Notes under the pieces: generated by a model
What the model was told of the DNA's origin: nothing
The model's input: the letters and a program-made list of their open reading frames with translations, nothing else
Database searches by the model: none
Translations under genes and position numbers: made by a program
Shown: positions 1-64,000 of the stretch, piece after piece
Layout of the letters: each line of letters starts with the position of its first letter
Position numbering within the stretch: the stretch's first letter is position 1
NCBI GenBank assembly: GCA_902570035.1
Contig: CACFWO010000002.1
Coordinates: forward strand, 127,054-191,053
Length of the DNA: 64,000 nt
Direction of reading: 5' to 3'
Source: an uncultured SAR86 cluster bacterium
Lineage (GTDB): Bacteria; Pseudomonadota; Gammaproteobacteria; Magnimaribacterales; AG-339-G14

Positions 1-1
1 C

Positions 2-139
2 AAAAAAATTTGTAATGACCAGAAAGTAGAATTTCAAGATTTAGAAAAGTTATCATTTCTTAATCAGTTGACCCTTACTAAATATCAAAGAAAGGGAATT
101 GAAGCAGGCAGATCCATTACATCACTTCTCTTTAAGTAA
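2..139 (+). CDS. C-terminal end of an unidentified protein, truncated by the window edge
   Basis: Open frame from base 2 (KKICNDQKVEFQDLEKLSFLNQLTLTKYQRKGIEAGRSITSLLFK*) ending in taa at 137-139; convergent overlap with rdgB. Confidence 0.5.
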   Translation, partial: KKICNDQKVEFQDLEKLSFLNQLTLTKYQRKGIEAGRSITSLLFK

Positions 140-709
140 TTTATTCAAAAGAATCTTTGTTGCTTTAGCCCTATGGCTGTTTTTATTTTTATAATCTTTG
201 CCTAATTCAGCAAGGGTTTTGCTTTCTTCAGAGATATAAAAAATTGGATCATAGCCAAAACCATCTTCACCTTTAGAGTCTCTGGCTATCTCACCTTCAA
301 GCCTCCCTTCTGCGGATAGGGGACTTTCATTTATATTTGGATCGAAGAACACCAGGCAAGCCACAAAAGCAGCATTTCTTTGCGTTTCATTTTCTAAAGA
401 TTCTAATAATTTTATATTGTTTTCAGCATCGCTTGAATTTTCCCCTGCATAACGAGCAGATTTAATACCCGGCTCTCCGTTTAAAAAGTCTACACAAAGA
501 CCTGAGTCATCAGCTATTGCTGGATAACCCGAAAAAGTTGCTGCATGCTTTGCTTTGATCAGTGCGTTTTCATAGAAAGTTGCACCGTCTTCAATAGGAC
601 TATTAATTCCTAGATCTTGAAGAGAATAAAACTGCCAATTCAAAGGCGCTAATAGGGTTTCAAATTCTTTTAGTTTTCCTTGATTAGAGGTGGCTATGAC
701 AACTTTCAA
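122..709 (-). CDS. rdgB: RdgB/HAM1 non-canonical purine NTP pyrophosphatase
   Basis: MKVVIATSNQGKLKEFETLL, ADDSGLCVDFLNGEPGIKSARYAGE, GFGYDPIF motifs. Confidence 0.96.
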   Translation of the reverse strand: MKVVIATSNQGKLKEFETLLAPLNWQFYSLQDLGINSPIEDGATFYENALIKAKHAATFSGYPAIADDSGLCVDFLNGEPGIKSARYAGENSSDAENNIKLLESLENETQRNAAFVACLVFFDPNINESPLSAEGRLEGEIARDSKGEDGFGYDPIFYISEESKTLAELGKDYKNKNSHRAKATKILLNKLLKEK

Positions 710-1293
710 TTCCTGGCCTTAACTCTGTAAAGAGCAATTTCGGTTAAGAGGTTAGGAGCAACCTTCATAAACGATTGTTCTTCTCCATCAAAACTTAAAA
801 GTTGTCTATCAAGGATGTCTGCGCCGTGATCAATGCATAACTTTTCAAAATCCTTTAAAGAGCATAAGTGTATATTTGGTGTTGAATACCAATCATGCGG
901 AAGTGCAGAAGATACCGGCATAGTGCCGCCAAAAATAAGCTGTAAGCGACATCGCCAATTTGCAAAGTTGGGAATACTGATTATTGCCTCTTTACCTATT
1001 CTGATAATTTCTTCTAGAGCAACTTCAGGCTTTCTTAATGCTTGAATTGATTGACTCATAATGACTGCATCAAAACTTTGATCTTGAAAGTTACTCAAAC
1101 CCGAATCAATATCTTGATCGATAACGCTGACGTCCTTTTGTAAACATTTTTGAATTTTTTGATGATCTATTTCTAGACCTAAACCTTTTACTTGATTATT
1201 TTTTTTTAAAAATGCTAAGAGTGAGCCGTCACCGCATCCTAGATCAAGGACCCTGGCATTACTCTGGATAAAATTACCTATCAACTTATTCAT
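706..1293 (-). CDS. metW: Methionine biosynthesis protein MetW
   Basis: VLDLGCGDGSLL SAM motif; PNFANWRCRLQLIFGGTMPVSSALPHDWYSTPNIHLCSLKDFE; adjacent to metX. Confidence 0.95.
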   Translation of the reverse strand: MNKLIGNFIQSNARVLDLGCGDGSLLAFLKKNNQVKGLGLEIDHQKIQKCLQKDVSVIDQDIDSGLSNFQDQSFDAVIMSQSIQALRKPEVALEEIIRIGKEAIISIPNFANWRCRLQLIFGGTMPVSSALPHDWYSTPNIHLCSLKDFEKLCIDHGADILDRQLLSFDGEEQSFMKVAPNLLTEIALYRVKARN

Positions 1294-2386
1294 TTTTCTC
1301 CAAGAATGTCTCTATTGCACTATCGTATGTTTCGCTAGGCATTAAAAAAGCATCGTGACCATGCGGAGAATCTATTTCTAAAAAGGAGATGTCTTTTTCA
1401 GCTTCTATAAAAGCATTTGCTAACTCTCTGGATCTTTCCGGTGAAAATCGCCAGTCGGATGAAAATGCGATAAGAAGAGTTTTCGCAGTAACCGATTTAA
1501 GAGTTTTAGCTAAATTTCCGTCATGAGACTCAGCAGGATCAAAATAGTCTAAAACTTTGGTCATAAGCAGGTAAGTATGCGCATCAAATCTATTAGAAAA
1601 ACTCTCGCCTTGATACCTTAAATAGCTTTCTACTTCGAACTCGACATCGTAGGAGAAATTCACTTCGCCTTTTTTCATATCTCGCCCAAATTTCTCTCGC
1701 ATTGCATCATCTGATAGGTAAGTAATGTGACCAAGCATTCTCGCTAGCCCTAAACCCGTCTTCGGAAGCTTATCCTCAGAGTTATAGTTGGGATCAGCCA
1801 AGATGGCTTGTCTGGCTATTTCGTTAAAAGCAATGTTTTGAGCGCTCAGCTTAGCCGCTGCGGCTATTACCACAATTTTTTTAACAAGATCGGGGTAATC
1901 TATGGACCATTGTAATGCTTGCATACCGCCTAGACTGCCGCCAACAACAGCATACCAATAGGGCAGTCCGAGATGAGTGCGCAACAAATCTTGGCTTTTG
2001 ACCCAGTCTCCAACTGTCACCATAGGAAAAGAGGAGCCGTAAGCTATATTGTTTTCTGGATTAATGGAATTTGGGCCCGTGCTACCGTGGCAGCCGCCTA
2101 AATTATTGGAACCAACAATGAAATATTTGTTTGTATCAAACGCTTTGTTTGGACCGACCATATCATCCCACCAACCTTTTTTATCGTCTTCACTTAACCC
2201 TGCTACGAGATGATTGCCGCTGAGGGCATGACAAATGAGAATTGCGTTATCTTTAGCTTCATTTAATTCTCCATAGGTTTGATAAACCATTTCAAATCCT
2301 TGAAGGGTTTTGCCTGATTTCAAAGAAAAAGAATCTTTATGAATAAAACTCTTTGTTTCTACTCGACCTAGTGAATCGTTCGACAT
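1286..2386 (-). CDS. metX: Homoserine O-acyltransferase (MetX family)
   Basis: GGSLGGMQALQW nucleophile elbow, SPHGHDAFL, LGGCHGSTGP; linked to metW. Confidence 0.95.
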   Translation of the reverse strand: MSNDSLGRVETKSFIHKDSFSLKSGKTLQGFEMVYQTYGELNEAKDNAILICHALSGNHLVAGLSEDDKKGWWDDMVGPNKAFDTNKYFIVGSNNLGGCHGSTGPNSINPENNIAYGSSFPMVTVGDWVKSQDLLRTHLGLPYWYAVVGGSLGGMQALQWSIDYPDLVKKIVVIAAAAKLSAQNIAFNEIARQAILADPNYNSEDKLPKTGLGLARMLGHITYLSDDAMREKFGRDMKKGEVNFSYDVEFEVESYLRYQGESFSNRFDAHTYLLMTKVLDYFDPAESHDGNLAKTLKSVTAKTLLIAFSSDWRFSPERSRELANAFIEAEKDISFLEIDSPHGHDAFLMPSETYDSAIETFLEKNE

Positions 2387-2937
2387 TAGATGAACCTGGG
2401 TAATTCTAAGTTTGCGCCTAGAGTTAGAAGAATTCTATCGATCTGTATTAAGAGAAAAAATACAATGATTGGTGAAAAGTCTATCCCCGAGAATGAAGTA
2501 AATCTCTGAAAAGGTAAGAGTAAAGGTTGCGTAAGACCATGACATATATTCAGGAAGGAATTATTTGACATGGGCGCTAACCAACTGGCAAATATTGAGA
2601 TAAATAAACTATATCTAATTATTTGCGAGGCCATATATAAAGAGCCAATAGCCGCCCACGATAAAGCATCTATCGTGTCGAAGATCTGGTCGGCACTAAA
2701 AATCAAATTAAACAGACCGAATTTTGCCAAAATTACCAAAGCCAATGCAGACAAATCTATTCCAAACAAAATAGGTAAAACAAATCGAAAAGGTTTAAGG
2801 AAAGGTTCTAAATACTTAAAGGAATTTGAAACGATCGGATTATTAAAACTTAATTGAAATAATCTAAAGAGAAGATACAGCAAAAAAATAGCCGAAAAGA
2901 AATTCACCAATGCTATGAGAAAAAAGTTATTCGCCAT
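2386..2937 (-). CDS. YggT family membrane protein
   Basis: Hydrophobic two-repeat protein between proC and metX, usual YggT position. Confidence 0.85.
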   Translation of the reverse strand: MANNFFLIALVNFFSAIFLLYLLFRLFQLSFNNPIVSNSFKYLEPFLKPFRFVLPILFGIDLSALALVILAKFGLFNLIFSADQIFDTIDALSWAAIGSLYMASQIIRYSLFISIFASWLAPMSNNSFLNICHGLTQPLLLPFQRFTSFSGIDFSPIIVFFLLIQIDRILLTLGANLELPRFI

Positions 2938-2938
2938 C

Positions 2939-3709
2939 TTAATCGTTTAGTTTTTTTGATCTTTCAATTGCGTTATTGATTGCTTGTGAAATGATCTCAT
3001 TAATTCCAGCAGACTTCATTGTATTTAAAGCCTCTTCTGTGACCCCTTTTTTTGAAGCAACCTTATTTTGAACTTCAGCAAATCCAGCTGACTCATTCTC
3101 TTGAAGTAATTCTCCGGCAGTGAACATAACAGATGCTAGGTCTTTATCGGAGATCGATAAACCGCTATCCGCAGCAAGCTTGCTCATTGTTTCTGCCACT
3201 AGGGCAAAATAAGCTGGCCCAGCACCGTAAATAGCTGTGAATGCATCAATGTCTTTCTCTTCCAATACATAAGTGCTACCTAACTCAGAAATAATCACTT
3301 CGGTTTGATCAACCAATGCTTTATCTCCCATTTCCGCTATGGCGATAGGCCCGTTTTTAAAACCAATTCCAAGTGATGGCATGGTTCTCACGATATTCTT
3401 ATAACCGCCTGCTAGATCGACGAGCTTACTTCTTGAGATGCCAGCAACAAAAGAAATTACGAGTTGGTTCTCTAATTGTGAGGCAATGCTAGAAAGAACC
3501 TCTGCTGTTACGTTTGGCTTTACGGTTATAAAAATAACATCACATTTTTTTGCTAAATCGATAGTTTCTAACTTTTCTGCTGCAAGGTTTTCAGCGGCTT
3601 GATTAATCGAAAGGTTTGAATAAAAAATATTATAAGAACCGGACAAAGTTTTAATTGCCTGTAAAGCTAAGTTTCCGCATCCTATAAATCCTATGTTTTG
3701 TTTATTCAT
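2939..3709 (-). CDS. proC: Pyrroline-5-carboxylate reductase
   Basis: IGFIGCGNLA Rossmann start, VRTMPSLG, AIYGAGPAYFALVAE. Confidence 0.95.
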   Translation of the reverse strand: MNKQNIGFIGCGNLALQAIKTLSGSYNIFYSNLSINQAAENLAAEKLETIDLAKKCDVIFITVKPNVTAEVLSSIASQLENQLVISFVAGISRSKLVDLAGGYKNIVRTMPSLGIGFKNGPIAIAEMGDKALVDQTEVIISELGSTYVLEEKDIDAFTAIYGAGPAYFALVAETMSKLAADSGLSISDKDLASVMFTAGELLQENESAGFAEVQNKVASKKGVTEEALNTMKSAGINEIISQAINNAIERSKKLND

Positions 3710-4371
3710 CGTTTACCAAATATTGATTCCCCAACTCTAACCATGGTTGATCCGTGCTTAATGCCCAACTCAAAGTCTTGAGAGGTTCCCAATGAAAGTT
3801 CATTGGCAGGAGAATAATAATTTTTGAGTTGATTGCTAAGCATATTCATTTTCTCATATTCTTTTTCATTAATCTTTCCATCTGTTGGAGGCGAAGGAAG
3901 CGCCATCAAACCTTTAAGTTCTAAACATTTCGATTCAATAACAATCTCCGCCAGAGGCATCAGATCGCTTTCAGTTATGCCTGACTTGCTCTTTTCTTCA
4001 CTGACATTAACTTGGATTAAAACTTTAAGATTTTGACCGGCAGCATCCAGTGCATTAACTATCTTTGCCCTATCAATTGTATGCACCCAAGAAAAATATT
4101 GAGCTATTTGCAAACTTTTTTTTGATTGAATGTTGCCAATAAAATGCCAATCTATTTCTTTTGAATTTATGGATGAAATCTTTTCAACCGATTCTTGCAG
4201 ATAATTTTCGCCAAAGTTGGTCAACCCACAATGATGAGCTGCAGCGATTAAATCAGTGCTTTTCTTTTTTGAAACCGCAATTAACTTTATCTCTTCTAAA
4301 GATCTTCCGGCTTTAGCTGCAGCAGATTTTATTTTGTCGTTAATTTTTGCAATATTATCTGAAATATCCAT
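3706..4371 (-). CDS. YggS family pyridoxal phosphate homeostasis protein
   Basis: LIAVSKKKS, FGENYLQE, DWHFIGNIQSKK, LSLGTSQDFELGIKHGSTMVRVGESIFGKR. Confidence 0.95.
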   Translation of the reverse strand: MDISDNIAKINDKIKSAAAKAGRSLEEIKLIAVSKKKSTDLIAAAHHCGLTNFGENYLQESVEKISSINSKEIDWHFIGNIQSKKSLQIAQYFSWVHTIDRAKIVNALDAAGQNLKVLIQVNVSEEKSKSGITESDLMPLAEIVIESKCLELKGLMALPSPPTDGKINEKEYEKMNMLSNQLKNYYSPANELSLGTSQDFELGIKHGSTMVRVGESIFGKR

Positions 4372-6083
4372 TACATTTTTTCAGGAGCAACTATCCCTAA
4401 AATACCTAATCCATCATTAATCACTGCTTTTGTTGCCAAAGAAACAGCAATCCTTGCATTTCTTGAATTATCATCTTTATCCAAGATTGGATGAGAGTTG
4501 TAAAACGAATGAAAGATAGCCGCTAAGTCTCTAAGGTAAAAACATAAAGAATGGATTTCTCTTTTATCAAAACATCGCTCAAGAGTTTGCTGGTAGCTGT
4601 TTATTTGTGAAACAAGTTCATTTTCTTTGTCAGAAGATAAAGATGATAGGGCTCTAGAACCTTCTGAATTGGAATAATTAAAACCCCTTTCTGGCAACTC
4701 TTTCATCAAGCTGCAGATTCGAGCATGAGCATATTGAATGTAGTAAACAGGATTATCTTTATTTTTCTTTTTGGCAAGCTCAATATCAAACTCAAGCGTT
4801 TGATCTGACCTTCTTTCTAAAAAGAAATACCTAACAGCATCTACACCCACCTCATCGATAAGTTTCTTTAAGGTCACAAACTCACCTGATCTTGTAGACA
4901 TAGCAACTTTATTTTTTCCTCTTATTAAAGAAACAAATTGTATAAAAATTGTTTTGAGTTTCTTGCTGTCGTAGCCGAGACCCTTTAATGATGCATTTAT
5001 TCTGGGTAGATAGCCATGATGATCTGACCCCCATAGATTTATCATTTCATCAAATTTTCTATCAAATTTATTTTTATGGTAGACCAGATCAGAAGCAAAA
5101 TATGTTGGTGCTTCATTCTCTCTAATTAGAACCCTATCTTTTTCATCGCCAAAATCCGTTGATTTATACCACATAGCACCGTCTTTATCGTAACTGAGAT
5201 CTTTTTTGCTGAGATAATTTAGAGTTTTATTAAATTCTGATTTTTTAGAGTCATTAAAAAGACTAGATTCAAAAAAGAAATCATCATGGAAAGTATTAAA
5301 TTCTTTTAAGTCGGCTTTGATGCCATCCAAAATTTTTGTGAGCGCAAATACTCCTAACTCTTCAAAATCAGATAACTCTTTTTTTGCCAAAATGAGCCAG
5401 TCATCAAAATTTGTTGGTAGTTTTTTTGGAAGAGTAAATTCGTATTTATTTTGTTTATTTTTTTTCAAATCACTTGCGAGGGTTTTCAAATAATCCCCCT
5501 GGTAACACTCTTTGGGCAATTTAATCTTTTCACCGCCAAGCGATAGATAATTAAGCAAAAGACTAAGACCAAGAGTCTCTATTTGCAATCCCTGATCGTT
5601 TACATAATATTCTTGAGTAACTTCACTTCCTGCTTTAGATAAAAGATTTGCTAAGGCTGAACCCAATGCAGCTCCTCTTCCGTGTCCAATATGAATGGGC
5701 CCGGTTGGATTGCTGGAAACATATTCAATTAATATGTTCTTTTTTGCTTTGCCTTTAATTAAAAAGGGCTTCTCTTGGTCTAAACATTCTTGAATGAAAA
5801 TATATTTTTGTTCAGATGTTAAATAAAAATTTAAGAATCCCGCTCCTGCAATCTCAATTTTAGTTATCCAGTCATTTTTTGTGAGGTTACTAATTAATTT
5901 TTCAGCAATTTGTCTAGGATTATCTTCAGAATTAGCAGCAAGTTTCATACAAATATTTGAAGTCCATTCTCCAAATTCAATATTTTTGGGTTCAAAAACC
6001 TCAATTTGGGATGCTTTAGTGACTCCTTTGAGATTTGATGACTTAATTTCTTCAAAAAGAAGGTTTTGAATATCTTCTTTCAA
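4371..6083 (-). CDS. argS: Arginyl-tRNA synthetase
   Basis: EYVSSNPTGPIHIGHGRGAALGSALANLL; WGSDHHGYLPR; C-terminal anticodon-binding region. Confidence 0.97.
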   Translation of the reverse strand: MKEDIQNLLFEEIKSSNLKGVTKASQIEVFEPKNIEFGEWTSNICMKLAANSEDNPRQIAEKLISNLTKNDWITKIEIAGAGFLNFYLTSEQKYIFIQECLDQEKPFLIKGKAKKNILIEYVSSNPTGPIHIGHGRGAALGSALANLLSKAGSEVTQEYYVNDQGLQIETLGLSLLLNYLSLGGEKIKLPKECYQGDYLKTLASDLKKNKQNKYEFTLPKKLPTNFDDWLILAKKELSDFEELGVFALTKILDGIKADLKEFNTFHDDFFFESSLFNDSKKSEFNKTLNYLSKKDLSYDKDGAMWYKSTDFGDEKDRVLIRENEAPTYFASDLVYHKNKFDRKFDEMINLWGSDHHGYLPRINASLKGLGYDSKKLKTIFIQFVSLIRGKNKVAMSTRSGEFVTLKKLIDEVGVDAVRYFFLERRSDQTLEFDIELAKKKNKDNPVYYIQYAHARICSLMKELPERGFNYSNSEGSRALSSLSSDKENELVSQINSYQQTLERCFDKREIHSLCFYLRDLAAIFHSFYNSHPILDKDDNSRNARIAVSLATKAVINDGLGILGIVAPEKM

Positions 6084-6649
6084 TCTTTCACTCTGCTTTG
6101 ATATTCGCCAGTTCTGGTATCAATTTTAAGGATATCTCCAATCTCAATAAATAATGGGACTTTTACTTCAACACCGTTTTTAAGGATGGCCGGTTTCGTT
6201 GCTCCTGTAGCAGTATCTCCTTTAAATCCAGGCTCAGTTTCAGTTACTTCCATTTCAACAAAAGTATCTAGCTCAACAGATAAAGGCGAACCTTCAAATA
6301 ATAAGACTTCATAAGACTCACCTTCTTCCATCCATTGAATTGAGTCGCCAAGGTCACTTTTAGAGAAAGTTTCTTGATCGAAACTATTATTATTCATCAT
6401 TACAACTTCTTCGCCGCTTTCGTACAAAAATTGCATGGGTATATTCTCAAGATCTGCCTTTTCAAGCGACTCCCCGGTTTTGTACGTTTTTTCCCATACT
6501 CTATTGGATTTTAAATTTTTGAATTTCACGCGCATTACTGCTTGTCCTTTACCGGGTTTATGGAATTCATGTTCAAGAATCTCGCAAGGATCCCCTTCAA
6601 CAATAAGTTTTAATCCATTTTTGAACTCATTCGTACTGATCGAAGCCAT
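6080..6649 (-). CDS. efp: Elongation factor P
   Basis: Three-domain EF-P; HKPGKGQAVMRVKFKNL with the modifiable lysine; C-terminal GDILKIDTRTGEYQSRVK. Confidence 0.97.
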   Translation of the reverse strand: MASISTNEFKNGLKLIVEGDPCEILEHEFHKPGKGQAVMRVKFKNLKSNRVWEKTYKTGESLEKADLENIPMQFLYESGEEVVMMNNNSFDQETFSKSDLGDSIQWMEEGESYEVLLFEGSPLSVELDTFVEMEVTETEPGFKGDTATGATKPAILKNGVEVKVPLFIEIGDILKIDTRTGEYQSRVKD

Positions 6650-6840
6650 AGGGAATTTTACATTAGAGTGACAAATAATTTCATAGATAGATGTTGATTT
6701 TTTAATTGAATTCTAATAAAAGAAAAACTAATAAGTTTGTTGCTTTGATAAGTTATTCTTACTAAAGTAGACGAAGAAAAAAATCCGTCCAGCAGAAATT
6801 TAATTATTAATTTTTGTTGGCTTTCTTACAGGGAGATGAA

Positions 6841-7614
6841 ATGTTTAGTAAAACAGTTAAAAAGTTAAAAGTTACTGTCTTTATTATTGCCTTTTCTTTT
6901 TCAGGAATGCTTTTTGCGCAGCTGCAACCTGTTCTGCAGGTCAATGATGAAAGAACGGAAAGGGCTGCAACTTCTCAAACCGCTATCGATGGTTTTCAAG
7001 ATAATACAGATAAATTATCCTCTGAATACAAAATAGTCAGTAAGCAAATTGAGGGGCTAAAGGTCTACAACGCACAAAAAAGAAAACAAATAAAAAGACA
7101 AGTCGAAAGAATGGAAGAAATAGAAACAACCATGAAAGATGCATCGGTTCTTCAGAGACAAATTCCACCCTTATCAAGAAGAATGTATGAGGGCTTAAAA
7201 AGTTTCATTTCTTTGGACTTACCATTCAGACTTGGCGAAAGAGAAGAAAGATTATCATTTATTCAGAAAGCTTTAGATAACCCAACCGTTTCTCCCGCGG
7301 AGCAATTAAGACAGGTTCTTGAAGGTTACACAGTTGAATCTGAATATGGAATGAAAATGGATACCTACAAAGATACAATCACTATTGACGGCCAAGACCG
7401 AGAAGTAAATATTCTTCGAGTTGGAAGATTAGTTTTAGCTTATCAAACATCGGATCTTGATCAGACTGGGGTATGGAATAAAGAGACAAATACATGGGAA
7501 GAATTACCATCTAGATACAGAAATCCTGTAAAAAACGGTATTCGTATTGCCCAAAAACTTCAAACAGTTAACATCCTAGAGATGCCAATTCCAGCAGCTG
7601 AGGTGGTCCAATGA
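6841..7614 (+). CDS. DUF3450 family protein of a TonB2-type system
   Basis: Signal peptide, coiled coil, first gene of TtpC/ExbB/ExbD/TonB operon; start moved to ATG 6841 preceded by gggag. Confidence 0.85.
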   Translation: MFSKTVKKLKVTVFIIAFSFSGMLFAQLQPVLQVNDERTERAATSQTAIDGFQDNTDKLSSEYKIVSKQIEGLKVYNAQKRKQIKRQVERMEEIETTMKDASVLQRQIPPLSRRMYEGLKSFISLDLPFRLGEREERLSFIQKALDNPTVSPAEQLRQVLEGYTVESEYGMKMDTYKDTITIDGQDREVNILRVGRLVLAYQTSDLDQTGVWNKETNTWEELPSRYRNPVKNGIRIAQKLQTVNILEMPIPAAEVVQ

Positions 7615-8987
7615 AAAAACTACTATTGATTTTTATCGTTGGGTTATTTTTAAACCCACTTTTTTCTCAAGAAGAGGAAAAACCAGAATCTGCAGCGGCT
7701 ACTCTTGATGAGTTATTGGAACTTGTTAAACAAGGAAGGTTTGCTGAATCAGAAGAGGCTTCAGAAAGAGAAGATAGATTCAGAACTGAAAGAAACAGAC
7801 AGCAAAAACTTTTAACAGATGCAAAGGCTGAAAGGGCTCGTCTGGAGAGAATAGCTGAAGAATTAGAAGCACAGTTTGAAGCTAATGATGCAAAGCTGGT
7901 TGTCCTTGAAGAGCAACTTAAAGAAAGACTAGGTTCTCTCTATGAAATGTTTGGACATCTACAAAGTACTGCTAGTGACTCTTTAGCAAGGTTCGAAGAA
8001 TCAATCACTTCAGCTCAGTTTGGTAAAGATAGAGAAATATTCCTGTCTGATTTGGCTAAGAAGATGAGCGAAGGTGTTTCTTTGGCATCAATTCCAGAAT
8101 TAGAGAGGCTCTGGTTTGAGTTATTAAGAGAACTACAAGCATCCGGATCAGTAGAAAAATTTAACGCAACAGTTGTCGATAACAACGGTAATGCAACTGA
8201 AGAGGATGTTGTTAGGGTTGGAACTTTTAACGCCGTTGCTGAGGGAAGTTACTTAAGTTACTTAAAGACAAGAGGAGCTTATGAAGTTCTTCCAAGACAA
8301 CCTGCAAGATATACCGGTGGTACATATGACTTATTCGATGAGAGTTCTGGGTTTGTGCAATTTGGAGTTGATCCAACAGGACCTCAAGGTGGTACCTTGC
8401 TTTCTAATTTGATAACTCTTCCAACTTTTAGTGAAAAAATTGCTCAAGGAAGATTTGTTGGTTACTTGATCTTAGTCTTGTTAGCCATATCCGCAGCAGT
8501 ATTCATTTGGCGTTTTTACATCTTATATGGAGTAAGAAGGGGAGTTAACTCTGAGGCTGCAGGCAAAGGCTCTGGAAATAATGCGTTATCAAGAGTTATG
8601 AAAGTAGCTGAAGAAGCAAAAGATGCCGATACAGAAACTTTAGAACTCAAGATGGCTGAACAAATTCTTGCAGAAAGACCGGCTATAGAAGCTTACATTT
8701 GGGTAGTTAAATTAATCGCTGCAGTTGCTCCACTTCTAGGATTATTTGGAACGATTATCGGTATGATTAATACTTTCCAAGCGATTACTTTGTTCGGAAC
8801 AGGTGATCCAAAAACTATGGCCAGCGGTATTTCAGAAGCGCTTGTCACAACTTGGTTAGGATTGATGTGCGCTATACCATCAGTCTTCATGGCAGCAATT
8901 CTCGCTAATTATTCAAAAGGTATTTTGTCTATCATCGAAGAGCAAAGTACTGGAATGGTAGCAGCAAGATCTGAAGGAAAAGCCTAG
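7611..8987 (+). CDS. ttpC: TtpC-like MotA/TolQ/ExbB proton-channel family protein with long periplasmic N-terminus
   Basis: Signal peptide, coiled coil, then C-terminal VAPLLGLFGTIIGMINTFQAI...TWLGLMCAIPSVFM MotA_ExbB domain. Confidence 0.88.
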   Translation: MKKLLLIFIVGLFLNPLFSQEEEKPESAAATLDELLELVKQGRFAESEEASEREDRFRTERNRQQKLLTDAKAERARLERIAEELEAQFEANDAKLVVLEEQLKERLGSLYEMFGHLQSTASDSLARFEESITSAQFGKDREIFLSDLAKKMSEGVSLASIPELERLWFELLRELQASGSVEKFNATVVDNNGNATEEDVVRVGTFNAVAEGSYLSYLKTRGAYEVLPRQPARYTGGTYDLFDESSGFVQFGVDPTGPQGGTLLSNLITLPTFSEKIAQGRFVGYLILVLLAISAAVFIWRFYILYGVRRGVNSEAAGKGSGNNALSRVMKVAEEAKDADTETLELKMAEQILAERPAIEAYIWVVKLIAAVAPLLGLFGTIIGMINTFQAITLFGTGDPKTMASGISEALVTTWLGLMCAIPSVFMAAILANYSKGILSIIEEQSTGMVAARSEGKA

Positions 8988-8996
8988 CGTATTGAT

Positions 8997-9557
8997 ATGA
9001 GTTGGTTTTACGATCTTCAAGACCTTCTTTTCGAGTTTCTTGAAAAAGGAGGTCCTGTTGTCCTTTTAATAGGCGTCCTCATTATGGTCATGTGGATTCT
9101 TATTTTTGAGAGAATATGGTTTTTTAGGTTCTCAAAACCCCAACTTATTCAAGATGCACGAGATCAGTGGGATCAAGTAAGGTCTGAAAACGGCGGTCCT
9201 GGAAGAAAATCTTGGGAAGGTTATATGATAAGAAGTATGCTTATTTCTCAGGCTAGCACATCAATCAACTCAAATATAGATCTGATAAAAGTATGCACAG
9301 CCGTTGCTCCTCTATTTGGATTATTTGGAACAATCACCGGAATGATGGAAGTATTTCATATTCTTGCTGTTACAGGCGGTGGCGATGCTAAAGCTATGGC
9401 AGGTGGAGTAGCCAGATCTACCATACCCGCAATGGCAGGTTTATTCGCCTCCATCCCGGCCTTGCTAGCTTTGAGATCTATTGACCAAGCAGCTAAAAAG
9501 AACATAGAGATTCTTACAGAAAGATTAACTTATGATAAAAAATTTGATGTAATTTAA
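8997..9557 (+). CDS. exbB: ExbB (TonB2-type) proton-channel protein
   Basis: VAPLFGLFGTITGMMEVFHILAVTGGGDAKAMAGGVARSTIPAMAGL. Confidence 0.92.
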   Translation: MSWFYDLQDLLFEFLEKGGPVVLLIGVLIMVMWILIFERIWFFRFSKPQLIQDARDQWDQVRSENGGPGRKSWEGYMIRSMLISQASTSINSNIDLIKVCTAVAPLFGLFGTITGMMEVFHILAVTGGGDAKAMAGGVARSTIPAMAGLFASIPALLALRSIDQAAKKNIEILTERLTYDKKFDVI

Positions 9558-9569
9558 AGAGGATAAATA

Positions 9570-9980
9570 ATGAGAAGAGCACCAATAAGCCAAGCGGTAG
9601 CAGAAGAAGAGGAAATAAATATTACACCTATGTTGGATGTAGTATTCATCCTGCTTATTTTCTTTATTGTCACAGCAAACTTTATTAAGGAGCCTGGTCT
9701 CGAAGTTAATAGACCAGACTCAGAGACAGCAGAGCCTACTGAAAATGCAGCGATTTTGATTGCTGTAGGTAACGCTGGTGAAATATATATGGATGGCAGG
9801 AGAATTGATAAGCGTCAGGTAAAGGCGAATGTCGTGAGACTGCTAGCAGAAAATCCTCAGGGATCGGTAGTGATCCAGGCTGACGAAAAAGCTACAGCAG
9901 ATACAATTATGGCTGTAATGGATGGCGCTAGAGAAGCTGGCGTTTATAACATCTCTCTTGCATCGGAACCTCAATTTTAA
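9570..9980 (+). CDS. exbD: ExbD/TolR family protein
   Basis: INITPMLDVVFILLIFFIVTA motif, single TM. Confidence 0.94.
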   Translation: MRRAPISQAVAEEEEINITPMLDVVFILLIFFIVTANFIKEPGLEVNRPDSETAEPTENAAILIAVGNAGEIYMDGRRIDKRQVKANVVRLLAENPQGSVVIQADEKATADTIMAVMDGAREAGVYNISLASEPQF

Positions 9981-9982
9981 TT

Positions 9983-10639
9983 ATGGCAATTGGTCTTAAT
10001 AAAAATAATTATCAAAAATACGGTCTCATAGCCGCAGGCGGAAGTGCTTTTGCAATTTTCTCTCTGCTATTTATGGCTGCATTAATTGCTACCGGAGATG
10101 TCTCACTCGACGATATTAATACTAGAAAAATAGCTGATTTCCTTATGCCAGAAAGAGAACTTGAGCTGATGGATGATTCTATGGAAAGACCTGAAGAACA
10201 AGAACCTCCACCAGACATGCTGCCTCCAGATGTTGAGATGGATACTATGGAAGATTTATCTGGAAGTATAGCTCCAAAATTCAATTTTAAAGCCAGGAGA
10301 CAGGGAGTCTTTGCAGATGGAGCTTATGTTCCTATATTTCAAATCCCTCCTCAGTATCCTAGAAGAGCTGCTGAAAGAGGAATTGAAGGTTGTGTGGTTG
10401 TTGAATACACCGTTACTACCATGGGAACTGTGAGAGATCCTGAAGTTATAGCAGCCAATCCTTCTGGAATATTTAATAGCTCAGCAAAAAGAGCTGCACT
10501 AAAATATAAATATAAACCTATGATTAGAGATGGTGTAGCTGTGGAAGTTCCTGGAGTTAAACAAAGAATAACTTTTATTTTAGAGGGTGAGGGCAAGGGG
10601 CCTGGTTACATTCCTCAAAATTGTCAAGAAATGTATTGA
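9983..10639 (+). CDS. tonB: TonB family energy transducer
   Basis: N-terminal TM, proline-rich linker, C-terminal PQYPRRAAERGIEGCVVVEYTVTTMGTV... Confidence 0.93.
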   Translation: MAIGLNKNNYQKYGLIAAGGSAFAIFSLLFMAALIATGDVSLDDINTRKIADFLMPERELELMDDSMERPEEQEPPPDMLPPDVEMDTMEDLSGSIAPKFNFKARRQGVFADGAYVPIFQIPPQYPRRAAERGIEGCVVVEYTVTTMGTVRDPEVIAANPSGIFNSSAKRAALKYKYKPMIRDGVAVEVPGVKQRITFILEGEGKGPGYIPQNCQEMY

Positions 10640-10640
10640 T

Positions 10641-12035
10641 ATGATTAAGTTTCTTTTAATAATTTCATTATCATTTATTTCTTTTTCTGCATTTGTTCAA
10701 GATGAGCAGCCAAAAGAAAAACAGATTCTATTTCCGGATTACAACCTTGATGATTGTTTAAAGAGCCTTGATATAAACAAAGTCAGCAAAAGAAGATCTG
10801 CAAAAACTTTAAGCAGATCTGTCCAAAGAATAATGGCTGATGTTTTCCCTCTTTTAGAAGAAGAACAATGGGATGAAGCTCTATTATTATTAGATCAAAT
10901 TAAAGGTCTCGAAAAAGCTACCGACACTGATTTGGCACAAATGTGGTATTACTATGCCTATATTCATTTCTCTCAGGATAATCTTAGACTCGCAAAATAC
11001 GACTACCAACAATTTTTAGCAATTCCTGATACTGATCCAAGGCTCAAGGCAGGTGTGATTTTTAGTCTTGCTCAAATTGCTTATTCAAGCGAGGAATACA
11101 GAGAAACTATCAGGCGCCTTAAAGAATGGCTTGCGTTAGAAGAAGCTCCAAGCTCAACGGGTTTTGACATTATGGCCGCAGCTCATTGGCAACTTAAAGA
11201 AAAGAAGCTTGCCTTAAGAAATGCAGAGACTGCGATGTGCATCTCCAAAGCAAATCAAAAAATTCCTCGAGAAGGTACCTATAACCTTATCATAGCTTTG
11301 TATAATGAGAATGAAGACACTCAATCAATGTTAACTCTTTATGAAGAACTCGTAAGTTTTTATCCAAAGAAAAGATACTGGGTTCAGCTTTCAGGAATTT
11401 ATGGTGAATTAAAAAAAGAATCCAAACAATTGGGAGCTCTTGAAGCTGCTCACGATCAAAGGCTTTTGGATAAAGAAAACGAGTATATTGTCCTTTATCA
11501 GCTTTTAATGAGAGCTGAGGCTCCTTATAAAGCCGCAAAAGTTATTGACTATGGAATTACAGAAGAGTTTGTGGAAGAAAATGAAAAGCATCTTAAATAT
11601 TTAGCTCAAGCATGGCACTTATCTCAGGAGCTAGGTAAAGCAGAGCCTGTTTATAAAAAGGCTGCTGAAAAAGCTAAGGATGGAGAGTTGTATGTATTTC
11701 TGGGGCAGATTTATCTGGCTACAGATAGACTTGATTTAGCCTCACAAAGTCTAAAAAAAGGTCTTGAAAAAGGAAAATTAAAAGATCCTGTGTCTGTGAA
11801 TATATTGCTGGGGCAAGTTGCTTACGAACAACAAAAATTCGATGAAGCTACAACGTTCTTTAGAAAATCACTCGATAAAGTTAGTGATATAAAAGGAAAA
11901 AATGAAGAAGATACCTTTAAAAAGCAAGACAAGCTTAGAAACCAAGCTCTTAAGTGGCTGTCTTACACTGAGAATGAAAGAGAAAGAGTCAGGATTCTTA
12001 ACTTGAGAAGAAAAGATTTAGAAGAAAACGCCTAA
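10641..12035 (+). CDS. Tetratricopeptide-repeat protein of the TonB2 operon
   Basis: Signal peptide MIKFLLIISLSFISFSAF, multiple TPR-like repeats; ATG at 10641 just after tonB stop. Confidence 0.85.
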   Translation: MIKFLLIISLSFISFSAFVQDEQPKEKQILFPDYNLDDCLKSLDINKVSKRRSAKTLSRSVQRIMADVFPLLEEEQWDEALLLLDQIKGLEKATDTDLAQMWYYYAYIHFSQDNLRLAKYDYQQFLAIPDTDPRLKAGVIFSLAQIAYSSEEYRETIRRLKEWLALEEAPSSTGFDIMAAAHWQLKEKKLALRNAETAMCISKANQKIPREGTYNLIIALYNENEDTQSMLTLYEELVSFYPKKRYWVQLSGIYGELKKESKQLGALEAAHDQRLLDKENEYIVLYQLLMRAEAPYKAAKVIDYGITEEFVEENEKHLKYLAQAWHLSQELGKAEPVYKKAAEKAKDGELYVFLGQIYLATDRLDLASQSLKKGLEKGKLKDPVSVNILLGQVAYEQQKFDEATTFFRKSLDKVSDIKGKNEEDTFKKQDKLRNQALKWLSYTENERERVRILNLRRKDLEENA

Positions 12036-12523
12036 GAACTTTTTACGTACTTTATTAAAGCGCAGTTTATTCCAGAGCCTTCATCAAAAAAGTCTTCTCT
12101 TTCCATTTCCTTCCAGCTTTTCCAGTCAAAATCAGGCAGACTTAGATCTCCTTCCACTTCAATATCAACCTCAGTCAGGTATAGCGTATCTGCAAAAATT
12201 TCCCCACTTTTATAAATAGCGTAACCCCCGATCAAGAAAATATCTTTATTTGGAAAGTTTTCTTTTGATGAATTTATTGCGTCTTCTAATGATCTGACTA
12301 TTTCGCAGCCATCTGCCGTCTTCAATGTTGTTGATACAATTACATTTTCTCTATTTGGCAGAGATTTTCCTATCGATAAAAAAGTATTTTTACCCATTAT
12401 CACTACTGAATTGCTTGTAATTTTTTTGAATCTTTTTAGATCTTCAGAAATTTGCCAGGGCAGGGAACCATCCTTTCCGATGAAACCATTTTTAGAAACG
12501 GCAACAATTAAACTTAAAGTCAT
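12032..12523 (-). CDS. folA: Dihydrofolate reductase
   Basis: LIVAVSKNGFIGKDGSLPWQISEDLKRFKKIT; VVIMGKNTF; FLIGGYAIY. Confidence 0.95.
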   Translation of the reverse strand: MTLSLIVAVSKNGFIGKDGSLPWQISEDLKRFKKITSNSVVIMGKNTFLSIGKSLPNRENVIVSTTLKTADGCEIVRSLEDAINSSKENFPNKDIFLIGGYAIYKSGEIFADTLYLTEVDIEVEGDLSLPDFDWKSWKEMEREDFFDEGSGINCALIKYVKSS

Positions 12524-13317
12524 TAGACGGCAATAGGAGCTGAAATTGTAGGATGAGGATCGTATTCTTTTATTTCGAAATCTTCATAAGAAAAATCAAA
12601 AAGATCCTTAATATTTTTATTAATTTCGAGGCTAGGTAATTTTTTAGGCTCTCTTTCAAGTTGTAGTTTAGCTTGATCAAGATGATTGTGATACAGATGC
12701 GCATCACCTAAGGTCAAAATAAATTCCTTTGGCTTCAGGTTGCAAACTTGGGCAATCATCATTGTTAAAAGTGCATAGGATGCGATGTTGAACGGCACTC
12801 CTAGAAAAACATCTGCACTTCTTTGATATAACTGACAAGAAATTTTTCCATCTGCTACATAAAATTGAAACAGTATATGACAAGGCGGCAATGCCATTTC
12901 ATCAATGAGGGAAACATTCCATGCGCTTACTATATGGCGTCTAGAATTTGGATTATTTTTTATGCTTTCAACGACTTGAGTTAATTGATCAACTTTTTTA
13001 CCATCATGAGTTGGCCATGATCTCCATTGAGATCCATAAACCGGTCCTAGCTCTCCATTTGGATCTGCCCACTCATCCCATATAGTTACTTTATTATCTT
13101 TTAAAAATTTTATATTTGTTTCTCCTTTTATAAACCAAAGCAATTCATAAATGATAGATTTTAGATGTACCTTCTTAGTTGTTATTAATGGGAAGTTATT
13201 TTCTAAATCAAACCTTAATTGTTCTCCAAAAATACTTCTTGTTCCCGTTCCGGTTCTATCTTCTCTATCTACACCTTCATTGATAATTTTTTCTACTAAA
13301 TTTAAATAATTTCTCAT
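12523..13317 (-). CDS. thyA: Thymidylate synthase
   Basis: [32 protein letters not shown] active-site Cys; [20 protein letters not shown]. Confidence 0.97.
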
Positions 13318-14108
13318 GAGGGTTTCTTTCTATAGGCGAAGATCAATAAAGATATACCGATTATTAGCATAGGTAAACTCAAAAGTTGACCTCTTGTAAA
13401 TATTTCTAATAAATCAAATCCAATGTGTGCATCTGGTGTTCTAAAGTTTTCCGTTGAAATTCTTACAATTGCATAGCCGCTCAGAAATAAACCAGCTATG
13501 GACCATCTTGGAGGATTAGTCCGCGCGAACAGGTACAGCAAAATGAATAGAATGACTCCTTCGCTAAATGCTTGATAGAGTTGAGACGGATGTCGTAAAA
13601 GGCCTTCAGGATCGTTTGAAAAAATGACTCCCCAAGAAACATCAGTTGGCCGTCCTAATAATTCTCCTCCCATAAAATTTCCTACCCTTACTGATCCAAG
13701 GCCTATAGGGAAGCAGATAGCGTAATGCTCCATTACATCAGAGAACTTAAGGTCAAACTTTTTACCAAATAAATAAAAGGAAAAGAGAACCCCGATCAAA
13801 CCTCCGTGAAAAGATAGGCCGCCTTCCCAGATCCTTATAATTGACAAAGGATCGTAAATTAATTGATCAGGTGCATAGAAGACCATGTAACCAATTCTGC
13901 CGCCTAAAATTGCTCCTAATATCCCATAAGTTAGATAGTCTTCAGCTTGTGCAGGTGACATTCTTCCGCTTACTTTACCTATTCTTTTAGCAGCAAAATT
14001 TACTCCTAAAATTGCAACCAACCATGATATGCCATACCAGTAAACTGGCCACCAACCTACCACAGGAACTGGAATATAAAATGCAACTGGGTCGATATTT
14101 ATAATCAT
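13314..14108 (-). CDS. lgt: Prolipoprotein diacylglyceryl transferase
   Basis: [56 protein letters not shown]. Confidence 0.96.
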
Positions 14109-14914
14109 AAAAAAGTTGAATAAAAGACCCTAAATGCCGCAAGGATTACCAAAATTGCAAAAGCTTTTTTTAAAATGTCTCCTTGAGTGTTTGAGGACAA
14201 ATTTGCCCCGACCCGAGCGAAATAAATACTGCTCAATCCAACAATTAAAATTGCAGGGTAAAAAGCTGCTCCAATAAGATAATCTAATTCTTTAGCCGCC
14301 TCTGGAACAAATAAAAAGACTGCTATTGAGCTTGATAGAGCAAATGAAAATCCCATCACAGAAGATGTGCCAATTGCTTTATGCATAGATAATCCTCTGA
14401 ATTTAAAATAAGGAATCATTAATATTCCTCCACCAATTCCTACAATTGAGGTTAAAGAGGCTATCGCGGCAATTACAAGTATTAGCTCTACTTTATTTAT
14501 TTGTTTAGAATCTTGTTTTGGAGAAATATCAAAAATTAACTGCAAGGCTGCTAAGGTCAATGAAACAGCAATGATAATTTGTAAGGTTGTGCTTTCGAAA
14601 AAAAACGAGATATATCTTCCTAAAAATGCAAAAAGTAATCCCACTAAAAAAACAATCCTTAAAACATCCGTATCTACATTTCCATTTTTATAATGTGTTC
14701 GGGCAGCATTGGGGATCACTAAAGCCATTGTCGTCATTGATGTGCCTGTCGCTAAGAATGGGATAATTTCTTTAGGGAAGTTTAAAAATTCAAATAGGAA
14801 AATGTAGGCCGGCACTAGAATGATGCCAGAACCAATCCCAAAGAAACCCGAAAGCAGCCCTGCAAAGATTCCTAGAAACAAGAGAGCTATGGTTAGTTCA
14901 ATCATTACATGCAT
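14105..14914 (-). CDS. TauE/SafE family sulfite exporter-like permease
   Basis: Multi-TM with GLLSGFFGIGSGIILVP and IVGIGGGILMIPYFKFRGLSMHKAIGTS repeats. Confidence 0.9.
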   Translation of the reverse strand: MHVMIELTIALLFLGIFAGLLSGFFGIGSGIILVPAYIFLFEFLNFPKEIIPFLATGTSMTTMALVIPNAARTHYKNGNVDTDVLRIVFLVGLLFAFLGRYISFFFESTTLQIIIAVSLTLAALQLIFDISPKQDSKQINKVELILVIAAIASLTSIVGIGGGILMIPYFKFRGLSMHKAIGTSSVMGFSFALSSSIAVFLFVPEAAKELDYLIGAAFYPAILIVGLSSIYFARVGANLSSNTQGDILKKAFAILVILAAFRVFYSTFL

Positions 14915-14958
14915 TATCTATGATAGAGGTGCTCTGATAAACTTCTTTCCAAAATAAA

Positions 14959-15735
14959 ATGTGTCTGATTCTTACTGCAATAAATCCTAACTCTGAGTTT
15001 AAACTTGTCCTAGCCTCAAATCGTGACGAGTTTTATGAAAGACCAACAAAAAATATGTTTTGGAGGGCAGACAAAAATATTCTTTCTGGAGAGGATGAGC
15101 TCAAAAAAGGGATGTGGTTAGGCTTAAATAAAAATGGAAGTCTCGCAGCAGTTACCAACGTCAGAGACTTTTCTGATGAAGAGGCTCTCAATCAACCTGA
15201 AAAAAAAGAATCCAGAGGCGACCTAGTAAAAAATTTCCTTAAGGAAAACATATCCATAAAAGATTATTCAAATAGAATTAATGGATCAAATTATCAAGGA
15301 TTTAATCTGATTCTTATCAAAGATTTCAAGTTAAGTATTATTTCAAGCGAAGCCACAGAATTAGATGAGCAGAGTGAGGGGATCTTTGTTTTAGGCAATA
15401 AAAAATATAATTCAAAAAGTGAAAAACTCATAAGCGCAAAAAACGATTTTAGTGATGTTCTTAAATCTCAATTAACTCATCAGGGACTACTTGAATTGAT
15501 GTCTAAACCAGCTAATGAACCTTTTGCTTTTTCAAATACATTTATTAAAGGCAATCATGGCAATGAATTCAATGCGCGTTTTATAAATTCTGATATTTAT
15601 GGAACAAGAGCAACGACAATTATAACAATCGATCAAGAAAACTTATGTTTAATTACAGAGAGGGTTTTCGATGGTAAGGGCTTTGTAAAAGAAAATAAGT
15701 TTGAATTTACTGTAAAAAATGAAAGAGTTTCCTGA
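14959..15735 (+). CDS. NRDE (TANGO2) family protein
   Basis: MCLILTAINPNSEFKLVLASNRDEFYERPT. Confidence 0.92.
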   Translation: MCLILTAINPNSEFKLVLASNRDEFYERPTKNMFWRADKNILSGEDELKKGMWLGLNKNGSLAAVTNVRDFSDEEALNQPEKKESRGDLVKNFLKENISIKDYSNRINGSNYQGFNLILIKDFKLSIISSEATELDEQSEGIFVLGNKKYNSKSEKLISAKNDFSDVLKSQLTHQGLLELMSKPANEPFAFSNTFIKGNHGNEFNARFINSDIYGTRATTIITIDQENLCLITERVFDGKGFVKENKFEFTVKNERVS

Positions 15736-16192
15736 AGGCTATAGAAAGAATGTAGCTGTCATTGTTAAAGATCCGTTGAATGGAAAATTACTTTTTTGTC
15801 GAAGATGCGAGACAGATAATTGGCAATTTCCACAAGGTGGCATAGATAATGGAGAAGACACTACTGAGGCTATGTACCGAGAACTATATGAGGAAGTAGG
15901 ACTTGGTAAAGATGATATTAATATTGTTGCTATTTCAAAAGAATGGATAACTTATGATATCCCAACATCAATTAGATCTTACGTTTTGGGAGGTAAATTT
16001 AAAGGCCAGATTCAAAAATGGTATTTTGTGGATCTCGTTTCCCCAAAAGAAAAAATAGACTTAAATAAGGATACTAAGCCAGAATTTGATAGATATGAAT
16101 GGGTCACATATTGGTATCCTTTAGGAAAAATTATCGACTTCAAAAAGGAAGCATATAGAAAGGTACTTACAGAATTTGCTGAGCAAATGTGA
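15719..16192 (+). CDS. rppH: RNA pyrophosphohydrolase (Nudix)
   Basis: WQFPQGGIDNGEDTTEAMYRELYEEVGL Nudix box; GYRKNVAVIV. Confidence 0.95.
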   Translation: MKEFPEGYRKNVAVIVKDPLNGKLLFCRRCETDNWQFPQGGIDNGEDTTEAMYRELYEEVGLGKDDINIVAISKEWITYDIPTSIRSYVLGGKFKGQIQKWYFVDLVSPKEKIDLNKDTKPEFDRYEWVTYWYPLGKIIDFKKEAYRKVLTEFAEQM

Positions 16193-16195
16193 AAG

Positions 16196-16843
16196 ATGAA
16201 ATTACACGTTTTTGATTTGGACGACACACTCCTTTGCGGAGACTCTGAGGGAGCATGGATAAATTTTTTATCAACAAAAGGTTTCTTTGGTAACGATGAT
16301 CACTCCTCAATAATGGAACAGTTTGAAGTAGATTATCGTTCCGGTAATTTTGATTCAGAAAAATACTGTCTTTATATCTTACAATCCATGCAGGATCTCC
16401 ATGAAAAGGAATTATCAAAATTATCTCATGAATTTATTGAAGGGTACTTCGATCAATTAGTAGATCAAGTTACCTTTAATCTTTTAGATAGGATCGAGAA
16501 AGAAGACCTATCAATTATTGCTACTGGGGCTATGGATTTTTTAGGAAATGAATTTACCCGCAAATTTGGCATTCAAGACTGCATTGCGACCAAGACAGAG
16601 GTCATAAACAATAAAATATCTGGCAGGTTAGACGGTTCGCCAAACTTTGGCTCTGATAAGAAAGCTAACGTTGAAGAATGGTGCAAACGCGAAAATATCT
16701 CTAAAGAAGAGATTATTTTTTACACAGATTCTATAAATGATTTTCCTTTGGTTGAGCATAGCCCCAAAAGTGTAATTGTATGCCCTGATGAAAAGTTAGA
16801 AAAATTTGCTCAGGAAAATAAATTAGAAATTATTTATCGTTAA
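16196..16843 (+). CDS. HAD-superfamily SerB-like phosphatase
   Basis: MKLHVFDLDDTLLCGDSEGAWINFL; FYTDSINDFPLVE. Confidence 0.9.
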   Translation: MKLHVFDLDDTLLCGDSEGAWINFLSTKGFFGNDDHSSIMEQFEVDYRSGNFDSEKYCLYILQSMQDLHEKELSKLSHEFIEGYFDQLVDQVTFNLLDRIEKEDLSIIATGAMDFLGNEFTRKFGIQDCIATKTEVINNKISGRLDGSPNFGSDKKANVEEWCKRENISKEEIIFYTDSINDFPLVEHSPKSVIVCPDEKLEKFAQENKLEIIYR

Positions 16844-16860
16844 CATATTAAAATAAATAC

Positions 16861-18081
16861 ATGGACGATCTGAAAGAACAATTTGATTCTTTTTGCAAAG
16901 AAAAAAATTTAATTGATTTAACAAGAGGAAAGCCATCTCCAGAGCAGCTGACTTTATCTGAAGAGCTCGATGGTATTTTAGATGGTAATTTTATTCAAGA
17001 CGGCGTAGATACAAGAAACTACGGCGAAATAAAAGGCTTGCCTTCTGCAAGAAAGCTCGGCGCTGAGTTATTGAATTATTCTGAAGAATTTATCCTTGCT
17101 TCCTCAAATAGCAGCTTAACTTTGATGGGTAATCTTTTGTCAGCCTTCCTTTTTAATGGCAGTGGGGATGCTCCTTGGAATGAATCGGAGACTATTTCGG
17201 TAATTTGTCCAGTTCCTGGTTATGATCGTCATTTTGCTCTATGTGAAAAACTCGGCATCAAGATGATAAAAGTTCCTCTAACAGGAGAAGGTCCGGACAT
17301 GAATATTGTTGAAGACTTAGTCAAGAACAATGACAGCATTAAAGGTATTTGGTGCAACCCCAAACATTCAAACCCTACTGGAGAGATATATTCTAATGAT
17401 ACCGTTAAGAGAATTGCCAATTTACCACTGATTGGTGCTTCAGATTTCATTGTTCTTTGGGATAATGCTTACGCGGTTCATGATTTTGCAAATTCAAAAA
17501 AGCTTCCTAGCATTCAGGGCATCTCTCAGGAACTTGATACCTTTGATAATGTGGCTACTTTTGGCAGTACCAGCAAGATAACTTTTGCCGGCGGTGGGAT
17601 AGCTTTTTTAGGAGCTTCCGATAAATTAATGAGCATATTTCTTGATTACTTTTCAAAATTCAACTTCAGTCCGGATAAGGTCAATCAAGCAAGACACGTT
17701 AGATTTTTAAAAGATAGAAAAGGTATAGAAGCTCATATGAAAAAACTAGCTGAGGTCATAAGGCCTAAATTTGAGCTAGTAGATAAGTATCTGAATTCTT
17801 TACCCAAGGGATTGGCTTCTTGGACAAAACCAACTGGAGGATATTTTATATCCTTTGACTCAAAGCCTGGACAAGCATCAAAAATTTTTGATTTATGTAA
17901 GACTGCAGGGCTAAATCTAACTCCTATAGGGTCTGCTTTCCCTTACAGAAGAGATCAAGAAGATAGCAATATAAGAATCGCGCCGACCTTCGTGTCAATT
18001 GAAGATCTTGAAAAGGCAATGCAAATATTTGTGTGTTGTGTGAAATTGGCAGACGAAATGGAGAAGAACTTAGTTTCTTGA
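16861..18081 (+). CDS. Class I aminotransferase, aspartate aminotransferase Ic-like
   Basis: DLTRGKPSPEQL; YGEIKGLPSARKLGAELL; FGSTSKITFAGGGIAFLGAS PLP-lysine region. Confidence 0.85.
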   Translation: MDDLKEQFDSFCKEKNLIDLTRGKPSPEQLTLSEELDGILDGNFIQDGVDTRNYGEIKGLPSARKLGAELLNYSEEFILASSNSSLTLMGNLLSAFLFNGSGDAPWNESETISVICPVPGYDRHFALCEKLGIKMIKVPLTGEGPDMNIVEDLVKNNDSIKGIWCNPKHSNPTGEIYSNDTVKRIANLPLIGASDFIVLWDNAYAVHDFANSKKLPSIQGISQELDTFDNVATFGSTSKITFAGGGIAFLGASDKLMSIFLDYFSKFNFSPDKVNQARHVRFLKDRKGIEAHMKKLAEVIRPKFELVDKYLNSLPKGLASWTKPTGGYFISFDSKPGQASKIFDLCKTAGLNLTPIGSAFPYRRDQEDSNIRIAPTFVSIEDLEKAMQIFVCCVKLADEMEKNLVS

Positions 18082-18414
18082 AGTTTCTCTTACTTCATAA
18101 GCTTGGCCTTTGAAAGGTCCAAAAAATTCTTTTACATCAGGATGATCAACTGGAGAGTTTGAGTCGTCAGCTATAAGATTTTGCTGAGAGACATAAGCTG
18201 TATAAAAAACATCATCGTTCTCAGCAAACACGTGATAAAAAGGTTGATCCTTTCTAGGTCTTATTTGTTGAGGAATGCTTTGATACCACTCTTCGGTGTT
18301 ATTAAACTCAGGGTCAACGTCAAAAATTACACCTCTAAAGTCTAGGTATTTATGTCTGACAACTTGTCCTATGGAATAATTGGTTTCGATAAGTTCTTTC
18401 ATTGATAATTTCAT
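18070..18414 (-). CDS. hspQ: Heat shock protein HspQ
   Basis: IGQVVRHKYLDFRGVIFDVDPEF...QPFYHVFAENDDVFYTAYVSQQNL. Confidence 0.92.
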   Translation of the reverse strand: MKLSMKELIETNYSIGQVVRHKYLDFRGVIFDVDPEFNNTEEWYQSIPQQIRPRKDQPFYHVFAENDDVFYTAYVSQQNLIADDSNSPVDHPDVKEFFGPFKGQAYEVRETSRN

Positions 18415-18450
18415 TCTAACATCATTTTTATGTGGGCTTTGTCAAAAAAA

Positions 18451-19521
18451 TCAACCTTTGTGACGTCCTTGTAAATAATCATTAGATTGCATTTCAGTTA
18501 GCCTACTTAAGGTCCTTTGAAACTTATCTGCAAGCCTTGTACCGGTGTATATTTCATTAGGAAGGGGGTTAGACAGAAAAATTACCTTAACGTTTCGATC
18601 GTAACATTCATCAATAAAAGCTATAAATCTTCTTGCTGTATCTTCTTCTTCAATTACATCTAGATTGGAAATAAAAATTGTATGAAACTCTCTTGATAAC
18701 TCGATGTAATCTGATGAACTTCTTGGAGAGTTAAAGATCACATCAGCTGAAAAATGAATAATGTCATTTGCAGAATCTTCAAAAGCAATCTTTCTATCTA
18801 AAATATCTATGGCATCTGGCCCAGAATTAGTTCCTTTAGATAACTGAAGAAATAATTCATTGAAGCTATTTATCTTCTCAGAATCTATAGGAGAGAAATA
18901 AATACCGCTCTTTTCTAGCTCTCTTAATCTGTAATCTGTTACTGACTCTAAACATACAACTTCACAATGATTTTCAATTGCAGATATTGCTGAGAGAAAA
19001 GATTTTCGTTGCAGGCCTCCTATGTAAAGATCGCTAGGTTTGATGTTTGAAGTGAAAACCATTTTAACTTTCGAGGCCAATAGCTTTTCTAATGATCTAC
19101 CGAGCAACATGGCATCACCGATGTCTTCAACATAAAACTCATCGAAACATATAAGGTCATAATCTTTTTCTAATTCTGAGACTACGACACTCAAAGGATC
19201 AGTTTTTCCAGATAACTCAGCTAACCTTGCATGAATAGACTGCATGAATCTATGGAAATGTTGGCGAATCTTTTTCTCAGTCCTTGCCGAATCAAAAAAT
19301 AAATCCATAAGCATTGTTTTGCCTCTGCCAACGCCACCATATATGTAAACACCTTCTAAAGAATTAGAAGATTTTTTGAAAAGTCCTTTAATATCTTCAA
19401 GGATTCCATCCTTTGCTATTTTTTCAGAAAGACTTTCAAGTATTTCAACAATTTTGAGCTGATCAGGATCCTTTTGCAGGATTCCTGATTCAACTTGAGC
19501 TAAGTATTCTTTTTTCAGAAT
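18451..19521 (-). CDS. zapE: Cell division protein ZapE (AFG1-like ATPase); start extended to an ATT codon
   Basis: Frame stays open upstream of the track ATG (19314): LKKEYLAQVESGILQKDPDQLKIVEILESLSEKIAKDGILEDIKGLFKKSSNSLEGVYIYGGVGRGKT-MLMDLF. The called ATG lies just after the P-loop. Confidence 0.9.
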   Translation of the reverse strand: MLKKEYLAQVESGILQKDPDQLKIVEILESLSEKIAKDGILEDIKGLFKKSSNSLEGVYIYGGVGRGKTMLMDLFFDSARTEKKIRQHFHRFMQSIHARLAELSGKTDPLSVVVSELEKDYDLICFDEFYVEDIGDAMLLGRSLEKLLASKVKMVFTSNIKPSDLYIGGLQRKSFLSAISAIENHCEVVCLESVTDYRLRELEKSGIYFSPIDSEKINSFNELFLQLSKGTNSGPDAIDILDRKIAFEDSANDIIHFSADVIFNSPRSSSDYIELSREFHTIFISNLDVIEEEDTARRFIAFIDECYDRNVKVIFLSNPLPNEIYTGTRLADKFQRTLSRLTEMQSNDYLQGRHKG

Positions 19522-19805
19522 TAGACTTTCTTATGTACTGAAATCTCAGGAGCTCCAGCCATAAAAGGCGCTAACGCCATTCCAAGCGTTTTGAAATGTT
19601 CTGTTTGCGAATGACTTTGATGAGCCTCTTCAGTTTTATAGAGTTCCATCATCATAATGGTTTGAGGATCATCGGTCTCATGCATTTCATAGTAAAAACA
19701 ATCAGGCTCATTATCAGCTACTGCTTGAACTAACTTACCCATGGCTTCTATAAAATTATCTCTGTCCCCGTCTTTAATTTTTAATTTAGCTATTACTCCA
19801 ATCAT
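19521..19805 (-). CDS. Antibiotic biosynthesis monooxygenase (ABM) domain protein
   Basis: MIGVIAKLKIKDGDRDNFIEAM...EPDCFYYEMHETDDPQTIMMMELYKTEEAHQSHSQTEHF. Confidence 0.88.
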   Translation of the reverse strand: MIGVIAKLKIKDGDRDNFIEAMGKLVQAVADNEPDCFYYEMHETDDPQTIMMMELYKTEEAHQSHSQTEHFKTLGMALAPFMAGAPEISVHKKV

Positions 19806-19875
19806 TATTTATCCTCATTGATTTAAATTGATTTAAGATATCAAAGTATAACCATTTAATACTCAAGGAGAAATC

Positions 19876-20490
19876 ATGATTAAAATTTGGGCTACTCAAG
19901 GTTCTAGAGCCATAAGACCAATATGGACTGCCGAAGAGATGGGATTAGATTATGAACTGACGATGATGCCATTTCCACCGAGAGTTTTTATGAAGGAATA
20001 TCTCGATGTAAACATGTTGGGCACAATTCCTTATCTTACTGATGGAGAGGTAAAAATGACTGAATCAGTAGCTATGGCGCAATACTTAGTTGAAAAATAT
20101 GGTCCAACAGATTTAAGAGTTTCATCAGATGAACCAGATTATCCATCTTATCTAAATTGGTTATTCCATTCAGATGCAACTTTAACCTTTCCTCAAACTG
20201 TTGTTCTTCGATATAAACTTCAAGAGCCTGGTGTAGCCGATGCTGCAGTTGATGGTTACAGTAGATGGTTTGTATCTAGATTGAAGTTACTTGAAACAAC
20301 TTTGGAAGATAGAGAATATCTTTGCTCTGATAGGTTTACTATCGCAGACATATGCGTGAGTTATGCTATTACGTTGGCAGATTCTTTAGGTATTGAACAA
20401 GCATTTAAACCTAATATTAAACGTTGGACAGATATGCTTTTTGAAAGAGCAGCCTACAAAAAATCTATGTCTTTCAAGCACGAGGAATAA
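19876..20490 (+). CDS. Glutathione S-transferase family protein
   Basis: N-terminal thioredoxin fold (GTIPYLTDGEVKMTESVAMAQYL), C-terminal FTIADICVSYAI. Confidence 0.92.
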   Translation: MIKIWATQGSRAIRPIWTAEEMGLDYELTMMPFPPRVFMKEYLDVNMLGTIPYLTDGEVKMTESVAMAQYLVEKYGPTDLRVSSDEPDYPSYLNWLFHSDATLTFPQTVVLRYKLQEPGVADAAVDGYSRWFVSRLKLLETTLEDREYLCSDRFTIADICVSYAITLADSLGIEQAFKPNIKRWTDMLFERAAYKKSMSFKHEE

Positions 20491-20499
20491 ATATTTAAA

Positions 20500-21039
20500 T
20501 CAAGCTTTAGACCTAGGTCTAAAAAATAATATTATTCCTGTGATTGAGCTGATCAAAGCAAGGATCGAGAAGATTTTTAATAAAAGATTATTAATATCAT
20601 CTCTATCGCGCCAGTCCATGATGTGAAGGCCCCACATTAAATCCCAAAGGCGCCATTCAAAAGTTCGAATGGCTACTATTTTTCCTAAACTTGGATCAAT
20701 GTACACGTTTACTTCCTTATCTGAAGAATCTAAAGAGGATAATTTATACAAGGGAAGGTTTCTCCCTCGAAACTCACTCCCTCTTTTTTCTTCTGTAATT
20801 TCCTCAACTGAAATTGGTTTTAGATAAGTTTTTTCTATCACTAATTCTTTTGCTTCCTCAAAAGAAATTCTGCTTATTTTCTGTGGTGTAATTTGCTCAA
20901 CTGATTTCAGATAATTTTCTCCTCTTATCTGATCAATTTTATTAAAAGAAAAGAATATTCCTGAGATAGTCCAAAGCAAGAGTTGGACTGAAACAACTAA
21001 ACCAATAAATTTATGAACTTTGCGGTTAGAAACATTCAA
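20500..21039 (-). CDS. PepSY-like membrane protein
   Basis: Two TM helices flanking a PepSY-like segment; IDPSLGKIVAIRTFEWRLWDLMWGLHIMDWRDRDDINN. Confidence 0.75.
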   Translation of the reverse strand: MNVSNRKVHKFIGLVVSVQLLLWTISGIFFSFNKIDQIRGENYLKSVEQITPQKISRISFEEAKELVIEKTYLKPISVEEITEEKRGSEFRGRNLPLYKLSSLDSSDKEVNVYIDPSLGKIVAIRTFEWRLWDLMWGLHIMDWRDRDDINNLLLKIFSILALISSITGIILFFRPRSKA

Positions 21040-21908
21040 ATTTTTTTCGGGGGCATAGGAATTAGAATAGATGTTTTATTTAAATAACGTTGATATTCCT
21101 CATTGCCTTTCCATTGCTTTCTTCCTCTTGCCTCAAGAAGACTAACTCCGCTTATTCTTGTAAGTTGAATAAAAACAAAGATGGGCGATATCAATGCGAA
21201 ATATAACCATCCTTGAAGAGATGGAAGGGCAACAATAGCAACACCAAACCACAGCAATATTTCGCCGAAATAATTCGGATGCCTGGACCAGGACCAAAGG
21301 CCAGTTGTAATGAATTTATCTTCATTTTCTTTTTTCGCTCTGAATTTTGTTTTTTGGTTATCTGCAATAACTTCTATCAGAAATCCAGTTAACCAAATTA
21401 AAAAACCAAGGATATGGATGACATTAAAACTTACTTCTTTTGGAGAACTAATAGCAGCTAAAGCAGCTCCTAGAGATAATAAAACCCATAGACCTTGGAT
21501 ATTCCAAGTCATAAAGAACCATGAAAATTTAGTTTTCATTATTGTAAATCTTTTATCTTCTCCATCTTTTCTTACTCTCCAAAATAAGAAAGATCCCAGA
21601 CGGATGGCCCAAACAGAAATCATTAGGGCTAATAAAATATTTATTAAAGACAAGTTTGGACTCAATGCCACAGATAAAATTGATATCGATATAAATGTGA
21701 GGCTTCCTGTTAAATCAAAAAAATGTTCAGTTTGATTTAAATAAGAAGGAATAAAGATCACATATTGAATTACAAAAATTATTAATGCACAAAATCCGAA
21801 TAATGGTATACCCGATATAGTAAGTGAATTTAAGCTGCATACCCAAGCAACTAAGAGGGCAACCGCAAGAGTCACTGCAGTGCCAATGTTTGATTGAGTT
21901 CTATTCAT
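21036..21908 (-). CDS. DUF1295 / steroid 5-alpha-reductase-like membrane protein
   Basis: FITTGLWSWSRHPNYFGEILLWFGVAI motif. Confidence 0.9.
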   Translation of the reverse strand: MNRTQSNIGTAVTLAVALLVAWVCSLNSLTISGIPLFGFCALIIFVIQYVIFIPSYLNQTEHFFDLTGSLTFISISILSVALSPNLSLINILLALMISVWAIRLGSFLFWRVRKDGEDKRFTIMKTKFSWFFMTWNIQGLWVLLSLGAALAAISSPKEVSFNVIHILGFLIWLTGFLIEVIADNQKTKFRAKKENEDKFITTGLWSWSRHPNYFGEILLWFGVAIVALPSLQGWLYFALISPIFVFIQLTRISGVSLLEARGRKQWKGNEEYQRYLNKTSILIPMPPKKI

Positions 21909-21969
21909 AATAAAATTCTACTATAAGACTTGATTTGGAGGCTTATTTAGATGATATTATTTTATAAAA

Positions 21970-22410
21970 GTGGAGAAAAGAATGAAAAACTTAATAAACA
22001 AAATTTTATTTTCAGGCATGTTGTTACTTTTAAGCTCAACTGCCTTTAGTTATTCAATTTCTGGAGATTCTTTTAAGGCAAACCTAGAAATTGATAGCAT
22101 AAACTTCGGTCAAGAATACGCAGTAATTTCTGCTTCAGGAAGAGCCGGGGAATACGGAGCAGTTTATGCTGACTACAAATTAATGCCATCAAACGATCAA
22201 AGAAATTCTGGAACCATTTCTGGATTGGCAAGAGCCATTAACGATGATGGTGTATTAACGGGTGCAAATCTAACCGGTGTATATAAGCGAAATGGCGGAG
22301 TTATCAGTATTTATATGCTTGATGAATTAACCAATGGAGTGATTCATTATGTCGAAGGCACAATAAATGTTGTCACTAAAAAAATAGAAATCGAGGTTTA
22401 TCCTAAATAA
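21970..22410 (+). CDS. Small secreted hypothetical protein
   Basis: Signal peptide (NLINKILFSGMLLLLSSTAFS); about 120-residue beta-rich mature part; likely start at internal ATG 21982. Confidence 0.65.
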   Translation: MEKRMKNLINKILFSGMLLLLSSTAFSYSISGDSFKANLEIDSINFGQEYAVISASGRAGEYGAVYADYKLMPSNDQRNSGTISGLARAINDDGVLTGANLTGVYKRNGGVISIYMLDELTNGVIHYVEGTINVVTKKIEIEVYPK

Positions 22411-22422
22411 TTGGAGATAATT

Positions 22423-23562
22423 ATGATGAATTCAAAAATTTGTGAACTGTTAGATATAGAGTTTCCGTTAGTTGCTTTTACGCATTGTCGAGATGTAGTA
22501 GTTGCTGTCTCAAAAGCTGGTGGATGCGGAGTTTTGGGGGCAGTGGGTATGTCACCTGAGCAATTGGAAAAAGAATTAAAATGGATCGATGATCATATTG
22601 ACGGCAAACCTTATGGTGTTGACGTTCTTATTCCAAACAAAATGGTTGATCAAAGTGAAAAGTTCGATGCAGAAAAATTAAAGAGCATGATTCCACAAGA
22701 GTATGCTGACTATCGAGCTGATATCCTTGAAAATCATGATATCGAAGCCTCTGAACTAAGAACCATCGATACATCTGGGTCTAGTTTTGCTCAGAACACA
22801 AAAGCAGATGGTGCCAAAGCTCTATTAGATGTTGCTTTTAGTCATCCCATAAAACTTATAGCTAACGCCTTGGGTGTTCCACCTGACTGGATGTTAGAGA
22901 TGGGAAAAGAAAATGACGTAAAGGTTGCTGCTTTATTAGGTACTGCTCAACATGCAATTAATCAAGTTAAAGCAGGAGTGGATATTTTAGTTGTTTCAGG
23001 CACTGAAGCAGGCGGACATTGCGGAAGTGTTTCGACAATGGTGTTGATACCCGAAGTGCATAAAGCAATCCAACCTTATGGAGATGTTCCAATCTTAGCT
23101 GCCGGGGGCATCGTTACAGGTCAACAAATGGCTGCTGCTATGGCAATGGGAGCATCCGGAGTATGGTGCGGTTCGGTTTGGTTAACTACTGTCGAATCCG
23201 AAGTACCACCAGTTATAAAAGAAAAAATGGTTGCTGCAAATTCTAGTCAAACTGTGAGATCAAGAAGCAGAACAGGAAAACATTCTAGACAGTTGGTTTC
23301 TCCTTGGACGGAAGCATGGGAATCTGACAAGGCTCCTGATCCATTGCCTATGCCTTTGCAACCAATGGTTGCTGAACCGGCTCTTCAAAAAGTTAATAAA
23401 TTGGCAGAAGGTGGTCATGCAGGAGCTAGAGATCTCTCCACTTATTGGGTTGGTCAGGGAGTAGGATTGATGAACGCCAGCATTTCAGCAAGTGATGTTG
23501 TTCAGGAATTCAAGGAAGATTTTATTTCTGCATACGAAAGACTTACAGACTTTGTAAGTTAA
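22423..23562 (+). CDS. Nitronate monooxygenase / NPD-family FMN oxidoreductase
   Basis: GGCGVLGAVG, GTEAGGHCGSVSTMVLIPEV, ILAAGGIVTGQQMAAAMAMGASGVWCGSVW; start moved from TTG 22411 to ATG 22423. Confidence 0.88.
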   Translation: MMNSKICELLDIEFPLVAFTHCRDVVVAVSKAGGCGVLGAVGMSPEQLEKELKWIDDHIDGKPYGVDVLIPNKMVDQSEKFDAEKLKSMIPQEYADYRADILENHDIEASELRTIDTSGSSFAQNTKADGAKALLDVAFSHPIKLIANALGVPPDWMLEMGKENDVKVAALLGTAQHAINQVKAGVDILVVSGTEAGGHCGSVSTMVLIPEVHKAIQPYGDVPILAAGGIVTGQQMAAAMAMGASGVWCGSVWLTTVESEVPPVIKEKMVAANSSQTVRSRSRTGKHSRQLVSPWTEAWESDKAPDPLPMPLQPMVAEPALQKVNKLAEGGHAGARDLSTYWVGQGVGLMNASISASDVVQEFKEDFISAYERLTDFVS

Positions 23563-23565
23563 AGG

Positions 23566-24360
23566 TTATAGATATTTGAGGAAGAATATTCCTTGAATAT
23601 CTACAACATTTCTACCCAAAGTTGGCTGACTGTCAAAAGCATGATCTTCATCAGCATAAATATGGATCTCTGCAGTTCGATTATGTTTTTGAAGCTCTTC
23701 ATAAAAATCTGTAGATTCACTTAAAGGAACGACTTTATCTTCCGAACCGTGTATTAATAAGCAGGGAGGAAAAGATTGTAGGTCCTGTTTTATAGGGCTA
23801 GCTTTTATATAATCCTCTGAAGTAGCTTCCTCTCCCATCATAAAAGCAAAAGCATTGAATTTTCCTTCTGGAACTTCCTCTCTTACGAGCGTCGGTGGAT
23901 ACACAGCACATATTGCTTTTATTTTGCTATCAAACCCTTGATTGCCACCTTGTCCTTCGAGGTTTGAATCATTCGAAGCACACATCAAAGCTAAATGACC
24001 TCCTGCTGAGTTACCAGTAACTCCAATCCTATCTGGATCGATGCCGAATTCTTTTGCATTAGCTTTTAGATATCGAATTGCACACTTTACATCTTCAATA
24101 TGAGATGGCCATTTAGCTTCTTGAGAGAGCCTGTATGATGCACATAAACATACAAAACCCATCCTAGATAACAAGATACCATAGCCTCTTAGTTGAGTTT
24201 TATCACCTTCCATCCATCCACCGCCATGAATAACTACAATGGCTGGTTTTTTAGGATCATTTTCTGGAGGCAGGAATAGGTCGCCTAAGAGATCCCTGCT
24301 ACCAGCTTTACCAATCAAAACATCATCCTTGATGGTGACAATTTTTTTTTCTTTTTCCAC
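23566..24360 (-). CDS. Alpha/beta hydrolase (lipase/esterase family)
   Basis: VVIHGGGWMEGDK oxyanion motif, GVTGNSAGGHLALM, DEDHAFDS. Confidence 0.9.
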   Translation of the reverse strand: MEKEKKIVTIKDDVLIGKAGSRDLLGDLFLPPENDPKKPAIVVIHGGGWMEGDKTQLRGYGILLSRMGFVCLCASYRLSQEAKWPSHIEDVKCAIRYLKANAKEFGIDPDRIGVTGNSAGGHLALMCASNDSNLEGQGGNQGFDSKIKAICAVYPPTLVREEVPEGKFNAFAFMMGEEATSEDYIKASPIKQDLQSFPPCLLIHGSEDKVVPLSESTDFYEELQKHNRTAEIHIYADEDHAFDSQPTLGRNVVDIQGIFFLKYL

Positions 24361-25413
24361 TTAGTTATGAGAAATAGATACTAATCCAGGAACCTTGCCA
24401 TTTTTTAAGTCATCAAGAATTCCGTTAATTTCTTTAACAGGCTTACTTTCAACTGGAACAGGATCAATTTTTCCATCTTTAACCAGCTCCATCAGTTCCT
24501 TCATTTCTTGATAGCTCCCAACATAAGTTCCAACTAAGCTTCTTGCACCTATAGTTAACATTGGAAGTTGAAGATTCATAGATCCTCCAAATAAACCCGT
24601 AACTACATAGATTCCGCCTCTTCTGAGAAGATTGTATCCAAAACTTACTGAAGCTTGAGCGCCAACATAATCAACTACGTATTTTGCTCCGCCGCCAGTT
24701 AATTCAAAAAGTTTTTCGAAAGCACCTTCATGAGTAGAGTTTATGACTTCTGAGGCGCCTGCTTTTTTTGCTAATTCAAGCTTTTCATCATCTATATCAA
24801 CAATAATTGGATTTATGTCATAAGCAGCTTTAGCAATTTTTAATGCTAACAAACCTAGTCCGCCAGCACTCACAATAATAAGCGAATTATCTCCTTTTTC
24901 TGGATTAGCCTTTTTTAGAGCACTGTATGCAGTCAATCCTCTGCATGCATAGGAGCCAGCTAAGTCATCCGGAGTATCTCCGGCATCAAAAAGGTACTTT
25001 TCGTCAGGCACTAAAACATACTCTCCATATCCTCCAGCGGTGTTTATTCCAAGATTTTTTGAAGTCATTGGCCCACAATAGTGTTCGTCACCCTTTTTGC
25101 ATAAATCACAGTCCCCACATCCTATCCACGGAAAGGCAACGTATTTCTTTCCTACTTCAACCGAATTTGCTTCATCTCCTTTTTCGACTATCTCTCCAAA
25201 GACTTCATGACCCATTGTGAGAGGCTCTATTAAAGGAATAGGTAATTTATCTTCACCACCAAGACTAAAAAAGCCATCGTGAATGTGGACATCCGAATGA
25301 CAAATTCCACACGAAACTGTTTTTAAAAGAACTTCTTTTCCAGTTGGGGTGGGTTTCTCTAATTCATTTTCAATTAGAGGTTTTCCATTTTCTACTACCT
25401 GATAAGTTTTCAT
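24361..25413 (-). CDS. Zinc-dependent alcohol dehydrogenase
   Basis: CGICHSDVHIHDG, GHEVFGEIVEKG, CGDCDLCKKGDEHYC structural zinc site. Confidence 0.93.
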   Translation of the reverse strand: MKTYQVVENGKPLIENELEKPTPTGKEVLLKTVSCGICHSDVHIHDGFFSLGGEDKLPIPLIEPLTMGHEVFGEIVEKGDEANSVEVGKKYVAFPWIGCGDCDLCKKGDEHYCGPMTSKNLGINTAGGYGEYVLVPDEKYLFDAGDTPDDLAGSYACRGLTAYSALKKANPEKGDNSLIIVSAGGLGLLALKIAKAAYDINPIIVDIDDEKLELAKKAGASEVINSTHEGAFEKLFELTGGGAKYVVDYVGAQASVSFGYNLLRRGGIYVVTGLFGGSMNLQLPMLTIGARSLVGTYVGSYQEMKELMELVKDGKIDPVPVESKPVKEINGILDDLKNGKVPGLVSISHN

Positions 25414-25490
25414 ATTTTTCTCCTAAAAAAATACTATCACAATAATTTTTATCGTAAAACGCATGTAGAATTGATCTCGAAAATTTTTTT

Positions 25491-26372
25491 ATGAATTCTT
25501 CTTTAATTAATTGGTTGTTGGTTTTATTTGTCAGCTTTAGTTGGGGAGCATCTTTTATGTTCACTCGACTGGCGGTAGAAGAAATTGCTCCTACTTACTT
25601 AGTTGTATTAAGACTTTTTCTTGCTAGCGTTCTTTTAGGACCAATATTTATTAGAATGAAAGATCTTGCTCTTATGAAAGAGCAAATTCCTGCAATTCTG
25701 CTCCTCGGTATCATAAATGCTGCCTTACCTTTTTTTCTTTATGCTTATTCAGCTCAGGAGCTAAGTGCAGGCATGCTGTCAATATTAAACGGAACTTCAC
25801 CTCTCTTCGCTCTGATTATTGCCATTATAGTTTTTAAACAAAATACCACCATTATGCAGATTTTAGGCTTAGGATTGGGTTTCACCGGATTATTAGTTTT
25901 TATTGGTGTTGATAAACTTTCATTTATTTTCTTTCCGGTCTTGCTTTGTTTAATTGGCGCGTTTTGTTATGCCTACTCCAATAATATTTTATTTAAACTT
26001 AATCATATAAGGTCCTCGGCTCTTGCCTCTGTGACTATGATCTCTGGCTTCTTTTTTTCGTTACCTTTAATTCTGGTAGAGCCTAAAGCATTTTCATGGG
26101 ATATCTCTCCCGAAATCATTTTTGCTATCTTTTTTTTAGGTCTTGTTTCTACAGGAATTTCATTTATTGCCTACGTCATTCTTTTACAAAGATCGTCTCC
26201 TGTTCAGGCGTCTTCTATAATATTCTTGGTTCCTGTTACGGGGATCTTCTGGGGTGCTATTTTCTTAGGAGAGGTGATTTCAGCTAAAGTCTTAGTAGGA
26301 GCATTCTTCATTCTGATAGGAATTGCTCTGACAAATCTTTTTAAACCTAAAGTTCTTTCTAGGGACGCCTAA
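25491..26372 (+). CDS. EamA/DMT family transporter
   Basis: About 10 TM helices; SFSWGASFMFTRLAVEEIAPTYLVVLRLFLAS. Confidence 0.92.
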   Translation: MNSSLINWLLVLFVSFSWGASFMFTRLAVEEIAPTYLVVLRLFLASVLLGPIFIRMKDLALMKEQIPAILLLGIINAALPFFLYAYSAQELSAGMLSILNGTSPLFALIIAIIVFKQNTTIMQILGLGLGFTGLLVFIGVDKLSFIFFPVLLCLIGAFCYAYSNNILFKLNHIRSSALASVTMISGFFFSLPLILVEPKAFSWDISPEIIFAIFFLGLVSTGISFIAYVILLQRSSPVQASSIIFLVPVTGIFWGAIFLGEVISAKVLVGAFFILIGIALTNLFKPKVLSRDA

Positions 26373-28107
26373 TAGTTTCAACTAAGTTAATAACTGATTC
26401 CGGAGGACTCTTTGAAAATTTGGTTACTAAGAGCATAACCAAAAAATTGAGAATCATGCCGACAACTCCAATTCCTTCGGGTGAAATTCCTAAAAACCAA
26501 TAATCGGAATTATTTAATCCTGGAGAAATAAACTTAAAAAAGACAATATAGCTAAAAGTGAAAACTAAACCTGTAAGCATTCCTCCTATCGCAGCTTCTT
26601 TGGTTGTCTTTTTTGAAAAAATTCCCATGAATAAAACTGGAAAAAGTGTTGATGCCGCTAAACCAAATGCAAAGGCTACTACTTGAGCCACAAATGCAGG
26701 AGGGAAGATACCAAGAAGGCCTGCGAGTAGAATAGTTATCCCAGCTGCTAACCTCGCATATAAAAGTTCTTTTTTTTCTGTAATCTGAGGCATAAAGGTT
26801 TGTTTCATCAAATCATGAGAAATGGATGATGAAATCACCAGCAGCAATCCTGCAGCAGTAGATAAAGCAGCTGCTAAACCTCCTGCAGCAACTAGTGCGA
26901 TGACCCATATAGGCAGGTTTGCTATCTCAGGATTGGCCAGAACAATAATATCTCTGTCTAAATAAACCTCATTTGAACTAGATGTATTGGCTTCATTTTC
27001 CAACAATCTCTCACCTAGACTTCCTCTTTCATCGGAGAAAACTGGTCTGTTTTCAACAAAAGGAGAACCTGATGAGTACTGCATTTTTCCATCTTGATTT
27101 TTGTCCATCCAAGAAATCAATCCTATGTTTTCCCAATTCTTAAACCAATCGGGTGCATCTTCATAAGATGTGTTTTGGACCGAATCTATAAAATTCAGTC
27201 TTGCAAATGAAGCTACTGCAGGGGCAGTAGTATAAAGAATTGCAATGAATACAAGCGCATATCCAGCAGATCGTCTTGCAGCCTGCATATTGGGAACTGT
27301 GAAAAACCTCACAATCACATGAGGTAATCCAGCCGTTCCGAACATCAAAGCTGCGGTTATGCAAAAAATATCTATCAGACTTTTTGAATACTCTGTGTAA
27401 GGTGAGAAACCTAAATCAATTATCGTTTTATCAAGCTTATCGATTAGATAGATATCACTATTTAAAAGCTTATCTCCAAACCCTAACTGAGGGATTGGAT
27501 TGCCAGTCAACATGATAGATAAGAATATTGCGGGCACTAGATAGGCAAAAATCATGACGCAATATTGAGCAACCTGAGTGTAAGTAATTCCTTTCATTCC
27601 GCCTAAAACAGCATAAATAAAAACAATACCCATGCCGATAATGACTCCCATCTCTATCTCAACTTCAAGAAATCTTGAGAAAACAATGCCAACACCTCGC
27701 ATTTGTCCTGCTATGTAGGTGAAAGAAATAAATATTAAACAAATGACTGCAACAACTCTTGCGACGTTAGAGTAATACCTCTCTCCAATAAAATCTGGTA
27801 CGGTGTACTTACCGTATTTTCTTAAATATGGAGCCAGGAGTAGAGCTAAAAGGACATATCCACCGGTCCAACCCATCAGATATACAGAACCATCGCGACC
27901 CAAAAATGCTATCAACCCAGCCATTGATAGAAAAGAGGCAGCAGACATCCAATCAGCTGCTGTAGCCATACCGTTAGCCACTGGATTAACTCCTTTTCCG
28001 GCAACGTAAAAATCATTTGTTGATTTAGCTCTCGAAGCAATGGCAATGCCAATATAAAGAGCAAAAGAAAGACCTACAAAAATATAAGTAAGAGTTTGTG
28101 CTTCCAT
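26359..28107 (-). CDS. Sodium:solute symporter, acetate-permease-like / VC_2705-like
   Basis: SSS family helices (FYVAGKGVNPVANGMATAADWMSAASFLSMAG), paired with DUF4212 small subunit. Confidence 0.92.
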   Translation of the reverse strand: MEAQTLTYIFVGLSFALYIGIAIASRAKSTNDFYVAGKGVNPVANGMATAADWMSAASFLSMAGLIAFLGRDGSVYLMGWTGGYVLLALLLAPYLRKYGKYTVPDFIGERYYSNVARVVAVICLIFISFTYIAGQMRGVGIVFSRFLEVEIEMGVIIGMGIVFIYAVLGGMKGITYTQVAQYCVMIFAYLVPAIFLSIMLTGNPIPQLGFGDKLLNSDIYLIDKLDKTIIDLGFSPYTEYSKSLIDIFCITAALMFGTAGLPHVIVRFFTVPNMQAARRSAGYALVFIAILYTTAPAVASFARLNFIDSVQNTSYEDAPDWFKNWENIGLISWMDKNQDGKMQYSSGSPFVENRPVFSDERGSLGERLLENEANTSSSNEVYLDRDIIVLANPEIANLPIWVIALVAAGGLAAALSTAAGLLLVISSSISHDLMKQTFMPQITEKKELLYARLAAGITILLAGLLGIFPPAFVAQVVAFAFGLAASTLFPVLFMGIFSKKTTKEAAIGGMLTGLVFTFSYIVFFKFISPGLNNSDYWFLGISPEGIGVVGMILNFLVMLLVTKFSKSPPESVINLVETIRRP

Positions 28108-28108
28108 A

Positions 28109-28339
28109 TTATTTCTTTTCTTTTTTTTCTAGTCTTTCAACGAGATAAGAATAAGTAAAAATTAGAATAATAAAAACGTAGATGCTTCCTTGTTGAGAAA
28201 ACCAAAAACCTAGTTCAAAGCCTCCAATTTTCATGAAGGAAATGTACTCTGAAAAAAGAATTCCGAATCCAAAGGAACAAAGAAACCAAAAAAATAATAA
28301 GAAAGATAAAAGAATTAAATTCTTTTGCCAAAAAGTCAT
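28109..28339 (-). CDS. DUF4212-like small subunit of the sodium:solute symporter
   Basis: 76-aa two-TM protein directly upstream of the SSS gene. Confidence 0.85.
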   Translation of the reverse strand: MTFWQKNLILLSFLLFFWFLCSFGFGILFSEYISFMKIGGFELGFWFSQQGSIYVFIILIFTYSYLVERLEKKEKK

Positions 28340-28353
28340 GTAGTTATTTTAAG

Positions 28354-29196
28354 TTAACTAGAAGCGTTAACAACCCAAGTAGCACTCTCGAATTCTAAAC
28401 CTTGGCTTTTTTTATGGGATTCATATAACTCGGCCAACTCAGTCACAATAGGTTCTTTTTCCTCATCGCTCATCCCTTGAAGAGCATTACTAATGATGGG
28501 ATTCAATGCCATGAAATCTTTAGCTGCGTCGTAAGAAGATTTATTAGGAAATAAATGAATATTTTCTAAATTATCGTCAATAGAATAATTACTAAAACCA
28601 GAACTTTTTAAAATTTCTTCGAGATAGGCTTTCTCTTCGAAAGCAAAGGGACTCGGCGCTCTGGGTTGTGCAGGAGGTAAATCAAAATATTTTTTTAAGA
28701 TCCCTAAGGGTTTTGTATGCCAGGGATTTTTACTAGGATGTTGCCAACAAACGAAGGAAAAACTGCCATCTGCTTTCAAGCTTTTCCTTAAATTATTAAA
28801 ACTAGAGATGGGATCAGTAAAAAACATGACGCCAAAACGAGAAAATAAGTGATCGTATTGATCATCAAGCTCATTTTCTTGGACATCTTTATTGATAATG
28901 GAAATGTTGGTTTTATTGTTTTCAATGGCAAGCTCAAGAGTTCGAGCTAACATAGGGACAGAAATATCTAAGCCAGTAACTTTTCCTTCAGATCCTACTT
29001 TTTCGGAAAGTAAAAGTGTTGTGGTACCAGCTCCGCAACCAACATCTAGTATGGAATCACCTTTTTGAATATCTAAACTATCGATAGCTTTTTGCCCTAA
29101 AGGATTAAGCATGGTGTCCATCTCAAACTGTTTATCGACCCAATAGTCGCCACCACCACCAGACCAGAATTCAATTTGTTGTTTATTAGCTGACAT
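28354..29196 (-). CDS. Class I SAM-dependent methyltransferase
   Basis: ILDVGCGAGTTTLLLSEKVGSEGKVTGLDIS. Confidence 0.92.
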   Translation of the reverse strand: MSANKQQIEFWSGGGGDYWVDKQFEMDTMLNPLGQKAIDSLDIQKGDSILDVGCGAGTTTLLLSEKVGSEGKVTGLDISVPMLARTLELAIENNKTNISIINKDVQENELDDQYDHLFSRFGVMFFTDPISSFNNLRKSLKADGSFSFVCWQHPSKNPWHTKPLGILKKYFDLPPAQPRAPSPFAFEEKAYLEEILKSSGFSNYSIDDNLENIHLFPNKSSYDAAKDFMALNPIISNALQGMSDEEKEPIVTELAELYESHKKSQGLEFESATWVVNASS

Positions 29197-29356
29197 AAGA
29201 AAGAATGTAATATGACATTAATGAATAGAAGATAGTGCTCTATTTTAGCTACTTTTTTGATAACTAATGGTGCATAACCATATCATTTATGGTTAATTTT
29301 AAAAAAGTTGTTTATAGATAGCTTCTGTATTAACTTAGTTGAATAAAGGAGAGAAA

Positions 29357-29761
29357 ATGAATTTACGCTATTTATCTTATTTACTTTTTATAATCTTATT
29401 GATCACAGGGGTTAATACTTATGCAGTTGAAACATTAGAGCCGGTTGCAAAGAAGGGTCAAGTAATCGTCATTTACCGAGGTCCTTGCCCTAGCGGAAAA
29501 ACAAAAGCCGCTATGAGAAAGATTGAAAAAATAATTAGCTACGAAATAAAAAATAGTCCAGTAAGTTATTCTTCGTCACCAGGTAATTGGGAAGATGGTC
29601 AAATTGGAGCTGTTGATTTGCATGCATCACAAAGTGCAATGGAAAAAGCCTTTGCTTGGCAAGAAGCAGATAAGAAATGGTCAAAAATGTACGATGATGT
29701 TGCAAAAATCTGCGGAACGACTGTTGAAGAATTTCATGTGCATATGCTTACTGCAAACTAA
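29357..29761 (+). CDS. Secreted hypothetical protein
   Basis: ATG at 29357 after ggagag; signal peptide MNLRYLSYLLFIILLITGVNTYA. Confidence 0.65.
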   Translation: MNLRYLSYLLFIILLITGVNTYAVETLEPVAKKGQVIVIYRGPCPSGKTKAAMRKIEKIISYEIKNSPVSYSSSPGNWEDGQIGAVDLHASQSAMEKAFAWQEADKKWSKMYDDVAKICGTTVEEFHVHMLTAN

Positions 29762-30714
29762 GCAAATTTATTAGTTGCCTCAATGAGTAATTCTCTAATT
29801 TCTTTTTCAAAAGCTGAGTGACCTGAAAAAGGTGCTATTTTTAATTCTGCTTCTGGCCATCTACTGCTGAGTTCATAGGCTGTAGTAGGCGGGCAAACTA
29901 CATCATATCTGCCTTGAACTATCACACAGGGAATGTGCCTAATTTTATCAACGTTATCTAAGAGTTGATTTTCATGGTCCAAAAATCCTTTATTAACAAA
30001 ATAATGATTTTCAATAAGTGCAAATGCTAAAGCAAATTCTGCGTTGATAGATTCTTTAACCGCTCCAGGATTATGGTTTATATAGCTTGTTGAGGCTTCC
30101 CATTTTGACCAAGCCCTTGCAGCTGATAGCTTTTTCTTTTGATCTTCTCCGTTAAATATTTTTCTGTAAGCCTCCATAAGATTTGATCTTTCCTCTGGCT
30201 TAATTTCATCTAAAAATCCTTGCCAAGCTTCAGGGTAAATCTCACTTGCGCCGTATTCATAGAACCATTCCAGCTCTTTTTGACGAAGCATGAAAATACC
30301 CCTGAGGATTAATTCAGAAACCCTATCAGGGAATTTTTGTGCGTATGCTAAGGACAGCGTGCTTCCCCAAGAACCGCCAAAGACAAGCCATTTTTCAATT
30401 TCAAGCTTTTCTCTAATGGATTCAATGTCATCGACTAAGTGCCAGGTCGTATTATCTTCTAGTGAAGCATGAGGTTTGCTTCTCCCGCAGCCTCTTTGAT
30501 CAAAAACAACAATTCGATATTTTTTTGGATTAAAAAAACGTCTTGAAAGTGTGCCGCCACCTCCACCCGGCCCGCCATGCAGAAAAATGGCTGGCTTGCC
30601 TTTTGGATTTCCTGATTGCTCGTAGTAAATCTCATGGATATCTTTTTTAATAAAGCCAGTATCAAAAGGTTCAATCGAAGGAAACAATTTATTTTTTTTA
30701 CTAAAAAATGCCAT
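29758..30714 (-). CDS. pip: Proline iminopeptidase
   Basis: IFLHGGPGGGGGTLSRRFFNPKKYRIVVFDQRGCGRS; FGGSWGSTLSLAYAQKFP. Confidence 0.95.
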   Translation of the reverse strand: MAFFSKKNKLFPSIEPFDTGFIKKDIHEIYYEQSGNPKGKPAIFLHGGPGGGGGTLSRRFFNPKKYRIVVFDQRGCGRSKPHASLEDNTTWHLVDDIESIREKLEIEKWLVFGGSWGSTLSLAYAQKFPDRVSELILRGIFMLRQKELEWFYEYGASEIYPEAWQGFLDEIKPEERSNLMEAYRKIFNGEDQKKKLSAARAWSKWEASTSYINHNPGAVKESINAEFALAFALIENHYFVNKGFLDHENQLLDNVDKIRHIPCVIVQGRYDVVCPPTTAYELSSRWPEAELKIAPFSGHSAFEKEIRELLIEATNKFA

Positions 30715-30770
30715 TATGTTTTATATTAAATTTAGCGAACAAAAATAGAAAGTTTATTTAAGAAAAACTT

Positions 30771-31574
30771 ATGAAGACTTGGACAGCGGAAGCGTTAAAT
30801 ACAGCTCCGGATTCAAAAAATGAAATCCACGGGGATAAACTGGCAAAAGAATTTGGTTTTAAGGGTGGTTTAGTTCCTGGTGTGACCATTTCTGCTTATC
30901 TATTACATCCTGTGATAGAAAAGTGGGGAATCGAATGGCTCAATAACGGTTTTGCAAAATGCATGATTACTTCACCGTTGTACGACAAAGAAAAGTTTGA
31001 AGTAATTTCTGAAGAAGTTTCGGAAGAAAAAATACTTACTACACTTAACAAAAGCGATCAGACCATCAGCGCAAATGCTGAAGCTGCGCTTTCAAAGAAT
31101 TCTGTAAAATCTCCCAAACTTCGAGGAGATAAAATCGCATCTCAGGATTATGTTGGGCCTCAAGCAACAAAAGATATTTGGGATAAGCTAAAAAAAGAAG
31201 GGTGTTTTTCTTTTCGATATCTTTGGGGCGGAGAAAATCCGCTAATATATTTACGCGATCCAAATCAACTTCCCGATTTGCTAAATCCAAAAAAAGAAGG
31301 TTTTGCAAATTTATGTTTTCTATTGGGATGTTCAAACTGGATACTGGCAAGTAATGCATACATGAATCCTTGGATACATCTTCAAACTAAATCTCATAAC
31401 TTTAGGGCAGTCCCAATGGGGACGTCATTGATTGCAGAAATGCAGGTTAAAGATTGCTATGACAAAAAAGGTCATGAATTCATAGATGTCGATGTAAATC
31501 TTTTCGACGAACGCGATGAAGAATGCATTATGATGATTAATCTCTTAGCAATATATAAGGTAAGAGGAGCCTAA
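30771..31574 (+). CDS. Hypothetical protein, possible hotdog-fold MaoC-like
   Basis: NEIHGDKLAKEFGFKGGLVPGVTISAYLLHPV resembles a MaoC hydratase active-site segment. Confidence 0.5.
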   Translation: MKTWTAEALNTAPDSKNEIHGDKLAKEFGFKGGLVPGVTISAYLLHPVIEKWGIEWLNNGFAKCMITSPLYDKEKFEVISEEVSEEKILTTLNKSDQTISANAEAALSKNSVKSPKLRGDKIASQDYVGPQATKDIWDKLKKEGCFSFRYLWGGENPLIYLRDPNQLPDLLNPKKEGFANLCFLLGCSNWILASNAYMNPWIHLQTKSHNFRAVPMGTSLIAEMQVKDCYDKKGHEFIDVDVNLFDERDEECIMMINLLAIYKVRGA

Positions 31575-31595
31575 TAACTGACAAAAGGGGGAAAA

Positions 31596-31988
31596 ATGGC
31601 TAAAGAATCATGGTTTTTGATCTTAACGGCAATTGGCGTTGCTCTAGTTTCTCTGGGATATGGAGTAAATCCAAAGCTTGGGATGCCCTTGCTATACGGG
31701 ATTGATATAGAAAGCGTAAATCAAATAAATATGTACAGAGCTATCATGGGTTTGTATTTAGCTATTTCTTTGTACTGGATTATTGGCGCCCTTAATGAGA
31801 ATGTTAAATTATCTGCCCTCTGGAGTATGTTTGTTTTTATGACGGGTATAGGCTCTGGAAGGTTAATCAGCGTTTACTTGGATGGCACTCCTTCAACTAT
31901 TTTTATGTCTTTCCTATTCATTGAAATAATTTCTGCAGTTTTGTGCTTATTTTTTATTTCTAGATTAAATAAGGAGATTGAAACCTAG
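31596..31988 (+). CDS. DUF4345-like four-TM membrane protein
   Basis: About 130 aa, 4 TM; INMYRAIMGLYLAISLYWIIGAL...GRLISVYLDGTPS. Confidence 0.75.
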   Translation: MAKESWFLILTAIGVALVSLGYGVNPKLGMPLLYGIDIESVNQINMYRAIMGLYLAISLYWIIGALNENVKLSALWSMFVFMTGIGSGRLISVYLDGTPSTIFMSFLFIEIISAVLCLFFISRLNKEIET

Positions 31989-32000
31989 CAAAAGAAAATC

Positions 32001-32852
32001 ATGGAGCTTTCTAATAAAAATTCCAACCTTCATTACTTTCAAGCAGGTCAAGGAGATCCCTTAGTCTTTTTACATGGATTCCCTGATTGTGCGGTCAACT
32101 ATAAAGAGCAGATAGAATTTTTTAGCGCCAATGGATTTGAAGTTTTCGTTCCATTGATGCCAGGTTATCACGAGGACGATCAAGAGCTAGATACTTACCA
32201 AAGCTTAAAAATAGCTGAGGAATTATCAATGTTCATTAATTCTGTTACAGACAAGCCTATTAATTTATTTGGCCATGACTGGGGAGCTTCAGCAGCTTAT
32301 GGGATAGCTAACTTGATGCCTGAGAAAATAGCTAAATTAATTACTGCCTCGGTCCCTTACGGCCCTGCTTTGATGAGCGCTTTTTTACTTGATGGAGATC
32401 AGCAAAGAAAATCTTGGTACATGTTTTTTTTCCAACTTGAAATTGCTGAGATGGCTGTTGAGGCGAATGATTATGAATACATCAAAAGACTGTGGCGAGA
32501 ATGGTCGCCGAATTGGTCTGATTACGAAAGCTATGCTAAAGAAGCAATAAGTGTTTTATCCAAGCCTAGAGTTTTAACACGAGCCTTGAAATATTATCGC
32601 AGCACTTTTCAATCAGGATTACAAAGCGAAAGATTGAATAATCTACAAATGACCTTTACTAATAAATTTAAGATGCCTGCGCTTTATCTTCATGGAAAAA
32701 ACGACGGATGCATTGCTGCTGAACTTTCGATCGGGATGGAGGATAGTTTCGAAAATCTTAAAAAGCTCGAGCTTGATCACTGTGGACATTTTCTCCATTT
32801 AGAAAAACCTAAAGAAATAAATCAAATTATTCTGGATTTTCTTAACTCTTAA
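32001..32852 (+). CDS. Alpha/beta hydrolase, epoxide-hydrolase-like
   Basis: FLHGFPDCAVNYKEQIEFF, NLFGHDWGASAAYGIANLMPEKI. Confidence 0.9.
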   Translation: MELSNKNSNLHYFQAGQGDPLVFLHGFPDCAVNYKEQIEFFSANGFEVFVPLMPGYHEDDQELDTYQSLKIAEELSMFINSVTDKPINLFGHDWGASAAYGIANLMPEKIAKLITASVPYGPALMSAFLLDGDQQRKSWYMFFFQLEIAEMAVEANDYEYIKRLWREWSPNWSDYESYAKEAISVLSKPRVLTRALKYYRSTFQSGLQSERLNNLQMTFTNKFKMPALYLHGKNDGCIAAELSIGMEDSFENLKKLELDHCGHFLHLEKPKEINQIILDFLNS

Positions 32853-32867
32853 TTTTTAAGACTCTAT

Positions 32868-33503
32868 CTATTTTTGATTAAAGATTAAATATCCAATTTC
32901 TTCTTTAATTTGTTCTGCTATGACTGTCTGTGCCTTTTCGTTTGGATGAATACCATCGGGTTGCATGAGATCATCTCTTAACGCCACATTTTCCAGCATG
33001 AACGAAATCAATTTTGTATCCGTCTCTGAAGCAACTTCAGAATAAATATTTTCAAAAGCTTCAATATATTTTTTTCCGTAATTTGGAGGAATCTTGATTT
33101 GCATAATTATCGGAATTGATTGGTGATTTGAGATTATTGAAACTATTTTTAATAAGTTCTGTTTTATCCTCGATATTGGATAACCACGCAACGCATCATT
33201 CCCGCCTAACTCCACTAAAACAAAGTCAGGTTCATAGGAATTTAGGTCTTTGCTTATTCGAGATAATCCTCCCGAAGTAGTATCTCCGGAAATACTTGAA
33301 TTAATGATCTTCAAACTTTTTCCTTCCTTAGAAAAAGAGCTTTTTAATAAGGTCGTCCAATTTTGCGATTCTTTAATTCCAAATCCGGCAGAGATGCTGT
33401 CTCCTAAAATCAAAAGCTTCTTATCATCCGCAATGATAGAATTGGAAAAAATCAAAACAAAAATAAATAATTTTTTGTACCTGGAAATCTCAAGGAAACT
33501 CAT
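32868..33503 (-). CDS. tesA: SGNH arylesterase / acyl-CoA thioesterase I (TesA-like)
   Basis: LLILGDSISAGFGI, ELGGNDALRGYP, DGIHPNEKAQ; divergent from ABC genes as in tesA-ybbA. Confidence 0.93.
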   Translation of the reverse strand: MSFLEISRYKKLFIFVLIFSNSIIADDKKLLILGDSISAGFGIKESQNWTTLLKSSFSKEGKSLKIINSSISGDTTSGGLSRISKDLNSYEPDFVLVELGGNDALRGYPISRIKQNLLKIVSIISNHQSIPIIMQIKIPPNYGKKYIEAFENIYSEVASETDTKLISFMLENVALRDDLMQPDGIHPNEKAQTVIAEQIKEEIGYLIFNQK

Positions 33504-33506
33504 TTT

Positions 33507-34166
33507 ATGATTATAAAAGCAAGAAATTTGTCAAAAAAGGTTATTTTTAACGGCGAAGAAATAAATATTTTAGACAAGATTGATTTAGAGATTTCTTCAA
33601 ATACATCACTTGCAGTAGTTGGCCCATCAGGATCGGGTAAATCAACTCTCTTGGGTCTTCTTGCGGGACTGGATTCTCCTTCGGGAGGGGAAATATTCTT
33701 CGACGACATGCCTCTTCATTCCATGTCGGAAGATAGCCGCTCAAAAATTAGAAAAGAATCCGTAGCTTTTGTTTTTCAGAATTTTGAGCTGTTAGCAGGA
33801 TTGACTGCTCTGGAAAATGTCATGCTTCCTTTAGAGATGAAAAATAAAGGAAAAGCCAGAGAGATTGCTGAAAAATATCTTGAGAAGGTCGATATGCTCA
33901 ATAGAACAATGCATTATCCTCAACAGCTCTCGGGAGGTGAACAGCAAAGGGTTGCCATTGCCAGAGCGTTTGCGTGCGAAGCAAAGGTTTTATTCTGTGA
34001 TGAGCCAACCGGAAACCTAGATTCAACAAATAGCAAGATGATTTCAGATTTACTTTTTGATGTTTTTAACGAATCAAGCACCGCACTTATCATCGTGACC
34101 CACGATGAAGATTTAGCTGACCGATGCGATCAAAAAATTAGACTCATTGATGGAAAAATTCAATGA
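33507..34166 (+). CDS. ybbA: ABC transporter ATP-binding protein, YbbA/LolD-like
   Basis: GPSGSGKSTLLGLLAGLD, LSGGEQQRVAIARAF, CDEPTGNLD. Confidence 0.93.
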   Translation: MIIKARNLSKKVIFNGEEINILDKIDLEISSNTSLAVVGPSGSGKSTLLGLLAGLDSPSGGEIFFDDMPLHSMSEDSRSKIRKESVAFVFQNFELLAGLTALENVMLPLEMKNKGKAREIAEKYLEKVDMLNRTMHYPQQLSGGEQQRVAIARAFACEAKVLFCDEPTGNLDSTNSKMISDLLFDVFNESSTALIIVTHDEDLADRCDQKIRLIDGKIQ

Positions 34167-36598
34167 ATGTTGTCTTATTATCTTTAAAAATTTTCTTTCG
34201 CGAACTCAAGTCTGGACAGTTGCTGTTAATGTTTCTTTCTTTAACTTTAGCTGTTGGAATAGTTGCATCTATCACTCTGTTTACCGACAGACTAGATCGC
34301 TCCTTGATAGCCGAGTCTCAAGTATTTTTAGGGGGAGACTTAAAATTTGAAACAAGCGATGCAATTGAAGAATCCAATATCCCAAATTTCGAGGGACAAT
34401 TTGCAAAGATCTATGAATTTGGAAGTGTAGTTTCTAATGCGGATAACTTTCAATTAGCTGCTATAAAATCAGTTGAAGAGCCTTATCCAATCGCTGGTCA
34501 GCTAGAAATCATAAATGAAAACTCAGAAGTGGAAACTTTCACTTCGCCGCCCAATTCAAGAGATATTTGGCTTGACGGTCGTTTAGCTAGACTTCTAGAT
34601 ATTTCCATAGGTGATCAAGTTGATCTTGGGGCTACATCTCTTATTTATTCTGGAACTATTTCTTCTGAGGCAGATCGAGGAACCGGTTCCTTTGCTTTTG
34701 CTCCAAAAGCCATTATGAATTCTGCCGATTTAGAATCGACTCAGCTCATTCGGTCTGGCTCTAGAGTCCGTTACACCTATCTATTTACTGCTTCAAAAGA
34801 AGATATTGATAAATTAGAACAGTACTTCCAAAACATTAAACGGCCCGGTGATGATATTTTAACTCCTCAGAACGAGGAGACTCCTTTAGGCAGGGCAATT
34901 GATAGGGCCTCTAATTTTTTTCTGCTTGGCGCTTTGTTAGCAATTATTTTATCTTCGCTGGCAATTGCAATTTCATCCTTACAATTTACCAGGAGACACA
35001 CTGAATACGTCGCCATCTTTAAAGCATTAGGCTTTCAACCGAAAGAAATTCGAATTACTTATCTATTGATCTTTACTTTCGTAGCTATATTTTCAATTCT
35101 CTTTGGCATAGCTACAGGATGGTTTGTTCAACTTTCTTTTCTAAGCCTTCTTAAGGAATATTTTCCTGCCAACTTGCCTCTACCTGGCCCTAATCCTTAC
35201 TTTATATCAATAGTCACAGCTTTCACGTGTTTGCTTGGTTTTGCATATCCCATGTTAAGAAATTTATTTGAGTTATCTCCAAATACAATTCTAAGAAAGA
35301 CCGCTAACAAAACAGGAAATTTTTTATCGATTGTTTATTCTCTAAGTGGACTTCTAGCTTTTTACTTCTTAATAGTTTTTTTCATCAGAGATTTTTACAT
35401 CACAAATATTATTTTCTTCTCAATATTAGCTTTTGCTCTTTTCATTTTTGGCTTTATTTACCTTATTTTTTCTTTTATCAAACCCTTAGGTCTTAATCCA
35501 CTGAAAACTTTTAAGATGATTGCTTTTGAATTAAGCCGCAGGAAACTCTTTAATTCTTTGCAGATAGTTTCCATAACCGTTGCGATAGCTTTGAGCTTAA
35601 TTGCTTACTCTTCATCAACCAATATCATCTCTTCATGGGAGAGCTCTTTACCTGAAAAAGCTCCAAACAATTTTATTTTTAACTTATTTGAAGACGAAAA
35701 GGAAAATCTAAAAGATTTTCTAGAATCAAGAGATATTGAGTTACTTCCTATCTATCCTGTGACAAGCGCAAGATTTTTTAGAGTCGGAGAAGGTGAAGAC
35801 ATTGATCGAACCTTCAATTTTACTTGGATGGAAGATTTACCCGAGGGCAATAAAATTGTTTCAGGAGAGTGGTTTAATCAGTCAAGCGATGGGGTTTCCA
35901 TTTCTATTGAAATAGCAGAAAGATACAACTTAAAGCTTAACGATAAAATAGAAATCGACGTAGCAGGCAAAAGAATCAGTAGCTTTATTCAAAGCATAAG
36001 AGAAGTTAATTGGGAGAACTTTAGCCCTAATTTTTTTGCTATCGGTAATACAGATGACTTTTCTGATCTATCTCCTACCTACATCACTTCTTTTCATGTT
36101 CCTGAAAATAAAAAAATAGTTACCACAGAGCTCATAAAACAATTTCCGACTAGCTCTGTCATTTCTCTTGAAAATTTAATACAGGAAATTCAATCAATTA
36201 TTTCTAAAGTATCGCAAGCTTTGACGCTTATTTTAGGGCTTACTCTTTTGTCAGCATTATTTCTAATGTTGGCTACGATCCAAGAAAGCTACAAGCAAAG
36301 AGAGAAACAGAATGCCATTTTAAAAACTTTAGGTTTAAGCAGAACCATCATGCAAAAAAATACTTTTTTGGAGTACTTAACCATCGGATTGTTCGCCGGA
36401 GGATTAGGGGGTCTGCTTGCCTTGATTGCGACATATTTGATTGAAACGTTTGTTTTTGAAATAGATCCAACCGTTTATTGGGATATTCTTTTACTGGGTA
36501 TCTTAAGCGCGGTGGTCATCATAGGAATTATTTCAGCCATTTTCACATTTTATCTTTCGACAAAAACTCCGAAGGATGTTTTTAGTAAAGTTTCATGA
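34163..36598 (+). CDS. ybbP: ABC transporter permease, YbbP/FtsX-like
   Basis: 811 aa, FtsX-like TM segments; overlaps ybbA by 4 bp. Confidence 0.92.
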   Translation: MNVVLLSLKIFFRELKSGQLLLMFLSLTLAVGIVASITLFTDRLDRSLIAESQVFLGGDLKFETSDAIEESNIPNFEGQFAKIYEFGSVVSNADNFQLAAIKSVEEPYPIAGQLEIINENSEVETFTSPPNSRDIWLDGRLARLLDISIGDQVDLGATSLIYSGTISSEADRGTGSFAFAPKAIMNSADLESTQLIRSGSRVRYTYLFTASKEDIDKLEQYFQNIKRPGDDILTPQNEETPLGRAIDRASNFFLLGALLAIILSSLAIAISSLQFTRRHTEYVAIFKALGFQPKEIRITYLLIFTFVAIFSILFGIATGWFVQLSFLSLLKEYFPANLPLPGPNPYFISIVTAFTCLLGFAYPMLRNLFELSPNTILRKTANKTGNFLSIVYSLSGLLAFYFLIVFFIRDFYITNIIFFSILAFALFIFGFIYLIFSFIKPLGLNPLKTFKMIAFELSRRKLFNSLQIVSITVAIALSLIAYSSSTNIISSWESSLPEKAPNNFIFNLFEDEKENLKDFLESRDIELLPIYPVTSARFFRVGEGEDIDRTFNFTWMEDLPEGNKIVSGEWFNQSSDGVSISIEIAERYNLKLNDKIEIDVAGKRISSFIQSIREVNWENFSPNFFAIGNTDDFSDLSPTYITSFHVPENKKIVTTELIKQFPTSSVISLENLIQEIQSIISKVSQALTLILGLTLLSALFLMLATIQESYKQREKQNAILKTLGLSRTIMQKNTFLEYLTIGLFAGGLGGLLALIATYLIETFVFEIDPTVYWDILLLGILSAVVIIGIISAIFTFYLSTKTPKDVFSKVS

Positions 36599-37221
36599 GC
36601 TCAAGCGTCAAATCAGGTCCAATTCCAGCAGGTCGTCTTCAAAGAGCAAGCTCCAGCTCAGAAAATTATATTTCTAAGTTCCGGCAGGTTCTTATCAGGC
36701 ATGGTTTGACCATGACTTTGATAGCAATTATCTGTCTATTGGTGCCGTTCATATTGGATGACTTCAATTCCTCTCTAAGCAAGTTATTTCTTCTTCCTTC
36801 AAAATATTTTGTATGGTTTCTAGCTATTACTTTGTTTATTTTTGGGTATTTAAAATTTACTAAAAAAAATCTCAATGTTCGTCAAATTGCTTGGATATGT
36901 TACTTGTTCGTAATCTCCGTAGTTGAGGAAATTGGTTTTAGGCTTGGCTTGCCGCTCCTTTTTACTTCTGAATTTACTGGTATAGATATTTTTTGGATAG
37001 GCGTTATTTTGAGTAATTTCATATTTGCTACAATTCACTACTTCACGTTACGTTGGAAACTTACAGCATGCGTATTCACATTTTTAGGCGGCATGGGATT
37101 TAGTCGACTTTTTTCGGTTACAGGTGACTTGACTCTAGTCATATTAGTTCACTGGGCCGTAACCTTTTTAAATACTCCATCTGCTCCAAAAGGTTTGAAT
37201 AATTCAAATCTAAAAGATTAA
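36595..37221 (+). CDS. CPBP-family intramembrane protein
   Basis: Multi-TM with EEIGFR (EExxxR), FATIH (FxxxH) and late VHWAVTFLN motifs. Confidence 0.7.
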   Translation: MSSSVKSGPIPAGRLQRASSSSENYISKFRQVLIRHGLTMTLIAIICLLVPFILDDFNSSLSKLFLLPSKYFVWFLAITLFIFGYLKFTKKNLNVRQIAWICYLFVISVVEEIGFRLGLPLLFTSEFTGIDIFWIGVILSNFIFATIHYFTLRWKLTACVFTFLGGMGFSRLFSVTGDLTLVILVHWAVTFLNTPSAPKGLNNSNLKD

Positions 37222-37257
37222 TTGACATCGTAAATGTCATTATTTTAAGGTTTATTC

Positions 37258-38382
37258 ATGAGTCGTTCTTTATCAGTTATCTTATTGATAGTAGCAATTT
37301 CCATTGCTTTTATTTTTTATCTTTCAAATCAAAAACCTGAAATAAATTACGATAGATTTAATTTGGTATCACCAGGCATTCTAAGAACTCCAGACGACCG
37401 TTTTGAAAATTTAGAAGATTTTCCATTTAAAGCTAATTATCTAACAATTGGTGACACCAGAATTCATTATTTAGATGAAGGACCGAGAAACGGAGAGGTA
37501 ATATATCTTCTTCACGGCGAGCCAGCTTGGAGTTATTTATTTAGAAAAATGATTCCTGTGCTTGTAGATGCAGGTTATCGAGTTATAGCGCCAGATATGG
37601 TTGGCTTTGGAAAATCGGATAAATATATTTCTGTGGAAGATTACACCCATCAAATGCACGTAGATAAGATGACTCAATTAATTGTAGAGCTGGACTTAAA
37701 TAATATTACTGCGCATGTGCATGATTGGGGCGGGCTCGTTGGACTTAGAGTTGTTGCTGAAGAGCCAGATAGATTTTCTAGAATTATTGCTTCCAACACT
37801 TCTTTAATTGCTACTGGAAGGGGCCTTTTAAATGATATGTTTAGTTTTATAGCTTATCCACTTTTTAAATTTTCAATATGGTTTCAAGGACCAGCAACTT
37901 GGGAAGAATTCATCGGAGGCGATGGATTTACAGGATGGATAAGGTATTCAAAATCAACTGATAATATTGACGTTGGCGGATTAATGCAGACTCTTGGCAC
38001 TGTCTCAGCTCGTGAAAGAGTTGGATATGAAGCTCCTTACCCTAATGCAACCTATAAAGCAGGCGCTCAAATATTTCCTTATTTAATCCCAAGTGAACTA
38101 AGAAAAAATGAAAAAGCCTACAGGGATGTTTTTGAAAAATGGGATAAACCGTTCTTAATTGCCAATAGTGATAATGACCCCGTTACAAGTAACAATCCTA
38201 GGTTGGTAGAAATGTTAAAAAGAGTGCCAACAGCTGAAGAGATCGTCATCAAAGGACCCGGCCACTTTATTCAAGAGGAAGCAGGTCCTGAATACGCCCA
38301 ATTAATAATTGATTTTATAAACGGAAATCCTAAAGGTTTTGCAATGGAAAAAAAATTAGATAACTTTTTGAAATTAGACTAA
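37258..38382 (+). CDS. Haloalkane-dehalogenase-like alpha/beta hydrolase with N-terminal membrane anchor
   Basis: YLLHGEPAWSYLFRKMIP, HVHDWGGLVGLRVV, GPGHFIQEE; N-terminal TM segment. Confidence 0.88.
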   Translation: MSRSLSVILLIVAISIAFIFYLSNQKPEINYDRFNLVSPGILRTPDDRFENLEDFPFKANYLTIGDTRIHYLDEGPRNGEVIYLLHGEPAWSYLFRKMIPVLVDAGYRVIAPDMVGFGKSDKYISVEDYTHQMHVDKMTQLIVELDLNNITAHVHDWGGLVGLRVVAEEPDRFSRIIASNTSLIATGRGLLNDMFSFIAYPLFKFSIWFQGPATWEEFIGGDGFTGWIRYSKSTDNIDVGGLMQTLGTVSARERVGYEAPYPNATYKAGAQIFPYLIPSELRKNEKAYRDVFEKWDKPFLIANSDNDPVTSNNPRLVEMLKRVPTAEEIVIKGPGHFIQEEAGPEYAQLIIDFINGNPKGFAMEKKLDNFLKLD

Positions 38383-38487
38383 CCAATGAAAAACCTACTT
38401 ATCATTTTTGCTATGTTTATCGGGAATACTTTCCTTGAAAATAATTTTCCGATTGAAATTAAGTGTATTGCTTATCTTGAATAGAAC

Positions 38488-38970
38488 TTAATCTATATCA
38501 ACAATTTTTTTCTTATGCAATCTAGTTTCAGCTAATAAATCGCTCATGTACTCTTGAAAGAATATGATTTTTTTATCTTTCAACCTCATTACCATTGCAT
38601 AGTTATTGTTGTATTCTCCATTTATACCATCTGCTTCTCCCTCAATAGTAAAAACGACCATATCTCCACCAGCTATTCTGTTAGTTATGTTTAGAGTGAT
38701 GCCATTGGGCAGAACTGCAGGAATAACCTCGTTCAACCAGGTAGATTCATAAGTTTCTTTGTTATATTTCTTACAAATCTCACAGATGCCCATAAATTCA
38801 AATTCAAAATCTTCATGAATTAATTCCATCGCTACATCTGGATTAGATAAGATATTAGCCCAGAAACTATCTACAACTTTTAAATTTTGTTCTTCAAGCT
38901 TATGGCCATTAGCCAATATGATTGAAGGCAATATAAATACAATTAAAAAAAATATCTTTAAAAATTTCAT
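38488..38970 (-). CDS. Secreted SnoaL/NTF2-like protein
   Basis: Signal peptide MKFLKIFFLIVFILPSIILANG; start moved to this ATG. Confidence 0.7.
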   Translation of the reverse strand: MKFLKIFFLIVFILPSIILANGHKLEEQNLKVVDSFWANILSNPDVAMELIHEDFEFEFMGICEICKKYNKETYESTWLNEVIPAVLPNGITLNITNRIAGGDMVVFTIEGEADGINGEYNNNYAMVMRLKDKKIIFFQEYMSDLLAETRLHKKKIVDID

Positions 38971-39058
38971 AATACATCCTTGTCTTAGAAATATAAGATA
39001 GCATGAAAGAAACACTTTAAATATTTGGTAGGAGACTACTAAACAAATATTTCCATCA

Positions 39059-39325
39059 TTACCATTTTTCTTTTACAACTATTTTATTTAAACGATAACT
39101 CATTTCCCTGGTGGAAGTTTCATGATTGGTAGGGTTGTTACCTCCACCAACATATTTAAAGTTTTTCATCATCATGCTTGGTGATATATGGTTTATATAT
39201 TTTTTACTAGTAAGTTTTAGTTGAGAAGCAAATGCCTCAACCTCTGCTAAAGAACCGTATACATAGTATTTGTTATTTTTTTCATCTATCAAAACAGCTT
39301 TTTTTAAATGACAAACACAAGTCAT
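39059..39325 (-). CDS. Hypothetical protein (88 aa)
   Basis: Open frame on the minus strand; no recognised family. Confidence 0.45.
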   Translation of the reverse strand: MTCVCHLKKAVLIDEKNNKYYVYGSLAEVEAFASQLKLTSKKYINHISPSMMMKNFKYVGGGNNPTNHETSTREMSYRLNKIVVKEKW

Positions 39326-39551
39326 CTATCCTGTCCTTGATATTCTTTGTTACTTTTCCTTTTACTTTTATTCACGTGCTTTATAGATGTATTTACTTGG
39401 CTATCGTCCTTAAACTCATCAAATAGTTGCCTCTTATGAATGTATAGCAAAAAGAATAAATTGATATGCCAAAGAATCTTTAAATAAGGATTTTTCTTAG
39501 CTTATTACAATCCTTTTACAAGAATCTCGGGCATGTTAACAATGTATTAAA

Positions 39552-39627
39552 TGGTGCCCAGAGGTGGAATCGAACCACCGACACAAGGATTTTCAGTCCT
39601 TTGCTCTACCAACTGAGCTATCTGGGC
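39552..39627 (-). tRNA. tRNA-Phe (GAA anticodon)
   Basis: Reverse complement GCCCAGATAGCTCAGTTGGTAGAGCAAAGGACTGAAAATCCTTGTGTCGGTGGTTCGATTCCACCTCTGGGCACCA: cloverleaf arms, GAA anticodon, encoded CCA. Confidence 0.97.
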
Positions 39628-39666
39628 AATCGAGCGCACAATATTAGAAGAATCATAAGTTAAGCG

Positions 39667-39684
39667 CAATCGATTAATCGATTG
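39667..39684. promoter_or_regulatory. Perfect 18-bp palindrome, candidate operator upstream of the sugar cassette
   Basis: CAATCGATTAATCGATTG equals its own reverse complement; also a tandem AATCGATT x2; about 34 bp upstream of the transporter ATG. Confidence 0.5.
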
Positions 39685-39717
39685 AACTTAGAATATTTAA
39701 AGTATTATGGACGGGGG

Positions 39718-41061
39718 ATGAATTCAGAAACACTTACAAACCGAGTAAGGGCAGGGTATGGTATTGGTGACTATGCCATTTGCCTTTATTGGAGCGGTAT
39801 TGGTCTTTATCTTTTATATTTTTATACCGACGTAGTTGGCATTTCTCCCATTCTAGCTGGTTGGATTTATGCCCTAGGAATTGGTTGGGATGCAATCACT
39901 GATCCATTCATGGGATATTTAGCCGAAAGGACCAAAACAAAAATGGGCAGCTATCGTCCCTTTATTTATTATGGATCGATACCTTTAGCCTTATCGTTTG
40001 TTTTACTCTTTTGGATACCTCCTTTTGAAGGCACTGCTTTGTTTTTATTCTTGATTCTAGTTAATTTAATTCACAGAAGTTGTTTCACTATTGTTAGTGT
40101 TCCTTACTCATCATTGACAGCCAGAATTACCAACGACAGCAATGAACGCACAAAATTAACAACTGCAAGAATGATAAGTGCTTCATTTGGAACTCTTTCA
40201 ATGTCTGCTTTAGCGTTTCCGTTGATTGCATATTTTGGCGGAGCAGATGAGGCTTTTGGTTTTCTTTGGCTCGCAATAATCTCTGGTTTGGTTGCTATTT
40301 CTCTATTATCCGTAACGGTTTATTCAGTTCGCGAGAAGGTTGATGAAATAGTTACCTCCAATCTTCCCAACTTTGTATCAATTACCAAAACCGTGGTAAC
40401 CAATTATCCTTTTTGGATAGTTTTCGGCTGCATTCTCATCTTAGGTTCAACCGGAGTCATGTTTAACAAAAATTTAATTTATTTTGTTAAGTACGGACTA
40501 GAACTGCACGAATATCAGGGATTGATCCTAGGGGTAAGTTCCGGCGCCTCGTTTTTATCTTTACCTTTTTGGGCGTATTTGGCATTAAAAATTGGAAAAA
40601 GGGAGACCTGGTTAATTTCAATGACAATCGCTTTTATTGGTCTTTTATTATTTTTCTATTATCCAATTGCCTCTTTAAATGAGCTATTGATCCTTTTAGC
40701 ACTGATCGGAGTTGGAAACGGGGCCGGAGGGGTTCTCTTTTGGTCAATGTTGCCTGATACAGTTGAATACGGCGAGTGGAAAAGCGGCATCAGAACTGAA
40801 TCATCTCTTTATGGTTTTATGACATTTGCACAGAAATCATCGATAGCTGTGGCGGCTTTAATCTTAGGATTTTTATTATCGGGCATAGGGTTTGAACCCA
40901 ACCAAATTCAATCTGAAGAAACCATATCTGGAATGAAGTTTATGATGAGTTGGATACCTATCTGCGGAATTATAATTAGTCTAGTATTGATGTACTTTTA
41001 TCCAATAAGCACCAAGTTTCATGGCGAGCTTTTACAGAGAATAAAAGAGAGGAACGCATAA
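39718..41061 (+). CDS. MFS glycoside-pentoside-hexuronide (GPH)-type sugar:cation symporter
   Basis: GWDAITDPFMGYLAERTKTKMGSYRPFI; MLPDTVEYGEWKSGIRTESSLYGFMTFAQKSS; start moved to ATG 39718. Confidence 0.92.
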   Translation: MNSETLTNRVRAGYGIGDYAICLYWSGIGLYLLYFYTDVVGISPILAGWIYALGIGWDAITDPFMGYLAERTKTKMGSYRPFIYYGSIPLALSFVLLFWIPPFEGTALFLFLILVNLIHRSCFTIVSVPYSSLTARITNDSNERTKLTTARMISASFGTLSMSALAFPLIAYFGGADEAFGFLWLAIISGLVAISLLSVTVYSVREKVDEIVTSNLPNFVSITKTVVTNYPFWIVFGCILILGSTGVMFNKNLIYFVKYGLELHEYQGLILGVSSGASFLSLPFWAYLALKIGKRETWLISMTIAFIGLLLFFYYPIASLNELLILLALIGVGNGAGGVLFWSMLPDTVEYGEWKSGIRTESSLYGFMTFAQKSSIAVAALILGFLLSGIGFEPNQIQSEETISGMKFMMSWIPICGIIISLVLMYFYPISTKFHGELLQRIKERNA

Positions 41062-43052
41062 TGTCTAAATCAAAAGTAAAGTGGGGAATCATTGCAGCCG
41101 GAAGCATAGCTAACGCCTTTGCTCATTCAATAAAATATTCAGAAAACTCTGAACTAAAAAGTGTTCTTGGAAGAAATGAAGAAAAGGTAAATGCTTTTGC
41201 AGAAAAACATCAAATACAACCTTTTACCGACCAAGAATCTTTTTTTAATTCTGAAATTGATGCTGTTTACGTAGCTACGCCACACGATACACACTTTCAT
41301 TACTCCATGGAGGCAATAAACAGATCTTTACACGTTTTATGCGAAAAGCCGCTTACGGTTAATTCAACCGAAGCCATGGTTCTTATGAATGAGGCTAAAA
41401 AGCAAAAGGTCTTTTTAATGGAAGCATTCATGTACAGGACACATCCTCAAACTCATGAGATTTTAAAATTAGTGAAAGAACACTTTCAGGATAATAAGGT
41501 TCTTATTTCCAGTTCATTTGGTTTTAATGCTCCGGTTCCAGAAGATCACAGATTAAGAAACCCTGACTTAGCAGGCGGCGCTATCTTGGATGTAGGTTGC
41601 TACCCTCTATCCATGGCCAGACTTATAGCCGGCACCATTGATAGCAAGCCTTTCCTTGACCCAATTAGCATGGAAGTATCCGGTGAATTAGATTCCACAG
41701 GTGTAGATGCAGACTCAACGGCAAAGATTACCTTTAATGACAAAATTCAGGCTGAAATTAAAACTGCCATTGTTAACGAATATGCAAATGACTTGATCAT
41801 AGAATCAGGTGATTCAAAACTGGAAGTTTCTCAACCTTGGCATTGCGGTCAATTTCAGGATGGTAAATCGTCCATTAAATTAACTTTAAATAATAAAGAA
41901 TCTGAAATTCCCATAGTTGACGAGGTTGGTTTATTTACTCGAGAAATTAACGAAGCATCTGATTGTATTCTTCAAGGAAATCTAGAATCTGAAGCGATGT
42001 CTCATAAAGACACTTTTGGGAACATGCTGTGGTTAGAAAGATGGTACGTTGAAACTGGCGTCAAGTATCCCCAAAACACTCCGCAAAGTTCGCCAATATT
42101 TAGTTATGACTACTCGGCTGTTGAAAATATAAAGAAATCAGCCTTCGAAGAGATTTCTAAAGAGGGTTCTCGAATAGTATTTGGTTGTGATAATCAAACT
42201 TCACAACTTCATGCTTCTACTATGTTTGATCATTTTTATAGAAACGGAGGCAATATTTTTGATACTGCCTACATCTATAATTTTGGAAAATCTGACAAAT
42301 ACCTCGGTGAGTGGATTAAAACTAACGACTTGTCTAAAGATGTAATGGTACTTGGCAAGGGGGCGCATACTCCTGATTGTGAACCTAAGTTTATAAAGCC
42401 ACAATTAGAAGAATCACTCGATAGACTCATGCTCGATCGCATGGATATATATTGTTTGCATAGAGATAATGCAGATATCCCTAGCGGTGAATTTATTGAT
42501 GCTCTTAATGAAGTTCGTGATGAAGGACTCATATCTTATCTTGGCGCATCAAATTGGACCTTAGAAAGATTCACTGAGGCTAATGAATTTGCGCAAAACA
42601 ACGATAAAGTAGGGTTCAAAGTTTTGAGCAACAATTTTAGTTTAGCCAACATGAACGAACCAGTTTGGCCAGGTTGTGTCCACTGCCATGAAGAATTCCT
42701 AGACTATTTAATTGAGAACGACATTTTTCTTTTTCCTTGGTCGAGTCAAGCTAGAGGTTTTTTCCTAGAAAAAGATCTTTTTCCTAAAGCTGAGCATTTT
42801 GCTAATCCCACTCTGGAAGAGGAAAAAAGAGTCTGGCACAGCAAAGCAAATCTTTTAAGAAGAGATAAATGTTTTGAACTCGCAGAAGAATTAGGTTGTC
42901 TCCCCATTGAATTAGCTCTTGCCTATGTATTGAATAAACATCCAAACATATTTCCACTGGTTGGACCAAGGTCGATATACGAGTCGGAAAGCTGCATGCA
43001 GGCTTCAAAGATAAATTTGAGCGAAGATCAGCTGGATTGGCTAATTTCCTAG
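41061..43052 (+). CDS. Fusion protein: N-terminal Gfo/Idh/MocA oxidoreductase, C-terminal aldo/keto reductase
   Basis: N-half: KWGIIAAGSIANAFAHSI, CEKPLTVN, GGAILDVGCYPLSMAR. C-half: GGNIFDTAYIYNFGKSDKYLGEWI, LGKGAHT, MDIYCLHRDN, YLGASNWTLERF. Confidence 0.93.
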   Translation: MSKSKVKWGIIAAGSIANAFAHSIKYSENSELKSVLGRNEEKVNAFAEKHQIQPFTDQESFFNSEIDAVYVATPHDTHFHYSMEAINRSLHVLCEKPLTVNSTEAMVLMNEAKKQKVFLMEAFMYRTHPQTHEILKLVKEHFQDNKVLISSSFGFNAPVPEDHRLRNPDLAGGAILDVGCYPLSMARLIAGTIDSKPFLDPISMEVSGELDSTGVDADSTAKITFNDKIQAEIKTAIVNEYANDLIIESGDSKLEVSQPWHCGQFQDGKSSIKLTLNNKESEIPIVDEVGLFTREINEASDCILQGNLESEAMSHKDTFGNMLWLERWYVETGVKYPQNTPQSSPIFSYDYSAVENIKKSAFEEISKEGSRIVFGCDNQTSQLHASTMFDHFYRNGGNIFDTAYIYNFGKSDKYLGEWIKTNDLSKDVMVLGKGAHTPDCEPKFIKPQLEESLDRLMLDRMDIYCLHRDNADIPSGEFIDALNEVRDEGLISYLGASNWTLERFTEANEFAQNNDKVGFKVLSNNFSLANMNEPVWPGCVHCHEEFLDYLIENDIFLFPWSSQARGFFLEKDLFPKAEHFANPTLEEEKRVWHSKANLLRRDKCFELAEELGCLPIELALAYVLNKHPNIFPLVGPRSIYESESCMQASKINLSEDQLDWLIS

Positions 43053-45470
43053 CGTAATCGTTTCGCTAAGTTCTATTTTTTCTGAAGAAGACCCTATTTC
43101 AATCGAATAACTACCAGGTCTTATTTTCCAATCCTTATCTTTAACATCCCAATAAGAGAAGTTTCTAGCGTTAAGGTTAATTTCAATTTCTTGTTTTTTT
43201 TGTTTTTCAATCAATACTTTTTTGAATGACTGAAGACTTTTTATGGGTTCATCATTTGGGCTACTTTCATACGATACATAACACTGAGCCACTTCTTGAC
43301 CATCCATATCACCAATATTATCAATGTTGAATCTACAAACTACGTCTGCGTTAGCACTTACTGATATTTCAAGATCTCCGTAGGAAAAATCGGTATAAGA
43401 CAACCCATGCCCCAAAGGAAAGAGGGGCTTGATGTTTTTTCTTTCGTACCATCTATGTCCTACCAATAGCTTTTCTTCGTAATCCATTTGCGAATTCTCA
43501 CCCGGGTAACAGGAAAAAGCGGGAGTATCTTCAATTCTTTTTGGGAAGGTAGTAGGGAGCTTCCCAGAAGGATTAACTTCACCAAATAAAATATCCATTA
43601 AGGCATTTCCATATTCTTGGCCGCCAAACCAAGATTGAAGTATTGCTTTAGATTGATCTTCCCAAGGCATCGAAACCGGCGATCCTGAATTGATTACCAC
43701 CACAGTATTTTTATTTTCAGCCAAGACTGCGTCTACCAACTCATCTTGATTTGCTGGCAATCCTAAGTCAGCCCTATCATTTCCTTCCGTTTCCCAATCT
43801 GAATTAGTGCCAATAACTAGAATGACTGCATCAGCTTCTTGAGCGGCTTTTTTTGCTTCCTTCAAGAGATCCACTGCCTCTGGTGGCTTGCATCCGAACT
43901 GAATTGCAGGAAATCTACCTTCAAAAAAATACTCAACTTCAAAACGGTAAGTTTGATCTTTGTTGAGGTTAATTGATTGTCTTTTTGGAGCTGTCGCAAA
44001 AGAGAAGAAAGCCTCACCTGGAGAGGTTTCATTCCAATTATCAACAAGAACCTCTCCATCAATCTTTAATTTACTCAATCCTATACCAAAAATTTCAAAT
44101 TCATGATCACCTGAAATATCCGGAGTGTAGTCACAAGAAAATCTTACAATGATATGAGGTCGCTCCTCTTTATTGATAATGTTTTTAGCAAAACCTTCAA
44201 ACACCCAGTATCGATTTCCTTTCAAAATTTCTGTGGATATAAGATTAGATTCGTCAATTTCTTTATTGAAGTACTCAACTAAAAAACCGTCCTCAGAATT
44301 TGAGAAAAGCCTCTCATCTAATTTAGGTAAATATTTATTCGTATTTGCTCCTTTTGCATGAGTGATCGCAAATTTATCTTTGTACCTTTCATTTAAAGCA
44401 TCAAATGGATGAACCTGATAATGGGGTTTTAGACTTGCACTACCACCACCTATAATTTGACTGTTTTTCGCATTAGGACCAATGATTGCAACCTTAGAGA
44501 TTTGATTCCCATTCAATGGCAGGAGATTATCGTTTTTGAGTAAAACCATTCCTTCGCAAGCTACATCTCTGAGAAGTTTATTATGAGCATCTCTAACATT
44601 ACTTTTTTCAGGTTTATTCTGTGGAGAATCAAACCTTCCTGAAAATTCTCCTACTGATAGAATTCTATGTACTTTGTCGTCTATTATTTCTTCATCCACT
44701 AGACCGTCATTAACAGCTTGCAGCAACTTTTCACCCCATGCATTTCCTGGCCCTGGCATCTCAAGATCTAGGCCACCGTTAGCGTTTTCAACAGTTTCCA
44801 ATGCCGCTCCCCAGTCACTTACTACATAACCGTCAAATTTCCATTCTTCTTTTAAGATATTGATAAGAATTTCTTTATGGGAACTACAAAAAATATTATT
44901 CAGTCGGTTATATGCAGACATCACTGACTTAGCATCACCATCTTTGACGCCCATTTCGAAAGGCAGAAGATATATTTCTCGAAGTGTTCTTTCGTCTACA
45001 TTCGAACTTACAGAATGTCTCTCAAACTCAGTATCGTTTGCAATAAAGTGCTTCAAACATGCGGAGACTTTTTGGGATTGAACGCCTTTGACATAAGCAG
45101 TTGCAAGTTTTCCTACCAGGAAAGGATCTTCAGAATAATTTTCAAAATGTCTACCACCTAAAGGATGTCTATGAAGGTTAATGGTAGGACCAAGCAAGAC
45201 ATCAACATCCTTATCTCTGGCCTCTTCTCCTAAAGCGACACCTATTGTTTCAAGCAGTTCTTCATTCCAAGTTGATCCCATTAGAATAGGGCAAGGAAAA
45301 CACGCTGAAGTCTTACCTGAGGTTCCGTCTCCTCTGACCCCGTTTGGACCATCAGACATTTTGATACTGGGTATGTCTAGCCTCTCAATTTTATTGGTGT
45401 ACCAATTATTGAAACCTGACAGCAAAAGAATTTTTTCTTTTAGGTTAAGTTCTTTAACTAAATCTTGCAT
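43041..45470 (-). CDS. Glycoside hydrolase family 3 (beta-glucosidase-like) with PA14 domain
   Basis: SDGPNGVRGDG, KHFIANDTEFERHSVSSNVDERTLREIYLLPFE, FDGYVVSDWGA nucleophile, PA14-like insert, Fn3-like C-terminus; no signal peptide. Confidence 0.94.
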   Translation of the reverse strand: MQDLVKELNLKEKILLLSGFNNWYTNKIERLDIPSIKMSDGPNGVRGDGTSGKTSACFPCPILMGSTWNEELLETIGVALGEEARDKDVDVLLGPTINLHRHPLGGRHFENYSEDPFLVGKLATAYVKGVQSQKVSACLKHFIANDTEFERHSVSSNVDERTLREIYLLPFEMGVKDGDAKSVMSAYNRLNNIFCSSHKEILINILKEEWKFDGYVVSDWGAALETVENANGGLDLEMPGPGNAWGEKLLQAVNDGLVDEEIIDDKVHRILSVGEFSGRFDSPQNKPEKSNVRDAHNKLLRDVACEGMVLLKNDNLLPLNGNQISKVAIIGPNAKNSQIIGGGSASLKPHYQVHPFDALNERYKDKFAITHAKGANTNKYLPKLDERLFSNSEDGFLVEYFNKEIDESNLISTEILKGNRYWVFEGFAKNIINKEERPHIIVRFSCDYTPDISGDHEFEIFGIGLSKLKIDGEVLVDNWNETSPGEAFFSFATAPKRQSINLNKDQTYRFEVEYFFEGRFPAIQFGCKPPEAVDLLKEAKKAAQEADAVILVIGTNSDWETEGNDRADLGLPANQDELVDAVLAENKNTVVVINSGSPVSMPWEDQSKAILQSWFGGQEYGNALMDILFGEVNPSGKLPTTFPKRIEDTPAFSCYPGENSQMDYEEKLLVGHRWYERKNIKPLFPLGHGLSYTDFSYGDLEISVSANADVVCRFNIDNIGDMDGQEVAQCYVSYESSPNDEPIKSLQSFKKVLIEKQKKQEIEINLNARNFSYWDVKDKDWKIRPGSYSIEIGSSSEKIELSETITLGN

Positions 45471-45473
45471 GAG

Positions 45474-45740
45474 TTACTCAACTGGTTTAAAGCCAACCGG
45501 TCTATCAACGTCACCATTATTGAGAAATTTATCAAGTTGATCATTTAAATAATCTCTCGTTTCTTTTTCGGCAAGATTTAATTGCTTTTCATTTATGAGC
45601 ATTGTTTGGAGCTGTAACCACTCCATCCAAGCTTTTTTTGAAACGTTATTAAATATTTCTTCACCCCTAGGACCAGGGTAGGGAGGCCTATCTAATGCGG
45701 GAAGCTCTTCTTGATATTTTTTACAGTAAACCTTTGTCAT
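45474..45740 (-). CDS. yggX: YggX family Fe(2+)-trafficking protein
   Basis: VYCKKYQEELPALDRPPYPGPRGEEIFNNVSKKAWMEWLQLQTMLINEKQLN. Confidence 0.95.
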   Translation of the reverse strand: MTKVYCKKYQEELPALDRPPYPGPRGEEIFNNVSKKAWMEWLQLQTMLINEKQLNLAEKETRDYLNDQLDKFLNNGDVDRPVGFKPVE

Positions 45741-46722
45741 TTTGATTCAAAATTTTTTTAACGATGTCCAATACTGGCTTAGGTGCACCCAATTTAGCAA
45801 TTTTATTTTTTTCTATCCAAATAGTTTTTTTATCATCGGTTTCCATGTCATCAGGAATATTAATTATTCTAGGTGATATGTGGAAGTCCTTATGAGATAA
45901 GGAATGTTTGAAGCTAGGTAGTTCATTTATATTTTGCTTTGTCTGAAACAATTCTCGCTTGGGAAATACCCATAGGTTTGGCCAAATACCTTCATCAGGA
46001 TTTTTACAAAGCATGACTTTGTTATTTTTCTGATAAATAAACCAATGAAAACTTTCTTGAGTTTTAGTGACTGTATTCTTTTTAGTTTTGATGAAATCTT
46101 GTTTTTTAAAACTCAGGCAGGTTTTTTGAATAGGGCATAGATCACATTTTGGTTTTTCTTTCACGCAAATGAGAGAACCCAAATCCATCATTCCTTGTCC
46201 AAAACTTTGATAATTTGCTTTTGGAGAATTCTGATATAAAAAAGGTTTGATGGATTTTTTTAACTCGCGTGGATTGTTTTCTACATTAAGATATCTTGAA
46301 ACCACTCTTTTGACATTTCCATCCAGGATAGTTCCTTTCTTGTTAAAAGCTAATGCAAGTATTGCTCCAGCTGTTGACTCTCCAATCCCAGGAAGAGCTA
46401 CTAAATCTTCATAATTATCAGGAAATACTTGATGATATTTATCTGTGATTATTTTTGCAGTTTCATGAAGATTTCTCGCTCTTCGATAAAAGCCCAATCC
46501 AGCCCAATTATTTAGAACTTCATCTAAATTGGCTTTTGACAAAGTTAAAACATCTGGAAATGATTTCATAAAATTTTCGTAGAAAGGAATAACCGTGGAA
46601 ACTTGAGTTTGTTGAAGCATGATCTCAGAAACCCAGACTTTATAAGGATCATTCGTTTGCCATGGTAAATTATTCCTACCATGTAGTGCTTGCCACTCGA
46701 TGATTCTTTTTGAAAATTTCAT
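45721..46722 (-). CDS. mutY: A/G-specific adenine glycosylase
   Basis: LPWQTNDPYKVWVSEIMLQQTQVSTVIPFYENFM; VALPGIGESTAGAILALAF; C-X6-C-X2-C-X5-C iron-sulfur cluster. Confidence 0.96.
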   Translation of the reverse strand: MKFSKRIIEWQALHGRNNLPWQTNDPYKVWVSEIMLQQTQVSTVIPFYENFMKSFPDVLTLSKANLDEVLNNWAGLGFYRRARNLHETAKIITDKYHQVFPDNYEDLVALPGIGESTAGAILALAFNKKGTILDGNVKRVVSRYLNVENNPRELKKSIKPFLYQNSPKANYQSFGQGMMDLGSLICVKEKPKCDLCPIQKTCLSFKKQDFIKTKKNTVTKTQESFHWFIYQKNNKVMLCKNPDEGIWPNLWVFPKRELFQTKQNINELPSFKHSLSHKDFHISPRIINIPDDMETDDKKTIWIEKNKIAKLGAPKPVLDIVKKILNQNDKGLL

Positions 46723-46771
46723 AATTAAGATATTCTACCTCTATTGATAATATATAATCTGCTTTCGTTTT

Positions 46772-47359
46772 ATGAGATCAATAGACTTAGAAAGAAATAC
46801 TAAAGAGACGCAAATAAAGCTTTCTCTTAATTTAGATGGTAGTGGCTCTGCAGATTTATCCGTGGAATTACCTTTTTTTGCTCATATGCTAGATCAACTC
46901 GTCAGACACGGTGACTTTGATTTACAGCTAAATGCTATAGGTGATCTTGAGATCGACGCACATCACACTGTTGAGGATATTGGAATAATTCTAGGCGAAG
47001 CCTTTAACTCTGCTTTAGGCGATAAAAAAGGCATCAAAAGGTTTGGTTCTGCTTACGCACCACTAGATGAATCTTTATCAAGAGTTGTTGTTGATTTCTC
47101 TGGGAGACCAGGATTATTTTGGGATGTTGAATTTAAAAGAGAATTCATCAATGATTTTGATTTGCAATTGTTGGAAGAATTTTTTCATGGGTTTACAAAC
47201 AAAGCCCTAGCAACCATTCACGTTGATAATCTAAAAGGGGCAAATGCTCATCACCAAGCAGAAACAATATTTAAAGCTTTCGCTTTAGCTTTAAAACAGG
47301 CGTGCTCCATGGACGATGCTAAAAAAGATAGGCTTCCATCCACAAAAGAACTTCTTTGA
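46772..47359 (+). CDS. hisB: Imidazoleglycerol-phosphate dehydratase
   Basis: [51 protein letters not shown]. Confidence 0.97.
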
Positions 47360-47361
47360 GC

Positions 47362-47970
47362 ATGAAAGTTGGAATAATAGATTACGGAGCAAGTAATTTA
47401 TACTCCATAGATAGAAGTCTTAGATATCTGGGAGCAAATACCCTCATAATTGACGAGTCCAGTAAGCTCAAGGAAGTGGATAAACTAATCTTTCCTGGTC
47501 AAGGTTCTCTGGGTTCTGCAATGTCTCATTTAAAGAAAATCGATCTGTTTGAAGATGTAAGAATACAGTTGAAAGAAAAACCTTTTTTGGGCATTTGTTT
47601 AGGACTCCAAGTTCTTTTTTCAAAAAGCGAGGAGGGAGATACTCAGGGATATGGATTTTATAAAAATGAAATATCAATGTTTCCCCCTGACTTACCTATA
47701 AAGGTTCCTCACATGGGTTGGAACAAGGTCTTTATAAAACAAGATCATGACTTATTTAAAAACATTGAAAATGACACAAGATTTTATTTTGTGCATTCAT
47801 ATTTATTAAAAGACTTCGATGAGGAAAAATCTTTTTCTACCACTCATCATGGTATTGAGTTTATTTCATCCATTGGAGATGAAAATATTTTCGCCACCCA
47901 ATTCCATCCTGAGAAGAGTGGAGAGGCGGGATTAAAATTTTTTGATAATTTTCTTAAATGGAACCCTTAA
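47362..47970 (+). CDS. hisH: Imidazole glycerol phosphate synthase, glutaminase subunit
   Basis: GIIDYGASNLYSIDRSL, PFLGICLGLQVLF, FATQFHPEKSG; start moved from TTG 47356 to ATG 47362. Confidence 0.97.
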   Translation: MKVGIIDYGASNLYSIDRSLRYLGANTLIIDESSKLKEVDKLIFPGQGSLGSAMSHLKKIDLFEDVRIQLKEKPFLGICLGLQVLFSKSEEGDTQGYGFYKNEISMFPPDLPIKVPHMGWNKVFIKQDHDLFKNIENDTRFYFVHSYLLKDFDEEKSFSTTHHGIEFISSIGDENIFATQFHPEKSGEAGLKFFDNFLKWNP

Positions 47971-48689
47971 TGAAAATTATTCCAGCTATTGATATCCAAG
48001 ATGGGAAGTGTGTAAGGCTTACAAAAGGCGATCTAAATTCTACTGTTAAGTATTTTGATGATCCTGTCCAAGCTGCCGAACATTGGTATTCATATGGAAT
48101 AGACAGAATTCATATAGTTGATTTAGATGGGGCAAAAAAAGGCCAGTCTTTAATATTGAACATCATTGATGATATTAAAAAGAAATTACCAAAAGTTTCC
48201 CTTCAAGTAGGAGGAGGTTTCAGAAATAAAGAAACAATTGAGCGTGCAATAAATTCTGGCATCGATCAAATTATTTTAGGTAGTCTTGCTGTCAAAGATC
48301 CTATTTTATTTCACGACATTGCTTCCTCTTATCCAGATAAAATTATTTTTGGGCTGGATACAAAGGATGACTATGTTAAGTCAGAGGCTTGGACAGAAGA
48401 TTCAGGAGTTTATTGGATAGATTTGGTTAAAAAGTTCAATGATCTGCCCATAAACTCTATAATTTTTACAGACATAGATAGAGATGGAATGCTCAATGGA
48501 CCTAATTTGGAAAAAATAACTGAATTAACAAGCAATACCTCATTGCCCATTATCGCATCCGGCGGAGTATCTTCTCTGGAAGATTTAATTCGATTAAAAC
48601 AAATTAAAGGCGTATCAGGAGTTATTTCTGGCAAAGCGTTATACGAAAATACCTTTTCTTTAGATGAGGCATTAAATTTAATTTCTTAA
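47970..48689 (+). CDS. hisA: Phosphoribosylformimino-AICAR ribotide isomerase
   Basis: [43 protein letters not shown]; start at ATG 47970 (TAATG overlap with hisH). Confidence 0.97.
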
Positions 48690-48690
48690 T

Positions 48691-49449
48691 ATGACAGTAG
48701 CTGTAAGAATCATCCCTTGTCTCGATATCAGAGCAGGACGAGTTGTTAAAGGGGTTAACTTTGAAAATATTATCGATGCAGGAGATCCTGTAGAAACTGC
48801 AGAAAGATACAATGCAGAAGGAGCAGATGAGTTATGTTTTTTAGATATAGATGCTTCTTATGAAAACCGATCAGCTACTCTTTCTACAGTCGAAGCTGTA
48901 GCTTCGCAGGTATTTATTCCTTTAACTGTTGGTGGAGGAGTTAGCAAATTACAAGATATAGAGAGATTACTTGAAAAAGGAGCAGATAAAGTATCGATAA
49001 ACACCTCAGCTATCCTTGATCCGTCTTTGGTTGGGAATGCAGCAAAGAAATTTGGTTCTCAGTGTATCGTTGTTGCTGTGGATTCAAAGAGAGAAGGAGA
49101 AAAATCTTATGTTTACACTCACGGAGGAAAAAATAAGACCGCTTTTGAGACATCAGCTTGGATAAAAATTGTTGAAGGTGAGGGCGCAGGAGAAATTCTT
49201 CTAACTTCCATGGATAGAGATGGCACTAAAATAGGATTTGATAATGAACTTACTTCCTCAATTGCAAAAGATTTGAGTATCCCGCTTATTACTTCTGGAG
49301 GAGCCGGAAGTATTGATCATATGATAGAAGGGATAACCGATGGAAAAGCAGATGCTGTCCTTGCAGCCAGTATTTTTCACCAAAAGGAAATTACCATTGC
49401 AGAGGTCAAAGATGGCCTAGCTTCCAAGGGTATCGAAGTAAGGTTATAA
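48691..49449 (+). CDS. hisF: Imidazole glycerol phosphate synthase, cyclase subunit
   Basis: [58 protein letters not shown]. Confidence 0.97.
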
Positions 49450-50070
49450 AATATCTTTTGAAATTACTTGAAGATCCTCATCCAGCTTATAGACAATTGG
49501 CTGTCCAGTAGCGATCTCAAGCTTTACTATTTTATCCTCAGATATTTTCTCTAGATACATAATTAAAGCTCTAAGAGAATTACCATGAGCTGAAATTAAA
49601 ATATTTTTCTGATTTCTTAATTCTGGATAAATAATATTTTCAAAGTATGGCAAAACTCTTTCAGCTGTATTTTTGAGACTCTCTCCTCCTGGAGGAGGAG
49701 TGTCATAAGATCTTCTCCAAATATGAACCTGTTCATCTCCCCACTTTTTTCTTGCATCGTCTTTATTTAATCCAGATAAATCTCCATAGTCTCTTTCGTT
49801 AAGGGCTTTATTTTCAGACGTGGGAATATCTTCTCCAAGCTCTTGCATGATGAGATTACCTGTCCTTTGAGCTCTTTTTAGTTTCGAAGTGAAATGTAAG
49901 TCAAAATTAATGTTAGTTTGTTTTATTTTTTTACCTGCATTAATAGCCTCTTCAATTCCTTTTTCAGTCAAATCTGGATCTTTCCAACCTGTGAATAAGT
50001 TTTCTTTATTCCACTGACTTTGTCCGTGCCTAACAAGAACTAAGGTTGAAATTTTTTTTGAGTGAGACAT
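49444..50070 (-). CDS. gpmA: 2,3-bisphosphoglycerate-dependent phosphoglycerate mutase
   Basis: [55 protein letters not shown]. Confidence 0.96.
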
Positions 50071-50106
50071 AGTTTCTTCTAAGCTTAGGGTTTAATATAC
50101 GCTCCC

Positions 50107-50514
50107 ATGGAATACTTCATTCAATTCGTAATTGAAAATTGGTACATCGAGGTACCTCTTATTATATCTATAGCAGCTTTAATATTGTTTGAAAAATCAA
50201 AAAGAGCTTCGAAAATCGAACCGCAAGCAGCAACCATTATGATAAATAAACAAAAAGCTAGAGTTTTAGATGTCAGAAGTGCCATTGAATTTAGCAAAGG
50301 AACAATTCCCAATGCAGTTAACGTTAACAAAGATAACGCTTCTTGCATCAGTGCTTTAAAAGGAGATTTAGATAACCCGGTAATATTTGTTTGTAATCAA
50401 GGCACTGATTCTTCAAAAATTGCATCCAGCCTTAAAAAAGATTTGAAAGAGGTTTATGTGATTAGCGGAGGTATTAACGCATGGAAAAGCGAGGGCTTTC
50501 CTATTGTGAATTAG
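50107..50514 (+). CDS. Membrane-anchored rhodanese-like protein
   Basis: N-terminal TM; ARVLDVRSAIEFSKGTIPNAVNV; VFVCNQGTDSSKIA; GGINAWKSEGFPI. Confidence 0.92.
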   Translation: MEYFIQFVIENWYIEVPLIISIAALILFEKSKRASKIEPQAATIMINKQKARVLDVRSAIEFSKGTIPNAVNVNKDNASCISALKGDLDNPVIFVCNQGTDSSKIASSLKKDLKEVYVISGGINAWKSEGFPIVN

Positions 50515-51285
50515 TCAAATATCTAGCTCTTGTATTTTTCTAGCTAAGGTATTTCTCCCCCAGCCTAACAACTTAGCAGCTTCAGATTTATTTCCTCTAG
50601 TGGACTTCAAAGCCACATTAATCATTGTTCTTTCAAAAATTGGGGTAGCTACATTTAATAGATGATCTTCCCCCTTGGATAATTGTTTTTCTGCCCAACT
50701 TTCAAGAATCTCTTCCCAATTAACCTCATCTTTTTGAGCTTGAACAAACAATTGTTTATGCAGATCGCTCTCTTTAAGATCTTGTCCAGGAGAAAGAACA
50801 AACATTAACTTTCCGATAGCATTAAAAAGATCTTGCATTGCCTCTGATCTATCTACCGTTTTTTCCTTATCAGGTGTGATTTCTTCAATTTGTTTATTCG
50901 AAACAGTGACAGATTTTCTTTCACTTATTACTTTATCTATTTTTGATATTGCAGTGTGAATATCAAAAGGTTTTGCTAGGTAATCCCATGCTCCATTATC
51001 AAAGGCTTCTACTGTGGTTTCTAAGTCTGAAAAAGCAGTCATCATTATGATGGGTATATTTGGATAATCATTTTTAAAAGTATCAAGAAGATCCATTCCA
51101 TCTCTACCAGGCATGCGCATATCGGTAAGAACAATATTAGGTGATTCAATATCTAATTGATTCACTACTTCATTTCCATCTTCGAAAGTGGAAACTTCAA
51201 AACCTGCTTCTGATAATCCTTTCTCTAGAACCCATCTTATGGATTCATCATCATCAGCAACCCATATTTTTTTATCCTGCCTCAT
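50515..51285 (-). CDS. NtrC-family response regulator lacking the central AAA+/sigma54-interaction domain
   Basis: Receiver (VADDDESIRWVLEKGL, LTDMRMPGRDG, LAKPFDI) then EAMQDLFNAIGKL joined directly to MFVLSPGQDLKESDL...C-terminal NKSEAAKLLGWGRNTLARKIQEL. No GESGTGKE, GAFTGA or arginine-finger segments. Confidence 0.93.
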   Translation of the reverse strand: MRQDKKIWVADDDESIRWVLEKGLSEAGFEVSTFEDGNEVVNQLDIESPNIVLTDMRMPGRDGMDLLDTFKNDYPNIPIIMMTAFSDLETTVEAFDNGAWDYLAKPFDIHTAISKIDKVISERKSVTVSNKQIEEITPDKEKTVDRSEAMQDLFNAIGKLMFVLSPGQDLKESDLHKQLFVQAQKDEVNWEEILESWAEKQLSKGEDHLLNVATPIFERTMINVALKSTRGNKSEAAKLLGWGRNTLARKIQELDI

Positions 51286-52385
51286 GCTGATTCAAAATTT
51301 TCTTTCTTAGACACTTCCTTTTGATCTTCATCTTCAATATTCAGCGGTAAATAGATAGAAAATTTTGTACCGGAAGAGGAGCTCTCACACTCTATTGCTC
51401 CTCCATGTTGACTGACTATTCCTTGAGCAATTGAGAGCCCTAAACCAGATTTAATTTCTTTACTGGAAACAAGAGGAAAAAATATTGAGTCAATTATTTC
51501 CTCAGGAATACCGGGACCATTATCAATAAAAGATATCTCACAAGTTGTTTTGTGGAATGTTCTATTGATAAAAGTTCCAAAATGTATTCTGGTTTTAAGA
51601 GAAATTTTATTTTCTCTATCCGTAGTTTTCATGGCATCAACTGAATTATTTGCCAAGTTATAAAGGACCTGAGTTATGAGCGATGAATCAATGTTCAATT
51701 CAGGCAAAGTAGGATCATAATCTTTTGTAATCTGGATTTTATCAGTGGAAATACTTCCTAGATATTCTGGAATAGTTTCAAGAATTGCATGAATGTTTGC
51801 TTCTGTTGGTTGGATCTCAAACTGTCTATCTAAAATTTTTGTAACTAAATCACTTAATCTTTCAGTTTCTTTTAATATGATTCTTGTATAGTCCTTGAGC
51901 TCATCATTTTTTAATTTCGGCTCAAGAAGTTGAGTAGCACCTTTAATGCCACTAAGAGGATTTCTTATTTCATGAGCCAAACCCTTAGAAAAAGTAGCTG
52001 TGACAGTCGAGATAGTTTGTCTTTTCATCCTATTTAACTCTTTTGTTTGATTAGCATCATAAAATTCATAAAGAAGATATTTTTTTGAATCTATCTCAAA
52101 GAAATTAATTTCATAGGTGCAAACTTTCTCAAGACCTCCTTTTAAATAAATTTTTCGTCTGGATTTTTCTAAAGAATCCTTTTCTGCAAGAAGCCTTTTT
52201 AGTTCAAAAATATTGCTAGGGTTTTCTGAAAATATATTTTCAATTCCTTTACCTTCTCTGTTTTTTGAATCAAACAATAAAAAAGCTTCTGCCTCGTTGC
52301 TTGCAAAAACAAAATTTAAGCTTTCGTCAACAACCAAAACTTTGGAAGAAATATTTTCCATAGTTTTTTTAAGCAGTTTCTTCAT
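51282..52385 (-). CDS. glnL: NtrB (GlnL) nitrogen-regulation sensor histidine kinase
   Basis: PAS-like N-terminus, KGLAHEIRNPLSGIKGATQLLEPKL H-box, NNSVDAM, DNGPGIPEEI, GLGLSIAQGIVSQHGG. Confidence 0.94.
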   Translation of the reverse strand: MKKLLKKTMENISSKVLVVDESLNFVFASNEAEAFLLFDSKNREGKGIENIFSENPSNIFELKRLLAEKDSLEKSRRKIYLKGGLEKVCTYEINFFEIDSKKYLLYEFYDANQTKELNRMKRQTISTVTATFSKGLAHEIRNPLSGIKGATQLLEPKLKNDELKDYTRIILKETERLSDLVTKILDRQFEIQPTEANIHAILETIPEYLGSISTDKIQITKDYDPTLPELNIDSSLITQVLYNLANNSVDAMKTTDRENKISLKTRIHFGTFINRTFHKTTCEISFIDNGPGIPEEIIDSIFFPLVSSKEIKSGLGLSIAQGIVSQHGGAIECESSSSGTKFSIYLPLNIEDEDQKEVSKKENFESA

Positions 52386-52433
52386 ATATTTAATTCCTAT
52401 TTAAAACTTTGAAATTAATCTCAGACAAATACC

Positions 52434-52455
52434 TTTTGATCGGCTTTTGATCGGC
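52434..52455. repeat. Two tandem copies of an 11-bp unit
   Basis: TTTTGATCGGC at 52434-52444 and 52445-52455, followed by TTTTA. Confidence 0.8.
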
Positions 52456-52498
52456 TTTTAATCTTTGATTAACTTCAAAGTTACTGTCACTTCCTCTG

Positions 52499-52514
52499 CG
52501 AAGTAATTACTTCG
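52499..52514. repeat. Perfect 16-bp palindrome spanning the glnA stop codon
   Basis: CGAAGTAATTACTTCG; the taa stop (reverse of 52507-52509) lies inside. Confidence 0.7.
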
Positions 52515-53487
52515 TTAGAGTGCCGACAATATGAGCAAGTATTTTGTATGGATCAGCATTTGAAGCAGGTCTTCTATCTTCAAGATAACCATTCCAATCG
52601 TGCTCAACAGTGTAAACAGGTATACGAATACTTGCCCCTCTATCGCTTACACCATAAGAGAATTTTTCAATGCTTTGTGTTTCGTGAAGACCAGTAAGCC
52701 TCATATCGTTATCAGAACCATAAGATGCAATTCCTTCTTCATGTACTTCACCAAGTTTTTCGCAATAAGATGTGAAAAGCTCTTCAGAACCATTTGTACG
52801 CATCTCTTCATTCGAAAAATTAGAGTGCATTCCGGATCCATTCCAGTCTCCTGTTTTTGGCTTTGGATGGATATTCACTCCAACGCCAAATTCCTCAGCA
52901 ACCTTAAAAAGCAGGTACCGACTCATCCATAAATCATCAGCTGCTTTTATTCCTTTACCGAAACATTGATATTCCCATTGACCCAAAGCTACCTCTGCAT
53001 TTGTTCCTGTTAGGGTAATACCAATATCTAGACAAGCTTGTAAATGTGCATCTGATATTTCTCTTCCAACCACATTGCCAGCTCCCACACCACAATAATA
53101 TTCACCTTGTTCTCGTGGAGTTCCATCTTCCCATCCTAAAGGTTCACCAGTAGTAGGATCTGTGAAGAAAAACTCTTGCTCAAAACCAAACCACCATTCA
53201 TCTGTAACAACTTCCTCAGCAGCAGCTCTGAAGTTAGAAGGATGTGTCGTATGATTTGCAGCATGAACTTGAGTTAGCACAAAATCATGACCGTTAGGAT
53301 TTGAATAAGTTTGAACAGGAAGTAGAAGACAGTCTGAGCTCCCACCTTCTGCTTGTAGTGTTGAAGAACCATCAAATGACCAATCTGGTGGTGTGTCTTC
53401 ATCAGTAGCTTTTACTTTACTTCGCATGTTGGCTTCAGGTTTGTAACCATCTAACCAAATGTATTCATATGTTTTATAATCTGACAT
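52507..53487 (-). CDS. Glutamine synthetase type II (GSII, eukaryotic-like)
   Basis: 326 aa; YEYIWLDGYKPEANMRSKVK, PPDWSFDGSSTLQAEGGSSDCLLLPV, WFGFEQEFFFTD, GQWEYQCFGKGIKAADDLWMSRYLL, SDRGASIRIPV. Confidence 0.94.
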   Translation of the reverse strand: MSDYKTYEYIWLDGYKPEANMRSKVKATDEDTPPDWSFDGSSTLQAEGGSSDCLLLPVQTYSNPNGHDFVLTQVHAANHTTHPSNFRAAAEEVVTDEWWFGFEQEFFFTDPTTGEPLGWEDGTPREQGEYYCGVGAGNVVGREISDAHLQACLDIGITLTGTNAEVALGQWEYQCFGKGIKAADDLWMSRYLLFKVAEEFGVGVNIHPKPKTGDWNGSGMHSNFSNEEMRTNGSEELFTSYCEKLGEVHEEGIASYGSDNDMRLTGLHETQSIEKFSYGVSDRGASIRIPVYTVEHDWNGYLEDRRPASNADPYKILAHIVGTLTK

Positions 53488-53511
53488 TTTTTAACTCCTT
53501 AAATGTTTAAC

Positions 53512-53528
53512 TGAGCTAAATTAGCAGA
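53512..53528. promoter_or_regulatory. Candidate regulator site 1 upstream of glutamine synthetase
   Basis: TGAGCTAAATTAGCAGA; core GCTAAATTAG (53515-53524). Confidence 0.4.
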
Positions 53529-53554
53529 ATCAGTGATTATTAATAGTGCAATAA

Positions 53555-53571
53555 TGTGCTAAATTAGTACA
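53555..53571. promoter_or_regulatory. Candidate regulator (NtrC-like) site 2 upstream of glutamine synthetase
   Basis: TGTGCTAAATTAGTACA; imperfect dyad matching 9 of 12 defined positions of TGCACY-N5-RGTGCA (consensus from memory); core repeated 43 bp away. Confidence 0.45.
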
Positions 53572-53585
53572 TATTTTGCCCTATT

Positions 53586-54146
53586 TCAAAGCAAAAAGTC
53601 AAAAATTTGCTCTATTTTATCTTCAAAATTCTCGAATTGATGATTTCCCTTTTTAGAAAAATAAATTTTGCTTTCTTTAAATTTTTTTAAGGAAAGTCTT
53701 TGATCAAGAACTTCGTCACCCTCCTGTGCAAGAAGAAAATGATTCTTAGGTGATGTAAGCATGTGTGTAGAATATTTTTTTAAATTTTCATAATCATTCA
53801 TAGAGAATGTATCCTTTTTCCCGTTATTAAAGTTTTCATAACTGCCAACGATATTAAGCATGCTGGGTAAATGATCATCCACTACTGGGTTTATATGAAC
53901 TCCTTTCAAATTATATTTATTAGCAAAATAACAAGAATAAAATCCTCCCATTGAACTGCCAATAAAAGCAATAATTTCTTTTTCAGATATCAACATTTCA
54001 ATGAGGTTAACAACTTTAGCTGTTGATAAAGGCAAGTCTGGAATTAAAATTTTATCGCCAATACCTTTGTTGTTAAGATATTTTTTACAAAGCTGAGCTT
54101 TTGAAGAAGAACTAGAGCTATTGAAACCGTGCAGGTAAATTATCAC
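53586..54146 (-). CDS. YqiA-like esterase
   Basis: MIIYLHGFNSSSSSSKAQ; IAFIGSSMGGFYSCYFANKY; next to DUF1249 gene. Confidence 0.88.
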   Translation of the reverse strand: MIIYLHGFNSSSSSSKAQLCKKYLNNKGIGDKILIPDLPLSTAKVVNLIEMLISEKEIIAFIGSSMGGFYSCYFANKYNLKGVHINPVVDDHLPSMLNIVGSYENFNNGKKDTFSMNDYENLKKYSTHMLTSPKNHFLLAQEGDEVLDQRLSLKKFKESKIYFSKKGNHQFENFEDKIEQIFDFLL

Positions 54147-54558
54147 TTTCAGCCAATCCTTCTTTTGAGCAAAACACTAGAAATTCATTAAGAAATTTAT
54201 TCCATTGAGTTCTTTCATCTCTCTGAAATCCGAATTTCTTAATTGTTGGAATAATATCAATTAGATTATTATGAAAACTCTGAAGCGAGATAACCTCTGC
54301 CATCTTTGCTTCTAAATAAACCCTTACTTTAAAGATTGTATTTTCTTCGACTGGATTGATATTGATATTCAATTCAATATCAAAAGTGTAGTTTGATAAT
54401 TTAGTTGAACTAATTGAGACCTTTTTATTTTCATCTTTAATGGGAATCTCAAAAACCTTCTTTTTATTTTCATCAAAATCAACTACTAGAGAATTTAAAA
54501 GAAAAAAGTTTCTTTCAAATAAAGAATGCAGGTTTTTCAGCTTGAGATATTCTTCCAT
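54118..54558 (-). CDS. DUF1249 (YqiB-like) protein
   Basis: LFERNFFLLNSLV; AEVISLQSF; FQRDERTQWNKFLNEFLVFCSKEG. Confidence 0.85.
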   Translation of the reverse strand: MEEYLKLKNLHSLFERNFFLLNSLVVDFDENKKKVFEIPIKDENKKVSISSTKLSNYTFDIELNININPVEENTIFKVRVYLEAKMAEVISLQSFHNNLIDIIPTIKKFGFQRDERTQWNKFLNEFLVFCSKEGLAESDNLPARFQ

Positions 54559-54593
54559 CAAATCAGTCTATAAAATAGATTCTAAAATTCAAC

Positions 54594-55187
54594 TCAATCA
54601 TAAGAATTCCATAACATATTTGCCACAAGAGTTCGATACGGTTTCCACTTAATAGAAATTTCTTCAAGCTCCATTTCTGAAGGACGATTAGAAAGTTTTT
54701 TTAATTTTTGTACGCTAATTTGCAGACCAAGGTCTCCTACGGGCCAGATATCTTCTCTCTTAAGAGATGCCAGCATGTAGCAATCTGCTGTCCACTTACC
54801 TATACCCTTGATTTTACAAAGTTCCTTTCTGAGGTCTTCATCATTCATCCTATGCAAGGTTGTAAAGTCTAAATCTCTTGTAATGCATGCATTAGCAAGT
54901 CCAGTGCAATAATCAATTTTTTGTCTGCTTAACCCAGTTATTTGCAGATCTTTCTTTGAAACTTTTAAAAAGTTTTTTGCCTCAAATGGCGAAACTATTT
55001 TCGCTAATCTATCGAAGATGGCTTTTGCTGAAGCCACAGACAATTGCTGTTCACATATCAATCTTACTAATCCTTCAAATCCTTTTTCCCTTTTGAAAGG
55101 AACTATTTTAGGAACAGATTTGATTAATTCTTTAAGGTCCTCATCAGATTTTAAGAGATAAGAAAGTTGCTCCTTTTGAGAAGTCAT
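54594..55187 (-). CDS. DNA-3-methyladenine glycosylase II-like (HhH-GPD)
   Basis: GFEGLVRLICEQQLSVASAKAIFDRL; LCKIKGIGKWTADCYMLASLKREDIWPVGDLGLQ. Confidence 0.92.
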   Translation of the reverse strand: MTSQKEQLSYLLKSDEDLKELIKSVPKIVPFKREKGFEGLVRLICEQQLSVASAKAIFDRLAKIVSPFEAKNFLKVSKKDLQITGLSRQKIDYCTGLANACITRDLDFTTLHRMNDEDLRKELCKIKGIGKWTADCYMLASLKREDIWPVGDLGLQISVQKLKKLSNRPSEMELEEISIKWKPYRTLVANMLWNSYD

Positions 55188-56344
55188 ATGTTCTTAAATG
55201 GTAATAGGGTGGTGGCATCTTGATGATAATCTTTAATATATTTGTCTTCTCTGAGGAGAAAATCACTTATAGCTATGCTGAAATCATGGTTTTCTATCCA
55301 GTGAGAAGAAAATGTAAAAGTAGGCTCAAATCCTCTTTTAATTTTGTGTTCGCCTTGTACGCCAGGATCAAATCTCTTGATGTTTTTTTCAATACAAAAA
55401 TCTATACCTTGGTAATAACAACACTCAAAATGCAAAGCATCATAATCATTAGATGCTCCCCAATATCTTCCGTATAAATTATTTTGATCATAAAAGAAGA
55501 AAGAGCCAGCAACCGCTTGACCATTTTTATATGCCAGTATGATTAATATGTTGTCAGCAATGGTTTGTGTTATCTCTTCAAAGAAATCTTTATTCAAGTA
55601 ACCAGAATGGCCGCTTCTCCTCAGATGAGTGTCTACATAAAAGGAATAGAAATCATCAACAACATCTAAAGATATTTGATTCCCTGTAAACCGCTTTATC
55701 TCAAGATCTTGTTCAGCAATTTTTCTTCTTTCTTTTTTTAAGTTTTTTCTATTTCGAGAGGAGAAAAACTCTAAAAAGTGATCAAAACTTTCATAATTAT
55801 TATTTTTCCACATGAACTGAACATTCTTTCTAGTACTGAGCCCAAGAGATTCAAAAAGATCTTTTTCATCTTCTTCTGGAAAAAGAATGTGCCAAGAAGA
55901 TATCTCGTTTTCCTTAGATACTTTCTGTATGGCTTTAAATATTTGTTCAGCAGTATTTTTTTTATCATTCGATGTAGAAAATAGAATTCTTGGACCAGTT
56001 GCAGGCGTGAATGGAATCGATGAAACAAACTTTGGATAATAATATTTCTTATGTTGGTAATATGCATTTGCCCAGCTGTAATCAAAGACAAATTCGCCTT
56101 GTGAATTATTTTTTAAGTAAAGAGGCATTGCTCCAATTAAAGATTCTTCCTTCCACAAGGTGACATGGAATGGCTGCCACCCAGTTCTTTCTGAAACGCA
56201 TCCGGATTCTTCTAAAGCATTTAAAAAATCAAAGGAAAGAAAGGGATAACTTTCATGATTTAGTGAATCCCAAGAATTTTTTTCTACATCTTTAATTTGT
56301 GAAAGAAACTTTACATGCATATTAGAAACCAAAAAGAATTCCAA
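55184..56344 (-). CDS. GNAT/FemAB-like N-acyltransferase (peptidogalycan biosynthesis/recognition type)
   Basis: PFLSFDFLNALEESGCVSERTGWQPFHV; FDPGVQGEHKIKRGFEPT. Confidence 0.88.
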   Translation of the reverse strand: MEFFLVSNMHVKFLSQIKDVEKNSWDSLNHESYPFLSFDFLNALEESGCVSERTGWQPFHVTLWKEESLIGAMPLYLKNNSQGEFVFDYSWANAYYQHKKYYYPKFVSSIPFTPATGPRILFSTSNDKKNTAEQIFKAIQKVSKENEISSWHILFPEEDEKDLFESLGLSTRKNVQFMWKNNNYESFDHFLEFFSSRNRKNLKKERRKIAEQDLEIKRFTGNQISLDVVDDFYSFYVDTHLRRSGHSGYLNKDFFEEITQTIADNILIILAYKNGQAVAGSFFFYDQNNLYGRYWGASNDYDALHFECCYYQGIDFCIEKNIKRFDPGVQGEHKIKRGFEPTFTFSSHWIENHDFSIAISDFLLREDKYIKDYHQDATTLLPFKNI

Positions 56345-57194
56345 AAAATAGAAAAACTCCTATCCAGTTATTACCTTTAAAAATTGAAAGGTAAATTTGT
56401 CTCAACCCTAAGTTGATTTGAAAGTTTTGGAAAAAAACAATTCCAAAACATAAAGATAAAAAGAAGAAAAAAGAAAGATCTAAATTGAGCGAAAGACCTA
56501 CAAAAAAGTAGATAAATAAATGAGCCAACCCTAAAAGAAATACCCATTTCTCTTTTCTTCTACCAAAATATCTTGCTGAGTTACCTATATCTAATTTTTC
56601 ATCGTCAGCAGCATCTATCATCCCATAGACAGTATCGTAAGCAACAACCCAAAGAAAATTAGCTAAAAATATAACCCAAGTGATTAATGAAAGATTATCT
56701 TGTGAAGCGAATGCAATCGGTATACCAAAAGAGAACGCCAATCCTAATATCGTTTGTGGAATTGCTAAAAATCTCTTTGCTAGAGGATAAAGAAGAATTA
56801 ATAGGGCTGCACCCAGTCCCATGTATATGCTTAATTCATTTAATTGGAAAAGAATCCATATGGAAGGAATGCTCAGAAAACTAAATAAAATCAATGCTTC
56901 AATAGAAGATACTTTTCCGGATGCAATTGGTCTTTGGCTTGTTCGGAGTACTTTTGAATCGATGTCTTTATCTAAAAAATCGTTGATTACACATCCCATA
57001 GATCTAGCAAAAAAAGCACCCAGACAAAATAACCATATAGTCTTCATATCTACAGAAGCTTCTGACGCTAACAAAAGAGCACAAAGAGTGGGCCAAAGGA
57101 GTAAAAGAGTTCCAATAGGCTTATCCAACCTCATTAGGTAAGCGTAATTTCTAACTCTTTCCATCATGGTGTTATATAATTCTTCCTCATCCAA
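56322..57194 (-). CDS. ubiA: 4-hydroxybenzoate octaprenyltransferase
   Basis: MRLDKPIGTLLLLWPTLCALLLA; RSMGCVINDFLDKDIDSKVLRTSQRPIASGKVS. Confidence 0.95.
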   Translation of the reverse strand: MDEEELYNTMMERVRNYAYLMRLDKPIGTLLLLWPTLCALLLASEASVDMKTIWLFCLGAFFARSMGCVINDFLDKDIDSKVLRTSQRPIASGKVSSIEALILFSFLSIPSIWILFQLNELSIYMGLGAALLILLYPLAKRFLAIPQTILGLAFSFGIPIAFASQDNLSLITWVIFLANFLWVVAYDTVYGMIDAADDEKLDIGNSARYFGRRKEKWVFLLGLAHLFIYFFVGLSLNLDLSFFFFLSLCFGIVFFQNFQINLGLRQIYLSIFKGNNWIGVFLFFGILFGF

Positions 57195-57217
57195 TCTAGC
57201 ATAAAACTTTATTATTT

Positions 57218-57412
57218 ATGGAAGAATACAAGAAATGGGAATGCATAGTTTGCGGCCTAATTTATGACGAGGCAGAAGGGTGGCCTGATGATGGAATACC
57301 GCCTGGAACCAAATGGGAGGATGTTCCAGTTGATTGGGTCTGCCCGGATTGCGGTGTAGGCAAAGAAGATTTCGATATGGTACCTTTTGAAGGGGCTGGA
57401 AAAAGTTATTAA
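57218..57412 (+). CDS. Rubredoxin
   Basis: [46 protein letters not shown]. Confidence 0.97.
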
Positions 57413-58638
57413 TGTCCTATACAACAAAAATCTTAATATCCATGCTTTTGGGTATTGGATTAGGATCGTTAATCAATTTATTTTTACTTGAACTATCGCT
57501 AATTAATCTTGCATTAAATTTATTTGATGCTGTTGGCGAGATTTTTATTTCATCTCTTAAGTTGATGGTAGTTCCTCTTGTATTTTTTTCTTTAGTATCA
57601 GGGGTTGCTCAAATTGAAAATTCAAAAGAACTAGGTTCAATTAGTTTTAAAGCTATTACCTTTTATCTAATAACAACCGCATTGGCTATCTCAACGGCAT
57701 TATTTTTCGCTAATTTTTTTAATCCTGGAGATGGGGTAGGCCTAGAAACTTCATCAACTTATTCAGCACCTGAAGCTCCATCTTTAAAGGAAGTCTTAAT
57801 AAATATTATTCCCACTAATCCAATTCAAGCTATGGCAGATGGAGAAATGTTACAAATCATAGTCTTTTCGATACTAGTAGGATTTGCAATTAAAGGGATG
57901 GGGACCTATTCAGTAGGGGTTTCAAACTTTTTCAAATCAGGAAATGACTTAATGCTGCGTTTGGTAGAAATCATAATTATGTTTGCGCCTTTAGGAATTT
58001 TTTGTCTTTTGGCTTCTATATTTTCCGAAATAGGTTTTTTTATAATCTATGATTTAGCAGGTTATTTCTTTCTTCTCTCGTTTGTATTGATATTTCATGC
58101 TTTGATTACTTACGGGTCAATACTTTCATTTTTTAGACTAAATCCATTCATTTTCTTTAGGAAACTCAGAGAGGTTTTGTTATTTGCATTCAGTACATCG
58201 TCTAGCAGCGCAACAATGCCGTTAACTTTAAAAACAGTTCAAGAAAAATTTGGTGTTGATAAGTCAGTCGCATCATTTTGTATTCCTCTTGGAGCAACTA
58301 TAAACATGGATGGAACAGCAATTATGCAAGGCATTGCAACAGTTTTTATTGCTCAAGCTTATGGTGTTGATTTACAAATCACAGATTATTTAATGGTTAT
58401 TTTGACAGCTACTCTAGCCTCTATTGGAACAGCGGGTGTTCCGGGTGTAGGTCTCATAATGCTGGCAATGGTTTTACAACAAGTTGGTCTCCCTGTGGAG
58501 GGAATCGCTTTGATCATAGGCGTGGATAGACTTTTAGATATGATCAGAACAGCAGTAAATGTATCTGGAGACTCAATGATTGCTTGTATTATTTCTTCAA
58601 CTCAAGGCACCTTGAATAAATCAAAATTCTTTGATTGA
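57412..58638 (+). CDS. Dicarboxylate/amino acid:cation symporter (DAACS)
   Basis: STSSSSATMPLTLKTVQEKFGVDKSVASFCIPLGATINMDGTAIMQG. Confidence 0.95.
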   Translation: MSYTTKILISMLLGIGLGSLINLFLLELSLINLALNLFDAVGEIFISSLKLMVVPLVFFSLVSGVAQIENSKELGSISFKAITFYLITTALAISTALFFANFFNPGDGVGLETSSTYSAPEAPSLKEVLINIIPTNPIQAMADGEMLQIIVFSILVGFAIKGMGTYSVGVSNFFKSGNDLMLRLVEIIIMFAPLGIFCLLASIFSEIGFFIIYDLAGYFFLLSFVLIFHALITYGSILSFFRLNPFIFFRKLREVLLFAFSTSSSSATMPLTLKTVQEKFGVDKSVASFCIPLGATINMDGTAIMQGIATVFIAQAYGVDLQITDYLMVILTATLASIGTAGVPGVGLIMLAMVLQQVGLPVEGIALIIGVDRLLDMIRTAVNVSGDSMIACIISSTQGTLNKSKFFD

Positions 58639-58706
58639 GTTGTTTTTAAACTCATATAATAAAAGACAATTTTCTGATAAATTAGCGCGATCTTTAGGAG
58701 AACTTT

Positions 58707-60689
58707 ATGGAATCTAATCTAATTTTACCGCCACTTTTTGGTATTTTTGGTTTGGCTGTTGCCTTTATTTTGTACTTATTGGTTATGAGATATGACGAAG
58801 GTACAGACAAGGTAAAAAAAATCGGTGATCAAATTCATCTGGGCGCTATGGTTTTTATGAGACGTGAATACACTTACCTTGCAATGTTTGTGGCCGTTCT
58901 AATTGTTCTCTCTTATTTATTTTTAGGTCTAAATACCGCATTAGCTGTAACAGCCGGGGCATTATCATCATCTCTTGCTGGATGGCTTGGAATGTTCTCT
59001 GCAACCAAAGCAAACGTTAGAACTGCAACTGCTGCATCTGAGTCTGGAGCGCAAGCTGCCCTTTCTGTGGCTTTTTATGGTGGATCAATTATGGGGCTAT
59101 GCGTTGCTTCTCTTGGATTGGTAGGTCTAGGAGGCCTTTACTTCTATTTTGGAGGCGATCCTGATACTGCTAGAGCAATAGAAGGTTTTGGAATGGGAGC
59201 GTCATGTGTTGCTTTATTCTCTCGTGTAGGAGGCGGAATTTATACAAAAAGTGCTGATGTTGGTGCTGATTTAGTTGGAAAAGTTGAGGCAGGAATACCA
59301 GAAGACGATCCAAGAAATCCTGGAGTTATTGCCGACAACGTTGGAGATAATGTTGGAGATGTTGCTGGTATGGGTTCTGATATTTTTGAATCATATTGCG
59401 GAGCTATGATTGCATCAATCGCAATTGCTGCCACAATCGATAATACCGGAATGATGGCGCTACCTTTAGCTTTAGCTTCCCTTGGACTATTGGCATCTAT
59501 ACTTGGAATTATAATTGTTAGAGTATTTTCCAAAGCAGACCCTGGGACAGCATTAAGAACAGGGACTATTGGATCAGCGATTCTTTTTATAATTGCAGCC
59601 TTCTTTTTAATTCAAATGATTTTGACTGAAAATGCCGTAAACACTTGGTTGGCAGTATTAGCTGGTGCAGTAGGTGGGGTCATTATTGGATTGATTACAG
59701 AATATTACACGGGATCAAAACCAGTTGAGAAAATTGCTAAATCTGGAGAAACAGGCCCAGCTACAGTCATGATTACGGGACTTTCAGTTGGCATGCAATC
59801 TGTAGTTCTACCTATTCTTGTCCTAGCTACAATAATTTGGGTTTCTACCTCACTTGTTGGTCTGTACGGTGTAGGCATAGCCGCGGTTGGAATGCTTGCT
59901 ACGGTTGGAATAACAATGGCTATCGATGCTTACGGTCCCGTTGCCGATAATGCCGGCGGTATTGCAGAAATGTCAGGTATGGGAAGTGAAACCAGAGAAA
60001 TAACTGATTCTTTAGATGAATTAGGTAATTCCACAGCTGCAATTGGTAAAGGCTTTGCAATAGGAGCAGCTGCATTAGCAGCTCTGGCAATCATTGCTGC
60101 TTTTGTTGAGACAGTTGCTCACAATAGAGGTAGCTTTGAATTACTTCTCTCAGATCCCAGAGTTCTTGTAGGTATGTTTATAGGAATTTCCATTCCTTTT
60201 CTCATCTCCTCTATCACCATGACAGCCGTTGGAGACGCCGCTTTCGATATGATCAATGAGATAAGAAGACAATTCAGAGAAATTCCTGGCTTATTAGAAG
60301 GTAATGCAGAACCAGATACTGCTAAGTGTGTTGATATCGCAACTTCTGCTGCATTAAAACGAATGCTTCTGCCGGGAGTAATTGCTGTAAGTGCTCCAGC
60401 TGTCGTTGGTTTTGGTCTTGGTCCAGAATCTCTTGGAGGAATGTTAGGAGGAGGTTTGATAGGTTGTGTATCCATGGCTTTGATGATGGCTAATGCTGGT
60501 GGAGCCTGGGACAACGCAAAAAAATTCATTGAAAAAGGTAACCTAGGAGGAAAAGGAACAGATACTCACTCTGCAGCTGTAGTTGGTGACACGGTTGGAG
60601 ATCCATTCAAAGATACTTCAGGACCTTCGATGAATATCTTAATCAATGTTATGGCAATTGTTAGTTTGGTGATTTCACCTCTGTTGTAG
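58707..60689 (+). CDS. hppA: Membrane-bound ion-translocating pyrophosphatase, K+-dependent type by motif
   Basis: [65 protein letters not shown]. Confidence 0.96.
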
Positions 60690-60692
60690 TTA

Positions 60693-62780
60693 CTACTGGG
60701 CTTTTATATATACTTGATCCTGACCGATCCATCGATCAATAAGTTTCTCTAGTTTGGTAGATTCTAAATTAGAGATCCTTTCAGTGAGAGACTGACTTAA
60801 TTTGAGAAGTTGAGCATCTCTGGATATGTCTGAGATTTTAAAATCAATTCCTCCTGATTGTTTCAAGCCTAATAACTCTCCCGCTCCTCTCAATTCCAAA
60901 TCTATTTCAGATATATCAAATCCGCTTGAGTATTTTTTCATTGCTTCGAGCCGCTTTTGAGCATTTTCACTTAACGGATCTTGATAAAGTAAAGCACAAT
61001 AAGAATCCATATCCGGACCTCTACCAACTCTTCCTCTCAATTGATGAAGTTGAGATAAACCTAATCTCTCTGCATTTTCTATTATCATCAGACTTGCGTT
61101 AGGAACATCCATACCTACCTCAATTACGGTTGTACAAACCAAAATATCAATTAATCCATTTCTAAAGTTTATGATGTTTTTCTCTTTTTCTTCGTTGCTG
61201 AGTTTGCTGTGGACTAATTCTGATCTAAGCTCAGGAGCATTTTCTCTAATCCATTCGAGACTAGTTTCTGCTGATTGCACATCAAATGAATCATTATCTT
61301 CAATCATAGTACAAAGCCAATATACTTGATTGCCGTCTTTGCAAACTTTTTGAAGCCTATTTACTATCTCCAACCTTTTGTCATTTGATAAAACTACTGT
61401 TTTAACTGGATTTCTCCCTGGAGGCAGTTCATCAATGATAGATAAATCTAGGTCTGAGAAGATGGTCATAGCTAATGTTCTAGGAATTGGCGTCGCTGTC
61501 ATGAATAACTGGTGAGGCATTTCTTCAGATTGTGATTTTGATGCCAGATCAAATCTTTGCTTAACACCAAATCTTTGTTGTTCATCAACCACAATGAGAG
61601 CCAGACTCTTAAATTCAATATTTTTTTGAAAGACTGAATGAGTTCCAATAAGAATATCAATCTCACCATCAATAAGTTTTTTTTCAATCTTTTCTTTATC
61701 GTTTTTTTTTGTTTTTCCTAAGAGAAGCTCGATAGAAATATTTTTGTCGTTGAACCAATTAACAAAGTTTTCAAAATGCTGTTTAGCAAGGACTTCGGTG
61801 GGGCACATTAAAACAGACTGTTTTTTATTTTGAGAGCATATGTTCATTGCCGCAGCGGCCACTATAGTTTTTCCTGAGCCAACATCCCCTTGAATGAGTC
61901 TTCTCATTGGCTTTTTCTCTTGAAAATTCATCATGATTTCTTGTACAACTTTTTGTTGAGCTTTTGTTGGATAGAAAGGGATATTTAAATTAAAAGTCTC
62001 CAGATCTAATTTTTGACTTGAAAGATCAAAAGATTTCATTTTATTTATTCTTTCAGATGAAATATTTATAGCTATTTGATTGGCAGCAAATTCTTCTACT
62101 ATCAATCTCTTTTGCGCAGGATGCTTAAAAGTTCTGAGCTGATTAAGATCATCATCAATTGAAGGCATATGTATCTTAAAAATAGCTTCTCTACCTTTAG
62201 GAAAATCAATCTTTTTGCTTTCAAAGAAATCATCTGCATCTTTCATACAGATATCATCTAAATTTAGTCCACTTAATGCTTGTCTTATTATTGTTTTTAG
62301 TCTGAATTGGGTAAGACCAGAGACAATTGGATACACAGGAGTAAAGGTATTATCTAAATTAGGCCTCTCAGATAGTAAAAATACTTTATAGCTAGGATGA
62401 AACATCTCTATTTTAGATCCGCTAATTTTCACATTTCCGTAAGCTCGAACTATTTTGCCTTTTTCAAAAGCTTTTGCCTGAGCTTGTGAAAAATAAAACA
62501 TTCTTATGTTAAGAAAACCGGTTCCGTCAGTTATCTTTGCTAAAAAAGATCTTCTTCCAGGAAAGAAAATTTTACTTTCCACAATCTCGCCTTCAACATG
62601 AGCAGTTTGATTTTGGTCTAAATCTTTTATTTCATTTAATTGAGTTTTATTTTCATACCTTATCGGCAAATGAAAAATCAGATCCTCTAACGTAAAAATA
62701 TTCAGGGAGTTTAATTGCGTTTCAATTTTTGGACCAACGCCTTTAATCTTTCTTAGGTCATCCGTTAGCGATAAAGACAC
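60693..62780 (-). CDS. recG: ATP-dependent DNA helicase RecG
   Basis: [56 protein letters not shown]. Confidence 0.97.
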
Positions 62781-63157
62781 TATTCTTTATAAGCTATAGA
62801 TTCAATTTCAATTGAGGAGCTTTTTGGCAAAGCAGAAACTTCATATGCGGCTCTTGCAGGGTAGGGCTTTTCCAGAACCTTTTCCATAATTTCATTTACT
62901 TTTTGAAAATTAGATAAATCTGTAAGCAAAACATTGAATTTAATAACATCATTAATGGAGCAACCAGCTTCTTTACAGATTGCTGAAATATTTCTGAAAA
63001 CTTGAATTGTTTCATCCTCAAATCCTTCAACCAGTTTCATCGTGGCTGGATCTAAACCTATTTGTCCTGATATAAAAAGAAATTTATCTGCTAATACTGC
63101 CTGAGAATAGGTTCCTATTGCTTTAGGGGCATCATCGGTATGTATTACTTTTTTCAT
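62780..63157 (-). CDS. ridA: RidA family reactive intermediate deaminase
   Basis: DDAPKAIGTYSQAVLADKFLFISGQIGLDPATMKLV; YPARAAYEVSALPKSSSIEIESIA. Confidence 0.95.
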   Translation of the reverse strand: MKKVIHTDDAPKAIGTYSQAVLADKFLFISGQIGLDPATMKLVEGFEDETIQVFRNISAICKEAGCSINDVIKFNVLLTDLSNFQKVNEIMEKVLEKPYPARAAYEVSALPKSSSIEIESIAYKE

Positions 63158-63161
63158 CCTC

Positions 63162-64000
63162 TTATCTTATTCTCAACTTTCTATCTTCTGATGAATGGAC
63201 TCTGTTAACTGAAATTACATTTTTTGTTTTCTTTAAAGCTTTCATAATATTTGCTAAATCATCCCTTCCAGAAACTTCGATAATTAAGAAAAGTTGAACT
63301 TGATTACCAACCGGGGCTTCACCTCTTATTCCTTCAATGTTTTTATTCATCTCAGAAATGGCAGAAGAAATTTCTGCCAAGATACCTGGCCTGTCTTGAG
63401 TTGTTACCACAAGTTCTGTAGAGAAGTTTCCATCAATATTATCTTCCCACTGCACAGGTGCGCACAGGGCAGGATCATCTTTAATAGGCAAAATGTTTTT
63501 ACATCTTTCTTGATGAATAACCATTCCTCTTCCCGCAGTGAAATGAGCTACAACTGGATCTCCTGGTATTGGTTTACAACAAGGTCCATAGTTAACTAGC
63601 AGTCCTTCTGAACCAGAAATTTGCAAATTACTTGACTCAATTAAACTAGGCGAATCAAAATCAATTGCCTGCATAATTTGATTAGCTACAAAATTACTTG
63701 GTCTTATCCCTAAGCCAATTTGCTGTAAAAGGTCATTAAGGGAATTAACTTTCAAAGAATCTAGAAGTTTAGACATCCTTGATTTAGGAATACTCCTTAA
63801 TTTTAAGTTATGTTGTGCAAGAGAATTTTCTAAAAGTTTCTTGCCAAATTTTCTTGCCTCTGAAGATCTTAAATTTTTTAATTGATGCCTGATGGCACTT
63901 CTTGCCCTAGAAGTAATAACCATTTCAAGCCACGATGGTTGTGCTTGAGGTATATCATCAGTGATGATCTCAACGGTTTGTCCACTCTCAAGAGGAACAC
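63162..64000 (-). CDS. spoT: (p)ppGpp synthetase/hydrolase SpoT, C-terminal part; continues beyond the window
   Basis: TGS end VPLESGQTVEIITDDIPQAQPSWLEMVITSRARSAIRHQLKNL is open to base 64000; then a CCKPIPGD motif and C-terminal ACT domain. The track ATG is internal. Confidence 0.94.
   Translation of the reverse strand, partial: VPLESGQTVEIITDDIPQAQPSWLEMVITSRARSAIRHQLKNLRSSEARKFGKKLLENSLAQHNLKLRSIPKSRMSKLLDSLKVNSLNDLLQQIGLGIRPSNFVANQIMQAIDFDSPSLIESSNLQISGSEGLLVNYGPCCKPIPGDPVVAHFTAGRGMVIHQERCKNILPIKDDPALCAPVQWEDNIDGNFSTELVVTTQDRPGILAEISSAISEMNKNIEGIRGEAPVGNQVQLFLIIEVSGRDDLANIMKALKKTKNVISVNRVHSSEDRKLRIR

Follow-up and report, generated by a model that had tools for sequence, protein, structure and literature searches.

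A short NtrC without the AAA+ ATPase domain is conserved in a SAR86 genus in which sigma54 was not found

Results and Discussion

The glnA-ntrB-ntrC locus of an uncultured SAR86 bacterium encodes a 256-aa NtrC from which the whole AAA+ ATPase domain has been deleted in frame, and this short form recurs across the genus of the bacterium (here called g1). We conclude that the short NtrC is probably a functional, naturally minimised regulator of ammonium assimilation that is controlled by NtrB and independent of sigma54. The gene lies in a stretch of 64,000 nucleotides (the window) from a draft SAR86 genome of 1.14 Mb in 18 contigs that is 87.5% complete. An original prediction, made from the letters of the window, had proposed this ORF beside an intact NtrB, and the ORF is real.

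51285..50515, minus strand: ntrC, short form, an AAA+-less NtrC of 256 aa (ORF, profile matches)
50926..51273, minus strand: receiver domain, residues 5-120 (Pfam, invariant columns, AF2)
51121-51123, minus strand: phospho-acceptor D55 of the receiver
50725..50925, minus strand: linker, residues 121-187, including what is left of the two ends of the AAA+ domain (AF2)
50805..50806, minus strand: deletion junction, residue 160/161, frame kept (alignment to 465-aa orthologues)
50518..50724, minus strand: NtrC C-terminal dimerisation/Fis-type DNA-binding domain, residues 188-256 (HTH_8, 1ntc, AF2)
51282..52385, minus strand: ntrB, intact sensor kinase (NR(II)), HisKA and HATPase_c present
52507..53487, minus strand: glnA, 326-aa glutamine synthetase directly upstream of ntrB, a likely target of the short NtrC

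The short NtrC and its locus

The short ntrC ORF begins with ATG, lies on the minus strand, and shares 4 bp with the end of ntrB. Pfam places Response_reg at residues 7-115 (1.5e-28) and HTH_8/Fis at residues 217-253 (2.7e-14) of the 256-aa protein; Sigma54_activat is absent, and nothing significant was found between the receiver and the HTH. Residues D11-D13, D55, T83, and K105 are invariant in an alignment of short and full-length NtrC. The ntrC profile TIGR01818 aligns in two separate stretches with a score of 230.9 bits (E 2.6e-68), and the full-length cut-off of 558.6 bits is not reached because the middle of the protein is missing. Compared to 465-aa orthologues, the protein has a single gap of 209 residues (465-256 = 209) directly after AMQDLFNAIGKL(160). 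This alignment confirms the junction that had been proposed at 50805/50806 and corrects the loss that had been put at about 230 residues. When the whole class was searched with a profile, most NtrC matches in other genomes broke off at profile position 160-161, an independent mark of the same junction.

The C-terminal half is that of NtrC and not of another family, as had been claimed: residues 189-255 match the NtrC DNA-binding domain of PDB 1ntc (5.7e-15), and the half is 54-61% identical to sister-genus NtrC. In the AF2 model, pLDDT is about 71-90 per block in the receiver, 85-94 from residue 190, and <50 over most of residues 125-187, where the linker is predicted to be largely unstructured. 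A fold search of the PDB with this model returned receivers and NtrC-family proteins and nothing beyond the sequence matches. The protein has the features of an NtrC orthologue, namely an NtrC-type receiver with the phospho-acceptor Asp, a C-terminal Fis HTH domain, and the ntrB/glnA locus. Those of a sigma54 activator (bacterial enhancer-binding protein) are absent, in that there is no AAA+ domain with Walker A/B and GAFTGA and sigma54 was not found in the genome.

NtrB scores 236 bits against an NR(II) profile cut-off of 240. The glnA product is presumably a GSII-type enzyme; it is a short 326-aa form (window 52507-53487) with a partial Pfam match to Gln-synt_C (1.1e-16). Two PII genes are present in the genome, one of them beside amtB. 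The order yqiA-glnA-ntrB-ntrC-(rhodanese)-gpmA is common to g1 and the sister genera g2, g3, and g4, which carry a full 465-aa NtrC at the same locus.

Sigma54 and its loss in SAR86

A survey of RpoN and NtrC across the order took in 204 genomes. RpoN (in most cases a frame of 413-461 aa) and NtrC are both full in families f2 and f3, and family f1, to which g1 belongs, keeps NtrC and has no full RpoN in any of 40 genomes. Sigma54_CBD was found in 0/40 f1 genomes and Sigma54_DBD in 0/9 g1 genomes, all of them drafts, with three of the g1 genomes 93-94% complete; control genomes and other SAR86 families gave sigma54 matches in the same searches. Together with the missing AAA+ domain, these counts support the earlier claim that the protein cannot be a sigma54 activator, and the search for rpoN in related genomes that had been suggested with that claim found no full sigma54 in the 40 f1 genomes but did find it in other SAR86 families. 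Both RpoN and NtrC are missing from f2/g6 (G041-G050) and f4/g22, an apparent co-loss, unlike the situation in NtrC-keeping f1.

In a tree of GlnA and NtrB, g1 is sister to (g4,(g2,g3)). Genomes of g2 and g3 (L080-L088, L023) carry a gene of 75-80 aa between lptB and mgtE that encodes the RpoN box (the sigma54 C-terminal HTH) alone, and no sigma54 core-binding domain was found in the genomes that carry it. This gene occupies exactly the site of full rpoN in an f2 genome (L092), and its dN/dS of 0.03-0.14 indicates purifying selection. In g1, the lptB-mgtE gap is 11 bp and the RpoN box is gone; mgtE was not found in g4 genomes, and the comparison of the rpoN locus within f1 covers g1, g2, and g3. 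The NtrC loop is GAFTGA in every g2/g3 sequence examined and GAFKGA in every g4 one, and the AAA+ domain is deleted in g1. Within f1, GAFTGA is thus kept only by the RpoN-box genera g2 and g3, a correlation drawn from no more than two independent box losses. NtrC of g4 (L016-L021, L067-L071) is full length, with intact Walker A and Walker B and GAFKGA, in genomes in which neither sigma54 nor an RpoN box was found, and is probably an ATPase-bearing NtrC that acts without sigma54. A second, more divergent NtrC-like protein of 504 aa is encoded in one g4 genome (G024:C39:9317-10711) and may be contamination, of which this genome has 3%.

A speculative account, which we consider rather doubtful as a whole, joins these observations. 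Sigma54 would have been dismantled in f1 in steps that each still worked, beginning with ancestral shrinkage to a stand-alone RpoN-box protein that may still cooperate with the GAFTGA-bearing AAA+ NtrC in g2/g3. In genera without the box, the GAFTGA loop would have mutated to GAFKGA (g4) or the whole ATPase would have been deleted (g1), and the minimal NtrC that remained in g1 would drive housekeeping promoters. If this account were true, the RpoN-box protein and AAA+ NtrC of g2/g3 would represent activation without normal sigma54.

Predicted sites upstream of glnA and glnK-amtB

53577..53593: NtrC-like site 1 at glnA, degenerate, TGCTTTGAAATAGGGCA (7/10)
53555..53571: NtrC-like middle site at glnA, TGTACTAATTTAGCACA (7/10), 22 bp from site 1
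53534..53550: NtrC-like site 2 at glnA, TGCACTATTAATAATCA (7/10; left half perfect), 21 bp beyond the middle site
53518..53526, minus strand: extended -10-like element TGCTAATTT, TAnnnT hexamer 10 nt past site 2

Among the 59 ORF upstream regions in the window, that of glnA has the most NtrC-like sites (three; Markov P 0.003). The glnA promoters of g2-g4 have two NtrC sites 44 bp apart that match at 7-9/10 positions (8-9/10 in most promoters), and 0/2000 randomised sequences per genome contained a pair as good. Those of g1 have three weaker sites (7/10) 21-22 bp apart, which could reflect relaxed binding, and in site 2 the left half is kept and the right half, nearer the -10 element, has decayed. 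The extended -10-like pattern TG-N-TAnnnT is present in 17/17 f1 glnA promoters examined, where its hexamer always lies 10 nt past NtrC site 2, and a good -24/-12 match is absent from every f1 glnA promoter. In 5/6 sampled f2 genomes, a -24/-12 element (e.g., TGGCATAATTTTTGCA and TGGCACATAAATTGCT) lies 50-58 bp before the glnA start codon, and upstream of it are NtrC palindromes, TGCAC-N7-GTGCA, which are perfect in two genomes; no -24/-12 element was found at glnA in two sampled f3 genomes. A generic sigma70 promoter scan of 50400-53700 gave 7 matches, fewer than shuffled sequences (12.1), and was uninformative; the promoter assignment therefore rests on comparative alignment.

The candidate NtrC site upstream of glnK-amtB is TGCACTAATTTAGTTCA. 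A near-consensus NtrC palindrome lies 50-52 nt before glnK in 8/9 g1 genomes and was not found in the remaining one (G009) at the stringency of the search. A search for the pattern TGCACTAWWWTAGTGCA that allowed up to 2 mismatches gave a single occurrence in each of 8/9 g1 genomes, always with 1 mismatch and always before glnK; 0.05 occurrences were expected per genome, and the reversed-pattern control gave 0. The palindrome and TAACAT, the candidate -10 element, are conserved 20 nt apart, and much of the spacer and upstream DNA diverges. Elements of the -24/-12 type precede glnK in two RpoN-bearing genomes, G073 of f2 and G177 of f3.

At glnA, the predicted sites would have their centres near -75, -53, and -31, where either sign of regulation is possible. 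At glnK-amtB, the predicted site centre near -41 would be a class II activator position, which makes activation there more likely than repression. The short NtrC could instead be a pure repressor that blocks RNA polymerase at glnA, and possibly at glnK, with phosphorylation by NtrB tuning the occlusion. Enteric NtrC represses the sigma70 promoter glnAp1, which offers a parallel, and site 2 would span about -39 to -23 of the proposed glnA promoter. However, the position of the glnK-amtB site and its fixed 20-nt spacing to the candidate -10 element are activator-like, and the half of the g1 glnA site 2 that has decayed is the one nearest the -10 element. We regard a purely repressing short NtrC as possible, but the less likely reading.

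Conservation of the short form in the genus

The 256-aa form is present in 7/9 species genomes of g1 (the two in which it was not detected are 60% and 71% complete), where the proteins are 92-98% identical and the genes have no internal stop. It also occurs in six SAR86 records (AG-914-F13, AH-736-O06, AG-453-B11, AG-915-K19, AG-911-D02, and AG-337-I17), some of them on long contigs (757,879 and 634,277 bp). In a class-wide search in which 256 of 369 genomes matched, no other 256-aa NtrC form was seen among the matches listed (the best, in about 155 places), which included a few shorter frames (225-329 aa). Within g1, the same short architecture is found in related genomes, where the original prediction had proposed to look for it. 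A full-length ntrC at this locus in close relatives had been named as evidence that would speak against the prediction; the sister genera g2-g4 do carry one, but in g1 itself the gene is short wherever it was found.

Selection on the gene is strongly purifying by the Nei-Gojobori method, with dN/dS of 0.03-0.05 across short ntrC and 0.01-0.04 in the C-terminal domain. These values bear on whether NtrC became jobless after the loss of sigma54 and the 256-aa form is an in-frame product of decay, as the RpoN-less lineages f2/g6 and f4/g22, which have no NtrC at all, might suggest. Yet dN/dS of about 0.03 and the lack of stops in seven genomes, the invariance of the phosphorylation residues and the HTH, and the retention of the DNA sites all stand against decay. 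The substitution pattern strongly disfavours a pseudogene, and we reject this reading as very improbable.

More improbable still is a split NtrC, with the AAA+ part encoded at another locus and acting in trans. Relocation of a 209-aa module is conceivable, but Sigma54_activat matches in the genus reach at most 27.8 bits (27.6 in the source genome of the window), all in one 756-aa frame, compared to about 235 bits for real sister-genus NtrC. No stand-alone Sigma54_activat domain was found in g1, and the split gene was rejected. Fusion of the two ends of a longer gene by assembly or binning, for which the draft state of the source genome gives an opening, has a negligible chance and was rejected, since the same architecture is common to separately assembled genomes of several species (7/9 g1 genomes and the six records), including the 757,879- and 634,277-bp contigs.

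Proposed mode of action

We favor a functional short NtrC that works with the housekeeping polymerase. The original prediction had proposed that the protein is probably an NtrB-controlled regulator of sigma70-type promoters. In agreement with this proposal, NtrB is intact, the phosphorylation residues are invariant, dN/dS is about 0.03, an extended -10-like element stands at glnA in place of -24/-12, and the glnK-amtB palindrome is conserved. In the mechanism that we suggest, g1 has lost the whole sigma54 system, from rpoN and the -24/-12 promoters to the AAA+ domain of NtrC. Controlled by PII, NtrB would phosphorylate D55 of the short NtrC. A dimer held together by the C-terminal domain would then bind the ancestral palindromes before glnK-amtB and glnA. 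Once bound, the protein would regulate sigma70-type promoters through direct contact or through occlusion, and no ATP-driven remodelling would be involved. Because the protein and its sites are conserved, NtrB is intact, and sigma54 is gone, the short NtrC probably acts on ordinary RNA polymerase as a simple switch.

Among sigma54 enhancer-binding proteins NtrC is the textbook case, with an ATPase that is regarded as indispensable. To our knowledge, the NtrC proteins that work with sigma70 all keep the ATPase. A genus-wide, strongly conserved NtrC that has no ATPase, stands beside an intact NtrB, keeps its targets, and has outlived sigma54 and its promoters offers a natural test both of the role of the ATPase and of the transfer of a regulon from sigma54 to sigma70. 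Because SAR86 is abundant in the ocean, the short NtrC of g1 also bears on nitrogen sensing in streamlined bacteria. A search of the open literature, which left most subscription papers outside its coverage, found no report of NtrC or rpoN in SAR86 or of an AAA+-less NtrC.

Comparison with known systems

The short protein resembles NtrC, or NR(I) (TIGR01818), in its receiver, its DNA-binding domain, its NtrB partner, its glnA-adjoining locus, and its target sites, and differs from it in lacking the whole AAA+ ATPase and in occurring where sigma54 was not found. Regulators of the RegA/PrrA/ActR type consist of a receiver and a Fis-type HTH and have no AAA+ domain, an architecture that the g1 short NtrC now resembles. 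Membership in this group was rejected, as the RegA profile NF033791 matches the receiver alone (residues 4-115) with 64.9 bits against a cut-off of 250. Since the profile matches only the receiver and the protein descends from NtrC, the likeness to RegA is convergent.

Caulobacter NtrC has no GAFTGA and regulates sigma70-type promoters, and it needs an AAA+ domain with intact Walker A and B residues (PMC10274813). It is a precedent for sigma54-independent NtrC and, unlike the g1 form, still needs AAA+. Removal of its residues 159-363, an engineered deletion to which the natural one of SAR86 g1 is nearly equal in extent, abolished growth on ammonium (PMC10274813). By analogy, this failure argues against our model, as it indicates that an NtrC need not work without that region. 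The other precedent, Rhodobacter capsulatus NtrC, had been cited in the original prediction as a sigma54-independent NtrC that keeps its ATPase domain, and the comparison is apt. In PMC10274813, this protein is cited as regulating without sigma54, with the housekeeping polymerase, and is described as lacking only the L1/GAFTGA loop, with AAA+ retained and ATP binding essential. On that description, the g1 short NtrC is like R. capsulatus NtrC in its independence from sigma54 and unlike it in that the AAA+ domain of the R. capsulatus protein stays.
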